Source of the DNA: an uncultured Chitinophaga sp.
GTDB taxonomy: Bacteria > Bacteroidota > Bacteroidia > Chitinophagales > Chitinophagaceae
DNA length: 64,000 nt
Direction: 5' to 3'
NCBI RefSeq assembly: GCF_902168175.1
Contig: NZ_CABHOU010000041.1
Coordinates: 84,010 to 148,009 of the forward strand
Shown here: positions 1 through 64,000 of the stretch, piece after piece
Position numbering within the stretch: position 1 is the stretch's first letter
Layout of the letters: each line of letters opens with the position of its first letter
Made by a program: the position numbers and the translations under genes
The notes under the pieces: generated by a model
What the model was told of the DNA's origin: nothing
Databases searched by the model: none
The model's input: only the letters and a program-made list of their open reading frames with translations

Positions 1-842
1 ACACTATTATCAGCCAGTTGCAGCAAGCCATTCCGCTGATGGGTGATTTTACTTCCCCCAACCGGATGTCTAAACAATCGGCACAACTGCTGCTGGCCCG
101 TGTACTGTTGCAGCGCGACCGTGCGCCCGAAGCGCAGACACTCGCTACTGCAGTGATTACATCCGGTAAAAGACAGCTTTTAACCGGATCATTTTCGCCG
201 ATCTTCCGCTTTAACAGCAGCGCGCGTGAAATGCTGTTTCAAACTGCCGAAGGGCCGGTACAATCGGCCTACGATCGTTACGGGCTCTTCTCCCTGTATA
301 GCCCTCCCGCTCCTTTCCGCGGTAACGGCACCGGACTTACCTGGATGGATGACCAGCTGGTAGCCCTGTACGAAACCAGCGATACCCGTCGTGAAGTGAT
401 CCGCATGCAGATGAACGGTACTGTAGGCAGGCAGCTGAACTACCTGCTGAAGTACTCCGGCGACACCTTACAGGCCGCCGGCAATGTGTACTGTATTTAC
501 CCCCAGCTGCGCATCAGCGAGGCCTACCTGATTGCGGCAGAAGCTGCGGCCAGGCAGGGTATTGTAGACGTAACCTATTTCAACGAGCTGCGTGCCGCAC
601 GAAATGCCAGCATTCAGTCAGCCGGCGATTTTGCCAGTCCGGAAGCCTTTCTCGCTGAGATTGAAAAAGAACGCCGCCGTGAACTGGTGGGCGAAGGCAG
701 GCGCTGGCAGGATATGCGCCGCTTTAAATCGGCCCTGCCATTTCTTAAGGATAAAGGTCGCGACAGCACTCGCCTGTACTTCCCGTTCCCGGCCACTGAA
801 CTAACACGTAATATTAAACTGGATCAGAATGATGGTTATTAA
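1..842 (+). CDS. SusD/RagB-family outer-membrane lipoprotein, C-terminal part (5' end outside window)
   Basis: Frame is open to the left edge. C-terminal SusD signatures: RISEAYLIAAEAAARQG, FNELRAARNAS, EKERRRELVGEGRRWQDMRRF. Followed by a TlpA gene as in the paralogous locus at 14950-17580. Confidence 0.85.
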   Translation, partial: TIISQLQQAIPLMGDFTSPNRMSKQSAQLLLARVLLQRDRAPEAQTLATAVITSGKRQLLTGSFSPIFRFNSSAREMLFQTAEGPVQSAYDRYGLFSLYSPPAPFRGNGTGLTWMDDQLVALYETSDTRREVIRMQMNGTVGRQLNYLLKYSGDTLQAAGNVYCIYPQLRISEAYLIAAEAAARQGIVDVTYFNELRAARNASIQSAGDFASPEAFLAEIEKERRRELVGEGRRWQDMRRFKSALPFLKDKGRDSTRLYFPFPATELTRNIKLDQNDGY

Positions 843-1896
843 TTTAATGTGCCTGTTAATGGCGGTTAACCTGCAAACGGGTGAAGGTTATACAATAAAA
901 GGCCATATAGATGGGGCAGAAGGGAAGAAGATATACATGTACCGAAATACGGGGGTAAGTTCTCCAACAGACTCCACGCAGATCGTTAATGGCAAGTTTA
1001 CATTCACCGGCAAACTGGAACATCCGCAGCAGGCATCTATTTATATGAAAAATAAAGCATCGCTGTCTTTTTTCGTGGATGCAGGTGAAACAAATGTGTT
1101 TATCAAACCTGATTCCGTGGCCTATTCAAAGGTAGCCGGGGGAGCGACACAGGTCTCGTACGAACGCTATAAAAAAGCGACCGCAGAGATCAGCAGAAGA
1201 AGTGATGAGCTGTTTGTTGCGCTTCAAAAAGATGGGAGTAAGAGAGATAGTTTACTTGGCGTATTCGAAAAACTGCAGCAGCAGGAATACGGTGTGATCT
1301 TACCGGCATTCATTAAACAGTATCCTGACAGCTATGTAAGTTTGTATAAACTCCGGGAAATGGTGCGATTCAGTTCACTGGCAACACTTGACAGCCTCGC
1401 TGCCCGCCTGTCGCCAAAACTACTGACATCAGCCGTTGGCGTTGCATTGCAGCAGGAGCTGGCCACTATACGCCGGGTGGAGCCCGGGCAGGCCGCACTG
1501 CACTTTTCGTCCAAAACCCCGGAAGGCAAAACAATCAGCACCGCCGACTATAAAGGCAGCTACCTGCTGGTCGACTTCTGGGCCAGCTGGTGCAAGCCCT
1601 GCCGCGACGAGAATCCGGAACTGAAACGTATTTATGAGAAATTCAGCGATAAGAATTTCAAAATACTTGGCGTATCGTTCGATAAAGATTCGCTGGCGTG
1701 GACAAAAGCGATTGCAGATGACGGGCTCACGTGGGACCATGTATCGGACCTACGGATATGGAAAAACGAAGCAGCAGGGTTGTACAACATCAAAGCTATT
1801 CCGGACAATATCCTGATTGGCCCCGACGGAAAGATTATTGCAAAAACGCTACATGGGAAAGAACTCGAAGAAAAATTGAAAACCCTGTTTCAATAA
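829..1896 (+). CDS. TlpA-like thioredoxin/disulfide reductase with N-terminal DUF4369-like domain
   Basis: YTIKGHIDGAEGKKIYMYR N-terminal domain and thioredoxin motif WASWCKPCRDENPEL. Overlaps the SusD stop by 14 bp. Confidence 0.88.
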   Translation: MMVINLMCLLMAVNLQTGEGYTIKGHIDGAEGKKIYMYRNTGVSSPTDSTQIVNGKFTFTGKLEHPQQASIYMKNKASLSFFVDAGETNVFIKPDSVAYSKVAGGATQVSYERYKKATAEISRRSDELFVALQKDGSKRDSLLGVFEKLQQQEYGVILPAFIKQYPDSYVSLYKLREMVRFSSLATLDSLAARLSPKLLTSAVGVALQQELATIRRVEPGQAALHFSSKTPEGKTISTADYKGSYLLVDFWASWCKPCRDENPELKRIYEKFSDKNFKILGVSFDKDSLAWTKAIADDGLTWDHVSDLRIWKNEAAGLYNIKAIPDNILIGPDGKIIAKTLHGKELEEKLKTLFQ

Positions 1897-1961
1897 CGCT
1901 TACAGCTTCCTTTTAAATAGGAGCAAATTAGGAACGATAGTGAGCATCTTCTAAAACGAAG

Positions 1962-2005
1962 AAGGGGGCGACTAAAAAGTATAATACCTTTTTAGTCGCC
2001 CCCTT
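1962..2005. terminator. Bidirectional intrinsic terminator between convergent genes
   Basis: Perfect 18-bp inverted repeat aagggggcgactaaaaag / ctttttagtcgccccctt with 8-nt loop. Confidence 0.88.
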
Positions 2006-2028
2006 GCTATAATGTATATATACCGAAC

Positions 2029-4617
2029 TTATTTAGGGTCCAGTGTGTTGTTGATCCTTTCCACCAGGTCCTGAACATGGTAGCGGCTCAGGGCATCGGC
2101 GTTACCGGCACCGGCGCGCAGTTCGTTACGAAGTGCTACCAGGTGAGCGCGGGAAACGCTGTATACATCGCTCTTCATCGGAGAAGCGCTGGCTGCACCG
2201 CCCATCGCCATTACCATTGGGTTAGGGGCAGTTTCCTGAGGTTTAACGATGTTGATCATTGCCGTTACATAAGACTTCTGCAGGTTACGACGGAACACCT
2301 CAATAGGCTGGCCCGCTGCCACTTCCTTAAAGATGCCTCTTTTCAGGTCGTTCAGGTACTCGTCTACAGGGTACGCTTTCGCGCCATAGTTAGCCTGGGC
2401 GTTTACCATTTTGTTAAGCGTGTTGCTGCTTAACAGGCGGGCAAGCACCTGCTCCTGCCTGGACAATACCAGGGTAGTAGCGTTGGCGTTGATGCGGCTG
2501 ATGATATCAGTGTTAATGATCCATTTAGGCGTGGTGAACAGGTTAGTCTGTAAGAAAGCCACTGCCTGTTTCTGCGTAGCTTTTGGTACGATTTCGTACA
2601 CAGCACCGGTTTGTTCTACCGTTTTAGGCGTTTCGTAAACACCGCCGATGTTTTTAGCCACGTGCCCATTGTAACGGCCAAACTGACCTAATACTTCGCT
2701 ATACACTTCAGCGAGGTCGGTATAACCTTCGTTCTTCACTTTAGTCCACTCGAGCAGATTAGGAATAATGCGCTGCAGGTTTTTGATACCATAAGTGCCG
2801 GCTTTCATCGCATCGTCGCCCAGGTCTTCGTTCTGCGAACGTGGATCGTCGGGGTTAGACTCTGTACCGAACCAGTATTTTTTATCTTTCAGCCTGTTGA
2901 TTGTCCACTGATTGAGGACAGGCACTTCTTCTTCCGCAGAGTTAGCAGGTACATATTTGTAACCCCATTCAATCGCCCATTTGTCGTAGAAGTTAATGCG
3001 GGGGTACAGGTCGGCGCCGGTGATACCGTCGCCAGGTTGTGCTACGTAGTTAAAGCGGGCGTAGTCCATGATAGAAGGAGCGAAGCCGTTAGCTTTTACC
3101 CATTCTTTATCACGCAGTTTTTCTACAGGGAAGGCAGAGCTGGAACCGAAGTTGTGACGGAGGCCCAGGGTGTGACCCACTTCATGAGATGATACGAAGC
3201 GGATCAGGTCGCCCATCAGCTCATCACTGAATTGCATAGAACGTGCGCGCGGATCGTTAGGGGAACACTGTACCAGGTACCAGTTGCGCAGCAGGTGCAT
3301 TACGTTGTGGTACCAGTTAATGTGGCTTTCGATGATTTCGCCGGAGCGGGGGTCGTGTACGTGAGGACCGCTGGCGTTAGGAATATCAGAAGGTTTGTAA
3401 ACGATCGCAGAGTAGCGGGCGTCTTCAAGGCTCCAGGTAGAATCTTCTTCTTTGGTAGGGGCCATTTTAGCCATTACCGCGTTTTTGAAACCAGCCTGTT
3501 CGAAGGCAGCTTGCCAGTCATTAACACCGAGGATCAGGTATTTACGCCATTTTTCAGGAGTAGCAGGGTCGATGTAGAAAATGATAGGCTTCTTAGGTTC
3601 AACCAGTTCGCCCTTCATCCATTTAGCCCTGTCTTCGTCCTTAGGCTCCAGGCGCCAGCGGGTGATCATCGCAATTCTTTTAACACCCTGTGGATCGGCA
3701 TCGAAGTCGGTGTAACCCGTAGCGAAGTAACCTACGCGGTTATCAAAGTAACGCGGCTGCATTGGCTTGGCAGGCAGCAATACGATCGAGCTGTTAAGTT
3801 CCACGGTAGCAGAACCGCCACCAGAAGGCGGCATGCCAGGTACCGGAGAGGCGCCGGATTTGCTGTACGTTTTAACCGTTTTGATTTCCGTGTTATTCGG
3901 GAAAGATTTTACATCCTGAATGTAAGATTTATCCGCCTGTGGCATACCCAGTCTCAGGGCAGTTTTATAGCGGGCATCGAAGAAGAGGATATCGTTATCG
4001 CCGGAGATATACTCAGTAAGATCAATAACGCTACCGTTGTTGCCTTTAGAGAACGCCTTAATATCGAAAGACGCAACTACCGGCTGGAGGTTAGAGTTCA
4101 TCACCGCCGTGTACATAGGCATAGAGGAGTCTTTCGACCTTTCGGAGAAAGAGATGTTTTTAAGGAATATCCTGTTGTTAGGTCCTTTTTCGAAGCGGAT
4201 CACGTTTTCGTTGATCTGGTCGCCGGCGTAACCGCTCATGCCCGAGCGCATATCAGCTGAAGCTTTGCTGATCCTGTTTACAACGAGGATATCGCGACCC
4301 AGCAGGGCATCAGCGATCTCGAAGAAGTAACGGTCGTCTTGTTTGTACACATTAAAGAGGCCCGAATCCGAAACCGCTTTAGGTGTAATGAACTCAGCGA
4401 ATTTTTTAGGTGCAGCTTTAGGGGCGCCGGTAGAAGGGCCGCCCTGACCCATCATTGGTCTGGCTGTAGTGTCTCTACGGGCAGTAGTGCTGGCTGGCGT
4501 AGGAGTGGTGGGTTGATCTTTTTTCTTTTTTCTTTGTGCGTCGGCGTTTGCGGTAAATATGCAGGTTGCGCATATGATACCCGTAACGGCCTTCACAAAT
4601 TTGCCGTGTAAATGCAT
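2029..4617 (-). CDS. Secreted zinc-dependent metalloprotease (DUF5117/DUF5118-like, extended HEXXH motif)
   Basis: HEVGHTLGLRHNFGSS metzincin-like motif; signal peptide starting MHLHGKFVKAVTG. Start set to 4617 rather than the ORF-track 4710. Confidence 0.85.
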   Translation of the reverse strand: MHLHGKFVKAVTGIICATCIFTANADAQRKKKKDQPTTPTPASTTARRDTTARPMMGQGGPSTGAPKAAPKKFAEFITPKAVSDSGLFNVYKQDDRYFFEIADALLGRDILVVNRISKASADMRSGMSGYAGDQINENVIRFEKGPNNRIFLKNISFSERSKDSSMPMYTAVMNSNLQPVVASFDIKAFSKGNNGSVIDLTEYISGDNDILFFDARYKTALRLGMPQADKSYIQDVKSFPNNTEIKTVKTYSKSGASPVPGMPPSGGGSATVELNSSIVLLPAKPMQPRYFDNRVGYFATGYTDFDADPQGVKRIAMITRWRLEPKDEDRAKWMKGELVEPKKPIIFYIDPATPEKWRKYLILGVNDWQAAFEQAGFKNAVMAKMAPTKEEDSTWSLEDARYSAIVYKPSDIPNASGPHVHDPRSGEIIESHINWYHNVMHLLRNWYLVQCSPNDPRARSMQFSDELMGDLIRFVSSHEVGHTLGLRHNFGSSSAFPVEKLRDKEWVKANGFAPSIMDYARFNYVAQPGDGITGADLYPRINFYDKWAIEWGYKYVPANSAEEEVPVLNQWTINRLKDKKYWFGTESNPDDPRSQNEDLGDDAMKAGTYGIKNLQRIIPNLLEWTKVKNEGYTDLAEVYSEVLGQFGRYNGHVAKNIGGVYETPKTVEQTGAVYEIVPKATQKQAVAFLQTNLFTTPKWIINTDIISRINANATTLVLSRQEQVLARLLSSNTLNKMVNAQANYGAKAYPVDEYLNDLKRGIFKEVAAGQPIEVFRRNLQKSYVTAMINIVKPQETAPNPMVMAMGGAASASPMKSDVYSVSRAHLVALRNELRAGAGNADALSRYHVQDLVERINNTLDPK

Positions 4618-5196
4618 GTTTGATCTGGTATTAATGATTGTTTGATTTCGATATACAGTTAGGAACAGGCATAGACTACTAAAAATGGTTGGTAAAATGC
4701 CAGGATGCAAATAAAGTCATAAAGTGTTAACTTATCAGTAAATTCCATAAACGTCTAAAAAGGGTTAAGAATGGAAAAAAGAGGCGGTTTGAGAGGGTAG
4801 GAAGTGTTGCATAAATAACTATTATATATATAAGGAGGGGTGTAGGAATGAGAACGCGTTAAAAAGGGTCAAAATGACATTTTCGATGATAAGCGGGTAT
4901 GCTAGGTTATGGATAAAGGCGGCATTGTCAATACCAGCGGGGAAATACCCCTATAATGTGGAAAACAAAATTTCTGTTGGAACTTTTAATAATTTTCTTA
5001 AATTGTGCGTCCAACTTTGAAAATTTTCCAATCGATTCCCACGTCATGGAATCGGTGGACCCAAAGGAGGGCATGTTTACCATATTTTGTATTGTTATCT
5101 AAGTGTTTGCTCATAAAAATGTGTAATTGAACGAAACGCCCTACTGACAGGGCTTTCGACGGTGAGTTAAATTTTGGGACATTTTTTGAGCGGCAC

Positions 5197-5226
5197 TTGT
5201 TTTTTTGGGGTAAGCGTATAACTTTG
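5197..5226 (+). promoter_or_regulatory. Putative Bacteroidota-type promoter (-33 TTG, -7 TAnnTTTG) upstream of exbB
   Basis: TTG (5197-5199), 19-nt spacer, TAACTTTG (5219-5226), about 70 bp before the exbB start. Confidence 0.55.
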
Positions 5227-5297
5227 CGAATCACTGATTTTTAAATAATTACTAACAAAACAAACAGTTAATTTTTAACACTAAAAATTCAATCAAC

Positions 5298-6152
5298 ATG
5301 GCTGAGACTAAAACAACTGTGACTGCAGCTACTGCGAAAACATCATCTCATCAACCTAAGAAGTCTTCTAACCTGTTTGCCGTGTTGGCTGTGCCGATCT
5401 GCATCGCGATAGGAATTTTGTTTTATGTCTTTGTACTGGGTAACCCAGCAAACTTTGAAGGTGGTACAACAGAGGGACACCCTGTTGCTGAGGGTATTGG
5501 TAAATGGTTTGGTACCATTTATAAAGGTGGAGCGGTAGTACCTGTCCTGATTGCTATTTTGTTGGTGTGCCTGACTTTCGTAATCGAAAGGTTCATGTAC
5601 CTCTCTAAAGCTAAAGGTAAATTCAGCGGTGCTGAGCTGGTAAGAAAAGTTCAGTATCACCTGGCTAACAAAAACATTGACGCAGCGCTGGCTGAGTGCG
5701 ACAAACAGAAAGGTTCTGTAGGTAACGTACTGAAAGCTGGTCTGAAAAAGTACAAAGAGATGATCGGTAACACTGAGCTGGACACAGATCAGAAAATCCT
5801 GACCATCAAAAATGAGATCGAAGAAACAACTGCCCTGGAACTGCCAATGATGGAAAAAAACCTGGTGTTCCTGTCAACCATCGCTTCTGTAGCGACCCTC
5901 GTGGGTCTGTTCGGTACAGTATTGGGTATGATCAAGGCGTTCTCTGCGATGTCTAACACTGGTGCTCCAGATTCATCTGCACTGGCACTTGGTATCTCTG
6001 AAGCCTTGATTAACACAGCTTTAGGTATCGGTACTTCTGCTATTGCGATCGTAATGTACAACTACTTTACTACCAATATCGACGCTATCACTTACTCTAT
6101 TGACGAGTCTGGCTTTACTTTAACTCAGAGCTTCGCGGCTAACCACAAATAA
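5298..6152 (+). CDS. exbB: MotA/TolQ/ExbB proton channel family protein
   Basis: C-terminal MotA/ExbB domain LVFLSTIASVATLVGLFGTVLGMIKAFSAM; followed by ExbD, ExbD and TonB genes. Confidence 0.93.
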   Translation: MAETKTTVTAATAKTSSHQPKKSSNLFAVLAVPICIAIGILFYVFVLGNPANFEGGTTEGHPVAEGIGKWFGTIYKGGAVVPVLIAILLVCLTFVIERFMYLSKAKGKFSGAELVRKVQYHLANKNIDAALAECDKQKGSVGNVLKAGLKKYKEMIGNTELDTDQKILTIKNEIEETTALELPMMEKNLVFLSTIASVATLVGLFGTVLGMIKAFSAMSNTGAPDSSALALGISEALINTALGIGTSAIAIVMYNYFTTNIDAITYSIDESGFTLTQSFAANHK

Positions 6153-6222
6153 TTTCGTACATTCTGTATGGAATTAGCGAGGATTTGAATCTTAATTAAA
6201 GTAAACACAAAAAGGAGTAAAC

Positions 6223-6873
6223 ATGCCAAAGATTAAAATGCCAAGGAAGAGCACTGCTATCGATATGACGGCAATGTGTGATGTGGCCTTCCTGCTTTTG
6301 ACTTTCTTCATGCTGGCTACCAAGTTTAAGCCGGATGAGCCGGTAGTGGTAGTTACTCCGTCATCTATTAACACCTCCCTGCTTCCCGATGCTGACGTGA
6401 TCCTGATCACGATCGATAAAGATGGCAGAGTGTTTTTTAGCATGGACGGCCAGCCGAAAAGAAAAAGACTGATCTCTGATCTTAACGAAAGTTATCATCT
6501 TGGTCTTTCTGACGCAGAGCAAACTGCTTTCGCTCTGGGTTCAAGCTTCGGTACCGAGATCAAAGCCCTGAAAAGCGTGCTCAATATGAAGCCCGACGAT
6601 CGTAAAGGTTTTGAAAAAGGTATACCGTTGGATTCTGCCAACAATGAACTGGCAGTTTGGATCGAGTATGGTAGAGTTGCACAGGGACAAGACCTGAGAG
6701 ATCTCAAGTATTGTATTAAGGCCGATAACCAAACGCCTTATCCTGTTATCAAAAAAGTGCTGGACACCTTCAAAGAGAAGAAAATCCAGAAACTCAACCT
6801 GGTAACAAACCTGGAAGAAGCACCGGCCGGATCGGCAGCAGCTATCTTCAGGAAAGAAGAGAAGAGTAAATAG
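6223..6873 (+). CDS. exbD: ExbD/TolR family biopolymer transporter
   Basis: IDMTAMCDVAFLLLTFFMLATKF single-TM ExbD signature; operon context. Confidence 0.92.
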   Translation: MPKIKMPRKSTAIDMTAMCDVAFLLLTFFMLATKFKPDEPVVVVTPSSINTSLLPDADVILITIDKDGRVFFSMDGQPKRKRLISDLNESYHLGLSDAEQTAFALGSSFGTEIKALKSVLNMKPDDRKGFEKGIPLDSANNELAVWIEYGRVAQGQDLRDLKYCIKADNQTPYPVIKKVLDTFKEKKIQKLNLVTNLEEAPAGSAAAIFRKEEKSK

Positions 6874-6925
6874 TCGTTAGCCGGAGAGGTTAACGGTGAT
6901 TTAAAAACCAAAAAAACAAGTTACC

Positions 6926-7513
6926 ATGGCTGAAATGGATACCAGCAGTAGTGGTGGTAAAGGTAAACACGGCGGAACGAAATCGAAGAAGCAGAGTACC
7001 CGTGTGGACATGACTCCGATGGTGGATCTGGGCTTTCTCCTGATTACCTTCTTCATGCTCACCACCACTATGGCGAAGCCTAAGACTATGGACCTGATAA
7101 TGCCGAAGGACACAGAAAAAGTGGAAGAGCAGAACAAAGTAAAAGAAAGTACTGCACTCACTATTCTGCTTGGCAAAAAGAACCAGGTTTACTATTACGA
7201 AGGTCTTGCTCAAGACCCTAACGCCTCGGCTAGCCCCGATTTCTTCAAGGCTACCACCTTTGCAAACAAAGACGGTATCCGCGATGTGATCATCAAAAAG
7301 AGGGATGAAGTTGCCAGACTGCGTAACGCAAAAGGACAACCCGAAGACGTAGTGATCATGATCAAAGCTGACGACCAAGCTGTTTACCAGAACTTCGTGG
7401 ACATCCTCGATGAAATGGCTATCAACCGCATTCAGAAGTATGCGACCGTAGACATTACTGACCAGGACAAGCAATGGATTGCGTCTACCGAAACTGCAAA
7501 CGGCATTAAATAA
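6926..7513 (+). CDS. exbD: ExbD/TolR family biopolymer transporter (second copy)
   Basis: VDMTPMVDLGFLLITFFMLTTTM ExbD signature; operon context. Confidence 0.92.
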   Translation: MAEMDTSSSGGKGKHGGTKSKKQSTRVDMTPMVDLGFLLITFFMLTTTMAKPKTMDLIMPKDTEKVEEQNKVKESTALTILLGKKNQVYYYEGLAQDPNASASPDFFKATTFANKDGIRDVIIKKRDEVARLRNAKGQPEDVVIMIKADDQAVYQNFVDILDEMAINRIQKYATVDITDQDKQWIASTETANGIK

Positions 7514-7551
7514 TCAAGCAATTTATTTTGCATCCATAAATTAACAAGCAA

Positions 7552-8391
7552 ATGGATTCAGCTAAAATCTTAAAGTCCGACTTTCTTGACATCCTTTTTG
7601 AACAAAGGAACAAGGAGTACGGTGCATACGACCTGAGAAGGCAGTATGAGAAGCGCGTGCGGAATTCCATCATCGGGACCGCCTCGCTGGCTTTATTGAT
7701 TTTCGGCAGCTATCTGATTTATAGTAATCTGAACGCCGCCGATAACGATGCCAGCAACAAGCCTAAGGTTGAGGAGATCAAGATGCAGGATTTAGAGATC
7801 CCACCAGAGGATCCTAAAACACCTCCACCACCTCCGCCGCCTCCGGCACCACCACCACCAGTAAAACCAACAGTACAGTTCACGCCGCCCGTGATTAAAA
7901 AAGATAACGAGGTACCACCTGAAGAGGAACCTCCAAAAATCGAAGATATCAAGGATAAAGCGGTAAGTACCAAAACTGTTGAAGGCGATGTAAACGGTAT
8001 AGATCCCGGATTGCTGAGCGATAGCAAAGGTACTGGTGTAGTAGAGGCTCCGCCTCCTCCTCCAAAAGAAGAGATTTTCACATTTGTGGAGCAACCTCCA
8101 ACCTTCCCGGGTGGTGAGGAAGCACTTAACAAATATCTTAGCAAAAACATCCGCTATCCTCACCTGGCTACAGAAAATGGTATCTCTGGTACTGTATTCG
8201 TAACCTTCGTGGTAGATTCGGATGGTAATATTAAGGACGTTAAAACTGTAGGCGCCAAAAAAGGTGGCGGCCTGGAAGAAGAAGCTGTTCGTGTTGTACG
8301 TGGTATGCCTAAATGGAAACCAGGTAAACAAAACGGCCGCCAGGTATCTGTACAGTTTAACCTGCCGATCCGCTTTACTTTGCAAGAGTAG
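7552..8391 (+). CDS. tonB: TonB family energy-transducing protein
   Basis: Single N-terminal TM, PPPPPPPPAPPPPVKP proline-rich spacer, C-terminal TonB domain (YPHLATENGISGTVFVTFVVDSDGNIKDVK). Confidence 0.93.
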   Translation: MDSAKILKSDFLDILFEQRNKEYGAYDLRRQYEKRVRNSIIGTASLALLIFGSYLIYSNLNAADNDASNKPKVEEIKMQDLEIPPEDPKTPPPPPPPPAPPPPVKPTVQFTPPVIKKDNEVPPEEEPPKIEDIKDKAVSTKTVEGDVNGIDPGLLSDSKGTGVVEAPPPPPKEEIFTFVEQPPTFPGGEEALNKYLSKNIRYPHLATENGISGTVFVTFVVDSDGNIKDVKTVGAKKGGGLEEEAVRVVRGMPKWKPGKQNGRQVSVQFNLPIRFTLQE

Positions 8392-8412
8392 TACCCTGCT
8401 CTTCCATAATAG

Positions 8413-8449
8413 AAATCCCTCACTGGTTAGCCGGTGAGGGATTTTTTTT
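8413..8449 (+). terminator. Intrinsic terminator of the exbB-exbD-exbD-tonB operon
   Basis: aaatccctcactgg-ttag-ccggtgagggattt followed by a T run. Confidence 0.85.
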
Positions 8450-8542
8450 GATACTTATTGACCTGCTCTGGCTGTAACATGACCGCTGCCAACAAGCCGC
8501 AACTGATTTTTTACTTACTTTTGCTCCCTCAAAACCACTCAG

Positions 8543-9382
8543 TTGACGCAGTTCTCCCATATAAAACCAAGTGACGAATACCAGCCGCTGTGGCAGGCAA
8601 TTGCCGATAATCGTATAGAGGAAGCCGGCTTCTTCATCAAACCATATAAGGCTGCCGCCTCCAAGCCCCACTCGGGTAAAGTGTTTCCTGCCCCGCTGGA
8701 GATAGCCGGCGTTATATTATCCGGCCAAACCCGCCTGCCCGACCCGAAACTGAACGCTGTTACGGGGGGCGATGCCCAGTTTGCTGAACTGGTAAGGTTA
8801 TTCATGGCGTTGGAACAGAATGGCCGTTACGCAGCTGCCCGCCCCGATTTTGTTGACCTGCTGCTGGAGATAACTGAAGACCTGGCAGGCCAGATGCAGG
8901 AAGCCGCGGGCGACTACCCCAATACTTCCATTAAAGCCAATGTATGGATGGCCGGTGCTGTGATCAGAGAATGGTGCGGTGTGCTGGCCGACAGATTTTT
9001 AGTAACGGGAGATAAAGATGCCCGCTACAGCGTGTTGTATGATAAATGCAGCATCACCACTGCCATCATGAGTCATTACCCTCATAGCGTGGGGCCCGAT
9101 ATGGTAGCCGTAGGCATGGCCATGGAAGATATAGGCATGGCGGAAGAGTCGGTGAAGTTCTATAATGCCGTGATATCCGATATGGGGCCGATGGCAGAAG
9201 ACCTGACCACGGTGCCTGCCGAAGAGATCATGGCAACGGATATTACTATGCTGGAGGCGCTGAAAACGGCATACGAACGCGTAACAGTGTTAACCGCTAC
9301 TAAGCAATATCAGGATATGATCAGTATCGTAGTACCCATGATAGAACGCGGGCCAGGCCCCGAGCCGCAGGATGAGCAATAA
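8543..9382 (+). CDS. Hypothetical protein (family not recognised)
   Basis: 279-aa ORF between the tonB terminator and the sigma factor gene; no domain recognised. Confidence 0.7.
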   Translation: MTQFSHIKPSDEYQPLWQAIADNRIEEAGFFIKPYKAAASKPHSGKVFPAPLEIAGVILSGQTRLPDPKLNAVTGGDAQFAELVRLFMALEQNGRYAAARPDFVDLLLEITEDLAGQMQEAAGDYPNTSIKANVWMAGAVIREWCGVLADRFLVTGDKDARYSVLYDKCSITTAIMSHYPHSVGPDMVAVGMAMEDIGMAEESVKFYNAVISDMGPMAEDLTTVPAEEIMATDITMLEALKTAYERVTVLTATKQYQDMISIVVPMIERGPGPEPQDEQ

Positions 9383-9450
9383 ATTGCGGCTGTTTTTATT
9401 TACTTTTAACCCGCAAATCAACCAGATATCAAAGCTCTATATGCGGGTTA

Positions 9451-10035
9451 ATGGGAATGGAGAGTACACGAGATAAAGAACGGGCACTGTTTTTACAGAT
9501 AACGGAAGGGGATGAAGATGCCTTCCGGGAACTCTTCCGTATTTATACCCCCATACTGCGCCCGCTTATTTACAAACTGACCAAAACAGAATACTCCATC
9601 GAAGACATCCTGCAGGACGTTTTCTTTAAGATTTGGATGTCGAGGGGGCAGTTGCCGGATATCGAGAATCCCCGCTCCTGGATACTAAAAATCACCTTTC
9701 ACGATTGTTTCGGGTACCTGCGTAAAAACGCAGTACGTAACCGTGCTGTTGGTACGGAAACAAGCGAAACCTATACGGAACAAACGGTGGAACTCAGGGA
9801 GATGGCCCGACTGGTAAACGAGGCCATCGAATTACTGCCTCCTCAGGCAAAAAAAGTATACCTGTTAAGCCGTACCGAAGGCCGTAAACTGGCCGATATA
9901 GCCGACGAGCTGCAACTCTCCCTTCAAACTGTAAAGAACACCCTGAGCCGTGCCCTTAAGAGCATACGAGAGTACCTGCTTAAACATGGCGTGTTCCTGC
10001 CCCTCTGCCTGATGATGTTCAGGGACCTTCCATAA
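9451..10035 (+). CDS. ECF-type RNA polymerase sigma factor
   Basis: Sigma-70 region 2 (YSIEDILQDVFFKIWMSRGQLPDIENPRSWILKI) and region 4 (LLPPQAKKVYLLSRTEGRKLADIADELQLSLQTVKNTLSRALKSIREYL). Confidence 0.93.
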   Translation: MGMESTRDKERALFLQITEGDEDAFRELFRIYTPILRPLIYKLTKTEYSIEDILQDVFFKIWMSRGQLPDIENPRSWILKITFHDCFGYLRKNAVRNRAVGTETSETYTEQTVELREMARLVNEAIELLPPQAKKVYLLSRTEGRKLADIADELQLSLQTVKNTLSRALKSIREYLLKHGVFLPLCLMMFRDLP

Positions 10036-10085
10036 TTTTTTCCAGGCAGATAGGTACTAAATGATTTTCCGCGCATCTGCTGTAT

Positions 10086-11291
10086 GTGGGGACTCCCCAA
10101 CGTAATTATTCCTCATTATCAATCTGCCGGAAATTGGATAAATCAACTCATATCAGCCAACTGTTAAAACAGGTACTGGACGGCAGTGCCACGGCCGATG
10201 TTTTGGCCGAACTGCAGTTGTACCTGCGGGAGGACGAAGAAGGTGCTTATACAGCCCAAATAAACGCGGTATTAAACGACCTGCCGGACCACCTGCCTGC
10301 TGCTAACCAGGGTGAACTTAACCATGTAGTGGAGGCGGTACTGGCCGTAGAAAAACAGCCGGTAAAAGTGAAACGTATGAGGTTTTACTGGCCCGCTGCT
10401 GCCGCAGTACTACTATTAGCGGCAACAGGCACGTTCTTCCTGCTACGCCCGGCCAAACCATTAACAGAACTGGCGCAGCAAACGGTTGTGAACGACGCCT
10501 TACCCGGCAGTTCAAAAGCCACCCTTACGCTGGATGACGGTGCTGTAATAACGCTGGACAGTGCCGGGAACCAGGTATTGGTGAAAGGTGCCGTTAATAT
10601 CCGCCAGCAAGGCGGTAAACTTTCATACGATGTGCAGGACGGAGCGGCTACTGTAGGTTATAACACGTTGCGCACGCCCCGTGGCGGCCAGTTCCAGTTA
10701 ACGCTGCCCGACGGTACAGGCGTATGGCTGAATGCAGCATCGTCGATCCGCTTCCCTACGGTGTTTAATGGTAATGAACGTAAAGTGGAAGTAACGGGCG
10801 AAGCGTATTTCGAAGTGGCAAAAAATGCGGCTATGCCTTTTCGTGTAAAAGTGGATGAGTTGAACACGGTTGAAGTACTGGGCACCAGTTTTAATATCAA
10901 TGCTTATGAAGATGAGCAAAGTATTAAAACCACGTTGGTGTTTGGTGCCGTCAGGGTATGGAACGGTCAGCAGTCGGCCATACTGAAACCGGGTGAACAG
11001 GCACAGGCAGCCAATGGTATCAGGACAACGAACAGTGTTAATGTAAACAAGGTAGTAGCCTGGAAAAACGGGGTGTTCGACTTTAGTCATGCCGAACTAA
11101 AAGAGGTGATGCGCCAGCTATCGCGCTGGTACGATATAGAGGTGGAGTACCAGGGCACTGCGCCCACGACAGAGTTCTGGGGTAAGATGGGCCGCAACCT
11201 GAGCCTGTTGCAGGTACTGAAGGGATTGGAAGGTGCAGGTGTAAAATTCAGGATAGAAAATAATGGGAAAAAACTAGTGGTGTTACCATAA
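10086..11291 (+). CDS. FecR-family anti-sigma factor
   Basis: Central TM, FecR core (TLDDGAVITLDSAGNQV, GEAYFEVAKNAAMPFRVKVDELNTVEVLGTSFNINAYEDE) and C-terminal secretin-like domain. Annotated GTG start is uncertain. Confidence 0.9.
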   Translation: MGTPQRNYSSLSICRKLDKSTHISQLLKQVLDGSATADVLAELQLYLREDEEGAYTAQINAVLNDLPDHLPAANQGELNHVVEAVLAVEKQPVKVKRMRFYWPAAAAVLLLAATGTFFLLRPAKPLTELAQQTVVNDALPGSSKATLTLDDGAVITLDSAGNQVLVKGAVNIRQQGGKLSYDVQDGAATVGYNTLRTPRGGQFQLTLPDGTGVWLNAASSIRFPTVFNGNERKVEVTGEAYFEVAKNAAMPFRVKVDELNTVEVLGTSFNINAYEDEQSIKTTLVFGAVRVWNGQQSAILKPGEQAQAANGIRTTNSVNVNKVVAWKNGVFDFSHAELKEVMRQLSRWYDIEVEYQGTAPTTEFWGKMGRNLSLLQVLKGLEGAGVKFRIENNGKKLVVLP

Positions 11292-11388
11292 CAGATAAAG
11301 ATAAAAACGAAGCCGCTCCGTCTGAATCACGAAGCGGCGGAAGTTTCAGGCGATCCTTTCTTAATCAACCAAAAACCGTTACAAAAGT

Positions 11389-14300
11389 ATGTTTTTTCAA
11401 GCTTTTCGTAACCGGGATTACTATGTGCTGCCCACATGGCTTTTAGCCAGTCTGGCGCCATACTCCCGGTGTGCAACCAAAATGGTACGTGTCATGAAAC
11501 TGACCTTTTTCCTGCTCCTTGCTTTTTGTTTACATGTAACAGCAAACAGTGTAGCGCAAACCATCACTTTTTCCGGCCGAAAAGTGCCGATGGAAAGGGT
11601 TTTTACTGAGATCGAAAAACAAACCGGGCATGTAGTGTTTGTAAGTGTACAGTTATTAAACCAGGCTACACCCGTTACGGTGGACGCGAAAAATGTGCCG
11701 CTGGAAAACTTCCTGTCGATGGTGCTTAAAGGCCAGCCACTCGAATTTAGTGTGGAAAAGCAAACCGTTTTTATTCGTAAAAGAGCGACGGGCAATGCAG
11801 CTCCCGTACCGGTACCGGTAGCCGTGAACGGTATTGTGGCCGACTCCTTAGGCATACCACTGGCGGGGGCGAGTATCAGAATAAAGGGTGCCGAAACATC
11901 AACAGTATCCGACAACGTAGGCCAGTTTACGATACAGGCCGAGCCTGGCGATGTGCTGGTGATTTCTTACGTAGGTTACAAAACAAAAGAAATTCGTTTT
12001 GCCGGCGAACGTACACTAATGATCGCTATGCTCCGCGAAAGTACTACCATGGCAGGAATAGCAGTAACACTCAATACCGGTTACCAAAGTATTCCGCGCG
12101 AACGTGCTACGGGTGCTTTTTCTATCATTACCAGCAAACAACTGGAGAATAAAATACGGCCCGACCTTAAAGCGGCCATGGAAGGTCAGGTAGCTGGTAT
12201 GGTGTTAAAGAATGACGGTAACCTGGAGGTGCGTGGTATATCCACATTTAACGCCGAGCTGGCGCCATTGGTAATTGTAGATGGCTTTATACTCACCGGT
12301 GGACTGGAAACACTGAACGTAGAAAACATAGAAACCATTACGTTACTCAAAGATGGTGTGGCAGCATCTATTTACGGTGCACGGTCCTCTAACGGAGTAA
12401 TTGTTGTTACTACCAAACAAGGACGCAAGGGCGCGTTAAACGTTGCCTATAGCGGCTCTTATGGCATCACCCAAAAACCAGACCTGGGCTATTTGCGCAG
12501 AGCCAATTCAGCGGATTATATAGATGCGGAAATGGAGATTTACCAGCAAGACCCGGTATCGGTGCAAAACGCGTATAACGTAGACCGTAATATTTCCCGT
12601 GTTAACTACCTGCTGGTAGCAAAAGATCTGGGTCTTATGCCCGCCGCAGACGTGGATGCCGAAATAGCACGAATGAAAACTTATGATGGAATAGGACAAC
12701 TGCAAAAGCACCTGTTCCGCAACCAGCAAACGCAGCAACATAACCTTTCGCTTTCCGGCGGCAGTGATAAATTGCAAACCACCGCCACGGCCAAGTTTAT
12801 TGGCAACAGGGGTAATATGCTTTTTACCGGCGATAACAGGCTGATACTTGATTTGCGTAACGACTGGAAACCTTCTAAGCGCATCTCCGTTAGGTTGTTA
12901 TCAAATGTGAACTATAGCACCGCTAAGGCACCGGTGAGGCAGGCAGGCGAATTCCTGGAGTACCTGTCGAATAAAATATTTCATCCCTACGACCTGGTGG
13001 TAGACCCTGCCACTGGCGAGCCGCAGGAGATGTTCGCCATCAACCCGAAAAAGATGGCGCGTTATGCGAATATACCCGGTTTAAAACCGATGACTTTTAA
13101 CCCGCTATTAGATCTTGCCCAGGAGATGAGCAGAACGCAGAACCTGCAGTTTCGCCTTAACGGGGGTATAAATATATTGCTGGCCCAGGGGCTGAATGTA
13201 GAGGCAGGCGGCTCGTGGACGAGGGGTAACCTGTTTAGCCGCAGCGTGTACAGTAAAGACTCGTACCGCATGCGTGTAGGCTACAACGACGGTACCTCTA
13301 TCTCTAATCCTTCTAAACACTATCTGCCCGAAGGCGATATGGTTACAGAAAGCAGGAACATTAACCAGGCCTACTCCGTACGTGCCCAACTTAATTTTAA
13401 CAGGGAGTTTGGTAAACATAGCGTAATTGCTATTGCCGGTACCGAAGTGTCGAGAGATACAAGGGATAATAACATCTTTCCTACGCGTTTCGGGTACAAC
13501 GACCAGGCAGGCACTTTCGCTACCTTTAACTATGCCGACTACAACGCCGGTTTGTATAACGCGGATATGCTCGGTACAAGCAAGCCGCAATCGCCTGTAA
13601 ATATTGGCTCCATCGTATTCCGCGATAACCGTTTTGTTTCCTGGTACGCCAATGGATCGTACGAGTATGATAACCGATTCCTGGTAAGCGGCAGTATTCG
13701 TCTGGATCAGACGAACTTTTTTGGTACCGATCCAAAGTTCCGTTACAAACCGTTATGGTCGGTAGGCGGCACTTATAAGTTATCGAATGAGCAGTTTTTT
13801 GACGTAAGCTGGTTAACCAAACTCTATGTGAGAGGATCATATGGCATTAACGGTAACATCTCCCTCGATGCAGGCCCTTTCCTGATTATTGCCCCGGGCA
13901 CTTATTCCAACCTTACCGGCGATATTTCATGGAGAATAGTATCACCGCCCAACAACTCACTGCGTTGGGAAAAAACCGCCACGAATAACTTTGGTGTAGA
14001 TATGACCTTCCTTTCGCGCATCAATGTATCGGCAGATTATTACCTGCGTAAAAGCAAAGAATTGTTGGCTACCAACGTGGTAGATCCCACGCTTGGTTAT
14101 GCCAGTCTTATACGCAACTTAGGCCAGATCAATAATAACGGGTTGGAGATAACTATAGATGGTACTGTGATGAAGCAGGGCGATTTTAGCTGGAATGTAT
14201 TGGGTACCGCCAGTTTTAACAACAATAAGGTAATTGAGTACAACGCCAGTTATCCAAGCCATTCTTCACTCACCATGCTGTCTGTAAACCGAGAAGGTTA

Positions 14301-14937
14301 TCCAGCCAACGCTGTATTTACCTATCGTGCTGGTGGCATCGATAACAACGGTACGCCACTTTACCTGGACAAGTCGGGTAAAAAGATTAATAGCGGTGCG
14401 CTGGCGTTGGGCGATGTAGTGTACAGCGGTACCTTCCGTCCTAAAGCGGCATATAGTCTTACAAATACATTCCATTATAAAAGCTTCGACCTTTCGTTCA
14501 TGCTGCTGGCTAAAACAGGTGGGGTGATGCGGAGATATGCGTATGACGGGTCGGCCATTCAACATGCAGACGTAGCAAAACGCTGGAGAAAAGCGGGTGA
14601 TGAAGCTACAGTGATGTATCCTAAGCTAGTACCCTATTCCGTAGAGATGTTTTATTTTCCCTATTCAGACATTTTCATGGAAAGCGCCAACTACCTGAAG
14701 CTGCGCGACGCATCGCTCACTTATAATTTTGACCGCATCCTGCTTCGTAAAATTGGCCTAACTAATGCCAGCGTTACCTTCCAGGGCCGTAACCTGCTGC
14801 TGCTTGCCGCTAACAGCGATAAGCTCGATCCGGAAGCTTATGAGCTGAATGCCGCCGATCCGGTGAATGCGGAACTTGGGTACACCCCCTTCCGCCCGAT
14901 GCCTGAATTTTACCTGGGCCTGCGTATCAATCTTTAA
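11389..14937 (+). CDS. SusC/RagA TonB-linked outer-membrane protein with N-terminal STN domain
   Basis: STN domain (FSGRKVPMERVFTEIEKQTGHVVFV), CarboxypepD_reg-like domain, plug (LAPLVIVDGFILTGGLETLNVENIETITLLKDGVAASIYGARSSNGVIVVTTKQG). True start may be at MKLTFFLL. Confidence 0.93.
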   Translation: MFFQAFRNRDYYVLPTWLLASLAPYSRCATKMVRVMKLTFFLLLAFCLHVTANSVAQTITFSGRKVPMERVFTEIEKQTGHVVFVSVQLLNQATPVTVDAKNVPLENFLSMVLKGQPLEFSVEKQTVFIRKRATGNAAPVPVPVAVNGIVADSLGIPLAGASIRIKGAETSTVSDNVGQFTIQAEPGDVLVISYVGYKTKEIRFAGERTLMIAMLRESTTMAGIAVTLNTGYQSIPRERATGAFSIITSKQLENKIRPDLKAAMEGQVAGMVLKNDGNLEVRGISTFNAELAPLVIVDGFILTGGLETLNVENIETITLLKDGVAASIYGARSSNGVIVVTTKQGRKGALNVAYSGSYGITQKPDLGYLRRANSADYIDAEMEIYQQDPVSVQNAYNVDRNISRVNYLLVAKDLGLMPAADVDAEIARMKTYDGIGQLQKHLFRNQQTQQHNLSLSGGSDKLQTTATAKFIGNRGNMLFTGDNRLILDLRNDWKPSKRISVRLLSNVNYSTAKAPVRQAGEFLEYLSNKIFHPYDLVVDPATGEPQEMFAINPKKMARYANIPGLKPMTFNPLLDLAQEMSRTQNLQFRLNGGINILLAQGLNVEAGGSWTRGNLFSRSVYSKDSYRMRVGYNDGTSISNPSKHYLPEGDMVTESRNINQAYSVRAQLNFNREFGKHSVIAIAGTEVSRDTRDNNIFPTRFGYNDQAGTFATFNYADYNAGLYNADMLGTSKPQSPVNIGSIVFRDNRFVSWYANGSYEYDNRFLVSGSIRLDQTNFFGTDPKFRYKPLWSVGGTYKLSNEQFFDVSWLTKLYVRGSYGINGNISLDAGPFLIIAPGTYSNLTGDISWRIVSPPNNSLRWEKTATNNFGVDMTFLSRINVSADYYLRKSKELLATNVVDPTLGYASLIRNLGQINNNGLEITIDGTVMKQGDFSWNVLGTASFNNNKVIEYNASYPSHSSLTMLSVNREGYPANAVFTYRAGGIDNNGTPLYLDKSGKKINSGALALGDVVYSGTFRPKAAYSLTNTFHYKSFDLSFMLLAKTGGVMRRYAYDGSAIQHADVAKRWRKAGDEATVMYPKLVPYSVEMFYFPYSDIFMESANYLKLRDASLTYNFDRILLRKIGLTNASVTFQGRNLLLLAANSDKLDPEAYELNAADPVNAELGYTPFRPMPEFYLGLRINL

Positions 14938-14949
14938 ACTTTAACAGTA

Positions 14950-16485
14950 ATGCTCATGCGATCAATATCCATCATCATATTTACTGCCTGTGTAACACTT
15001 ACGTCCTGCAACAAATTCCTGGATGTAAAACCCAAAGGCAAACTTATTCCCACCAGCATTGCAGAATTCGATCACCTGCTCGATAATGCGGACATTGTGC
15101 AATATCCTTTCCTGAATAACAACAACGGCAGCATGTTAGGTTATATGACCGATAATGTGGAGCTGTCGGAAGGACTTGGAAAAGTGTACTACAAAGCCAA
15201 TAATTCACCTAACATTGATAATTTTTACGGCTATACTTTTCGCGCGCCGTTTAGAAATCCCAATAATGTTGACTATTTCTGGGATTGGGGTACTTACCGC
15301 TCTATGAAATACTTCAACAATGTAATAGATGGCGTGAGCAAACTACGTACGGCGGATAATGCCGCGCAGGCCGATGCGGTGCTTGCACAGGCTTATGTAA
15401 ACAGGGCCTGGAGTTATTTTCACACCACCCTTATATATGGGCCGGTATATAAACCGGGAGGCGCCAATACTACCAAAACCATCCCTTACCTCACCAGCAG
15501 CGATGTGGCGGCGAAAATGCCCGACCTCTCTACACAGGAAGAGGTGTTTACCAAAGTACTGGCGGAGTTGCATGCCGGCCTGGCAAACGTGCCCGAGGTG
15601 ACCAATTATCCCTCTCGCCCGAATAAGGCAGCTACGCAGGCTATGCTGGCCTATTACCACCTGTTTACCGCCAAATACGACAGCGTAGCGTATTACGCCA
15701 ACCTCGCCTGGACGGCAGCTTCGGCTAAAGGAGTAAACACGGTATTGTACGATTACAATACGCTTTCACTGGCCGATCCTGCCAATGAACTGGTGAGCCA
15801 GATCAGGAGCCCGGACAGTAAGATCCAACTCCCCAACAGCCGCGAAATCCTGTTCTTCCGTAGTACTGATAACGGTGTAGGGAAGGCTAATAACGGTTAT
15901 CCTTCTCAGGAATTTATCGCATTATTCGACCAGGCCCGTGACCTCCGTTTTAAGTATTTTTTGCTGATGGCCAATGGGTATAAAACTACTTACAACGGAA
16001 CGGTGTACGATGATGGCAAAAGACTACAATACTATCGCGGCACCACTACTTCGGGAATATCCAGGTTCCAGATGACAGCAGGTTTTACCTATCCGGAGTT
16101 ATTGCTGATGAGAGCAGAGGGATATGCGCGTACGAACAAACTGACGGAAGCCATGGCGGATGTAAACCTGCTGAGACGCAACCGCTTTGTAACCGGCACC
16201 GCCGACCTGCCAACGCCCGCATCGCAGGACGAAGTGATACAGATCGTACTGGAGGAACGCCGCCGCGAATTACCGCTGGGACACATCAAACGTTTGCTCG
16301 ACCTCAAGCGCTTTTGCCTGGAACCGGGTAAACCCTGGGGAAAAACAAAAGTGATGCATACTATGGGGGCAGAAACATTTGAAGCCACCATTGATCACTC
16401 ACTTTTTGTACTGCCAATTTCCAACAACGTCCTGTTTTTTAATCCGCAATGGGGATTACAGCCAGACACCAGACCTTTTAACTAA
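14950..16485 (+). CDS. SusD/RagB family outer-membrane lipoprotein
   Basis: Lipobox FTACVTLTSCNKFLDVKPKG; C-terminal YPELLLMRAEGYARTNKLTEAMADVNLLRRNRF and EERRRELPLGHIKRLLDLKRF. Confidence 0.92.
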   Translation: MLMRSISIIIFTACVTLTSCNKFLDVKPKGKLIPTSIAEFDHLLDNADIVQYPFLNNNNGSMLGYMTDNVELSEGLGKVYYKANNSPNIDNFYGYTFRAPFRNPNNVDYFWDWGTYRSMKYFNNVIDGVSKLRTADNAAQADAVLAQAYVNRAWSYFHTTLIYGPVYKPGGANTTKTIPYLTSSDVAAKMPDLSTQEEVFTKVLAELHAGLANVPEVTNYPSRPNKAATQAMLAYYHLFTAKYDSVAYYANLAWTAASAKGVNTVLYDYNTLSLADPANELVSQIRSPDSKIQLPNSREILFFRSTDNGVGKANNGYPSQEFIALFDQARDLRFKYFLLMANGYKTTYNGTVYDDGKRLQYYRGTTTSGISRFQMTAGFTYPELLLMRAEGYARTNKLTEAMADVNLLRRNRFVTGTADLPTPASQDEVIQIVLEERRRELPLGHIKRLLDLKRFCLEPGKPWGKTKVMHTMGAETFEATIDHSLFVLPISNNVLFFNPQWGLQPDTRPFN

Positions 16486-16500
16486 CAAACACCAGGACAT

Positions 16501-17580
16501 ATGTTTCAGCAACTATTTTTAGCCGCAGCCATCGCTGCGCCAGGGGCTTTATTTGCCCAATCCTTTACCATTAAAGGATATGCCGACAGTATAGACGCTC
16601 CGGCCAAAGTTTATCTATATTATGTGCAGGATGGAAAACCGGTAAGGGATTCCGCCGCAGTAGTGAAAGGTGTATATAACATCAAAGGAAAGGTAGACGA
16701 ACCTGTATCAGGTTATCTTACCCTGGTCAAAGGCCCTGGTATAAAAGAAACGTATGCGGACAGGCTTACATTTTATATAGAGGGCGGCACTATCAACATA
16801 AAAAGTGGTACGGTGATGAGTGGCGCTACTGTAACAGCCGGTGCCACTAACAAAGCGCATGCAGACTTGAAACAGCGGATGGCCCTCATCAACAAAAAGA
16901 GAAAAGAGGTAAGTGCAGATGCAAACAAAGAAGCCCGCGCTGCCAAAATGGATGCGCTGGAAGCAGAACGGAAAGCCGTGCAGGCCGCCTTCATCAAATC
17001 GCACCCCAATACGATCGTTAGTATGGACGTGATTAAGGATTACGTAGGATTTATGCCTGCAGCGCATGACATCAGCCCATTATTTAACAGCCTTTCGCCT
17101 GGTGTGAAAAATAGCAAACAAGGTAAACTGTATGCCGCCAATATCGCTAAACTGCAGAAATCAGACGTAGGCGAACTGGCGCCGTTGTTTGAAAAGGCAG
17201 ATACCAGTGGCGTTACGCTTAAACTGACCGACTTCCGTGGCAAGTACGTACTGATCGATTTCTGGGCATCGTGGTGTAAACCCTGCCGTGCGGAAAATCC
17301 ACACCTGCGCAAAGTTTACGCAGCGTTTAAGGACAAGAACTTCGAGATACTCGGCGTGTCGCTCGATGTGGAAAGAGGCCGGTCTGCCTGGCTGAAGGCC
17401 ATTGCTGACGACCAGCTTACCTGGCCGCAGGTGATTGATCTCGGCGAGGAGAAAGCATCTGACCTTTACAGTGTAATGGCTATTCCCCAGAACTTCCTCG
17501 TGGGGCCTGATGGTAAGATTATTGCAAGAAACCTTAATGGGGAAGCATTGGACCTTAAGTTAGCAGAAGTGCTGAAATAA
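16501..17580 (+). CDS. TlpA-like thioredoxin with DUF4369-like N-terminal domain
   Basis: FTIKGYADSIDAPAKVYLYYV and WASWCKPCRAENPHLRKVYAAFKDKNFEILGVS; paralogue of 829-1896. Confidence 0.9.
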   Translation: MFQQLFLAAAIAAPGALFAQSFTIKGYADSIDAPAKVYLYYVQDGKPVRDSAAVVKGVYNIKGKVDEPVSGYLTLVKGPGIKETYADRLTFYIEGGTINIKSGTVMSGATVTAGATNKAHADLKQRMALINKKRKEVSADANKEARAAKMDALEAERKAVQAAFIKSHPNTIVSMDVIKDYVGFMPAAHDISPLFNSLSPGVKNSKQGKLYAANIAKLQKSDVGELAPLFEKADTSGVTLKLTDFRGKYVLIDFWASWCKPCRAENPHLRKVYAAFKDKNFEILGVSLDVERGRSAWLKAIADDQLTWPQVIDLGEEKASDLYSVMAIPQNFLVGPDGKIIARNLNGEALDLKLAEVLK

Positions 17581-17598
17581 TAACCAGTGCCATATAAA

Positions 17599-17636
17599 AA
17601 GGGCTGTCCCTTTTACCGGAGACAGCCCTTGCTTTT
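17599..17636 (+). terminator. Intrinsic terminator after the SusCD-TlpA operon
   Basis: aagggctgtc ... gacagccctt followed by gctttt. Confidence 0.78.
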
Positions 17637-17763
17637 ACAAGAAGTAATATTTAAAACGAATAACCCGCACTTCAACCGGAGCTGCAACGGATCACCTGAA
17701 GGTGTTGCTACGCCTGGGTTATTAACCGGCGGTCGAAGCTATTGAGGGTCCTATATTAAAAAC

Positions 17764-18483
17764 CTACAACTTCTTCACCTCACCCGAACCACTAATTTTA
17801 CTCGTAACGGCCGCATTACCTTTGTAGTAAATTGAACCACTACCCGATATTCTCGCATTCAACTCATCCGAAACACCAGCGCGAATATCGCCAGAGCCGT
17901 TTACGATTGCAGTTACTTTCTTAAAGATCAGGTCCGTCATCTCCATATCGCCACTTCCGTTGATCGATATCTCACCGGCTACAGCATATCCGGAATGGAT
18001 CTGGATGTTGCCGGAACCGTTGATATAGGCATCTATACGACCGGTTGCTTCCACACCGGTCAGATTGATGTTTGCATTGGCCTTTGCCTCCAGTTTAATG
18101 TTAGAGGTATTGAGTACATCGTCGCAGGTTAAATCGCTGTCGGCGGTAATAAATAATTTTTTAAATAATGGCGCGCTTACCCTGATCACTACCCGATTGT
18201 GGCGGCCAATAGAAGTTTTTTCTAAAAACTTAATACGCAACTCGCCTGCACCAACCGAGGTACGAATGACGTTGAGTACATTTTGCTGGCCCTCAATGGT
18301 GAGACTGTAATCTTGTTCCTGTGTCACTATCACACGGGCGGGAACATCTACTACTAAGTCAGTAAATGCCGATACCGTTCTTGTTTCTGTTCTGCTGGGC
18401 CCGTGTCCGTCAATTTCCTTTGTGCAGGATGTTCCCAATGTGAGAACCAAACATACCAGGGGCATCATCAATTTCAAATTCAT
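17764..18483 (-). CDS. GIN-domain (DUF2807-like) putative secreted lipoprotein
   Basis: Lipobox VLTLGTSCTKE; repeated glycine-serine beta motifs (INGSGNIQIHSG, INGSGDMEM, NGSGDIRAG, SGSGSIYYKG, SGSGEVKKL). Confidence 0.87.
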   Translation of the reverse strand: MNLKLMMPLVCLVLTLGTSCTKEIDGHGPSRTETRTVSAFTDLVVDVPARVIVTQEQDYSLTIEGQQNVLNVIRTSVGAGELRIKFLEKTSIGRHNRVVIRVSAPLFKKLFITADSDLTCDDVLNTSNIKLEAKANANINLTGVEATGRIDAYINGSGNIQIHSGYAVAGEISINGSGDMEMTDLIFKKVTAIVNGSGDIRAGVSDELNARISGSGSIYYKGNAAVTSKISGSGEVKKL

Positions 18484-19032
18484 AAGTTGTTTCTTTTTAG
18501 TTTCCGTTTATGCTAAGCCACTCCACGCAATGGCGAAGAAGTGTTGTTGTCAGCAGTTACACTCGTAAATAATGGCAGCTTTCGGGGTTAATAATTATTG
18601 GGGTTTTGTCCGGCACAAAGTTCCCCCTTTCCCGCTTAATAAATGCGGTAATGGTGATGAGATGTAGAATTCGGGTGTTCAACTGTAGCGCCTGGCTTAC
18701 AGACATGTTCGGATAAACGGTGAATGGCGGCTCCGTTTACCGTACATGTTATGTTATTGGTGATCGGGGTTTAGGGGGATGAGATACATAATGAAAGTAA
18801 GGCCTTGCCGGGCTGTGTATATATGACTGTTTGGGAAGCTGTTGTATAAATAGCTACTCGTTAGTATGCGGGTGCTGGTGATGCGGGGCGGATGTACGCT
18901 GGGTGGAGCGGAGGTGCTAATTAATTTGACCCGTAATATCTACAACTCAGCTTAAAATTGATACATCCCGGTAATACGTCAAAAAAAGTTTACCTGCTGC
19001 AATGATAGTTTCGCAAAAAAATTAAAAGAAGC

Positions 19033-19605
19033 ATGAAAAAAACATTGACGTTAATCCTGTTTGCAACATTGATGGTAACCCTGAACAGCTGCTCAAAAGA
19101 CAAAGATGAAAATGGCAATTATGGTAACAACCCCAAAACAATTGTTCCGGACGATCTTGTGGGTTACTGGCTGGCGGGCTCTACTTCCATCGGAAGTTTC
19201 TGGGGCTACGATGGCAGTTACCAGGGCGCTGGTTTCGAACTGGCAGTGGGTTATATGTTGTTTAAAGATGGCAGGGCGAGGGAGTATTTTTATTACACCA
19301 ATACCAACAGTGGTTGCCGTTCGCAGGTGTTGGGCTACAAAGAAGGTACGGTAGAAGTCGATCTCACCAACAACAGTTTCAAATTCTATTCGGCCGCCGG
19401 TAACTACCGTGGGTACCAGTCCTGCGGCGGTTCTGACAACGGTAAAACCAAAAAGTACGGCGCCGATGAACTGTACCCTAAAAAGCAGGTACAGTATACG
19501 GATATCGAATTTAAGAAGGAAGCCGGTAAGATCAAATCATGGCATATTTATTATGACGATGGATCATCCATGGATTTTACAAAATCGCAGGAACCGCAGA
19601 AGTAG
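19033..19605 (+). CDS. Hypothetical lipoprotein
   Basis: Lipoprotein signal MKKTLTLILFATLMVTLNSCSKD; no family recognised. Confidence 0.75.
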   Translation: MKKTLTLILFATLMVTLNSCSKDKDENGNYGNNPKTIVPDDLVGYWLAGSTSIGSFWGYDGSYQGAGFELAVGYMLFKDGRAREYFYYTNTNSGCRSQVLGYKEGTVEVDLTNNSFKFYSAAGNYRGYQSCGGSDNGKTKKYGADELYPKKQVQYTDIEFKKEAGKIKSWHIYYDDGSSMDFTKSQEPQK

Positions 19606-19621
19606 GAATGTTTGTATCAAT

Positions 19622-19654
19622 AAAAAAGCCGGCCTGTCAGGGGCCGGCTTTTTT
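19622..19654. terminator. Bidirectional terminator between convergent genes
   Basis: aaaaaagccggcc-tgtcagg-ggccggctttttt inverted repeat. Confidence 0.85.
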
Positions 19655-19655
19655 A

Positions 19656-19922
19656 TTAGTCTTTACATTTATCCCAGTCCGGTGTATACACCTCATGTAT
19701 TTCAGTCAGTGCTTCCAGGTAAGCTTTTGCATCGGTCTTTTCTATGTCTGTTAGAAAAGTAAGAATGAACTTCGGGCCTGTGCTGTAAAAATAAAGTTTG
19801 CCCCGGCTGGAGTCCATCCCTGTTCTATATCTTATTGCTTTGATGCGGAGGAGTGCCTGCGCATCTTCCAGCTCCACCGGCTGTTTAAATACAGCTATCA
19901 GTTCTATCTTGTCGGGTGTCAT
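19656..19922 (-). CDS. Hypothetical 88-aa protein
   Basis: Small ORF directly after a bidirectional terminator; coherent sequence (MTPDKIELIAVFKQPVELEDAQALLRIKAIRYRTGMDSSRGKLYFYSTG). Confidence 0.6.
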   Translation of the reverse strand: MTPDKIELIAVFKQPVELEDAQALLRIKAIRYRTGMDSSRGKLYFYSTGPKFILTFLTDIEKTDAKAYLEALTEIHEVYTPDWDKCKD

Positions 19923-19975
19923 AGGGTAATCAGATTAGGTAACGAAATGTACAAAATCTAATTCATCCCCCGATG

Positions 19976-20755
19976 TTATTTCCCTTTTACCTGGTAGGGG
20001 AGCGACAGGTTTTTGGATAACACGCTGTACACCTTGTAAACGCCGAGCATTGGCATTTTTCCATCTGCCAGGTGTGCGCCGCCTTCGCCGGTAGAAAGTT
20101 GCATATAAGCGCCCACAGCATCATACTTAAAATCAGTTTTAAACCGCACCCTGTAGTCGGGTACCACTACCCTGATAGATTTCCCTTCTGTAACCACCTG
20201 GAAGCCGGGAGAGTCCATGTACATGGGCATGCCCGGATTGGTTTTGGGAAGAACAACTGATTTGTCGGCAGCGTTAAATTCTTTCACCGATAAACCGCCC
20301 GGCACGCGTTTGTCCTCTACCAATACCACCCAGTGCGGATGCCATATTATTTTGTCGTTGGTATAGTCTCCATCACCGTCTTCATCCCAAAGCGGGGTGT
20401 CGTCGAAATCAGGATGGGCAGTTAGGGCAAGGGCTACAATGCCATCTGTTTTACTAAACCCAATATCTTCTGAAGATAGGGTGGTGGGGAACACATAACC
20501 ATCTACAGGCGCGCCGTTCATTTGTCCCGCGGGCGAAGAAACACTGCGGCCTGCTTGTCCCTGCACATTAATTTCAAACTCTAACTGGCCCCACTTTTTG
20601 TTGTGCGTAACTGAGGCGCCTGTTATTTTGTAATCAGTTTCGTTGATGTTCGATTTTTCCTTTTTTAACTTCTGGCAGGAGTCGCAATATTCTCCTGCGA
20701 AAGCGGCGGTTGCGGGCATAAGGGCCCAGCAGATAAGTGTTAATATCCGTTTCAT
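19976..20755 (-). CDS. Hypothetical secreted protein with EF-hand/dockerin-like Asp-rich loop
   Basis: Signal peptide MKRILTLICWALMPATAAFAG; DEDGDGDYTNDKI loop; YCDSCQKL. Confidence 0.75.
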   Translation of the reverse strand: MKRILTLICWALMPATAAFAGEYCDSCQKLKKEKSNINETDYKITGASVTHNKKWGQLEFEINVQGQAGRSVSSPAGQMNGAPVDGYVFPTTLSSEDIGFSKTDGIVALALTAHPDFDDTPLWDEDGDGDYTNDKIIWHPHWVVLVEDKRVPGGLSVKEFNAADKSVVLPKTNPGMPMYMDSPGFQVVTEGKSIRVVVPDYRVRFKTDFKYDAVGAYMQLSTGEGGAHLADGKMPMLGVYKVYSVLSKNLSLPYQVKGK

Positions 20756-20795
20756 ATGTATTAATTTGTGTGTTTATAAGTTGGTGCCGGCGCAG

Positions 20796-21656
20796 TTAGG
20801 CATTTGCATGCTCCTCTATAAAAGCATGTATATACCGCGTTGTCATTTCCGGATGTTGATGATGCGGTCCATGGCCGGCCCTGGGCATTACTACGACCTG
20901 GGTTGTTGGCAACTGGCGGTTAAGTTCGAACCAGTTTTCCGGTGGAAAGCACACTTCATGATCGCCGGAGATCACCAGGATGGGGATGTTCGTTTCCGTT
21001 AATTTTCTCCTCGCATCGTAAGGATCTTTTGAATAATCTTCCGCTCCCATTCCGTAATACTGCCACACTTCGGGTTTTACCTTAGGGTCACGGTCGGTAC
21101 GCGCATTGATGCGCTGGTGACTGGCCCAGGCGGCCTGTTTGCTGCGTTCGGAGATAGGTTCGAAGAAGAGAATAATTTCATGTTCAAAAGTGTAATCCTC
21201 TATGTAAGCCGTTTTTAGAAAAATTTCTTCCACAGGATGCGTTACCTGTCCCGGCGGTTTAGTACCTATCAGTACGAGCTGCTGTACACGTGAAGGAAAA
21301 GAGGTGGTAGCGATTTGCGCTACCCATCCGCCCAGCGACCATCCCCCGAGCAGGAAGCGGTCGATGGACAGGTAATCTGCCAGATCAATTACATCCTGTG
21401 CAAAGGATTTCATATCACTGTTAGGCTCGCCCGTAGATGATCCCATCCCGCTATAATTAAAAATAATTACCTGGTAGTTTACGGCCAGCAGGTCGAGAAA
21501 CAAAGGGTCCCAATCATCGAGGTTGCCGCGAAACCGCTGACATAATATAAAGGGAGTGCCTTCGCCCAGCGAGCGGTAAGCGATGTTTTTACCATTAGCG
21601 GTAGCAAACAGGGTGCTGACGTTTGTTGCATTAACGGTTGCGGTTACACTTTGCAT
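20796..21656 (-). CDS. Alpha/beta hydrolase
   Basis: Nucleophile elbow GGWSLGGW, VIIFNYSGMGSSTG, C-terminal ISGDHEVCFPPENWFELNRQLPTTQVVVMPRAGHGPHHQHPE. Confidence 0.9.
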   Translation of the reverse strand: MQSVTATVNATNVSTLFATANGKNIAYRSLGEGTPFILCQRFRGNLDDWDPLFLDLLAVNYQVIIFNYSGMGSSTGEPNSDMKSFAQDVIDLADYLSIDRFLLGGWSLGGWVAQIATTSFPSRVQQLVLIGTKPPGQVTHPVEEIFLKTAYIEDYTFEHEIILFFEPISERSKQAAWASHQRINARTDRDPKVKPEVWQYYGMGAEDYSKDPYDARRKLTETNIPILVISGDHEVCFPPENWFELNRQLPTTQVVVMPRAGHGPHHQHPEMTTRYIHAFIEEHANA

Positions 21657-21872
21657 GATGTATTTTTTAGAACGTTTCAGGGTGATGGCAATAAAAGGTC
21701 GATGCCCCTTTGGGGCTTGAGTTTCGTCCGTTTTACCTTACTATGCAAATGTTGAACAAAACCTTGTAAGTGGCAATGGAGAATCAGTGGCAGTGGTTGG
21801 CGAATTCAGTGTGCGTGAGTATTTTCGGCAGCGGTTGAATTATTAATGGTTGCGTGGCTTCGATACAAACAA

Positions 21873-21915
21873 AAATGGCTACAATCCTTTTGAGCGAAAA
21901 GGTGTGTAGCCATTT
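21873..21915 (-). terminator. Terminator hairpin downstream of mnmE
   Basis: aaatggctaca / tgtagccattt outer stem with cctttt/aaaagg inner stem. Confidence 0.7.
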
Positions 21916-21932
21916 GTCAGTGATTGTAGTAA

Positions 21933-23315
21933 TTATTTACCGATACAGAACTTTGAGAATATAAAATCCAACCTGTCCTCATTCGTCACTTCACCAGTAA
22001 TCAGTCCCAAATGGTGCAAACACATCCTGATATCCAATGCCAGCAAATCGCCGGGTAGTTTATTGTCAAGTCCATTGCGCACATCCAGTAATGCACGTAA
22101 CACTTCCTGGAGTGCAGCGTAATGCCGCGAGTTCGTGATTACAGTGTCTTCGGTGTTAATGTTGCCGCTCATTACTTTGTCTACCAGTGTATTTTTAAGC
22201 TGGTCGATATCGTTGTGGTTGCGGGCAGATATGAAAAGGATGTTGGGGATGGCGGCAAACTTTGCAGTGGCGCCAGGTGTGATATCTGTTTTGTTGCCTA
22301 CGAGTAAGTAGTTGATATTTTCGGCTTCAAATGCAGTGACCTGGTTTTGAATGTCGGCTGCACTGTACTCGTTTACATCAAACAGGTAGATCACTAATCC
22401 GGCTTCACGCATTTTCTCGAGCGACTTCTGTACGCCAATGCTTTCAATGGCGTCTACACTTTCGCGGATGCCTGCCGTGTCGATAAGGCGGAACAAAACG
22501 CCTTTTATGTTTAATACTTCTTCAATGGTATCGCGCGTAGTGCCGGCTATATCGCTTACGATGGCACGGTTCTCGTTCAAAAGGGTATTTAACAGCGTGG
22601 ATTTACCTGCATTGGGTTTGCCGATAATTGCCGTGTTTACACCATTCTTGATCACGTTACCCATGCTGAAAGAATCGATGAGGTGTTTAACGGTGACGGT
22701 CGCTGATGTGACCAGGTCGAAAAATTGCGTGCGGTCGGCAAATTCTACGTCCTCCTGGCTGAAGTCCAGTTCCAGCTCTATAAGGGCGGAGAAGCGGATC
22801 AGGTGTTCGCGTAATGCTTTTAACTCCTTCGAAAAACCACCGCGCATTTGTTGCATAGCTGTTTGGTGCGATGCGGCGGTATTGCTGGCAATAAGGTCGG
22901 CTACTGATTCGGCCTGGGTAAGATCGAGTTTGCCATTGAGGAAGGCGCGCTGTGTAAATTCACCCGGCTGCGCCATACGCGCACCGGATTGTATACAGGC
23001 GTCTATAATCTGCTGTTGTATATATGGAGAGCCGTGACAGGATATTTCTGTAACGTCTTCACCGGTATAAGAACGTGGGTTCTTAAAAATGCTCACCACT
23101 ACTTCATCTATCGCTTTACCTGTTTCCGGATGCAATAGTACACCAAAGTGCAACGTATGCCCCGGCACGGTTGTAAGATCTTTCGCCGGGAATAGTTTAT
23201 CTGTAATTGTAATCGCCTCCACCCCGCTTAACCTTATTACCGCGATAGCGCCTATTCCCGGTGCTGTTGCTACTGCAACTATTGTGTCATGATGCCCTGG
23301 CAGTTTACCAATCAT
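21933..23315 (-). CDS. mnmE: tRNA uridine-5-carboxymethylaminomethyl(34) synthesis GTPase MnmE
   Basis: GKPNAGKSTLLNTLLNENRAIVSDIAGTTRDTIEE G domain; DTIVAVATAPGIGAIAVIRLSG N-terminus; C-terminal FCIGK. Confidence 0.97.
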   Translation of the reverse strand: MIGKLPGHHDTIVAVATAPGIGAIAVIRLSGVEAITITDKLFPAKDLTTVPGHTLHFGVLLHPETGKAIDEVVVSIFKNPRSYTGEDVTEISCHGSPYIQQQIIDACIQSGARMAQPGEFTQRAFLNGKLDLTQAESVADLIASNTAASHQTAMQQMRGGFSKELKALREHLIRFSALIELELDFSQEDVEFADRTQFFDLVTSATVTVKHLIDSFSMGNVIKNGVNTAIIGKPNAGKSTLLNTLLNENRAIVSDIAGTTRDTIEEVLNIKGVLFRLIDTAGIRESVDAIESIGVQKSLEKMREAGLVIYLFDVNEYSAADIQNQVTAFEAENINYLLVGNKTDITPGATAKFAAIPNILFISARNHNDIDQLKNTLVDKVMSGNINTEDTVITNSRHYAALQEVLRALLDVRNGLDNKLPGDLLALDIRMCLHHLGLITGEVTNEDRLDFIFSKFCIGK

Positions 23316-23964
23316 AATATTCTTAATGAAGAAACGAAATTACTATAATAACTGTAATGACAGCGCATGGGTTGTAAGCTCTATAAGGTCTATAGATTAA
23401 GCAAATAATAAATCAGTATTTTTTTTAATCAATGTGACACAAAAGATGTAAATGTTACCGGATACTAAAATTTTTGTTAAGAATTGACCGATTTAATCCA
23501 AAAATTTACGATTTTTGTCTTGATGGTGAAAAATTACAACAAAAGTTTAACGCAGCCGTCTTGTCTCTGTTGAGGCAATTGTATATGAGAAAGTTTGTGA
23601 GACGTATCGTTTATGAGAAGTTAGAACGTGAGTAATTAAAAGTGAGCAATAAGCAGCTGTCGTTATTTATTAATAGAATAACCGCATTGTTTCCTTTTCT
23701 AAACCAGAATTTAAATCGTATTACAGCAATTAAGAGATTGAGGGAAAAAAGTTTATGAGAGCAAGCAAGCTTATTTAACAGTAAGTAAACGTTGTCTGTA
23801 CATGTACAGCAAACCGTCCCTTTTTACAAGTTTTATTTATGCGTAATGTTACAGTGACCGTCACTGTAAAGGCACTTCTATAAGCGAGTCTTCATCTATA
23901 CCAGCTTCTATACTTTGTTTATAGGGTTTCCTACTATCTATATTAAATCTAAATCAAAATCTAC

Positions 23965-26900
23965 ATGAGGCAAAAATTGCTTGGTTTTTTCTTAATGACG
24001 GTGCTACAGGTTACAGTGGCATTCGCGCAGGACAAGAAGGTAACTGGTAGAGTTACCGACGCCAATGATGGAAGTGCTATCCCAGGCACCTCTGTAATTA
24101 TTAAAGGAACTAATTCCGGCACCCAAACTGATGGTAATGGTAACTTTTCCCTTACGGTTCCACAAGGAAAGGAATTGCTGATACGTTCTATTGGTTTCGC
24201 CGAGAAAACGATTACAGTAGGCGCTTCCAATGTTATTAACATCATACTTACCGCTGAATCAGGCGACCTTAACGAGGTGGTGGTTGTAGCATTTGGTAAG
24301 GCTAAGAAAGAGTCACTTACCGGTTCTGTATCGGCCATTACTGCCAAAGATATTGAGAAGCGTCCTGTTACTAACGCCATGAGCGTACTGGAAGGTGCTG
24401 CTGCTGGTGTACAGGTAAACAACACGACCGGTCAGCCTGGTTCATCGCCTTCTATACGTATCCGTGGTTTTACGACTGTTAGCGGCGATGCCAATAACGC
24501 GCCGCTGTACGTAATTGATGGTGTTCCTTTTGCAGGCAACGTTGCCGACATCAACCCTAACGATATCGAATCTATTTCTGTGCTGAAAGATGCGGCTTCT
24601 TCTGCATTGTACGGTGCAAGGGCTTCTAACGGTGTTGTTATTATGACCACCAAAAGGGCCAAAGGTGCAGATGGTTCTATGAACCTGGTAATTAACCAGG
24701 GTGTTTATGGCCGTGGTATTAAGGAGTACGAAACTCTTAACCCCAACCAGTACATGGAAACCATGTGGAAAGGTTACAGGAACAACCTGCGGTCTACCAA
24801 CCCAACAGTGTATCCTACAGATGCTGCTGCAGGTGCTAAAGCTACTGCCAGCCTTATTTCTGACTACTTATACCTGAATATTTACGATCAGCCGGACGGC
24901 GCGCTGTTCGATGCGAATGGTAAACTGGTGGCCAATGCTAAGATCCGCGACGGTTACAGGGGTGACCTCGACTGGTTTGATGGTATGGAAAGAACTGGTT
25001 ACCGCCAGGATTATACCCTTAGCGGTAGTGCCCGTAGCAAAAAGAGCAACCTGTACTACTCGCTGGGTTACCTCGATGAGAAGGGTTATGTAAAAACTAC
25101 CGACTTCCAGCGTGTAACAGGTAGGATTAATGCCGATATACAAGCGAAGGAATGGATGAAATACGGTTTCAACATCGCCGGTTCTCACCAGAAATCAAAC
25201 GGTGCTCCTGGTACTACCGGTAGTTCAGGATCTATCGTAAACCCGTTTTATTTCGCAAGAAATATAGCGCCTATCTATCCTATATACCTGCATGACGAAG
25301 CCACTGGCGGCTTTGCACTAGATGCGGATGGAAACAAACAGTTTGATGACGGTACCAGCTCGCGTAACCAGTTGATCGGCCGCCACACTATCTGGGAAAA
25401 TGAACTGAACCAGGACAGAACGATCAGGAACACCCTGCAGGGTCAGGTTTTCATTGATGTTAAATTCCTGAAGGATTTCACTTTAACCCTTAAAGGCGAC
25501 ATGAACGTTCGTAACAACGATAACAATACATACAGCAACGCGATTATTGGCGATGGTTCCGGTAACAACGGCCGCGCATCTTCAGAGAACTACCGTTATA
25601 AAAATTACACTGCACAGCAATTGCTGAACTGGGGCAAATCGTTTGGCCAGCATAATGTAGATGTATTAGTAGCGCACGAGAATTATTATGATAGCTATAA
25701 CTACCTGTATGGTTATAAAACTAACCAGACTTTTGCAGGTCAGCCCGATTTCTCGAACTTCACCCAGATTACTAACCTTGATGGTTACAGGGTAGATTAC
25801 AGAACGGAAGGCTATCTTGCCCGCGCCCGTTACAATTTCAATGAAAAGTACTACCTCGATGGTTCTTACAGGAGAGATGGAACGTCTAAATTCTTTGAAG
25901 ATTCTCGTTGGGGTAACTTCTGGTCTTTAGGTGGTAGCTGGTTACTGTCAAAAGAAAACTTCTTCCTGCCGCTTACTAACGTAGTAGATTACGCTAAACT
26001 GCGTGCTTCTTACGGTGAAGTTGGTAACGATGCCGGTGCTGATACGTATGCCTGGATGGCTTTGTACACCCTGGAGCAGAACGGTAACTCTGCAGCGCTC
26101 TATAAAATACAGAATGAAGCGAAGAACCTCCAGTGGGAAACTTCCTCTTCTATTACAGCTGCCCTCGAAACCCGTATTTACGACAGGGCTAACATCGTTG
26201 TAGAATACTTCGATAAACGTTCTCAGAACCTGTTGTTCGACGTAAACCTGCCACTTTCTGCAGGCGGTACTTCTTCTGGTACAGCTGAATCGGTACAAAC
26301 GGCTAATATCGGTTCTATCTCTAACAAAGGTATCGAGGTTACTTTTGATGTGGATATCGTTAAAACCAAAAACTGGAGATGGAACGTTGGTGCTAACGCA
26401 ACCTGGATGAAAAATGAAGTGGTAAAACTGCCTAAAGAAAATGCCGAAAACGGTATTATCACTGGTAACTACAAACTGCTGAAAGGTCACGGTATCTATG
26501 ACTTCTGGACATACCAGTTCGCTGGTGTTGATCAGATGACAGGTAAATCACTGTACCTGGCCGATGATGTTGCATTTGATCCTAAAAACACCGGTGGCGC
26601 CTGGTTTCCATACCTGGTAACGATCGGCGATAAAAACTATACCACTAATAATACGTACGCTAAACGCGACTGGAGCGGTAGTGCTATTCCTGATGTGTAT
26701 GGTAGCTTTTCTACCGGTTTATCTTACAAAAGCTTTACCCTCTCCGGTATCTTTACTTACTCTATCGGCGGTAAAACTTACGATGACTCTTACCTGAGCC
26801 TGATGAGCATGTCTGGTTCTGTTAGCAACCTGCATAAAGATCTGCTGAAAGCATGGGACGGTATTCCTGAAGGTATGACTGAAACTTCGGCCAACCGCAT

Positions 26901-27204
26901 CGATCCTGATGGTATTCCTGTGGTAGATTTCTCTAAGAGCATACTGAATAACGGTATGTCTACCCGCTTCCTGCAGAACGGTTCTTACTTCGTGGTAAAA
27001 AACATTGCACTAAGCTATAGCGTACCCTCATCACTGCTCAAAAGGATCGATCTGAGCTCTGTACGTATCAACGCAGGCATTGAAAACCTGGCCACCTTCA
27101 CCAAACTGCAGGGTATGAACCCACAGCAGTCCTGGAACGGTAGAAGCGTAAACGCTTTCGTAACGCCACGCGTAATGTCTGTAGGTGTAAACATTGGTTT
27201 ATAA
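23965..27204 (+). CDS. SusC/RagA TonB-linked outer-membrane protein
   Basis: CarboxypepD_reg-like KVTGRVTDANDGSAIPGTSVIIKGTNSGTQTD; plug NAPLYVIDGVPFAGNVADINPNDIESISVLKDAASSALYGARASNGVVIMTTKR. Confidence 0.95.
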   Translation: MRQKLLGFFLMTVLQVTVAFAQDKKVTGRVTDANDGSAIPGTSVIIKGTNSGTQTDGNGNFSLTVPQGKELLIRSIGFAEKTITVGASNVINIILTAESGDLNEVVVVAFGKAKKESLTGSVSAITAKDIEKRPVTNAMSVLEGAAAGVQVNNTTGQPGSSPSIRIRGFTTVSGDANNAPLYVIDGVPFAGNVADINPNDIESISVLKDAASSALYGARASNGVVIMTTKRAKGADGSMNLVINQGVYGRGIKEYETLNPNQYMETMWKGYRNNLRSTNPTVYPTDAAAGAKATASLISDYLYLNIYDQPDGALFDANGKLVANAKIRDGYRGDLDWFDGMERTGYRQDYTLSGSARSKKSNLYYSLGYLDEKGYVKTTDFQRVTGRINADIQAKEWMKYGFNIAGSHQKSNGAPGTTGSSGSIVNPFYFARNIAPIYPIYLHDEATGGFALDADGNKQFDDGTSSRNQLIGRHTIWENELNQDRTIRNTLQGQVFIDVKFLKDFTLTLKGDMNVRNNDNNTYSNAIIGDGSGNNGRASSENYRYKNYTAQQLLNWGKSFGQHNVDVLVAHENYYDSYNYLYGYKTNQTFAGQPDFSNFTQITNLDGYRVDYRTEGYLARARYNFNEKYYLDGSYRRDGTSKFFEDSRWGNFWSLGGSWLLSKENFFLPLTNVVDYAKLRASYGEVGNDAGADTYAWMALYTLEQNGNSAALYKIQNEAKNLQWETSSSITAALETRIYDRANIVVEYFDKRSQNLLFDVNLPLSAGGTSSGTAESVQTANIGSISNKGIEVTFDVDIVKTKNWRWNVGANATWMKNEVVKLPKENAENGIITGNYKLLKGHGIYDFWTYQFAGVDQMTGKSLYLADDVAFDPKNTGGAWFPYLVTIGDKNYTTNNTYAKRDWSGSAIPDVYGSFSTGLSYKSFTLSGIFTYSIGGKTYDDSYLSLMSMSGSVSNLHKDLLKAWDGIPEGMTETSANRIDPDGIPVVDFSKSILNNGMSTRFLQNGSYFVVKNIALSYSVPSSLLKRIDLSSVRINAGIENLATFTKLQGMNPQQSWNGRSVNAFVTPRVMSVGVNIGL

Positions 27205-27223
27205 CAAAAAAACTAAAGAGAAG

Positions 27224-28750
27224 ATGAATAGGATACTAAGTATAGGTTTACTGTCTGTTTCCCTGCTGGCCGCTTCGTGCAAGAAGGATTACCTGGACAC
27301 TACACCAACAAACTCTACCAGTACTGCCACTGTATTTGCTAATACTGAAAATGCAAAAGGTGCGGTTAACGGACTGGCAAAAATGATGACCCAGCAATAC
27401 CTGAGCTCACAAGGCTTTAACGGTGAGGGTACGATTAAGATGTACTACGGCAACTACCCCGGTAACCACTTTTTCGTAAACCTTTCTGGTTGGGCTGCGA
27501 TCATTAACTCTACTTATAACGAAAACGTATCCAGCATTTACCTGTACTACCCATGGTATTATTATTATAAGATCATCGGTAACGCAAACGCTATCATCGC
27601 TAACATTGACGGTGCTACTGGTCCGGAAAAGGATAAACAATTCATTAAAGCGCAGGCTTACACTTACAGGGCCTACAGCTACATGATGCTGGCGCAACTG
27701 TACGGCAACAGGTGGTCTGATACCAACAGTGGTGCTACCAAAGGCCTGGTGTTAAGGGTCGATCTTTCTACCGGTGATTTGCCTCAATCTACCATGCTTG
27801 AAACTTATGAGCTGATTTATGACGACCTTGACAAGGCGATCGAGTTGTACACAACTTCTGGCAACGCAAGGACTAAAAACTACGAAGTGGACGCAAACGT
27901 AGCGTACGCCATCTACGCCCGTGCAGCACTCAACAGGCAGGATTATCCTACCGCAGAGTCTTATGCTGTAAAAGCAAGGACAGGTTACGCACTAATGACT
28001 AACACCGAGTATAAAGCTGGTTTTTCCACACCTAACCAGGAATGGATCTGGGGTAGCTACGGTGCCTCTGATGAAACACTGTACTTCTACTCTTACCAGT
28101 CTTACATCGCTTACAACTCAAGTGCGTCGGCTGTAAGAACTACGCCTAAATGTATCAGCCGGGAACTGTATAACAAAATTCCTGCAACGGATATCCGTAA
28201 AGGTATGTTCCTTGACCCTACCGGCTACACGTATACTACTGCTACCGGTGCGGCAGGCGCGGCGTTAAAAACAAGGGCATTTGCTTTGTATCCTGATATT
28301 TACAGCACTTCTTCTGCATTCGCTTATATGCAGTTTAAAGTGAAAGCAAACGATCTGCCTGGTGTGGGTAACCTTAACCACTTCCGTTCTGCGGAGATGT
28401 ACCTGATCGAAGCAGAAGCCAAGTATTTCCAGACTAAACCAGCAGCTGAAGTTCAGGCGGTATTGAACGCACTCACGGCCACTTCAGGTCGCGATGCCAG
28501 CTACAACTGCGTGGCAACTGGTACGGCGCTGCTCGATGAGATCAAAACTTACCGCGCCATTGAACTGTGGGGCGAAGGTTTTGACTGGTTCGATCTGAAA
28601 CGCTGGGGCGATCCTGTTGTAAGGCATGATTATGCTGGTGGTGGTAACTTCCTGTCTGTACTGGCACTTACCATTACTCCGGAAGCCAACAACAAATGGA
28701 CCTGGAAAATTCCGTTGAAAGAATCTGATTACAACGGAGCTTTAGAATAG
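27224..28750 (+). CDS. SusD/RagB family outer-membrane lipoprotein
   Basis: Lipobox LSVSLLAASCKKDYLDTTPTNS; FRSAEMYLIEAEAKYFQTKPAAEVQAVLNAL and YRAIELWGEGFDWFDLKRWG. Start moved to ATG 27224. Confidence 0.92.
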   Translation: MNRILSIGLLSVSLLAASCKKDYLDTTPTNSTSTATVFANTENAKGAVNGLAKMMTQQYLSSQGFNGEGTIKMYYGNYPGNHFFVNLSGWAAIINSTYNENVSSIYLYYPWYYYYKIIGNANAIIANIDGATGPEKDKQFIKAQAYTYRAYSYMMLAQLYGNRWSDTNSGATKGLVLRVDLSTGDLPQSTMLETYELIYDDLDKAIELYTTSGNARTKNYEVDANVAYAIYARAALNRQDYPTAESYAVKARTGYALMTNTEYKAGFSTPNQEWIWGSYGASDETLYFYSYQSYIAYNSSASAVRTTPKCISRELYNKIPATDIRKGMFLDPTGYTYTTATGAAGAALKTRAFALYPDIYSTSSAFAYMQFKVKANDLPGVGNLNHFRSAEMYLIEAEAKYFQTKPAAEVQAVLNALTATSGRDASYNCVATGTALLDEIKTYRAIELWGEGFDWFDLKRWGDPVVRHDYAGGGNFLSVLALTITPEANNKWTWKIPLKESDYNGALE

Positions 28751-28774
28751 TATACTAATTTGATTTAATATAGT

Positions 28775-28811
28775 AATCTCCTGGGTCTTTTGGCCCGGGG
28801 GATTTTTTTTT
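28775..28811 (+). terminator. Intrinsic terminator after SusD
   Basis: aatctcctgggtc-ttttg-gcccgggggatt followed by a T run. Confidence 0.78.
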
Positions 28812-28898
28812 GCCCCATGTTGTAAATACTGTTGAAGTGTGCGACGCAACGGGGGCTTAATCGATATCCGCCGCCTGGCTCACTATTATATTTAATAG

Positions 28899-28924
28899 AA
28901 AGGCCTGCAGCGATGCAGGCCTTT
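28899..28924 (-). terminator. Terminator hairpin at the 3' end of the AraC gene
   Basis: aaaggcctgca-gcga-tgcaggccttt perfect 11-bp stem. Confidence 0.78.
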
Positions 28925-28925
28925 C

Positions 28926-29870
28926 TTATATCGAGTCAGGTTGATATCTCCCTACATATTCCCGGTAGCCGCCGGGCGTTATGCCTTCTACTTTCTTAAA
29001 CACCCGCGTAAAATAGTTTACATCGTTAAAACCACACATTTCACTGATGGTACGAATATCCTGTCCGCCGGCAGTAAGCAGCTGTTTGGCTTGTTTTACC
29101 CGTTCGTTGTTGATGTATTCGAGCGGACTGATACCAAATTGTTCCTTAAACCACTTAAAGAACATGTTTCGGCTAAGGTACGCCTTGCGGCATAACACAT
29201 CCACTGCTATTTTTTCTGACAGATGCTCGTGTATGTAGCTGAGTACAAAATGAGAGCGCGTTTCGTTTGTGCTGATGGTACGTTCTGCACTCACTTTGTA
29301 CATCCGCTGGTTTTGAATCAGCCTGATGAGTAGTTCCTTTATAGACAGGTCGGCGAATATGTTCTTTGTTTTGTCGGAACTGCTGCATACACGGATGATC
29401 TTATTAATAAGATCGGTGATTTCCGTGTTGTTGGAAAAATGGTACTGCGAAAACTGTAAATCCCAGGGCGTGTTTTCGTCGGGACTGTTATTATAGTAGT
29501 TGTTGAGATACGAGAGGGTGTCCTGCATGTAACCTTCATCCACCGCCAGTGCCATACACTGGGTAGGGGTGTCGGTCGTAGACTCCGGGAAGTCGATGTG
29601 CATAGTTTCATGTGCCGGAATAATCACCGTTTCGCCGGGCAGGTAGTCGAACGCGGGATCATCGTACAGGTGCATTACTTTTTTACCCCGCATCATACTG
29701 GTGATAACGAAATCGGAAAAGGCCAGGGGGAGGTGCCACGCTGGCTGGTAACATTCAAAAATGTTCAGTTCACAATTCTTCAGATTAAATACCCGCCTGT
29801 TTTCCACCAGGGTCTGCAACTGGTGGGGCGGTGTTAAATCAACGTTCTGCAGGTAGCTTTTACGCGGCAT
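28926..29870 (-). CDS. AraC family transcriptional regulator
   Basis: C-terminal HTH: IAVDVLCRKAYLSRNMFFKWFKEQFGISPLEYINNERVKQAKQLL ... EMCGFNDVNYFTRVFKKVEGITPGGYREY; N-terminal cupin-like region. Confidence 0.93.
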   Translation of the reverse strand: MPRKSYLQNVDLTPPHQLQTLVENRRVFNLKNCELNIFECYQPAWHLPLAFSDFVITSMMRGKKVMHLYDDPAFDYLPGETVIIPAHETMHIDFPESTTDTPTQCMALAVDEGYMQDTLSYLNNYYNNSPDENTPWDLQFSQYHFSNNTEITDLINKIIRVCSSSDKTKNIFADLSIKELLIRLIQNQRMYKVSAERTISTNETRSHFVLSYIHEHLSEKIAVDVLCRKAYLSRNMFFKWFKEQFGISPLEYINNERVKQAKQLLTAGGQDIRTISEMCGFNDVNYFTRVFKKVEGITPGGYREYVGRYQPDSI

Positions 29871-30094
29871 ACTCGGGCATAGTTTGTGGTCCTGATGAAT
29901 ATATGATACGTACAGAAAGTTACAAAATCAGGAGTACAATTGTGCTATAAAAAGATACGATTGTTAGCGCTGGTAGTCATTTTTACGTAGCGCTAAATGT
30001 CGGATTAACAAGCCTTTATTCTTAGTAAGGGCGGATCAGGAGTGTTGCCCGTTACAATTATTCTATACTCTTTTTCGCATCGGTTAACTTAATT

Positions 30095-30148
30095 TTAGTT
30101 GTATAACTAAATAATAGTTGTTTAACTGGATTATTAGTTATACGTTTG
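30095..30148 (+). promoter_or_regulatory. Putative autoregulated promoter/operator of the blaI-like gene
   Basis: Two dyads, TTAGTT-gtat-AACTAA (30095-30110) and AGTT-gttt-AACT (30116-30127). They overlap or abut a TTG (30118-30120) that is 20 nt from TACGTTTG (30141-30148). Confidence 0.55.
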
Positions 30149-30159
30149 TTGCACAATAG

Positions 30160-30534
30160 ATGAACATGGAACCTCTGAATCATACAGAAGAACAGATCAT
30201 GCAAATTCTCTGGCAACTGGAAAGGGCTTTTGTGAAGGATATACTGGAGAAGATGGATGATCCGAAGCCGCCCTATACTACCGTATCCTCGATCGTTCGT
30301 AACCTGGAAACGAAGGGGTATGTAGGCCATAAGGCGTATGGCAAAACGCATGAGTATATACCCCAGGTGAGCCGCGAGGAATATGGTAAGGGCAGTTTAC
30401 AGAAGATGTTAAAAAACTATTTTAACGATAGGACTTCCAATCTTTTATCCTTATTAATGAAAGAGCGCGACCTGGATAATGAGGAGATTCGGGAGTTGCA
30501 GCAATTGATTGACGCTAAAAAGAAACAGCCATGA
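30160..30534 (+). CDS. BlaI/MecI/CopY family transcriptional repressor
   Basis: LNHTEEQIMQILWQLERAFVKDILEKMDDPKPPYTTVSSIVRNLETKGYVGHKAYGKTHEYIP. Confidence 0.93.
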   Translation: MNMEPLNHTEEQIMQILWQLERAFVKDILEKMDDPKPPYTTVSSIVRNLETKGYVGHKAYGKTHEYIPQVSREEYGKGSLQKMLKNYFNDRTSNLLSLLMKERDLDNEEIRELQQLIDAKKKQP

Positions 30535-31817
30535 CGCTTTTCATTACCTATTTGTTATATAGTTCCGGCAGCCTGTTGTTTTTCTGGCTGGTGTATAATG
30601 CCTGGCTGCGTGATCTTAGCTTTTATCGCTGGAACCGCATTTACCTTTTAGCCTCCCTGGTGATTTCGTTGTTAGTGCCACTGGTGCAGAAGCCGGTGTT
30701 TACTATTTATACTCCGCAGGTTGCCGCTGCTGTTGTGCCGATGGAAGGCGTAGCGGCTCATAGCGAAATACCCGTTTCGCCCGTCCGGTCGGCGGTTCCT
30801 GACGTGAGTGTTCAGTGGGATAACTGGGCGCTGGTCATTTACCTGGCAGGTGTTACCATTGCCTTTATCATCTTCGCAGCAGGACTGGCTAATATTGCTC
30901 GCACCATCCGCAACAGTCGGCACGAGGTACTGGGAGGGGTGAACATCGTGCGTACTGCACGGTTAAATGCATCTTTCTTTCACTACATTTTTATACAGGC
31001 GGGCATTCAACAGGAAGAGGAGGAGATGATACTGTTACATGAAGCGGCGCATCGCCGGTTGTGGCATAGTGTGGATACAATGATGGTAGAAGTGGCGAAG
31101 ATCGTTTTCTGGTTTAATCCATTTATATACCGACTCGGTAAGGCTTTGAAGGAGGTACACGAATATGAGGCCGACGCCCTGGTGGCAGGTGCTGTGCCCG
31201 CCACAGATTACGCGGAAATGCTGCTCCGCTTCAGCGCGGGGACATCCCATAATGCCCCGCTGTATAATCTTTACAGCAAACATCCGATAAAAACGCGGAT
31301 CCAATTTTTGTTCACAACTAAATCTAATAACATGAAAAAGGCCTTGTACCTGTTTGCGCTGCCCTGCCTGGCGCTCTCTATTTCCAGCTTCTCCATTGGC
31401 ATTGCTGATAGCCGGCCAATAACTACTATTTCCCGTAATGCGGTCGAATGGACATTGCCTGAAGGCGCTAAATTTCAGGAAGATGCAAATGTTATCACCC
31501 TGCAACTGGACCTGCGCACACTGCTTGGCAAAGATGCTAAGGCGGAAGGTTTCGATCTGCTCCTGCAAAATGGCTGGGACGATGTGGTGAAAGCATTTTT
31601 CAAAAACGGTTGCTCCGTTTCCTATGGCACAAAACAGGTGGGCGACCAGCTGGAAAGTCTTAAAATAGCACTGACTAACGATAAAAACGGGTCCTCTTCA
31701 AGCGCCACCTACAGAATAAAGGAAATGGTAGATAACCATTATTACCTGCAGGTTACCTACAACAAATCGAACAGCGAATTGTCCGTACGCAGCGACAAAA
31801 CCGCCGTTATCAACTAA
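30531..31817 (+). CDS. M56 family (BlaR1/MecR1-like) membrane metallopeptidase
   Basis: Multiple TM helices, LLHEAAHRRLWHSVDTMMVEVAKIVFWFNPFIYRLGKALKEVHEYEADALV. Overlaps the blaI-like gene by 4 bp. Confidence 0.9.
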   Translation: MTLFITYLLYSSGSLLFFWLVYNAWLRDLSFYRWNRIYLLASLVISLLVPLVQKPVFTIYTPQVAAAVVPMEGVAAHSEIPVSPVRSAVPDVSVQWDNWALVIYLAGVTIAFIIFAAGLANIARTIRNSRHEVLGGVNIVRTARLNASFFHYIFIQAGIQQEEEEMILLHEAAHRRLWHSVDTMMVEVAKIVFWFNPFIYRLGKALKEVHEYEADALVAGAVPATDYAEMLLRFSAGTSHNAPLYNLYSKHPIKTRIQFLFTTKSNNMKKALYLFALPCLALSISSFSIGIADSRPITTISRNAVEWTLPEGAKFQEDANVITLQLDLRTLLGKDAKAEGFDLLLQNGWDDVVKAFFKNGCSVSYGTKQVGDQLESLKIALTNDKNGSSSSATYRIKEMVDNHYYLQVTYNKSNSELSVRSDKTAVIN

Positions 31818-31836
31818 TATATCATTTCAGATACAG

Positions 31837-31870
31837 GAAGCCCGGGACGCCATCGTTCCGGGCTTTCTCT
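31837..31870 (+). terminator. Terminator-like hairpin after the M56 gene
   Basis: gaagcccgggac-gccatc-gttccgggcttt stem, followed by ctct. Confidence 0.6.
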
Positions 31871-32027
31871 ATTTTAGGCCGCCATCCATGTAATAATGTG
31901 GTAAGTATTAAGGGGATAAGGGCTCTTTAAGGTACTTAGGGTCACTGCCCGGCAATCATCTTCCAATTATGGAATTTTGAGCGGGATAAGTGAGAAGATG
32001 TTTTATATTGATGTTTTAAATATGCAG

Positions 32028-34688
32028 ATGAAGATGTTACATTACCGGAAAACGTTGCTCGTGGGGCTTATAGCCGCATTTTCAGTAACACAGCTACAGG
32101 CCGCGGGGCCTGTGGGCTTAAAATGTGAGTACCTGGTAAACCCTATCGGGCTGGACGCACAACACCCGCGTTTTACCTGGAAGCTGGACGATAAACGCGC
32201 CGGTGCCCGGCAAACGGCCTACCAGCTGTTCGTTTATACAGACGCGATGGGCAGCAAACTGCTCTGGGAAAGCGGTAAAGTCAATAACAGTCATATTCTT
32301 GCTACCTATAATGGCAGCAACCTTACGCCTTTCACCAAATACTGGTGGAAGGTGCAGGTTTGGGATAAAGATGGAAAAACAGCTACTTCTCCCCTTGCCA
32401 GTTTTGAAACAGGGATGATGGGCACGGGTAACTGGAAGGGCGAATGGATAAGCGATACAGAAGATGTAGACCTTAAGCCTGCCGCGTACTTCCGCAAGGT
32501 ATTTACGGCTGGTAAAAAGATAAGCTCCGCCCGTGCTTACATCGCGGTGGCTGGTTTGTATGAGCTGTACATCAACGGTAAAAAAACAGGCAATCACCGC
32601 CTCGATCCAATGTACACGCGTTTCGACAGGCGCAACCTGTATGTAACCTACGATGTTACGTCGCAGTTGCAGCAGGGCAACAACGCTATAGGCGTATTAC
32701 TTGGCAACGGCTGGTACAATCACCAGTCAACAGCGGTATGGGATTTTCATAAAGCGCCCTGGCGTGCCCGTCCGGCGTTTTGCCTTGATTTACAGGTAAC
32801 TTATGCCGACGGTACTTCAGAGATAATAAAATCTGGCCGCGACTGGAAAACAGCGTTAAGCCCGGTTATTTTTAATAGTATTTATACGGCGGAGCATTAC
32901 GATGCGCGCTTAGAATTGCCAGGATGGAATACCGCCACGTTCAGCGATGCCGCCTGGAAACCGGTAATTGCCCGCAAAGCGCCATCGGGCAATATTGTTG
33001 CCCAGGCTATGCACCCGGTAGAGAATGTAGAAACTATCCCGGCGAAATCGATCCGTAAGTTTAACGATACTACTTACCTGTTCGACCTTGGCCGTAACAT
33101 CTCAGGTGTAAGTAAAATTAAAGTGAGCGGACCGGCAGGTACTGTTATCCGTTTAAAACACTCCGAAGATCTCAATAAGGAGGGCCGTGCCGACCTCGCA
33201 AATATTATCGTACACTACCGCCCGAAAGATAAATCCGATCCTTTCCAGACGGATATCTTTATCCTGAATGGTAAAGGCGTGGAGGAGTTTATGCCACGGT
33301 TTAACTACAAAGGTTTTCAGTACGTGGAAGTAACGAGCAGCCAGCCACTAAAGCTGAGCAAAGAAAGCCTTACCGGTTATTTTATGCACAGCGCCGTGCC
33401 GGTAGCTGGTAACGTAACCTCTTCCAGCAATATGATCAATAAACTTTGGTGGGCTACCAACAACGCATATCTCTCCAACCTGTTCGGTTACCCTACCGAT
33501 TGTCCGCAACGTGAGAAAAACGGTTGGACGGGCGATGCGCACATTGCGAGCGAAACGGGTTTGTACAACTTCGATGGTATTACGGTGTACGAAAAATGGC
33601 TGGCCGATCACCGCGATGAGCAGAAGCCTAACGGTGTATTGCCATCTATTATTCCCACCGGCGGCTGGGGCTACGATTGGGGTAACGGGCCCGACTGGAC
33701 CAGCACCATCGCTATTATTCCATGGAACATCTACCTGTTTTATGGTGATAGCAAACTGCTGGCCGATTGTTACGACAACATTAAAAAGTACGTAGACCAT
33801 ATCACGGACATCAGTCCTTCGGGCTTAACTACCTGGGGCCTGGGCGACTGGGTGCCGGTAAAATCTAAAACGCCGGTGGAGTTTACTTCTTCCTGCTTTT
33901 ATTATAAAGATGCGGTGATATTGTCTAAAGCGGCTAAGCTATTGGGTAAGGAAGATGATTACAAGAAATACAGTGAACTTGCAGAGAAAATAAAAACCGC
34001 ATTCAATAAGAAATACCTGAACGAGTCGACGGCTATTTATAATGCCGGTGTACAGACAGAACTCAGCTCCGCGCTTTACTGGGGCCTGGTGCCCGAGGCG
34101 TTTAAGGCCCGCGTGGCCGCTAACCTGGCTAAACGTGTAGAGCAGGATAAGTTCCATCTCGATGTAGGTTTGCTGGGAACCAAAAGTATCCTGAATGCCC
34201 TGAGCGAAAACGGGTATGCGGATGTTGCGTATAAAGTAGCTGCACAGGAGGACTTCCCTTCCTGGGGGTACTGGATTAAGACCGGCGCTACCACCCTTTA
34301 TGAAAACTGGGACCCGCATGCTGCTTCCGATTTGTCGCGTAACCATATTATGTTCGGTGAAATTGGAGCATGGATGTACAAGGGCCTGGGCGGTATTATG
34401 CCCAACGAAGCCGGGCCTGGTTTCAGCGAAGTATTACTCGAACCCCATTTTGTAACAGGACTCGATCGCTTCGAGGCGAAACATGACGGACCTTATGGAA
34501 CGATCGTTTCTTCGTGGAAGAGAACAGCGGGCGGTGTTACCTATAATGCAGTAATTCCTGCTAACTCCACGGCACTGATACGGTTAGATGTGCCTGCTGG
34601 CAAGAAGTTGTTCAGGAATGGGAAGGAGGTTGCTGTGGCGAATGAGTACAGAGTTGATGCGGGTGCTTATACATTTGATATTAAATAG
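32028..34688 (+). CDS. Alpha-L-rhamnosidase (GH78-like)
   Basis: LKCEYLVNPIGLDAQHPRFTWKL, GYPTDCPQREKNGWTGDAHIASETGLYNFD, GATTLYENWDP. Signal peptide and start chosen at MKMLHYRKTLLVGL. Confidence 0.93.
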   Translation: MKMLHYRKTLLVGLIAAFSVTQLQAAGPVGLKCEYLVNPIGLDAQHPRFTWKLDDKRAGARQTAYQLFVYTDAMGSKLLWESGKVNNSHILATYNGSNLTPFTKYWWKVQVWDKDGKTATSPLASFETGMMGTGNWKGEWISDTEDVDLKPAAYFRKVFTAGKKISSARAYIAVAGLYELYINGKKTGNHRLDPMYTRFDRRNLYVTYDVTSQLQQGNNAIGVLLGNGWYNHQSTAVWDFHKAPWRARPAFCLDLQVTYADGTSEIIKSGRDWKTALSPVIFNSIYTAEHYDARLELPGWNTATFSDAAWKPVIARKAPSGNIVAQAMHPVENVETIPAKSIRKFNDTTYLFDLGRNISGVSKIKVSGPAGTVIRLKHSEDLNKEGRADLANIIVHYRPKDKSDPFQTDIFILNGKGVEEFMPRFNYKGFQYVEVTSSQPLKLSKESLTGYFMHSAVPVAGNVTSSSNMINKLWWATNNAYLSNLFGYPTDCPQREKNGWTGDAHIASETGLYNFDGITVYEKWLADHRDEQKPNGVLPSIIPTGGWGYDWGNGPDWTSTIAIIPWNIYLFYGDSKLLADCYDNIKKYVDHITDISPSGLTTWGLGDWVPVKSKTPVEFTSSCFYYKDAVILSKAAKLLGKEDDYKKYSELAEKIKTAFNKKYLNESTAIYNAGVQTELSSALYWGLVPEAFKARVAANLAKRVEQDKFHLDVGLLGTKSILNALSENGYADVAYKVAAQEDFPSWGYWIKTGATTLYENWDPHAASDLSRNHIMFGEIGAWMYKGLGGIMPNEAGPGFSEVLLEPHFVTGLDRFEAKHDGPYGTIVSSWKRTAGGVTYNAVIPANSTALIRLDVPAGKKLFRNGKEVAVANEYRVDAGAYTFDIK

Positions 34689-34711
34689 ACGGTGTATACC
34701 GAAATAAAATG

Positions 34712-34748
34712 AAAGAGGGACGGTGTATATACCGCCCCTCTTTTTTTA
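34712..34748 (+). terminator. Terminator hairpin after the rhamnosidase gene, stem built on the CGGTGTATA(TA)CCG motif
   Basis: aaagagggacggt-gtatat-accgcccctcttt followed by a T run. Confidence 0.75.
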
Positions 34749-34783
34749 TTGCTGTACTGCATTGATGCTGCTTTAATGTAAAC

Positions 34784-34799
34784 GCGGTGTATACACCGC
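34784..34799. repeat. 16-bp perfect palindrome GCGGTGTATACACCGC
   Basis: Self-reverse-complementary; intergenic between convergent genes; related copies at 41103-41116 and 55399-55412. Confidence 0.85.
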
Positions 34800-34814
34800 C
34801 AATACAACCTATCA

Positions 34815-35573
34815 TCACTTCCCCAACCACTCCTTAAACCCCGGAACCCTGTCCCTGCTCACCTCTAACTCTACCTCCGGTGTGGGATGTAACTCCAGCT
34901 TCAACCGCCCGCTAAACCAGGTGTGTATACAGCGAACACTTTTAATGTTCACTACCAAATGCCTGCTTACCTTGTAAAAGTTATCAGGAGGCAGTTGTGT
35001 TTCCAGTGTGGAAAGACTGTCTTCCATCAAATGTTTTTTACCGGTGAAGTCGAGTGTATACGCCAGTTTACCTACTGCGTACATGCAGGCAATTTCACTG
35101 GTGTTGATGTGATACATATGCTGGCCGGTCTTCACTAAAAAGCGGTCTTTGTAGGTGGGGGGCTGCAGTTGTTGCAGCAGTTGTTCTATCTTATTTTCCA
35201 GCTGGATGTTTTGCCCGAAAAACTGCCTGAACTTCTGCACGGCCTGTTCCAGTTCCTCCGCATTCAACGGTTTCAGCAGGTACTCTATACCATTGCTCTT
35301 GAACGCCTGTAACATATACTGGTCGTACGCGGTAGTGAATATAACCGGGGCGGTGATCGTAGCCTGGTTAAAGATTTCCAGGCTTAAGCCATCGGCCAGT
35401 TGCACGTCCATAAATATCAGGTCGGGTTGCGGGAACACGGAGAACCACTTTACGCTTTCCTCGATGCTATCCAGTGTGGCCAGTACTGTTATATCGCTGT
35501 TCATTTTCTCCAGCAGGTTGCGGAGTTTTTTGGCGGCCGGTGCCTCATCTTCTATAATAACCGTGCGGATCAT
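34815..35573 (-). CDS. LytTR family response regulator
   Basis: Receiver domain MIRTVIIEDEAPAAKKLRNLLEK...DLIFMDVQLADG; C-terminal LytTR DNA-binding domain (ENKIEQLLQQLQPPTYKDRFLVKTGQHMYHINTSEIACMYA...). Confidence 0.94.
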   Translation of the reverse strand: MIRTVIIEDEAPAAKKLRNLLEKMNSDITVLATLDSIEESVKWFSVFPQPDLIFMDVQLADGLSLEIFNQATITAPVIFTTAYDQYMLQAFKSNGIEYLLKPLNAEELEQAVQKFRQFFGQNIQLENKIEQLLQQLQPPTYKDRFLVKTGQHMYHINTSEIACMYAVGKLAYTLDFTGKKHLMEDSLSTLETQLPPDNFYKVSRHLVVNIKSVRCIHTWFSGRLKLELHPTPEVELEVSRDRVPGFKEWLGK

Positions 35574-36604
35574 GCTTCAGGGAATAAGGGTAAGGTAACG
35601 ATATACTTGTCCATGGTAGTAATACAGGTCATTTCCTGGTTGGCCAGCAATCGTATGCGGCTGTTGATATTCTCTAAACCTTTGCCTGTAGAGATAACCG
35701 GTTGTTGTTTTTTCTGCAGGTTGTTAGTAACGGTAATCCGTCCGTCCAGTGCTTCGATGTTTACCAGCAGCGGTTTTGCGGTGGATGCAATGTTGTGTTT
35801 TATCGCATTTTCTACCAGTAGTTGCAGGGCAAAAGGTATTATTTTTTTAGCGTGATGGGAGGGTGGTATGTCGATCGTAACACTAAGGCTGTCGCCAAAA
35901 CGTGTACGTAATAGATAAGCATAGGCTTCTAATAAGTCCAGTTCCTCTTTTACGGTGATCAGCGTTGATTCCGGCATTTCCAGAATGTAGCGGTACAGCT
36001 TCGCAAGCTGTTGTATAAATGGTTCGGCCAGTTGCGGGTCGTCCTGTACGATGGCGCTGAGGGTGTTGAGGTTGTTGAAAAGGAAGTGCGGATCTACCTG
36101 GCTTTTCAACGCTTTTATCTGCGCCATCAGGCTTTCGTTTTTCAATTCTTCCTGCCTGGTTACAGATATTTTTAACTGCCGCATGTAATATACAATTTCG
36201 TACACGCTCGCTACGGCGATAGTATTAACGATGCCCATCACATTACAACCCGGCCCATACCATATTTCATCCTTTGCCCAAAAGGGCGGCGTAACGCCAT
36301 TAAGGTTGGCTACCATCAGGGTGTATATCAGCATGGCGAAGCCTGTAATAAATATGCGTTTGCGCGAATCCTCAAAAGCTGGATATCTTCTCCGGAGCCA
36401 TATCAATATCATCCGGTTACCCAGCCAGAATACCGCAGTAATAAGGGTGGTGAACACGAACGACTGCCACACATAGTACGGCGGACGGTGAAATCGGGCG
36501 CCCACGTAGATAATGGGGGTAATAAAACCCAGCAGGGGAATACCCAATATCAGGAACCAGGTATCATTAAACCCCAAAGCCTCGCGGACGCTTTTTTTAC
36601 GCAT
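35570..36604 (-). CDS. LytS-like sensor histidine kinase
   Basis: His kinase box QVDPHFLFNNLNTLSAIVQDDP, ATPase N box QLLVENAIKHN, several TM segments. 4-bp overlap with the response regulator. Confidence 0.94.
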   Translation of the reverse strand: MRKKSVREALGFNDTWFLILGIPLLGFITPIIYVGARFHRPPYYVWQSFVFTTLITAVFWLGNRMILIWLRRRYPAFEDSRKRIFITGFAMLIYTLMVANLNGVTPPFWAKDEIWYGPGCNVMGIVNTIAVASVYEIVYYMRQLKISVTRQEELKNESLMAQIKALKSQVDPHFLFNNLNTLSAIVQDDPQLAEPFIQQLAKLYRYILEMPESTLITVKEELDLLEAYAYLLRTRFGDSLSVTIDIPPSHHAKKIIPFALQLLVENAIKHNIASTAKPLLVNIEALDGRITVTNNLQKKQQPVISTGKGLENINSRIRLLANQEMTCITTMDKYIVTLPLFPEA

Positions 36605-36606
36605 AG

Positions 36607-38940
36607 TTAGAAAGTAAACTGGTAGTTAACGTTAGGGAAAAAACCTATCTGGTTAATGTCCGAAACCGTACCGGTGGTGGTATTGATCCGTTTAACGTAG
36701 ATGTTCTTTTTAGCCGTCACATTCTGGAAATCTATAAAGAATTTCTGGGTAGTACGACCTATTTCCCAGGTAAAAGACAATTTCACGTCCCACCGAAAAT
36801 AAGGGTTATAACGCAATGTAAAAGGTTTTGTTTCGTCGTACACAGCGTAACCTTTTTCCACTGTTTCCTCCACATTAAACGGTGTGTACCACTGTCCACC
36901 AGCCAGCGACAGTTTTGTATCTATACCCACATTAAACCCTGGTTTCACTTTCCATTCTTTGCCCGTTAAGAAGTTAGTAGCATACCGGGAGTTGAAGGCG
37001 GTGTTGCGCCATACCCTGTCGCTCGGGCGGTATTTGGAATTAAACACGCTTTGTGTAAACAACAGGTAAAATCCTTTCTCCAGGAACTTCTCCAGTGTTA
37101 ATTCGATCCCGTAGTTCTTACCCAGTCCTTTGTTCACGAGTTCCGCTTTGTCGGGGAAGCCAAACTGGGCACCGGTATTCAACATGCTAAAGGGGCTGGA
37201 TTGTTGTTCAACAGGCACATCAAATATATGCTGGTAGTAAGTTTCTACTTTGGCACGGAACTTCTGGCCGAGGTTTACGTCGTAACCCAATACAGCATGC
37301 AGGCTGCGGCTAAAGTCCAGTTCTTTATTGGTAAGCTGGCCTTCTGTTTGCCTGAAATATACTTCCAGCGGCTGCAACTGGCTGTGCAGACCCACGCCCA
37401 TGCTTAGCGCATGGCCCGCCGTACTGGTGTATTTGATGTTAAAACGAGGTTCAACGGCGTAGGCACTGTTCAACATAAAATATTGAGAATAAACACCTGT
37501 GTTGGCCGTAAGCTGGTTCGAAAAACGATGTTGCCAGTTTACCCAGCCTCTTATCAGGCTGGTAGATTCATCCGAGTCAAGATCTTTCGACATGGCAGAA
37601 TCCCCGTCCTTAATATACGACTGGTCCAGCGAGAGGTTCATAAAGTCGCCCGCCACACCGGCACTCAACTGGTTCCGGGGCGAAAAGCGATGTTCGAGCT
37701 GATAGCCCACACTGGTTTTCAACTGGCGCGTGCTTATTTCTACCGCCTGTTCTGCCGGTTTATCTTCTGCTACAATGTATTCATTGGCCACATTGGTCGC
37801 CAGCGATACGGCAGCAAAAGCACGACCAAAGGTGTTAGCGTTAAAGTTGTAACTGTGTGTAATGCCAAGCACGCCTGTACCTGAACGGTACTTCCTGTCG
37901 CGATCTGCATTGTCGCTACCATAAAGCCCCGTCGTATCCTCATCTGGCCCGAAATGTATTTTGCTGGTACCACCTACTGCGAAAATATTAAAGGTGCCCG
38001 CTTTATTTGTAGAGATGTGAATTTTTGCATTGATATCCTGGTAGTAAGGAACGGCAACACCGGTGCCTACATTCGCACCCAGCGCATGTGCCAGTGCCAC
38101 GGTGGAATAGCGGTAGTCGAGCAGGAACGAGGCTTTACCGGGTTTGCCTAAGGGGCCTTCTACGGCTGCTTCGAATCCATTAAAACCTACTTCGGCCAAA
38201 AATTCATACTTATCCTTGTTGCCATTCCGCAACCTTAAATCAAACGCCCCGGCCAGTGCATTGCCATACGGCGAAGGAAATGCGCCTGTCATGAAGTCGG
38301 AACTGCGCAGCGTGTTGGTGTTAAGGATCGTTACCGGCCCGCCGGAAGCGCCCAGTGTGTTAAAGTGGTTGGGGTTAGGCACATCAACACCCTCGATGCG
38401 GTACAATACGCCGGCAGGAGAGTTGCCACGGATCACGATGTCGTTGCTGGCATCGTTACCACCTACTACACCCGCAAAGTTTTGCGCCATACGCGAAGGA
38501 TCGTTACGACTGCCTGCATACCGCATCCCCTCTTCCATACTCAGTTGCCGAGTACTAACCTGTGATAGGGGATTGATCGCATCTTTTTTGTTCTGCCCCG
38601 TTACCGTAAAGTCTTTCAGGTTTACAATACGTTCTGCCAGTGAAATTTCTAATACAGTTTCCTTACCTGCGTTTACCTCTATGTTATGAAGTGTTACGGC
38701 TTCGTACCCCATGAGGGAGACCTGCACGGTATGCCGGCCAAGAGCAACCGCATTGATGCGGAACTCGCCTTTTTCGTTGGTGGTGGCGCCGGTATTGTTC
38801 AGTTGAACAGTAACGCCCGGGAGGGGACTGTGTGTGTTACGGTCGGTTACAACACCCTTTACAGTTTGGGTGGAAAGTACTTGCTGGGGGAAGCTGTGCA
38901 ATGGCAATAAAAGGCCAAGCACCCAAATCAATGGTTTCAT
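36607..38940 (-). CDS. TonB-dependent receptor with carboxypeptidase-like regulatory domain
   Basis: KGVVTDRNTHSPLPGVTVQLNNTGATTNEKGEF; plug-like SNDIVIRGNSPAGVLYRIEGVDVPNPNHF; C-terminal beta strand NVNYQFTF. Start set to MKPLIWVLG at 38940. Confidence 0.9.
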   Translation of the reverse strand: MKPLIWVLGLLLPLHSFPQQVLSTQTVKGVVTDRNTHSPLPGVTVQLNNTGATTNEKGEFRINAVALGRHTVQVSLMGYEAVTLHNIEVNAGKETVLEISLAERIVNLKDFTVTGQNKKDAINPLSQVSTRQLSMEEGMRYAGSRNDPSRMAQNFAGVVGGNDASNDIVIRGNSPAGVLYRIEGVDVPNPNHFNTLGASGGPVTILNTNTLRSSDFMTGAFPSPYGNALAGAFDLRLRNGNKDKYEFLAEVGFNGFEAAVEGPLGKPGKASFLLDYRYSTVALAHALGANVGTGVAVPYYQDINAKIHISTNKAGTFNIFAVGGTSKIHFGPDEDTTGLYGSDNADRDRKYRSGTGVLGITHSYNFNANTFGRAFAAVSLATNVANEYIVAEDKPAEQAVEISTRQLKTSVGYQLEHRFSPRNQLSAGVAGDFMNLSLDQSYIKDGDSAMSKDLDSDESTSLIRGWVNWQHRFSNQLTANTGVYSQYFMLNSAYAVEPRFNIKYTSTAGHALSMGVGLHSQLQPLEVYFRQTEGQLTNKELDFSRSLHAVLGYDVNLGQKFRAKVETYYQHIFDVPVEQQSSPFSMLNTGAQFGFPDKAELVNKGLGKNYGIELTLEKFLEKGFYLLFTQSVFNSKYRPSDRVWRNTAFNSRYATNFLTGKEWKVKPGFNVGIDTKLSLAGGQWYTPFNVEETVEKGYAVYDETKPFTLRYNPYFRWDVKLSFTWEIGRTTQKFFIDFQNVTAKKNIYVKRINTTTGTVSDINQIGFFPNVNYQFTF

Positions 38941-39047
38941 CTCTTTTTTTCGCAAAGGTGGCCCTAAATGGGGGGCGGGGCAGGTGTTATGGCGTGAGTC
39001 GTAGAAAAACCTGCATGAAATGACAGAATGTACTGTGAAAGGAATAA

Positions 39048-39077
39048 AGGCCGCCGCCCCGGCGAAGGAGGCGGCCT
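39048..39077 (-). terminator. Terminator-like hairpin downstream of the COG4315-like lipoprotein gene
   Basis: aggccgcc ... ggcggcct 8-bp stem followed on the minus strand by TTTATT. Confidence 0.6.
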
Positions 39078-39091
39078 CTATTTATCGCCTT

Positions 39092-39928
39092 CTATTGTGG
39101 CGGGGCAACCGCCGTTTGAGAGTTAACTATGGGCCAAATCCCCGGCTGCGGGAAACTAATGCCTTTGTTTTTGCCTTTCACCTGCGCGTCCTGACCAAAG
39201 TAATACAGCGGCCAGCCTTTGTAGGTAAGCTGTTGTTTGCCAAATACATCTATCACCGCAAAATCGGCGGCGTTAAGCGTGGAGGGCAGGCTTTTTAAAC
39301 TTGCCTGGTAAATAGGCCATACCGGGTCATTGGAGAAATCGTCTTTGGTAAAATTGTTCTTTTTGAACTTATCGTTTTTAAAACCATACAACGTGCGACC
39401 ATAAGCATCGTTGAAGTATTGCACTACTTCCTGGCCTTCCACGTAGGTGCTGGTGTACTGTTTGCCATTGTGGCCGGTCAGCTGGTTGTTCATCAGCGTA
39501 ATGGTGTAATCGGGTTTGGCCACATACCATAACTGGTTTACGTTTTCGCCTTTTACATCGGCGCTGGTGGCATCAGGTTCGTAGTAGTACAGTGGCCAGC
39601 CCTTATAGGTGGTTTGTTTAGTACCATCGGGCCGTGTAATGGTGGCGAAATCGGCAGTGGCCAGCGAAGTGTCGGCCTTTAACGTTTCTGCGTAAAACGC
39701 GGGCCACACAGCCGCACAGCCGCCGGTGCAGGTTGAATTGTCTGATGTGTCTTTCGTAAAATAGTACAATGTCATTCCCTTCGAATCGGCCAGCACTTTT
39801 CCCAGGTTAGCAGTCGTTTTTACCGTGATGTTCAGTTTTTCGGCAGGTGTTGCTTCATTCTTCGAGCAGGATATGCATAACAGTCCCGGCGCCGCTAAGG
39901 CGAGCATTTTTAATAGCAATTTTCGCAT
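39092..39928 (-). CDS. COG4315-like lipoprotein with duplicated Y-x-[FWY]-x-x-D-type motifs
   Basis: Lipobox MRKLLLKMLALAAPGLLCISCSKN; SKGMTLYYFTKDTSDNSTCTGGCAAVWPAF; twice TYKGWPLYY[YF]. Start moved from 40144 to ATG 39928. Confidence 0.85.
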   Translation of the reverse strand: MRKLLLKMLALAAPGLLCISCSKNEATPAEKLNITVKTTANLGKVLADSKGMTLYYFTKDTSDNSTCTGGCAAVWPAFYAETLKADTSLATADFATITRPDGTKQTTYKGWPLYYYEPDATSADVKGENVNQLWYVAKPDYTITLMNNQLTGHNGKQYTSTYVEGQEVVQYFNDAYGRTLYGFKNDKFKKNNFTKDDFSNDPVWPIYQASLKSLPSTLNAADFAVIDVFGKQQLTYKGWPLYYFGQDAQVKGKNKGISFPQPGIWPIVNSQTAVAPPQ

Positions 39929-40044
39929 GTTTAGATGGTTTGATGTTGAGAATCCGCAATGGTATACGCAGGTAACGGGGGGCGGGGTTGCTTGTGTTTT
40001 TAGAAGCAGGTACATAAATTGCAGTAAGAAGAAAAACTGATACC

Positions 40045-41094
40045 ATGTCCCGCACACTTTCACGCAGAACTTTCCTGGGTTACAGCCTGGGCATGGCAAG
40101 CGCCAGTATATGGCTGCAGGCGGCAGGCTCCGTGCGGCAAACAACCGATTCGGTGATCGCCGTAAATGGCCCCCTGCGCCCCTCGCAGCTCGGCGTTACC
40201 CTCGTACATGAGCATGTGATGGTGGATTTTATCGGTGCCGCCGAAATCAATAGCGACCGGTATAAAGAAGACGAAGTGTTTAATACGGTGTTGCCCCATT
40301 TACAGTCGTTACGCCGCCTGGGCTGCGAAACCCTGGTGGAGTGTACGCCCGCTTTTCTCGGGCGAAATGTGCGCCTGCTGCAAAGGCTGTCCCGCAGTTC
40401 CGGCATCTGCATCCTTACTAATACCGGGTTGTATGGTGCCGGTAATCATAAATACCTGCCAGGTTACGCACAGGCCGAAACGGCAGAGCAGCTGGCCATC
40501 CGTTGGATTGATGAATGGAGGAACGGTATTGATGGCACCACTATAAAACCGGGGTTCATTAAAAGTGGGGTAGATAACGGGCCGCTGAGCGATATGCAAC
40601 GTAAACTGGTAGAGGCGGCCGGACTAACCCATTTACAAACGGGGCTTCCGGTTGGCATACATACCGGTAACGGCACCGCGGCACTCGAAGAAGCCGGTGT
40701 TCTCAAAGAAACAGGTGTACCGCTCGATGCCTTTATCTGGATCCATGCACAGAACGAAAAGGACCTTTCTTTCCACGAACGCCTGGCCCATGCCGGTGCA
40801 TGGATATCGTTCGATGGCATCTCTAAAACCGCTGCCAACGATTACCTGGCTATGTTAAAACACATGAAGCAACATAGCCTGATGGATAATGTCCTCATTT
40901 CCCAGGATGCCGGCTGGTACCATGTGGGCGAACCTGGCGGCGGCAAATTCCGCGACTATAATTACCTGTTTACCGGTTTCCTGCCCTTACTCCGCCAAAA
41001 TGGCTTTACAGAAGCCGAAATCAAACGCATGATGGTCGAAAACCCTGCCCGCGCTTTTACCATCCGTAAACCACCCAGTTTAAGGCTTAAATAA
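40045..41094 (+). CDS. Phosphotriesterase-family amidohydrolase-like protein with Tat-like signal
   Basis: SRRTFLGYSLGMASASIW signal; LGVTLVHEHVMVDFIGA; IKPGFIKSGVDNGPLSDMQRKLVEAAGLTHLQTGLPVGIHTGNG; ISQDAGWYHVGEPGGG. Confidence 0.9.
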   Translation: MSRTLSRRTFLGYSLGMASASIWLQAAGSVRQTTDSVIAVNGPLRPSQLGVTLVHEHVMVDFIGAAEINSDRYKEDEVFNTVLPHLQSLRRLGCETLVECTPAFLGRNVRLLQRLSRSSGICILTNTGLYGAGNHKYLPGYAQAETAEQLAIRWIDEWRNGIDGTTIKPGFIKSGVDNGPLSDMQRKLVEAAGLTHLQTGLPVGIHTGNGTAALEEAGVLKETGVPLDAFIWIHAQNEKDLSFHERLAHAGAWISFDGISKTAANDYLAMLKHMKQHSLMDNVLISQDAGWYHVGEPGGGKFRDYNYLFTGFLPLLRQNGFTEAEIKRMMVENPARAFTIRKPPSLRLK

Positions 41095-41096
41095 AA

Positions 41097-41122
41097 AAGC
41101 GACGGTGTATACACCGCCGCTT
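41097..41122. repeat. Palindrome CGGTGTATACACCG inside a terminator-like hairpin
   Basis: aagcg-a-cggtgtatacaccg-c-cgctt, between convergent genes. Confidence 0.75.
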
Positions 41123-41147
41123 CACGCTATTACCAATGTCGTTAAAA

Positions 41148-42230
41148 TCAGCTGCCTGTACGGAACATCACTTTTTCTACCACCACCCCAATTTTCTTCA
41201 CCGCACTATTATCGCTGGAAAGTATCTTATCGCCCGTTACCTGGTCGTACAGTTTGTTGTCGCCGGAGCGCACTGCCTTTAATAACAGGTACACGCCTTT
41301 GTTGTCGAGCTGCCCGCCCTGCCAGCTGCTGATCGTTCCGCCATCCGTCCATTCGAACGCGTTGAAGCGGAAGTTGCGGCCGTTCATTTTCACCAGTTTC
41401 TCTATCGGGTCGCCCACTTTAATACCGAAGGGTGATTTCCATTTCGCGTTCTCGCGGCTAAAGGATACAATTTTAGCGGTATCGCCCAGGAATATCAACT
41501 CCAGTTCATTGTCTGTATCAGGAAACACATAATACGCCTTGCCAATATCGTTGCCTGAAAGGTCCTGCGCCATCCGTACCGCTATGTTAGCAGTACCGTA
41601 GGCCTGCGCCAGTTGCTGAGGGTTTGCTATTTTAAATATATCGCGCACTTCCCAGTTAATGCCATCTTCGCCAGTAGCTGCCGGTGCAGTAGCCGCCGCA
41701 GGTGTTGAGCCGGGAGTCGCTGTGGCGGAGGTTGTTTCTCCGCTGGTTGTAGCGGTGCTGGCAACGGCTGTACTGGTTTCTGACGGTGTTGCTACGGGGG
41801 CGCTTACACGCCTGGGCAGGGTAAAGGTCACGCCGGGCTTGTCTTCCGCCAGTAGTTTGGCCTGGTCCTTAAACTTATTTACGGTATAAGTGGCAATGGG
41901 AAACACATAGCTCGACTGGATATCCATCGCCCTTAAATTAGCGATCAGCGTTTGCCGGTTACCGTTGCTGTATTGGAAAAGGTACTTCAGCGTGGCGTCC
42001 AGCGCGGTCGGGTCCTTTTTCAGTTCCGTCATGGTTTTATCTATCTCCAGTCCGCCTGCACCGCTGCGGCTCATTTGTTCGGCAATAAAGCCAAACAGCG
42101 AGTCGTTGGGTTGCAGGTAACGTACCGCCGACTTGTCCGAGAAATCGTCGATTTGCTGCTGGGTTAACTTCGATTGTGCACCGGCCAATAACGGGAGTAT
42201 AAGTAGTATTGATGCTAAAATCCTTTTCAT
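41148..42230 (-). CDS. Hypothetical secreted protein with Ala/Thr-rich linker
   Basis: Signal peptide MKRILASILLILPLLAGAQ; central low-complexity ATPSETSTAVASTATTSGETTSATATPGSTPAAATAPAATG; no family recognised. Confidence 0.75.
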   Translation of the reverse strand: MKRILASILLILPLLAGAQSKLTQQQIDDFSDKSAVRYLQPNDSLFGFIAEQMSRSGAGGLEIDKTMTELKKDPTALDATLKYLFQYSNGNRQTLIANLRAMDIQSSYVFPIATYTVNKFKDQAKLLAEDKPGVTFTLPRRVSAPVATPSETSTAVASTATTSGETTSATATPGSTPAAATAPAATGEDGINWEVRDIFKIANPQQLAQAYGTANIAVRMAQDLSGNDIGKAYYVFPDTDNELELIFLGDTAKIVSFSRENAKWKSPFGIKVGDPIEKLVKMNGRNFRFNAFEWTDGGTISSWQGGQLDNKGVYLLLKAVRSGDNKLYDQVTGDKILSSDNSAVKKIGVVVEKVMFRTGS

Positions 42231-42348
42231 TGCGAGCTAGTTTAAAAATCTGAATTGCGTTCTTCGTGCGCACACTGCACTAAATTAGGCAATATTTGGC
42301 GATTGCCATTGCGGCAAGTTCCTGAATAAAACGGTAAAAAGCCCCGGA

Positions 42349-42921
42349 TTATTGGATGCCGGGCAGGTCGTCCTTATTATCCCTGAAATACCGGATCATG
42401 GTGCCGTAATCGAATTTCCGGGTAAGGCCTGTCAGCGACTGGGCAATCCTTTTTGCCTTGGTTTGTTCCGTTTTCGCGCTTTCTATCCACTTCAAAAAGT
42501 ATTCCCGGTGCGATCGGGTCAGGCTGTTAAAAAATGCAAGGGCTTCTGGTTCATCCTCTAAACACATCATAAATTCCGGCGATTTGATCGGCTCAGGGTT
42601 CGTGTCCGCTTCGAGCTGCACCGTAATTTTATCCCCCTTCCTTTTACCCGTACCTTTCCGCATTGCCGCGTTGATGGGCAACATAAAATCCCCCTCCCCA
42701 ATGGGCAGTAACGCCACTGCCTCAATCGCAAAGTCGTCCATCAACCCCTTTACCCGAAACGACTTTTTACTGCCCCCGCTTATCTGGCTGGCCACCTGAG
42801 CCGGGATAATAATAAACGTCCAGCCGGTTTTATCGCCGCCGCGTTCGTCCTTTTTGATGATGGTGTTGTACTTGATCATATGGCGGGTTAAACTTAGGTA
42901 TTTTATGGAAATTGTTCGCAT
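42349..42921 (-). CDS. DUF1905 plus YdeI/OmpD-associated domain protein
   Basis: GWTFIIIPAQVASQI...LPINAAMRKGTGKRKGDKITVQLEAD (DUF1905-like); EALAFFNSLTRSHREYFLKWIESAKTEQTKAKRIAQSLTGL (YdeI/OmpD-associated-like). Start may be internal (MIKYNTIIKK). Confidence 0.8.
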   Translation of the reverse strand: MRTISIKYLSLTRHMIKYNTIIKKDERGGDKTGWTFIIIPAQVASQISGGSKKSFRVKGLMDDFAIEAVALLPIGEGDFMLPINAAMRKGTGKRKGDKITVQLEADTNPEPIKSPEFMMCLEDEPEALAFFNSLTRSHREYFLKWIESAKTEQTKAKRIAQSLTGLTRKFDYGTMIRYFRDNKDDLPGIQ

Positions 42922-42960
42922 AGTTATAAAAAGGGGGGACAGGCGGAAGTACTATTATTC

Positions 42961-43122
42961 GGCCGCCGTTGTGTCACTCCCTTCAGCGGCAACTCCCTGG
43001 GTGATGCCCGCTAACGCGGGCATACAATAGAATAATAGGCGTAAGTAGGGAGCTTTCGTTGCAATGAAATGTCGTACCGCCTACAAACCTAAAAGTCACT
43101 CCTTTCACCGGCCGTAACAACA
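42961..43122. repeat. Composite dispersed repeat: two 18-bp direct arms flanking a 104-bp structured core
   Basis: Arms gtcactcccttcagcggc (42973-42990) and gtcactcctttcaccggc (43095-43112), 16/18 identical. Outer flanks match 61813-61852; internal hairpin atgcccgc-taac-gcgggcat (43004-43023). Confidence 0.7.
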
Positions 43123-43180
43123 TTGGACATATAAACTTCTATCCACCCCTTGCTCAATAGCAGTGTCGCAATCACACCCG

Positions 43181-43395
43181 CATGTCTAAAACATGCTTCA
43201 CCGTCCGCTCATCCTCCGCTTCACCATGCTCTCACCATACTTCGTGCATACTTGCAGCATCCTTTATACATCCTTTATAGGTTACCCGTAGTTAACCCAG
43301 GTTTAAGCCATAGATATTCCATTCCTTTTAAGATATGGCTCATATATGGGACATATATGGCTTAGATATGACTCATATATGGGACATCTCTAAAG
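43181..43395. repeat. Diverged tandem array with 11-bp period
   Basis: Successive 11-mers: CATGTCTAAAA, CATGCTTCACC, GTCCGCTCATC, CTCCGCTTCAC, CATGCTCTCAC, CATACTTCGTG, CATACTTGCAG, CATCCTTTATA, CATCCTTTATA. Later, after a phase shift: AAGATATGGCT, CATATATGGGA, CATATATGGCT, TAGATATGACT, CATATATGGGA, CATCTCTAAAG. Confidence 0.8.
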
Positions 43396-44081
43396 GACCC
43401 CTACAGGATGCACGATACATCCATGAAGAATGGACGTTCAGAAGTGAGGTTTTCATCAACAGGGACATAACAGATAGCATTTTACCATTTGTGCCTGAAC
43501 TACCGCCGGTGTATAAATGGCGTATGCCGTACACATAGTTCGTAAATCCTTACCAGACGCAGCCTTCATGCTTTATCGATTAAGCAATGTTTGCTAGATA
43601 AGATCTTAACAAAATTTTGTGAAAAGGTTAAAATCGGCGTACTCCATGTTAAAAATTGCGTATATTGAACGACAAAGGAATTCTAAGTTTACCTTAAATG
43701 TATAAATGACAATTAATGTCCGAAAGGAATCAACCAATGGTTACGAGAAAATAGCAACATTCCACACAAGATTTGTAAATCGATTGCAATAGACGAATAG
43801 GTATAACACGTTAAAAACTGAAATCAAAGTAGAAGTAAGCAGAAAAGACTCGGCCGGCTGCGGGCTGAATCTGACACTAATCGAACCTTTCACGGAGAAA
43901 ACATCGTTATGAAGAGATTAATCGTCCCTTAATTTCCCCGTCGACCAAACGCAGAAAAGAGAATTCTGAGCATTCCCTGCCTGGATTGCCGTCATCAAAC
44001 TGATGTTTGGAGATGGTGTGCCCTGAAGCGCCTGCCAGTACCTGAAATGAAATCATTTATCTAATAATACCACGTGCCATT

Positions 44082-47000
44082 ATGAAGCTGTGTTTACCAA
44101 AAACTGCTCCTTACCGTTTCTTACTCATGTCGGCGATGGGCATCGCCGCTGTGCCACTGGCATCTACCGTAAGCCGCGCTGCTAACAGCATTGCTGCTAC
44201 GGAAATGGCAGTACGACAAGATTCGGCTACCTTTTATGGGGGCGTTCTTACCGACGATAAGGACGTACCTATTGCGGACGCTACACTTAAAGTAAGGCGT
44301 TCGGGCTTTACCGCGCAAACAGATGCCGGTGGCAATTTCAAACTCAATGGCCTCAGGGGCGATGCTGTAGATGTAAGTTACGGCAATGCCTTCCTGGCTA
44401 CATTTGTATTGGGTAATGAAAGCAGCGTACGTTTTGCAATCAGTTCCCGCAATCTTGCGCTTAACCGTATTAAACCAGTGCGCTTCAGCAACCTGGTTAC
44501 TGCCGCCCCGCATCTTACCGCCGCTTCTACCCAGGCGGTGTATACAGATGATATTGCCCGTATGACGGTGCCTTCGTTAAAGAACGCACTGGTAGGTCAG
44601 TTCGCCGGACTTATTACCAATCAAAGCTCTGGTCAGCCGGGTTACGACGAGGTGTCGTTCCAGGTGCGCGGCCGTTCGCCTATTGTATTGGTTGATGGTG
44701 TTCCCCGTCCGGTAACAACTTTCGACCTGGAAGAAATAGAATCGGTTACGCTGCTTAAAGATGCACTGGCTACTGCTATGCTGGGCGTCAGAGGTTCGAA
44801 CGGCGCACTGCTCGTGTCTACCCGTAAAGGTACACCCAGCCGCCAGCAGATATCTTTCACCGCACAAACGGCTTTCCAGAAACCAATGGGTTTGCCGGAA
44901 GGCCTGAACGCTTTCAATTTCGCTACGCTTTATAACGAAGCAAGGGCTAACGAAGGTTTGTCGCCGGTGTATACAGCTGACGACCTGCAGAAATATAAAG
45001 ACCATTCCTCTCCTTTCACCCACCCGGATGTAAACTGGGCAGACCAGGTGCTGCGTAAGTCATCGCGCTTCGACCGTTATACGTTAACGGCAAGGGGCGG
45101 TAATAAATTCGCACGTTACTTCGTGGCGCTGGAGCACTTTAACCAGACGGGCGTTTTCAAAACCCTGGACAGTAACCGCTACAGCACCAACACGGAATCT
45201 AAAAGTTATGTGATCCGCTCTAATGTGGACATCAACGTGACCTCTAAGATCACTACCGGCATTAACCTGCTGGGCAGGATATGGACGGTGAACGAACCCG
45301 GATCTACCAGTCCTACCGTTGTTGCAGCGGTTACGAACACACCTAACAACGCTTACCCTGTTACGAACGTAAACGGTACGCCAGGTGCTTCGCAGCAGTT
45401 CCAGAATAACGTATGGATCGAGTCTACCGGCCGCGGTTACCGCAATAACTACCGCCGCGACATTATGGCCGACGTGTACCTGAAACGTACGCTTGATGAA
45501 GTAACGCCGGGCCTTTGGGTAAAAGGTATGCTGGCTTACTATTCTGCCGCGTCGGAATGGATTATGAGGACTAAAACACAGGCGTCGTTTAAAATGAATA
45601 TCTCACCTGCCGGCGATACCAGTTACCAGCAGTTCAGCACCAACTCCACGATGGGTAACAGTAACAGTATGGAGTATGTTCGCCGTTCTACTTACCTCGA
45701 AGGATCGATCGGTTACAACCGCGTGTTCAACAATACACATGGTATAGATGCGGTAGTACTGGTGAACAACGATGCACAGGTAACAGATGGCGACCTGCCC
45801 TACATCATTTTTGGAGGTAGTGCAAGGGTGGCGTACAACTACAAACAGAAGTACGTGCTGGAAGGTACGCTGGGCATCAACGGTTCTAACCGTTACCCAC
45901 CGGATGGTGATTATAAATACGGCACTTTCCCTGCTGTAGGCGCCGCCTGGAACCTCGACCGCGAAGATTTCATGAAAAGCGTTCCATGGATCACTACCCT
46001 TAAACTGTTTACTTCTTATGGTAAAACAGGTTGGGATAACCCGGGGTACTTCTCCTACATCCAGCGTTACTTCGATGGCCCTAACGTGTACTTTGGTACC
46101 AGTGCCGGCGGTGTGTTAACAATGGTGGAGCAGCCTTTGGCGAACGAAAATATCACTTTCGAGAAAGCGAAGAAATTTAACGTTGGTATACAAACCGCAT
46201 TGTTCAACAACCGGTTGGGCTTTAGCGCCGAAGTGTACGACAATAAGTTTTATGACATGCTGATGGTGAAGGGCAGGAACACTACTATCCTGGGTAACAC
46301 TTATCCTTCAGAAAATATCGGCCGTTACCGTTACAGTGGTTTGGATGCAAATCTGAACTGGCGCGAAACACGCGGCAAATTCTCTTACTACGTGAATGTG
46401 AACGGTGGTGTAATTAACACCGTATCCCAGTATACAGATGAAGTATACCGCGAGTACGACTGGATGCGCACCAGTGGCCGTATGATCGGTCAGCGTTTCG
46501 GATATAAATCCGACGGATTGTTCCAGACGATCGATGAAATTAAAACCTCTCCAACGGTACAGGGTTACAACCCGCAGCCCGGCGATATCAAATATAAAGA
46601 CCTCAACGGCGATGGTGTAATTAACCAGTTCGACGTTGCCCCTATCGGTGTTCAGAAACCAACAATAAGCCTTGGTTTTAGCCTGGGCGCTAACTGGAAT
46701 GGTTTCGACTTCAATGCACTGCTGCAAGGTTTGGTAAACCGTGACTATTACCTCGACCAGTATTATTACGAGTTCCAGGGTAATGGTTTTAACCAGGCCT
46801 ACAGTCAGCACCTCGGCCGCTGGACGCCGGCTACTGCTGCTACAGCTACTTATCCCCGCCTGAGCCTCGATAACAATATCAATAACGAAGCGGCTTCAGA
46901 TTACTGGCTGCGCAGTGGTAACTACATGCGTTTGAAAAGCATAGAGCTGGGTTATTCGCTGCCGGCATCGGTGATTAAAAGGGTAAGACTTACTTCCGCC

Positions 47001-47129
47001 AGGGTGTTTGTAAACGGGTTGAACCTGCTTACTTTCTCTGGTTTGGACAACAGCCTCGATCCGGAAGCTTTCTACAATGCTTATCCTCTCCAGAAAATGG
47101 TGAACATAGGCATCAACATTAAGCTGTAA
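44082..47129 (+). CDS. SusC/RagA TonB-linked outer-membrane protein
   Basis: Plug RSPIVLVDGVPRPVTTFDLEEIESVTLLKDALATAMLGVRGSNGALLVSTRKG; PGDIKYKDLNGDGVINQFD; C-terminal VNIGINIKL. Confidence 0.94.
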   Translation: MKLCLPKTAPYRFLLMSAMGIAAVPLASTVSRAANSIAATEMAVRQDSATFYGGVLTDDKDVPIADATLKVRRSGFTAQTDAGGNFKLNGLRGDAVDVSYGNAFLATFVLGNESSVRFAISSRNLALNRIKPVRFSNLVTAAPHLTAASTQAVYTDDIARMTVPSLKNALVGQFAGLITNQSSGQPGYDEVSFQVRGRSPIVLVDGVPRPVTTFDLEEIESVTLLKDALATAMLGVRGSNGALLVSTRKGTPSRQQISFTAQTAFQKPMGLPEGLNAFNFATLYNEARANEGLSPVYTADDLQKYKDHSSPFTHPDVNWADQVLRKSSRFDRYTLTARGGNKFARYFVALEHFNQTGVFKTLDSNRYSTNTESKSYVIRSNVDINVTSKITTGINLLGRIWTVNEPGSTSPTVVAAVTNTPNNAYPVTNVNGTPGASQQFQNNVWIESTGRGYRNNYRRDIMADVYLKRTLDEVTPGLWVKGMLAYYSAASEWIMRTKTQASFKMNISPAGDTSYQQFSTNSTMGNSNSMEYVRRSTYLEGSIGYNRVFNNTHGIDAVVLVNNDAQVTDGDLPYIIFGGSARVAYNYKQKYVLEGTLGINGSNRYPPDGDYKYGTFPAVGAAWNLDREDFMKSVPWITTLKLFTSYGKTGWDNPGYFSYIQRYFDGPNVYFGTSAGGVLTMVEQPLANENITFEKAKKFNVGIQTALFNNRLGFSAEVYDNKFYDMLMVKGRNTTILGNTYPSENIGRYRYSGLDANLNWRETRGKFSYYVNVNGGVINTVSQYTDEVYREYDWMRTSGRMIGQRFGYKSDGLFQTIDEIKTSPTVQGYNPQPGDIKYKDLNGDGVINQFDVAPIGVQKPTISLGFSLGANWNGFDFNALLQGLVNRDYYLDQYYYEFQGNGFNQAYSQHLGRWTPATAATATYPRLSLDNNINNEAASDYWLRSGNYMRLKSIELGYSLPASVIKRVRLTSARVFVNGLNLLTFSGLDNSLDPEAFYNAYPLQKMVNIGINIKL

Positions 47130-47164
47130 CTGAAGCGGTATCTCAATTTTGACTAAGAAAAAAT

Positions 47165-48871
47165 ATGAAAGATATGAACAGAAGCGTTTCGATTTGCCTG
47201 TTTACCCTCGCGGTACTACTGAGCTTTTCCGCCTGTAAAAAAGAGGAAACCGAGCCAAAGGACTGGATCCTGGACGACCTAGTGTGGGACGAAATGGATA
47301 AAAATGCCACGATCGCTCAATGGGTATTAAACGATGCCTACAACTATATGCCCACCGGGTTTAACCGTATTGGCGCTAACACCGGCGACTATCTGGATTG
47401 TGCCGCCGGCGATGCCGTGCCTTCACGCAATAACCGTCCGATAGAAGCATATACGAATGGCAGGGTGAGTGTGGTAAACAATCCCGATCCATACTGGGGT
47501 AGCAGTTATGCCGGCATCCGCAGGTCTAATATCTTCCTTAAAAATATAGATAAAGTACCCGCCCCGGCATTAACCATCAGGTATTGGAAAGCAGAAGCCC
47601 GTTTTTTACGCGCACTGTTTTACTTCGAACTGATGAAACGTTACGGTGGTGTGCCATTGATAGGCGACACACTTTTTAAACCGTCAGACAACCTGCAGTT
47701 ACCCCGTAACACTTTTGCAGAGTGTGTTGATTACATAGTAACAGAGTGTGATGCGGTAAAAGACAGCCTTCGCCCGGAGTCGGCACTTACCGATACAGAC
47801 TGGGGGCGCGTACCTAAAGGCGCTGCCATCGCACTGAAGCTGCGTGTACACCTGTACTGTGCCAGTCCGCTGTTCAACGGTGGCGGTATAGAAACTGATC
47901 CCGTAAAGAAAGCACTTACCGGTTATCCTACTTACGATGCCACCCGCTGGCAAACGGTAATAACTGATTATGAAGAACTGAGAGGGCTGAATTTTTATGA
48001 ACTGAATGCCAGTTTCATCAATGTGTTTATCACTAAACGAAACAAAGAGGTCATACTCGCAAAACAGTCGCCTAACGGTGCATCTGTAGAAACCAATAAT
48101 GCCCCCATGGGTTACGGAACGCCCGCTTTAAGTAACGGTCTTACAAGCCCTACGCAGGAACTGGTAGATGCGTACCCGATGGCGAACGGTCTGGGAATTA
48201 CAGAAGCTGGTAGCGGTTATAATGCCGCTGCTCCTTACACAGGCAGGGACCCGCGCCTGGGCTTCACCGTATTCTTTAATGGTATGCAATGGTTAAAACG
48301 GCCGGTAGAAACCTGGGAAGGTGGCAGAGATAAACCGGGTGGTATTTCGGTTCAAACCAGGACTGGCTACTACGCCCGTAAGTTTATGCCTAACCTTGCC
48401 ACGAACGATACCTACGGTTCGCAGAGCCACAACTTTATATTGTTCCGCTTTGCAGAAGCCAGGCTGGCATATGCTGAAGCGCTGAATGAAGTGAACAGGG
48501 TTGAAGATGCAGTGAAAGAAGTGATAGAGATCCGCAAAAGAGCGGGTATTACTGCCGGCACTGGCGCCCGTTACGGCATTAAAACCGGTATTACGCAGGC
48601 GGAAATGAGAAGCCTGATCATGAACGAACGCAGGATAGAACTGGCATTTGAAGAGCAGCGTTTCTGGGACCTCCGCCGCTGGAAAACAGCAGGAACGGAA
48701 CTGAACCGCACCGCTACCGGGATGAAGATTACCAAACAGACCAATGGTACGTTCGTGTACGAAAGGGTGCCGGTAACTACGTTCACTTTCCAGAACAGGT
48801 TGTACCATATGCCCATCCCGTACGATGAAACGACCAAAAATCTGAAACTCGTTCAGAATGAAGGCTGGTAA
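47165..48871 (+). CDS. SusD/RagB family outer-membrane lipoprotein
   Basis: Lipobox LLSFSACKKEE; FRFAEARLAYAEALNEVNRVEDAVKEVIEIRKRAGI and MNERRIELAFEEQRFWDLRRWK. Confidence 0.94.
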   Translation: MKDMNRSVSICLFTLAVLLSFSACKKEETEPKDWILDDLVWDEMDKNATIAQWVLNDAYNYMPTGFNRIGANTGDYLDCAAGDAVPSRNNRPIEAYTNGRVSVVNNPDPYWGSSYAGIRRSNIFLKNIDKVPAPALTIRYWKAEARFLRALFYFELMKRYGGVPLIGDTLFKPSDNLQLPRNTFAECVDYIVTECDAVKDSLRPESALTDTDWGRVPKGAAIALKLRVHLYCASPLFNGGGIETDPVKKALTGYPTYDATRWQTVITDYEELRGLNFYELNASFINVFITKRNKEVILAKQSPNGASVETNNAPMGYGTPALSNGLTSPTQELVDAYPMANGLGITEAGSGYNAAAPYTGRDPRLGFTVFFNGMQWLKRPVETWEGGRDKPGGISVQTRTGYYARKFMPNLATNDTYGSQSHNFILFRFAEARLAYAEALNEVNRVEDAVKEVIEIRKRAGITAGTGARYGIKTGITQAEMRSLIMNERRIELAFEEQRFWDLRRWKTAGTELNRTATGMKITKQTNGTFVYERVPVTTFTFQNRLYHMPIPYDETTKNLKLVQNEGW

Positions 48872-48905
48872 CGCATTGAAAACTGACAATACAAAACATT
48901 ACGAT

Positions 48906-51900
48906 ATGCAAAGAATTATATCATTCCTCACTTTACTGCTGCTTTCCAGCTCTTTTGCCTTTGCGCAAAAGCAGGTAACCGGCGTAATTAAGGATAAAGA
49001 CGGTCCCGCAATAGGCGTGGCCATTATAGAAAAAGACGTGCCTAATAATGGTGCCATCACCGATGTGGACGGCCAGTTTAAAATCACATTAAAAGGCACC
49101 AGTGACATACTGGTGGTGAAGGGTGTGGGTTATATAACGCGGGAAATTACCGTGGGTGGCCGCAGTGTGATCGAAGTGACCGTTGAGCAGGACACGAAAG
49201 GCCTCGGAGAGGTAATTGTAATTGGTTATGGCCAGCAGCGTAAAATTACGATGACCGGTGCGGCCAGCACCATTTCAGGCAAAGAGATCCGTCAGAACCC
49301 TTCGGCGAGTTTGCAGAATACGCTGGCAGGCCGCCTGCCTGGCTTTACTGCCCAACAGCGCTCTGGTCGCCCGGGTGGCGATGGTGCGGACTTCTTTATC
49401 CGTGGTATCAGCTCCTTTAATGGTGGCAGTACCCGCCCGCTGATCATTGTAGACGATATCGAGTTTACATATGACCAGTTTGCAAGACTGGACCCCAACG
49501 AAGTAGAGAGCTTAACTATCCTGAAGGATGCTGCTACCACCGCGGTATATGGTGTTAAAGGCGCTAACGGCGTAGTAGTGGTAACCACACAGCGCGGTAA
49601 GTCTGGTCCTCCCAAAATCTCTGTACGTGGCGAAGGTACCATGATGCAGCCTACACGTATGGCCTCTTACCTCAATTCTTACGAAGTAGCCAAACTTTAC
49701 AACCAGGCCAGGAAAAACGATGGTCAGCCTGATAGATGGACTGCCGAGGATATTGAACTGTTCCGCACCGGCGAAGATCCTTATGGTCACCCGGATAACG
49801 ACTGGAAAAAACTCCTGTTTAAAGATTATAGCAAACAATTACGTGGCAACCTGGACGTTGCCGGTGGTACCGAAAAAGTAAAGTACTTCATTTCATTAGG
49901 TTACCTGTTCCAGGATGGTCTTGCAAAAGATTATGCTTCTGAGCAGGGGGTGAATAACAACTACTTTCACAAAAGATATAACTACCGTTCTAACCTGGAT
50001 ATGAAGCTGACCAATACCCTCGATGCCCGCATCGACCTGTATGGTAACGTTGGTCAGGTAAATACGCCGCAGGTAGGCAGTCCTTTCGGTTATAACGATG
50101 TGTTCTATGACTATAGCACTTTCCGTGTTACTTCGCCTATGAACTATCCCATCAAAAACCCGAATGGAACATGGGGTTACAGCAACTGGCAGATAGAGCA
50201 GGGGCCGAACTATAACAACGCGCCGCTCAATAACCTGATCGGCCGTATGTCGATGTACGGTTACAACCGCACTTTTGAGAACAACATGAACCTCATTGGT
50301 ACGGCTAATCAGAAGCTGGATTTCATTACAAAAGGGCTGTCGTTGAAAGGTACATTGGCGTATACTTCCAACCACTCTAATAACCGTAACGTAAACCGCG
50401 ATCTGTTCCCATCTTATATCTATAACCCGGCTAATGATACGTATACGCCGAAAGATCCGAATGCACTGCGTAACAGGCGTTTCTTCGTGAACTACTCACC
50501 AGGTTCTACTTACAGGAACCTTACTATGCAGGCGATCATGAACTACGATCGTACTTTTGGCGTGCATCATGTGTATGGTTTGGCATTGTATAACCAGAAT
50601 ACGGTGTTGCAGTTCAACAGTACAAATGAATACAGCTTTGTACCCAACAACTTCCGCGGGTTCACCGGCAGGTTAGGTTACGATTACAAAGACAAATACC
50701 TGGTGCAGTTTAATGCTGGTTACAACGGTTCCGACAGGTTTGTATCCAACAAACGTTATGGCTTCTTCCCGGCTGCATCTGCAGGATGGAATATCTCTGA
50801 AGAAAGTTTCTTTGAGCCGGTTAAAACGGTGGTGAGCAGGATGAAAATCCGTGGTTCATACGGATTGGTTGGTAACGATAACCTAGGTTCTTTCCGTTAC
50901 TATTACCTGCAGACTTACGCCAATAACAACGGCGCGAGTGGTCAGCAAACATCTTTTGGTACTACGCATAACGGCTACACCGGTTTGCAGGAAGGTACAC
51001 TGGGTAACGATAACGTAACCTGGGAAAAAGAAACCAAAACGGACGTAGGTCTGGAGCTGGAGTTCTTTAACGGAAAAGTTTCCTTCACCGGTGATTACTT
51101 CTACAACAAACGCAAAGACATTATTACCAACCGTGGTGGTGTGTCGCAGGTGTTTGGACAGGGCCTGCCGCCTACCAACTTCGGTATCATGGAGAACAAA
51201 GGGTACGAGCTGGAGCTTACTTACCGCAATAAAATCGGTAAAGACTTCTCTTACTCTGTTCGTGGTACTTATTCTTACGCCCGCAATAAGATACTGGAAA
51301 TGGATGAGGCTGTACAGGCTTATCCATGGATGCAGCAAACCGGTAAAAGTGCCGGACAGATTGCGGTATACCAGTGGACCGGTCACTATTACACCGACGA
51401 GGCAGATATCAAATCGCGTCCAACTACGCCTATTAAAGCATTCCCCGGCGACCTGGAATATAAAGACCTGAATGGTGATGGTATGATCAATGAGTCTGAC
51501 AGGGCGGTGAGCGGCTTTCCTAACCTGCCAAATACGATTTACGGCGCGCAGGTAGGTTTCAACTACAAAGGTCTTTCGTTTAACATGTTCTTCCAGGGTG
51601 CGGCTAACTTCAACGTCCGTGGTGTGTCTGAATCTATCCAGGCATTCTCTTCCAACCTGCAGGATATTCACCGTTATGCATGGACACCGGAGCTGGGCGA
51701 CAAGGCGCGTTATCCTAAGTTGAGCCTTGTGTCTGACTTAAATACGCCAAACGCCTATCCTTCCACCTACTGGTTCGTTCGTGGTGATTATATAAGATTG
51801 AAAAACGTGGAACTTGGTTATACACTGCCAACTGCCTGGGCAAGAAAAATTGCACTGTCTGATGTTCGCGTATATGCAAACGGCACCAATCTGCTTACCT

Positions 51901-52013
51901 GGACCAAATCGGCCAGCCGGTACGAGTTCGATCCGGAAGTAGAGTCGGCAAGAGACCGCGTGGCTTATCCTCCGCAACGCATGTACAATTTCGGTATTAA
52001 CGTTACTTTTTAA
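48906..52013 (+). CDS. SusC/RagA TonB-linked outer-membrane protein
   Basis: GVIKDKDGPAIGVAIIEKDVPNNGAITDVDGQFKI; RPLIIVDDIEFTYDQFARLDPNEVESLTILKDAATTAVYGVKGANGVVVVTTQRG. Start at MQRIISFLTLL (48906). Confidence 0.94.
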   Translation: MQRIISFLTLLLLSSSFAFAQKQVTGVIKDKDGPAIGVAIIEKDVPNNGAITDVDGQFKITLKGTSDILVVKGVGYITREITVGGRSVIEVTVEQDTKGLGEVIVIGYGQQRKITMTGAASTISGKEIRQNPSASLQNTLAGRLPGFTAQQRSGRPGGDGADFFIRGISSFNGGSTRPLIIVDDIEFTYDQFARLDPNEVESLTILKDAATTAVYGVKGANGVVVVTTQRGKSGPPKISVRGEGTMMQPTRMASYLNSYEVAKLYNQARKNDGQPDRWTAEDIELFRTGEDPYGHPDNDWKKLLFKDYSKQLRGNLDVAGGTEKVKYFISLGYLFQDGLAKDYASEQGVNNNYFHKRYNYRSNLDMKLTNTLDARIDLYGNVGQVNTPQVGSPFGYNDVFYDYSTFRVTSPMNYPIKNPNGTWGYSNWQIEQGPNYNNAPLNNLIGRMSMYGYNRTFENNMNLIGTANQKLDFITKGLSLKGTLAYTSNHSNNRNVNRDLFPSYIYNPANDTYTPKDPNALRNRRFFVNYSPGSTYRNLTMQAIMNYDRTFGVHHVYGLALYNQNTVLQFNSTNEYSFVPNNFRGFTGRLGYDYKDKYLVQFNAGYNGSDRFVSNKRYGFFPAASAGWNISEESFFEPVKTVVSRMKIRGSYGLVGNDNLGSFRYYYLQTYANNNGASGQQTSFGTTHNGYTGLQEGTLGNDNVTWEKETKTDVGLELEFFNGKVSFTGDYFYNKRKDIITNRGGVSQVFGQGLPPTNFGIMENKGYELELTYRNKIGKDFSYSVRGTYSYARNKILEMDEAVQAYPWMQQTGKSAGQIAVYQWTGHYYTDEADIKSRPTTPIKAFPGDLEYKDLNGDGMINESDRAVSGFPNLPNTIYGAQVGFNYKGLSFNMFFQGAANFNVRGVSESIQAFSSNLQDIHRYAWTPELGDKARYPKLSLVSDLNTPNAYPSTYWFVRGDYIRLKNVELGYTLPTAWARKIALSDVRVYANGTNLLTWTKSASRYEFDPEVESARDRVAYPPQRMYNFGINVTF

Positions 52014-52023
52014 AGGATCAGAG

Positions 52024-53736
52024 ATGAAAAAATTATTATTGATAATTGGAGCCAGTGTAGCCTTTGTGGCCTGTAAAAAGTCGTCGGACTTCCTGGACAG
52101 TAAGGTGGATAACAACCTGAACGAAACCACAGTATTTACCGATAGTGCCCGTACCATGAACTTCCTGGCCAGGATTTATTCTGAGGCTACGTTTAGTTTC
52201 GTGAAAGGCCGCGGCGCGCAAACAGAATATTCTACAGATGATGCGGAGTACTCATTTTCCAGTCCTACCAACCAGGCGGTAATTATGTACAACGGCTCAC
52301 TGAGCCCGAGTAATACGCCGGGCGATTTCTGGTCAGTACCATACAGCAACATCAGGGCGATAAACCTGCTGCTGCGTAAACTGCCCACTACACCATTGTC
52401 TAAGACTTTACAGTCGAGAGTTTCGGGCGAAGCGCGTTTTCTGCGCGCCTGGTTTTATCATAACCTGTTAAACGCCTATGGTGGCGTGCCTATGTTGGGC
52501 GATACGTTGTTTACTATCGATAACATTCCAAACATTGCACGCGGTACTTACGAGCAGGGAGTAGAATATATCGTGAAAGAACTGGATGAAGCGGCTAACC
52601 TGCTGCCTCGCCGCGACGATTATCCCGAGCAGGATTACGGTCGCATTACAAAAGGGGCCTGCCTGGCCTTAAAAGCCCGCACCCTGTTGTATGCCGCCAG
52701 CCCGCTGTTTAACGGTGGCAGCCCGGCAACCAACGATGTTGAGCTGAAAAAGATAATGGGTTATGAAACCTATAGCGCTGCCCGCTGGCAGCGGGCAGCC
52801 GATGCCGCCAAAGCCGTGATGGAGCTTGGCGATTATTCGCTGTACGTAGATAATACCGATCCTGCAAATCCAGGTTTTGGTTTTTACAGGGTATTCCTGA
52901 TGAGGGTGAACCCCGAATATATTTTCTCGTTTAACCGTGCTGGTAATAAAGACTTCGAAAGCTTTTACCTGCCTACCAGCCGTGGCGGTGCGCGTACCAG
53001 TTCGCCTACACATAACCTGGCACAGGCCTTTCCCATGCTGAACGGTAAAGCCATTACCGAAGCCGGTTCCGGTTACGATGCTACAAAACCTTATGTGGGC
53101 AGAGAGCCACGTTTTAAGTATACCCTCATTCACCATGGCGCATTGTATTTTAATAATGCCGCCGGAGCCAAACAGGCCATCAATACTTCCGACGATGGTA
53201 GCCAGGATGGCTTTAGTGATGTAGCTACCGGTTACTATGGCCGTAAAATGTGCGATGAAAACCTGGCCGCCAATAGCCCTGGTAACACCGAAAGAGGCTG
53301 GCCGCTTATCCGTTATGCAGAAGTGCTGCTGAACTATGCCGAGGCAGTGAGCGAAGCCGGTAACCCGTCCCTCGCTTATCCAGAGTTGATCAAAATCAGG
53401 ACCCGTGCAGGTATACAGCCAGGTGCCGACGGCAACTACGGCATTAATGTAAACATGACGCCAGAACAACTGCGCGCATTTATCCAGAATGAAAGGAGGA
53501 TAGAACTGGCGTTTGAAGATCAGCGCTGGAACGATATTCGCCGTTGGAAAATTGCAGAGGCGATCAACAATGGGTTTAACCTGCGTATCAGGATTAAAGG
53601 CCCTGCCGCCAACTTTACTTACACTGTAGAGAACACGCTGCGCAGGCACGCATTCCGCGAAGCCAATTACCTGATGCCCATCCCTTACGTGGAAACCCGT
53701 AAGATGCTGGCATTAAAACAAAACCCAGGTTACTAA
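52024..53736 (+). CDS. SusD/RagB family outer-membrane lipoprotein
   Basis: Lipobox VAFVACKKSSDFLDSK; IRYAEVLLNYAEAVSEAGNPSLAYPELIKIRTRAGI and NERRIELAFEDQRWNDIRRWK. Confidence 0.94.
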   Translation: MKKLLLIIGASVAFVACKKSSDFLDSKVDNNLNETTVFTDSARTMNFLARIYSEATFSFVKGRGAQTEYSTDDAEYSFSSPTNQAVIMYNGSLSPSNTPGDFWSVPYSNIRAINLLLRKLPTTPLSKTLQSRVSGEARFLRAWFYHNLLNAYGGVPMLGDTLFTIDNIPNIARGTYEQGVEYIVKELDEAANLLPRRDDYPEQDYGRITKGACLALKARTLLYAASPLFNGGSPATNDVELKKIMGYETYSAARWQRAADAAKAVMELGDYSLYVDNTDPANPGFGFYRVFLMRVNPEYIFSFNRAGNKDFESFYLPTSRGGARTSSPTHNLAQAFPMLNGKAITEAGSGYDATKPYVGREPRFKYTLIHHGALYFNNAAGAKQAINTSDDGSQDGFSDVATGYYGRKMCDENLAANSPGNTERGWPLIRYAEVLLNYAEAVSEAGNPSLAYPELIKIRTRAGIQPGADGNYGINVNMTPEQLRAFIQNERRIELAFEDQRWNDIRRWKIAEAINNGFNLRIRIKGPAANFTYTVENTLRRHAFREANYLMPIPYVETRKMLALKQNPGY

Positions 53737-53759
53737 TTGATTTTTTGGTTGATAAATAC

Positions 53760-53802
53760 AGTCCCCTGCTATCGAAATCGCTCGAACGGCAGGGGACTTT
53801 TT
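53760..53802 (+). terminator. Intrinsic terminator after the tandem SusCD locus
   Basis: agtcccctgc ... gcaggggact followed by a T run. Confidence 0.8.
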
Positions 53803-53817
53803 GTATCTTAGACGCAT

Positions 53818-55350
53818 ATGAAATACATCTTACTACTCAGTTGTTTATTGGGGCTGCAACAAACCCGGGCAGCCGATTATTATGTGGATGCCATTAACGG
53901 CAGCGATGCTGCCAGCGGGCTCAGTGAAAAGCAGGCATGGAAAACACTGAAGCGCGTAAATACACAGGTATTTAAACCCGGCGATAAGTTGTTGTTCCGT
54001 GCCGGCCGTATTTACGAAGGCCAGCTGAAAGTGCAGGGCTCTGGTAAGGCCGGGCAACCCATCAGCATCAACCGTTTTGGAGAAGGATATAAACCGCGTA
54101 TACAGGGTAATGGCATCATGCCGGCCGCGCTGTTTTTATACAATGTGGAATACTGGGAAGTGAAGAACATCGATGTATCCAACTTCGGTGCCGAACGAGA
54201 GGCGAGGCGTAATGGCATATTGGTGCAGGCCCGCGATACAGGTACTATTCATCATATTATTTTGTCAGGGATAGATGTACACGATGTAAATGGCAGCCTG
54301 TTAAAATCGGCAGGCGGCGGTGCCGGTATTATGGTAATGGGGGGCGGAAGAAATATAAAAACGAGGTTTGACGGCCTGGTGATCGAAGAATGTACGATCC
54401 GTAACACCGCCCGTAATGGGATCACGTTCACCGGTAATTCTTCCCGATCCGACTGGTTTCCGCATCTCAACGTAATCGTGCGTAAAAATCTATTGGAAGG
54501 TATTCCGGGCGATGGTATTGTGCCTATTGGCTGCGATGGCGCCATTATTTCGCACAACACCATGCGCGACTGCCCGCGCCTGTTGCCCGACTCCGAAGCT
54601 GCGGCAGGTATATGGCCCTGGAGCTGCGATAACACCGTAATTGAATACAATGAAGTAAGCGACCACAAAGCCCCCTGGGACGGTCAGGGTTTCGACTCCG
54701 ACTGGAACTGCCGCAATACGCTGATACAATACAATTACAGCCATGATAACGAAGGAGGTTTCCTGTTGGTGTGTGATGATGGCAGTGCAAAGCCATCTTA
54801 CAGTGCAGGTAACGTGGGTACCGTGGTGCGTTACAATATTTCGATCAACGATGGTTCCCGTACGCAGGGTAAACATGCAGGTTTTTCTCCGGTGATACAT
54901 TTACCCGGCCCCGCAAAAAACACGCAGATCTACAATAATGTGATTATCGTGCCGCAACGCGAAGCAGGCATCGATAGCTCTATTATCGCATTTGATAACT
55001 GGAATGGTTACCCGGACAGTACGCTGTTCGCCAATAATATTTTCTTTGCTTTAACGCCGGTAGATTACCAGGCGTCGAAGGCTACGCGTATTTTTTATGA
55101 GAATAACCTCTACTTTGGTTCGCATACCAACGCGATAAAAGATGCCGGTGCCGTAAATGCCGATCCGATGTTCCAGTCGCTGGTACTCGGTGGTAACCCT
55201 GGCTGGGAGGCGTTGAAGGGTTTAAAGCTAAAGCCCGCTTCGCCTGCTGCGAATAAGGGCCGGGCTGTGGTGGATAAGCCTGTTAACGACATTTTTGGGA
55301 ATAAGGTGCAGCCGGGCAGGAAGGTCGATATTGGAGTGCATGAGATGTAG
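53818..55350 (+). CDS. Secreted right-handed parallel beta-helix protein (pectate-lyase-like fold, specificity unknown)
   Basis: Signal peptide; ADYYVDAINGSDAASGLSEKQAWKTLKRVN; repeated NxxI/L..N rungs (VIEYNEVSDH, LIQYNYSHDNEGGF, VRYNISINDG, QIYNNVIIVPQ). Confidence 0.82.
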   Translation: MKYILLLSCLLGLQQTRAADYYVDAINGSDAASGLSEKQAWKTLKRVNTQVFKPGDKLLFRAGRIYEGQLKVQGSGKAGQPISINRFGEGYKPRIQGNGIMPAALFLYNVEYWEVKNIDVSNFGAEREARRNGILVQARDTGTIHHIILSGIDVHDVNGSLLKSAGGGAGIMVMGGGRNIKTRFDGLVIEECTIRNTARNGITFTGNSSRSDWFPHLNVIVRKNLLEGIPGDGIVPIGCDGAIISHNTMRDCPRLLPDSEAAAGIWPWSCDNTVIEYNEVSDHKAPWDGQGFDSDWNCRNTLIQYNYSHDNEGGFLLVCDDGSAKPSYSAGNVGTVVRYNISINDGSRTQGKHAGFSPVIHLPGPAKNTQIYNNVIIVPQREAGIDSSIIAFDNWNGYPDSTLFANNIFFALTPVDYQASKATRIFYENNLYFGSHTNAIKDAGAVNADPMFQSLVLGGNPGWEALKGLKLKPASPAANKGRAVVDKPVNDIFGNKVQPGRKVDIGVHEM

Positions 55351-55356
55351 GATATT

Positions 55357-55386
55357 AAAAAGGGGCGGTGTGTACCGCCCCTTTTT
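55357..55386. terminator. Bidirectional terminator built on the GGCGGTGTGTACCGCC variant
   Basis: aaaaaggggcggt-gtgt-accgccccttttt perfect 13-bp stem. Confidence 0.85.
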
Positions 55387-55398
55387 CTTTTATAATTG

Positions 55399-55412
55399 CG
55401 GTGTATACACCG
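55399..55412. repeat. 14-bp perfect palindrome CGGTGTATACACCG
   Basis: Lies 5 bp beyond the 3' end of the permease gene; same core as 34784-34799 and 41103-41116. Confidence 0.85.
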
Positions 55413-55416
55413 TCAT

Positions 55417-56121
55417 TTACCAACCCAAAAACACCATGCCCACGCCACATATGGTAATACTCGCGCCACCAATCACATGTACATACCGCTCTATCTTCCC
55501 CGTTTGCAGGAAGGCGAAACCATAGTACCCGAGTAACACCATCGATACCATCGTTATCAATGTAAAAATGGTAAATACACTGGCGATAAGAATAATGCCC
55601 CCGGTAGATTGCTGTACCGCCGGGAATGTAAGTAAGGGAATCAACGGCTCGCAGGGGCCCAGTACAAAGATGATGAACAGGATCCATGGGGTTACTTTAG
55701 TGCGCTTCTGTGGGTATACGGGCATTTCGCCGTGCTTATGCTCGTATACATAAACGGAGTTGTCGTCGTACACATCAAAGTGTTTGTGAGCGCGGTTAAG
55801 GTAGGCCTGTCTAATACCGTAAATTAGATACAACGTGCCGAATGCGAGCAGCGCCCATGATGCAATGCCTCCCCGTACATCTTCGAGGCCGGTGAGTTTG
55901 GAGAGTTGCCAGCCGAGTAAAATACCCAGGAAACCCAGCACAATAGAACTGCCTACATGGCCTATGCCGCATACGATAGTCCACCAGATGGTTTTGGTCA
56001 GCGACCAGTTGCGGGCTTTGGAAATGGCAATAAAAGGCACGTAGTGGTCGGGGCCTGTTACAGTATGTAAACAGCTAATACCGATAGCGGTAACTATAAG
56101 TGCGCCAATTTCAGCGTTCAT
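55417..56121 (-). CDS. Putative nickel/cobalt permease (UreH/NicO-like) linked to urease
   Basis: Polytopic membrane protein with HTVTGPDHYVPFIAI (H-x4-DH-type motif) and a further cytosolic His-rich loop; 11-bp overlap with ureD. Confidence 0.72.
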   Translation of the reverse strand: MNAEIGALIVTAIGISCLHTVTGPDHYVPFIAISKARNWSLTKTIWWTIVCGIGHVGSSIVLGFLGILLGWQLSKLTGLEDVRGGIASWALLAFGTLYLIYGIRQAYLNRAHKHFDVYDDNSVYVYEHKHGEMPVYPQKRTKVTPWILFIIFVLGPCEPLIPLLTFPAVQQSTGGIILIASVFTIFTLITMVSMVLLGYYGFAFLQTGKIERYVHVIGGASITICGVGMVFLGW

Positions 56122-56926
56122 CGGTGGTGTTTTGATTGATTAATGTTATTTCATTTCGCCAGATAAGGCCTGCCAGGTTTTGCAGGCAGTCGTACAACTG
56201 CTCACCGCCGTGGCCAAGTACGCGGAGTACTACGGCCGGTCCGGCGGCACGGGTAATGCCGAAGGCGATGTTTTCTTCTGCTGCCATTATTGCGCGGATA
56301 TTGTCTTCGAACAATGGCGCATCGGCGTGCGTGTCCATAAATATAAAAGTGGCCTGGTGGGTAAAACCTTCTAGCTGACCCATGGTGCCGGGCGGTATAA
56401 CAGCCGGCATCATCAACTGGTTATCTTTTAGTACCAGTTTTCCTGCCATGTATATCTCTGTAAGGTTTTTCAGCAGTTTAAATTCAAACACTTCACCCGA
56501 TAACTTACGTCCGCAGGTCACGATCTCCCCCCACATCAGTCTGCAATTATTGCCAATGCTGATTTTATTATGCGCTTTAAATACAGAATTTTTATGCGGT
56601 ACCACCGGGTGAGGAATGTAACTCAGCATCGCGCCATCCTCTAATACTACCTGCATTTGCTGCTGCGCTTCCTGTTCCATTTGAAATATGCGCTGGTACG
56701 ACTGCGTTTGCATTTCCAGGCGTGTACCGGCTTCGAGGTGAATGCGGATGTCGTATACATCACCATCGAGTATGCCGGGCGAGGAACTCATGAGTGTAAG
56801 GTACAGCGCCGGGTCATGGCGGTCGAGGCCAACATCTGCCAGCTTAAAGGGCCGCGTGAAGAAGCTGTCCTTTAGGTAGGTGCGGTTGTTACGTAGCCCG
56901 GTTACTATTTTCAGCTCATTGATCAT
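56111..56926 (-). CDS. ureD: Urease accessory protein UreD
   Basis: [43 protein letters not shown]; operon position after ureG. Confidence 0.93.
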
Positions 56927-57543
56927 CCTTCGGCGCCTTCCAGTAACGCATGTTGTTTTATCCAGCTAATCACTTTGTCCAGGCCTTCGAGGCTCATTAA
57001 GTTCGTAAAAATGAAAGGACGCTCATTGCGCATTTTCTTCGCATCGCGGTCCATTACGCCGAGGTCGGCGTTTACGTATGGCGCCAGGTCAATTTTATTG
57101 ATCACCAGCAGGTCGGAACGTGTAATGCCAGGGCCGCCTTTACGGGGGATTTTATCGCCCTCCGCCACATCTATTACGAATATGGTTACATCCGCCAGGT
57201 CGGGACTAAAAGTAGCCGACAGGTTATCGCCGCCGCTTTCAATAAATATGATGTCCAGGTCGGGAAAGCGCTGGGCCATTTCATCTACAGCTTCCAGGTT
57301 CATGCTCGCATCCTCCCGTATGGCCGTGTGCGGACAGCCGCCTGTTTCCACACCAATAATACGTGCTGCGGGCAGCAGGCTATTGCGGGTCAGGAATTCC
57401 GCATCTTCCTTTGTATAAATATCATTGGTAATTACACCAATGCTGTAATCGTTGGTCATGTGCCTCGACAGCCTTTCTATCAGGGCTGTTTTACCGGAAC
57501 CTACCGGGCCTGCCACACCTATCTTTATATATTTTCTTTCCAT
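56923..57543 (-). CDS. ureG: Urease accessory GTPase UreG
   Basis: [58 protein letters not shown]. Start at MERKYIK. Confidence 0.96.
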
Positions 57544-57559
57544 TTTTTTTATGTTGATG

Positions 57560-58237
57560 TTAGGACATGTACAGTCTTGAATACAACTGTTCATGCTGCA
57601 TACAGCGAATATCGAAGCCCGTGTTACAGAGCCCCGTCATACTTTCGTCGGGCTGCAAACCGGCTTTTGCCAGTGATTTTATTAAGGGTTGCAGGCGGAA
57701 CAGGATGTCCTGCCCATCCAGCTGCCCCAGTGGTACCAGTTTTACATTATTGGTCACCATGCCCACGGCTGCGTTGTAGTAAAACGATACCAGTGCTTCC
57801 TCTTCCGGTATGCCCAGCAATTGTGCATACATACCAAAGGCGATGCAGTAGTGTGGTGATTTAATTTCCTTTTCACATAAAGTTGCGAAGGGAAACGGTT
57901 GTTGCCTCGAAAATATCTTTATCAGCCTTAAACCTAACTTCTGGCTGGCGAAGCGTATTTCCTTCGGCGTTTTTAACGCCGTGCATTCATCATCCAGTTG
58001 TACCAGTTGTTGAAGATTTTGCTGTAAGGTGGCCTGGTACGCAAAGTGAACAAAGGCCGCATCATTGTACTGCAGGTTATACTGTAACATGTTGCGCACG
58101 AACAGTTCGGCGGTTGTTGCATTGTGTACGAGTCCCTGCTGTACATAGGTTTCCAGTCCCGCCGAGTGCGTGTACCCGCCAATGGGCAGTGTAGGGTCGG
58201 CGAGGTGCAGCAGGCTGCCCAGGTAATGTGCGCTCAT
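57560..58237 (-). CDS. ureF: Urease accessory protein UreF
   Basis: [29 protein letters not shown]-terminal signature; operon context. Confidence 0.94.
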
Positions 58238-58734
58238 TTGGAAGCCAGGTTCATGATTTTCGAGAATAGCGTGCTGCCACCGCCGTGACTATGTGGTGTT
58301 ACATTCGACTTTAACATGTTACGCAACTGCCGCTCCTTTTTTTCCGGCGCAAACCCCGCTGCCTGCAACCAGCGAAACAACGGCTCTTCGTACGGTATCA
58401 GCACTTCTTCGTCCTGCAAAAAGATAGGCAGGTGTTTATTGCCGATCTCATAACAAACAGTTCCCATTTCCACCATGGTGCGCGGTTCTATGGCAATGGC
58501 CGTGCAGGAAATGATGTTCACTATAATAACCGTCGTTTCGTCCATGAACAATATGTCGCCCTGTTCCAGCCGCTGGCCTTCCTGTAAAAATTTAATCGCT
58601 ACCTCTGTGCCGTTTTGCGTACGGAGGCGTTGTATGCGTTTGGGCGCATCAAACCATTCTATCTGCAGTTCGTCTTTCCTGCGGTTACCAATATCAGTAT
58701 TGGCAACGTTTCCCACTTTCTCACGGATCAGCAT
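58234..58734 (-). CDS. ureE: Urease accessory protein UreE
   Basis: GNKHLPIFLQDEEVLIPYEEPLFRWLQAAGF; operon context; 4-bp overlap with ureF. Confidence 0.92.
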   Translation of the reverse strand: MLIREKVGNVANTDIGNRRKDELQIEWFDAPKRIQRLRTQNGTEVAIKFLQEGQRLEQGDILFMDETTVIIVNIISCTAIAIEPRTMVEMGTVCYEIGNKHLPIFLQDEEVLIPYEEPLFRWLQAAGFAPEKKERQLRNMLKSNVTPHSHGGGSTLFSKIMNLASK

Positions 58735-58743
58735 ATACTTAGT

Positions 58744-60465
58744 TTAAAACAGGAAATACCTTTGTGCCAGCGCCACTTCTTTAGCAGGCTCACAGGTGAT
58801 CTTTACACCATCCACCTTCACCTCGTAGTTCTCCGGGTTTACAGATATTTCGGGCGTTTTGTCATTATGGATCAAATCCTTTTTACCAATGTTGCGGCAA
58901 TCACTTACAGGCAGCAGTTGCTTCTGCAAGCCGTATTCCAGCGCGATATTGTTTTTAATGGCCGCCTGCGATACGAAGGTAACGCTGCTATGCAGTGCCG
59001 CCTTTCCATGCGCACCGAACATATGCCTGTAAATAACTGGTTGCGGTGTTGGGATAGAAGCGTTGGGATCGCCCATACGACTGGCGGTGATCATACCGCC
59101 TTTAATGATCATCTCCGGTTTTACGCCGAAGAAGGCCGGTTTCCATAATACGATATCGGCCAGTTTGCCTGGTTCTATCGACCCTACATGTTTGGCAATG
59201 CCTTGTGCGATAGCCGCGTTGATTGTGTATTTGGCAACGTAACGTTTCACGCGCAGGTTATCGTTATCCTTTCCCTCATCTTCCGGTAATGCACCGCGTT
59301 GTTTCTTCATTTTATCGGCCGTTTGCCAGGTGCGCGTAATTACTTCGCTCACCCTGCCCATGGCCTGCGAGTCGGAACTCATGATGCTGAATACGCCCAT
59401 GTCGTGCAGGATATCTTCGGCTGCAATGGTTTCCGGGCGAATGCGCGAATCAGCGAAGGCCACATCTTCCGGTACGCGTTTGTCCAGGTGATGGCAAACC
59501 ATCAGCATATCGAGATGCTCGTCAATCGTATTGATCGTATAGGGACGTGTAGGATTTGTTGATGCCGGCAATACGTTGGGGTATTGCGCCGCACGGATAA
59601 TGTCCGGCGCGTGCCCGCCACCGGCGCCTTCTGTATGAAAGGTATGTATCACGCGACCGTTGATGGCCTTCATTGTATCTTCCAGGAAGCCGCCTTCATT
59701 CAGGGTGTCGGTATGGATAGCGATCTGGACGTCCATTTTATCGGCCACGTTCAGTGCGGCGTCTATTACGGCCGGAGTGCTGCCCCAGTCTTCGTGTATC
59801 TTCAGTCCCAGTGCGCCTGCTTCTATCTGTTCGGTAAGTGGTGGTTCGGTAGAACAGTTGCCTTTGCCGAAAAAGCCGAGGTTCATAGGGTAAGCTTCGG
59901 CGGCCTGCAGCATACGCATGATATTCCATTTGCCGGGTGTAACGGTCGTGGCGCTGGTACCATCTGCGGGCCCCGTGCCCCCACCGATCATAGTGGTAAT
60001 ACCACTGAACAGTGCATGGTCTATTTGCTGCGGACAAATAAAATGAATGTGGGTATCAATACCGCCTGCGGTAGCAATCAGGTTGCTGCCATTATGTACT
60101 TCAGTGGCAGCACCTATGATCATATTATGATGCACGCCATCCATCGTATCGGGATTGCCCGCCTGGCCAATGCCAACTATCTTACCTTCCTTAATACCGA
60201 TATCGGCCTTTACAATGCCCCAGTGGTCGATAATGATCACGTTGGTGATCAGGAAGTCGAGTACACCGTCTGCACGTAACGCGGTGCTGGACTGTGCCAT
60301 GCCATCGCGCACACTTTTACCACCGCCGAACTTACATTCGTCGCCGTAAACGTTATAGTCTTTTTCTATTTCGATGATCAGTTCTGTATCCGCCAGTCTT
60401 ACGCGATCGCCCACGGTGGGGCCGTACATGCTGGCGTATTTCGCTTTAGGTATTTTCAGGCTCAT
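58744..60465 (-). CDS. ureC: Urease subunit alpha
   Basis: [101 protein letters not shown]. Confidence 0.98.
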
Positions 60466-60836
60466 GAAGGCGTGTTTTTAAATTGATGTGTTGCCACGTT
60501 GTTCATGGCTTTTTCTTTGGCCTCGTTCGTAGTCGTTTCGCCGTTAGCGAGGTTCGAAAATCCGATGGCTTTGCGGTGCCCGCCGAACGTTACCAGTTCT
60601 ACTTCCTTTGCTTCTCCGGGCTCAAAACGTACAGCGTTGCCGGATGGTACGTTTAGTCGCATGCCGAAAGCCTTTTCGCGATCGAAGTCCATCATCGGGT
60701 TCACCTCGAAGAAGTGGAAGTGGGAGCCTATCTGTACAGGGCGGTCGCCGGTGTTCACTACTTTCAGTTTCACGGTAGGCCGTCCTTCATTGGCAATCAC
60801 ATCGCCTGGTTTCAGAAAATATTCGCCTGGTATCAT
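60462..60836 (-). CDS. ureB: Urease subunit beta
   Basis: [62 protein letters not shown]. Confidence 0.97.
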
Positions 60837-60852
60837 TTGCTGGTATTAGCTG

Positions 60853-61155
60853 TTAACGGATAGGATTATGTACGGTTACCAGTTTGGTGCCGTCGGGAAA
60901 GGTAGCCTCGATCTGTATTTCATGGATCATTTCGGGAATGCCTTCCATTACTTCGTGGCGTTGCAACACCGTAGCGCCATAGTGCATCAGTTCCGCCACG
61001 CTTTTACCATCGCGCGCAGCTTCCTGCAAATGACTGCTGATGTAGGCCACTGCTTCCGGGTAGTTTAGCTTCAGTCCGCGCGCTTTACGCTTCGCTGCCA
61101 GTTCGCCCGCCAAAAACAGTAAAAGCTTCTCCGATTCTCTCGGTGTTAAGTGCAT
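60853..61155 (-). CDS. ureA: Urease subunit gamma
   Basis: [53 protein letters not shown]. Confidence 0.97.
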
Positions 61156-61275
61156 GATAATTTATTTTATATGATGGTTTTCGCCCCTTAAGTTAAAAAG
61201 AAATGAGTTTGGTTGTTAAAAAATAGAGCCATAAATAAAAATGACGAAGCTTTTGGCCTCGTCATTGTCTATTTA

Positions 61276-61719
61276 TCAGTATTTATCATCGTTGATCTCT
61301 ACCCAATACCCGTCTGGATCTTTCAGGTAAATCTGTTTAACACCATCTACCCTGGTATTAAATGTTTTAGGGGTGCCGGTCCAGTTTTCGTAATGGATTT
61401 TATGTTTTTCCAGCACCTTCATCAGTTCTTCCACCGAAGGAACGCTGAAGCAGAGATGCGTGTTTTTATCGTGTGTGGTAATGGACGTGGCGCTTTTGAT
61501 CAGGTGCAGGTGCCCGTGTTCGCTGATCTTGAACCAGGTATGTTTACCATCGTGAAAGGGCTCGGGAATGGTGTCGATGTTGAGGATGTCGCGGTAAAAC
61601 ACCGTGGCTTTTTCCAGGTCGTATACCGAGAGCGCTATGTGATTCAATACCGGTTTTTTCTGGGCCATGACCGTTGTTGTTGCGGCCATAATGGCCAGGA
61701 GCAGTGCATATTTCTTCAT
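61276..61719 (-). CDS. VOC/glyoxalase-superfamily protein with signal peptide
   Basis: MKKYALLLAIMAATTTVMAQ signal; LNHIALSVYDLEKATVFYRDILNIDTIPEPF; QIYLKDPDGYWVEIND. Confidence 0.88.
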   Translation of the reverse strand: MKKYALLLAIMAATTTVMAQKKPVLNHIALSVYDLEKATVFYRDILNIDTIPEPFHDGKHTWFKISEHGHLHLIKSATSITTHDKNTHLCFSVPSVEELMKVLEKHKIHYENWTGTPKTFNTRVDGVKQIYLKDPDGYWVEINDDKY

Positions 61720-61812
61720 AACGGTGAAAAGATACAAAAAAGAACGTAGAACGACATAGGGGCGGTTACCGGCGGAAATTAATTTTGGGCACCAGCGGAG
61801 GGATAACCATGG

Positions 61813-61852
61813 GGCCGCCGCTGTGTCACTCCCTTCAGCGGCCGTAACAACA
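61813..61852. repeat. Solo-like copy of the 42961-43122 repeat (left and right ends fused, core absent)
   Basis: ggccgccgctgtgtcactcccttcagcggc is 29/30 identical to 42961-42990. It runs on into cgtaacaaca, giving cggccgtaacaaca identical to 43109-43122. Confidence 0.8.
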
Positions 61853-61983
61853 ATGGGCAACGTTCAATACCGGACGTGCCTTGTTGCATAACCGGACGAA
61901 ATCCGTAACTTAACCAACGTATTATCAGTCAGATAGTAACTGGCATTCTTTGTGCCGCCTGCCCCTAAATCGCCGTATACATT

Positions 61984-64000
61984 ATGTTGAAAAACTATCT
62001 AAAACTGGCTTTCCGGCACCTTTGGCAAAAGAGGTTGTACAGTGTTATCAATATTACCGGTCTGGCAATTGGTCTGGCTTGTTTCTTACTGGCGCTTTTG
62101 TACCTGCGTGATGAGCGGCAGTACGATCGTTTCCATGAAAAGGCCGCTAACATCTACCGTATTACCGCTACCACTAAAGAGCGGACGGTTGGCGGCACCG
62201 GTCAGGTGCAGGGCGCTGCGTTTAAAGCGGAGGTGCCTGGTATAGAAAACTATACCCGTGTAATGGGCGGTTCCATTTACGGCGACCTGGTAGCGGGCAG
62301 CACCGTTGTGAAGCAACAATTGCTGTTCGCCGATCCGTCATTTTTTGATGTGTTTTCATTCCGCACGTTATACGGTAATATACAAACGGCATTACAGGAA
62401 ACCGGTTCGGTAGTGCTTAGTGAGAGTGCGGCCCGACGTTTATTTAACACTGCCGACGTGGTGGGGCGTACATTAGAAATGAGCGCCGACCCATCCGCGC
62501 AGCGTTTGGGTAAACCGATGGTGATTACGGCTGTGGTAGCCGATCCTCCGTTTCATTCTTCCATTCGGTTCGATGCGGTATTGCCTTTTCGTTTCATGCA
62601 ACTTTCTTTTGAAGATTACAGTTGGGATAGTTTTTACCTGGGTACTTATGTAGTGCTGCACCCATCTGCAAAATCTGCGCAGGTAGCCGCTAAAATGAAC
62701 GCCGCGCATAAAGGCAGGGTGAAAGTAGCTTACGGTTTACAGCCGCTTACCGCCATTCATCTTAACCCGTTATATGAACCTAACAGCAGCATGGAGGCCG
62801 GTGTAGCCAATGGAAGTAATCCCCTTTATTCCTGGATATTTTTGGGTATTGCGGCATTTATACTGCTGATGGCGGGCATCAACTTTATAAACCTGAGTAT
62901 TGCCGGCGCCATGAAACGTGCGCGGGAAGTTTGTGTACGTAAACTTAACGGCGGTTTGTCCCGGCAAATCATACTGCAGTTTTTGCTGGAAGCAGGTTTG
63001 CTTTGTTTCGCTGCACTGCTGCTGGCGGTGGTTATTACTTTGAATGCCCTGCCTTTGTTTAACCGGCTAACCGGTGCCTTTATTTCACCGGCAACAGCAT
63101 TAGATATCAGCTTCTTCGTATACGCTGCCGCCCTGCTCGCCATTATAGTAGTGGTCACCGGCGCTTATCCCGCTGTCGTACTCAATCGTTTTCAGCCGGC
63201 CGATATCTTACGCGGCCGTATGCGCCTTTCGGGGCGCAATGTGCTGGGGCGTAGTTTAGTTATCGTACAATTCTCGCTCTCTGTATTCCTTGTGATCAGC
63301 ACCCTGTTGTTCTACAGGCAAATGGATTATGTACGTACGAAAGACCTTGGTTATAATCCTCAGCAGGTAATACGTTCCAACATTGGCGGTAATGTCGACC
63401 CCCTGCCCGTAAAATCATTCCTGCAATCAGAACTAGCAAAAGAGCCCGGAGTGCGCGCACTGGCGTTCGGCGGCGAATACAGCGGCGAGTCGCCCGTTAA
63501 ACTGGGCGAACAGGAACTACAGGTGAAACATCGGGTAATTGATGAACATTATTTAACGGCGCTCAATATTCCTCTGAAAGAAGGTCGTAATTTCTTTACA
63601 GGTGAAGCAGAAGATGGACTGATTGTAAACGAAGCTTTTGTAAAAGCAGCGCGTTTACAATTGCCTATTGGTACACAGGTTCGTATGGATCCCTATCATG
63701 GAAATGAAGTAAGAACGATCGTCGGTGTGGTGAAAGATTTTCATTACGGTTCGTTGCGCGAAAGCATACAGCCCCTGCTGATGTTCAAACATAAAGAAGT
63801 AGCTACCGGGATATGGATAAGTTATGAACAGGCGAGGCAGCCGCAGGTGCTGGCAGCTTTCGAAGCTGCCTATCGTAAAGCGTTACCCGCGGCATCTTTT
63901 GAATACCAGTTCCTCGACCAGTTAAATGCCCGTGAATATGCACAGGAGCAACGCTGGCGTACGATTATTTCGATAGCGGCCATACTGTCGGTGTTGATTT
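61984..64000 (+). CDS. ABC transporter permease, MacB/FtsX family (3' end outside window)
   Basis: ATG at 61984: MLKNYLKLAFRHLWQKRLYSVINITGLAIGLACFLLALLYLRDERQYDRFH; open to the right edge. Confidence 0.92.
   Translation, partial: MLKNYLKLAFRHLWQKRLYSVINITGLAIGLACFLLALLYLRDERQYDRFHEKAANIYRITATTKERTVGGTGQVQGAAFKAEVPGIENYTRVMGGSIYGDLVAGSTVVKQQLLFADPSFFDVFSFRTLYGNIQTALQETGSVVLSESAARRLFNTADVVGRTLEMSADPSAQRLGKPMVITAVVADPPFHSSIRFDAVLPFRFMQLSFEDYSWDSFYLGTYVVLHPSAKSAQVAAKMNAAHKGRVKVAYGLQPLTAIHLNPLYEPNSSMEAGVANGSNPLYSWIFLGIAAFILLMAGINFINLSIAGAMKRAREVCVRKLNGGLSRQIILQFLLEAGLLCFAALLLAVVITLNALPLFNRLTGAFISPATALDISFFVYAAALLAIIVVVTGAYPAVVLNRFQPADILRGRMRLSGRNVLGRSLVIVQFSLSVFLVISTLLFYRQMDYVRTKDLGYNPQQVIRSNIGGNVDPLPVKSFLQSELAKEPGVRALAFGGEYSGESPVKLGEQELQVKHRVIDEHYLTALNIPLKEGRNFFTGEAEDGLIVNEAFVKAARLQLPIGTQVRMDPYHGNEVRTIVGVVKDFHYGSLRESIQPLLMFKHKEVATGIWISYEQARQPQVLAAFEAAYRKALPAASFEYQFLDQLNAREYAQEQRWRTIISIAAILSVLI

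Follow-up and report, generated by a model that had tools for sequence, protein, structure and literature searches.

REP/BIME palindromic repeats are targets of the IS elements IS1397, ISKpn1 and ISPsy8 (IS3 family) and IS621 (PMC1525189). Bacterial interspersed repeats are usually defined by their sequence; in the repeat described here, from a 64,000-nucleotide stretch of an uncultured Chitinophaga sp. (the window), what is kept is the spacing, one helical turn, and it is tied to the IS that targets the repeat. We regard the window copy as probably belonging to a dispersed, non-coding, non-autonomous Chitinophaga element with an 11-bp array at its core, which serves one IS3 clade as a landing pad and partly as a passenger. 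The closest parallel would be the entry of IS1397/ISKpn1 and other IS elements into REP palindromes: in both cases dispersed intergenic, often palindromic repeats are entered specifically by IS3-family elements and form mosaics with other repeat modules. REPs, however, are 20-40 bp long with a sequence fixed per species, whereas the arrays combine a constant 11-bp step with unrelated units and a variable copy number. One component of the element, R1, resembles REPs in its size, palindromic ends and copy density (Table 1), unlike the 11-bp array, which varies in length and sequence. R1 also occurs at window position 61817; of 28 R1 cases, 10 have a strong array on the 3′ side and none has one on the 5′ side. 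A RAYT (Y1) transposase, the associated enzyme of REP/BIMEs, was considered as the mover of R1 and rejected; the one Y1_Tnp match in this genome has no R1, R2 or T motif (see below) near it.

Short non-autonomous, non-coding elements with an IS-like end resemble the present one in being present or absent between species, but here there is a single IS-type end with an 11-bp array opposite and no clean target duplication. In place of the two terminal inverted repeats of a MITE, most arrays have one IS3-type end, the T motif, beside them, and the window copy contains neither T nor an IS. Chitinophaga sedimenti has the site without the insert, but no clean duplication was identified at the window copy. 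With VNTRs or minisatellites the arrays share head-to-tail tandem units, copy-number changes by whole units and drift along the array, but they occupy many dispersed loci, have a common period and not a common sequence, and are linked to an IS end. IS911-type insertion takes place beside terminal-repeat-like sequences; here too an IS3-family element inserts near a resident IS-end-like sequence (T), but it does so inside the array or at its edge, in unit phase, and not solely beside T. CRISPR arrays, with their repeats of 21-50 bp, unique spacers and Cas genes, are no match for 11-bp units without spacers. By the tests made, the arrays qualify as neither REPs nor MITEs, though in part they behave like both. 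We found nothing in the open literature searched on intergenic or dispersed repeats, 11-bp arrays or IS targeting in Chitinophaga, and an earlier description is possible.

The sequence-only reading had claimed a diverged, non-coding tandem array of strict 11-bp period upstream of a SusC gene, with units that drift while the spacing is held, and these claims stand. Over 43170-43395, the strongest lag-11 stretch within the window, the self-match at lag 11 is 0.544, compared with 0.264 ± 0.029 in dinucleotide shuffles (z = 9.6; 0/5000), and it is 0.40 at both lag 22 and lag 33; the top value over lags 5-44 in any of 1000 shuffles was 0.41. Each of three parts of the stretch is separately periodic at lag 11 (z = 6.7, 4.5 and 5.4). 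Tandem Repeats Finder (TRF), a check which that reading had proposed, reports period 11 at two sites inside the array (43258-43279 and 43333-43382). No ORF of at least 80 aa was found across 42922-44081, and the drift along the array is satellite-like. The first two "units" that had been cut from 43181 onward turned out not to be array units. They are the stem-loop of a conserved leader, R2, whose arms and loop (GCATG-TCTAAAA-CATGC) occupy 43181-43195 (CATGTCTAAAA/CATG) and vary by 1 bp among copies; the true 11-bp units of the window copy begin near 43200. A phase shift had also been noted before 43330. The shift is present, at 43324-43329, but comparison with sister copies, in which CTTTAAAG stands at this place, flanked by two inverted arms of 11-bp units, identifies it as the apex of a fold-back (hairpin).

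Table 1. Features of the window copy and its surroundings (positions in the window)
Feature	Position	Strand	Basis or remark
DNA absent from C. sedimenti between the same gene pair (insert)	42905..43560, borders ± about 20 bp	.	collinear alignment to G110 C1:3866978-3869249
R1 (GGCCGCCGTTGTGTCACTCCCTTCAGCGGC), a short, dispersed, REP-like palindromic repeat	42961..42990	+	about 26 copies per 800 kb
Perfect small hairpin TGCCCGCTAACGCGGGCA	43005..43022	.	sequence
Second R1-like copy, degenerate	43091..43126	+	sequence
R2: leader TGTCGCAATCACACCCGC and stem-loop GCATGTCTAAAACATGC	43164..43196	+	conserved in 38 copies of own genome
Direct array, 11-bp units of CCGTCCGCTCA, CCATACTCTCA and CATCCTTTATA types	43200..43279	+	TRF, autocorrelation
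R3 left arm, fold-back array, four degenerate 11-bp units	43280..43323	+	comparison of copies
Fold-back apex (the phase shift)	43324..43329	.	comparison with copies having an intact CTTTAAAG apex
R3 right arm, six 11-bp units of type ATATGGGACAT	43330..43395	+	TRF, comparison of copies
Conserved non-coding block before the SusC gene, outside the element	43571..43671	+	77% identity to C. sedimenti

The array is real, but the sequence-only reading missed the dozens of dispersed copies and the genus-wide, IS-associated class to which it belongs. The 6.65-Mb genome holds about 50 matches to the stretch, and the aligned copies are mosaics of R1, R2, a direct and a fold-back (R3) array of 11-bp units and, in part of the copies, the T motif. 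The R2 leader has no match among 99 relatives; R3-type arrays occur in 14 of the 100 genomes searched (one genome per species), all of them Chitinophaga and 13 of them besides this one. In the nearest relative found, C. sedimenti KCTC 52590 (G110), whose flanking genes share 72% DNA identity, the same two genes are adjacent, about 600 bp is absent and the block before SusC is kept. Because the insert is absent there and the SusC block is retained, the element was gained or lost as a whole and does not belong to a conserved SusCD control region. Between genes it is either there in full or missing; it occurs in many copies and changes length by whole 11-bp units. A slipped-strand switch controlling the SusCD operon at 44082, one of the roles proposed from the sequence, is hardly credible at this locus. 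A tandem array does precede the SusC start by about 690 bp, but this is far from the start codon and outside the promoter/start region that an array in a phase-variable promoter occupies; C. sedimenti keeps the gene order at the orthologous locus, with SusC and its conserved upstream block but no array; and sister copies lie across the whole genome. Intrinsic curvature, also proposed, found no support in a wedge model with parameters from general knowledge (p = 0.23). A phased protein-binding array, another role named there, is possible.

What stays constant in the arrays is their 11-bp step, close to one helical turn; the unit sequence varies. The 38 R2 copies are followed through CCGCT units, 1-6 per copy, and 71 of 71 spacings are exactly 11, copies within one genome being related and not independent observations. 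Two unselected 400-kb blocks of this genome hold 11 intergenic arrays at lag 11 and 6 at lag 22, and 400 kb of C. sedimenti holds 8 at lag 11; at lags 10, 12 and 13 there are none in either sample. Intergenic lag-11 arrays were likewise absent from two other Chitinophaga samples (200 kb each) and from three other families (100 kb each). Within this genome alone the units ATACGGGACAT, CTAGGTTCATT, CTGCCCTTAAA and CCGTCCGCTCA are unrelated to one another, and in the genus the spacing is kept by unit families that are unrelated to one another, of which at least 15-20 were counted by eye beside T motifs. A neutral 11-bp satellite is a serious possibility, though we think it probably wrong: one old tandem repeat would have drifted through concerted evolution, the step would be historical and unselected, and the IS would merely exploit the arrays. 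It accommodates the likeness of adjacent units, the change of copy number by whole units and a gene context near background (3 convergent, 8 tandem and 8 divergent, against 45, 179 and 86), but not the retention of 11 by many unrelated unit families with none at 10, 12 or 13 across the scanned stretches, nor the insertion of the IS in phase with the unit. We hold it to be quite unlikely that the arrays are phased binding sites for a host nucleoid or chromosome-organising protein acting independently of the IS. Their absence from the two same-genus samples and the three other families, the gain or loss at a locus shared by two related species and the strong tie to IS3 ends all argue against such a protein, for which one-turn spacing across many sequences and the dispersed, intergenic sites would speak.

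The T motif TCCTGNTATAGGTTTACACY forms the terminal repeat of an IS3-family element and, in many species, adjoins arrays. Over the 100 bp that precede T, the lag-11 match is 0.53, with every lag other than 11, 22 and 33 at 0.21-0.27; a second, partly overlapping locus set gives 0.51 at lag 11. At 38 of 48 distinct T loci the array ends at most 67 bp from T. Solitary T motifs correspond to the right end of the IS3 clade, and the end-core subterminal repeats are about 33 bp (3 × 11) apart, as read in L316. Array and solitary IS3-type end have spread as one unit in several species. In G040 and G019 the array, a linker and T are dispersed together, with one copy lacking exactly one 11-bp unit and another carrying exactly one extra 33-bp T unit. 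Outside the genus T is sporadic; among the loci seen there, arrays accompany it in a single genome, which belongs to the same family. IS21 was rejected as the owner of T: no IS21-like istB was present among the PF01695 matches in five genomes, which cover only parts of the model and which we take to be DnaA/DnaB-type ATPases. AT phasing anchored on T was also set aside as weak (p 0.04, from loci that are not independent). We note that two loci of one genome (L136 and L145, G003) carry a perfect 11-bp array of CGGTGTAGACC on the inner side of T, with at least seven identical units, which suggests a recent expansion. At another locus an open frame (L117:1660-1950) lies just 3′ of T; we take it to be like the C-terminal part of a Fic-type protein.

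The arrays are the preferred insertion site of the IS3 clade, which enters at a fixed unit position, in one orientation and with a 3-bp target duplication. In one genome (G103), T occurs in nine inverted pairs 1459 bp apart, which are the ends of an IS3-family element with OrfA and OrfB (profile NF033516, E 1.4e-70). The features of the family are present, namely an OrfA helix-turn-helix (HTH; a weak match), an OrfB DDE integrase, terminal inverted repeats and target duplications within the 3-4 bp range. All nine IS copies lie in 11-bp hairpins, at a distance from the dyad of 44 bp (six copies), 55 bp (one) or 43 bp (two), and have 3-bp duplications ATC or TAT. In a second genome (G115), the five copies examined all lie in or at arrays of CTGCCCTTCGT; one splits a 27-unit array into 17 + 10 with a TGC duplication, which is common to three copies. 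The orientation of the IS relative to the unit is identical in all 14 copies from these two genomes. A flanking match of 0.70 or more at lag 11 occurs in 22 of 30 clade copies, drawn from 13 genomes, versus one of 30 at any control lag. The remaining eight have no array and T is mostly array-free outside the genus, so the arrays are not required by the IS.

A structured RNA or a transcription terminator, in which the arms form a hairpin in the transcript, is very unlikely to explain the arrays. The arms of the hairpins co-change between copies in G103, and 25 of the 48 T-linked arrays have more stable folds than their shuffles (z < -2), both as expected of an RNA hairpin. About half of the T-linked arrays fold poorly, however, and the folding energy has no strand asymmetry (25/48), from which it follows that RNA structure is not the invariant; a hairpin with G-U bias was discarded for the same lack of asymmetry. 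A terminator role was dropped with the gene context near background and convergent gene pairs not enriched for arrays, and the sole Rfam match of the window lies elsewhere.

For the landing-pad element that we favor, the 11-bp step would be held by a multimeric DNA-binding protein that contacts one unit after another along the same helical face, with the IS3 OrfA/OrfAB transposase as the likeliest candidate. Arrays could grow and shrink through slippage or unequal exchange, and copies that carry the solitary end T would be spread by the transposase acting on it in trans. The window copy, itself without T or IS, would owe its assignment as a landing pad to sister copies such as L009 and L013, which run on into T at contig ends. 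A bolder proposal, which we make tentatively and consider unlikely to hold, is a transposition system that reads the period of DNA and not its sequence: the IS3 clade and the repeats would be tied together by the 11-bp step, with unit sequences free and spacing, phase and insertion orientation fixed.

The arrays offer a natural test of how IS3 transposases pick palindromic or repeated targets, a question since IS1397 and the REPs, and they bear on the origin and spread of bacterial satellites. Such arrays should not be taken as local regulatory switches. They also bear on why Chitinophaga assemblies break at such sites. Three contigs of G000 (C38, C9 and C33, at loci L009, L013 and L014) end about 60-170 bp from T beside R3 arrays; because they end there, the elements or their IS are probably the cause of these three breaks.

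Two further sequences of the window were noted. An 18-bp palindrome, GGCGGTGTATACACCGCC, occurs with close variants at 34719, 34783, 41101 and 55397, and at about 14 sites per 800 kb of this genome; it is possibly an operator or another REP-like repeat. The Rfam match is to 5_ureB_sRNA (55.7 bits) at 60015-60309, antisense to a 573-aa ORF (58744-60465), and probably reflects conserved coding sequence.
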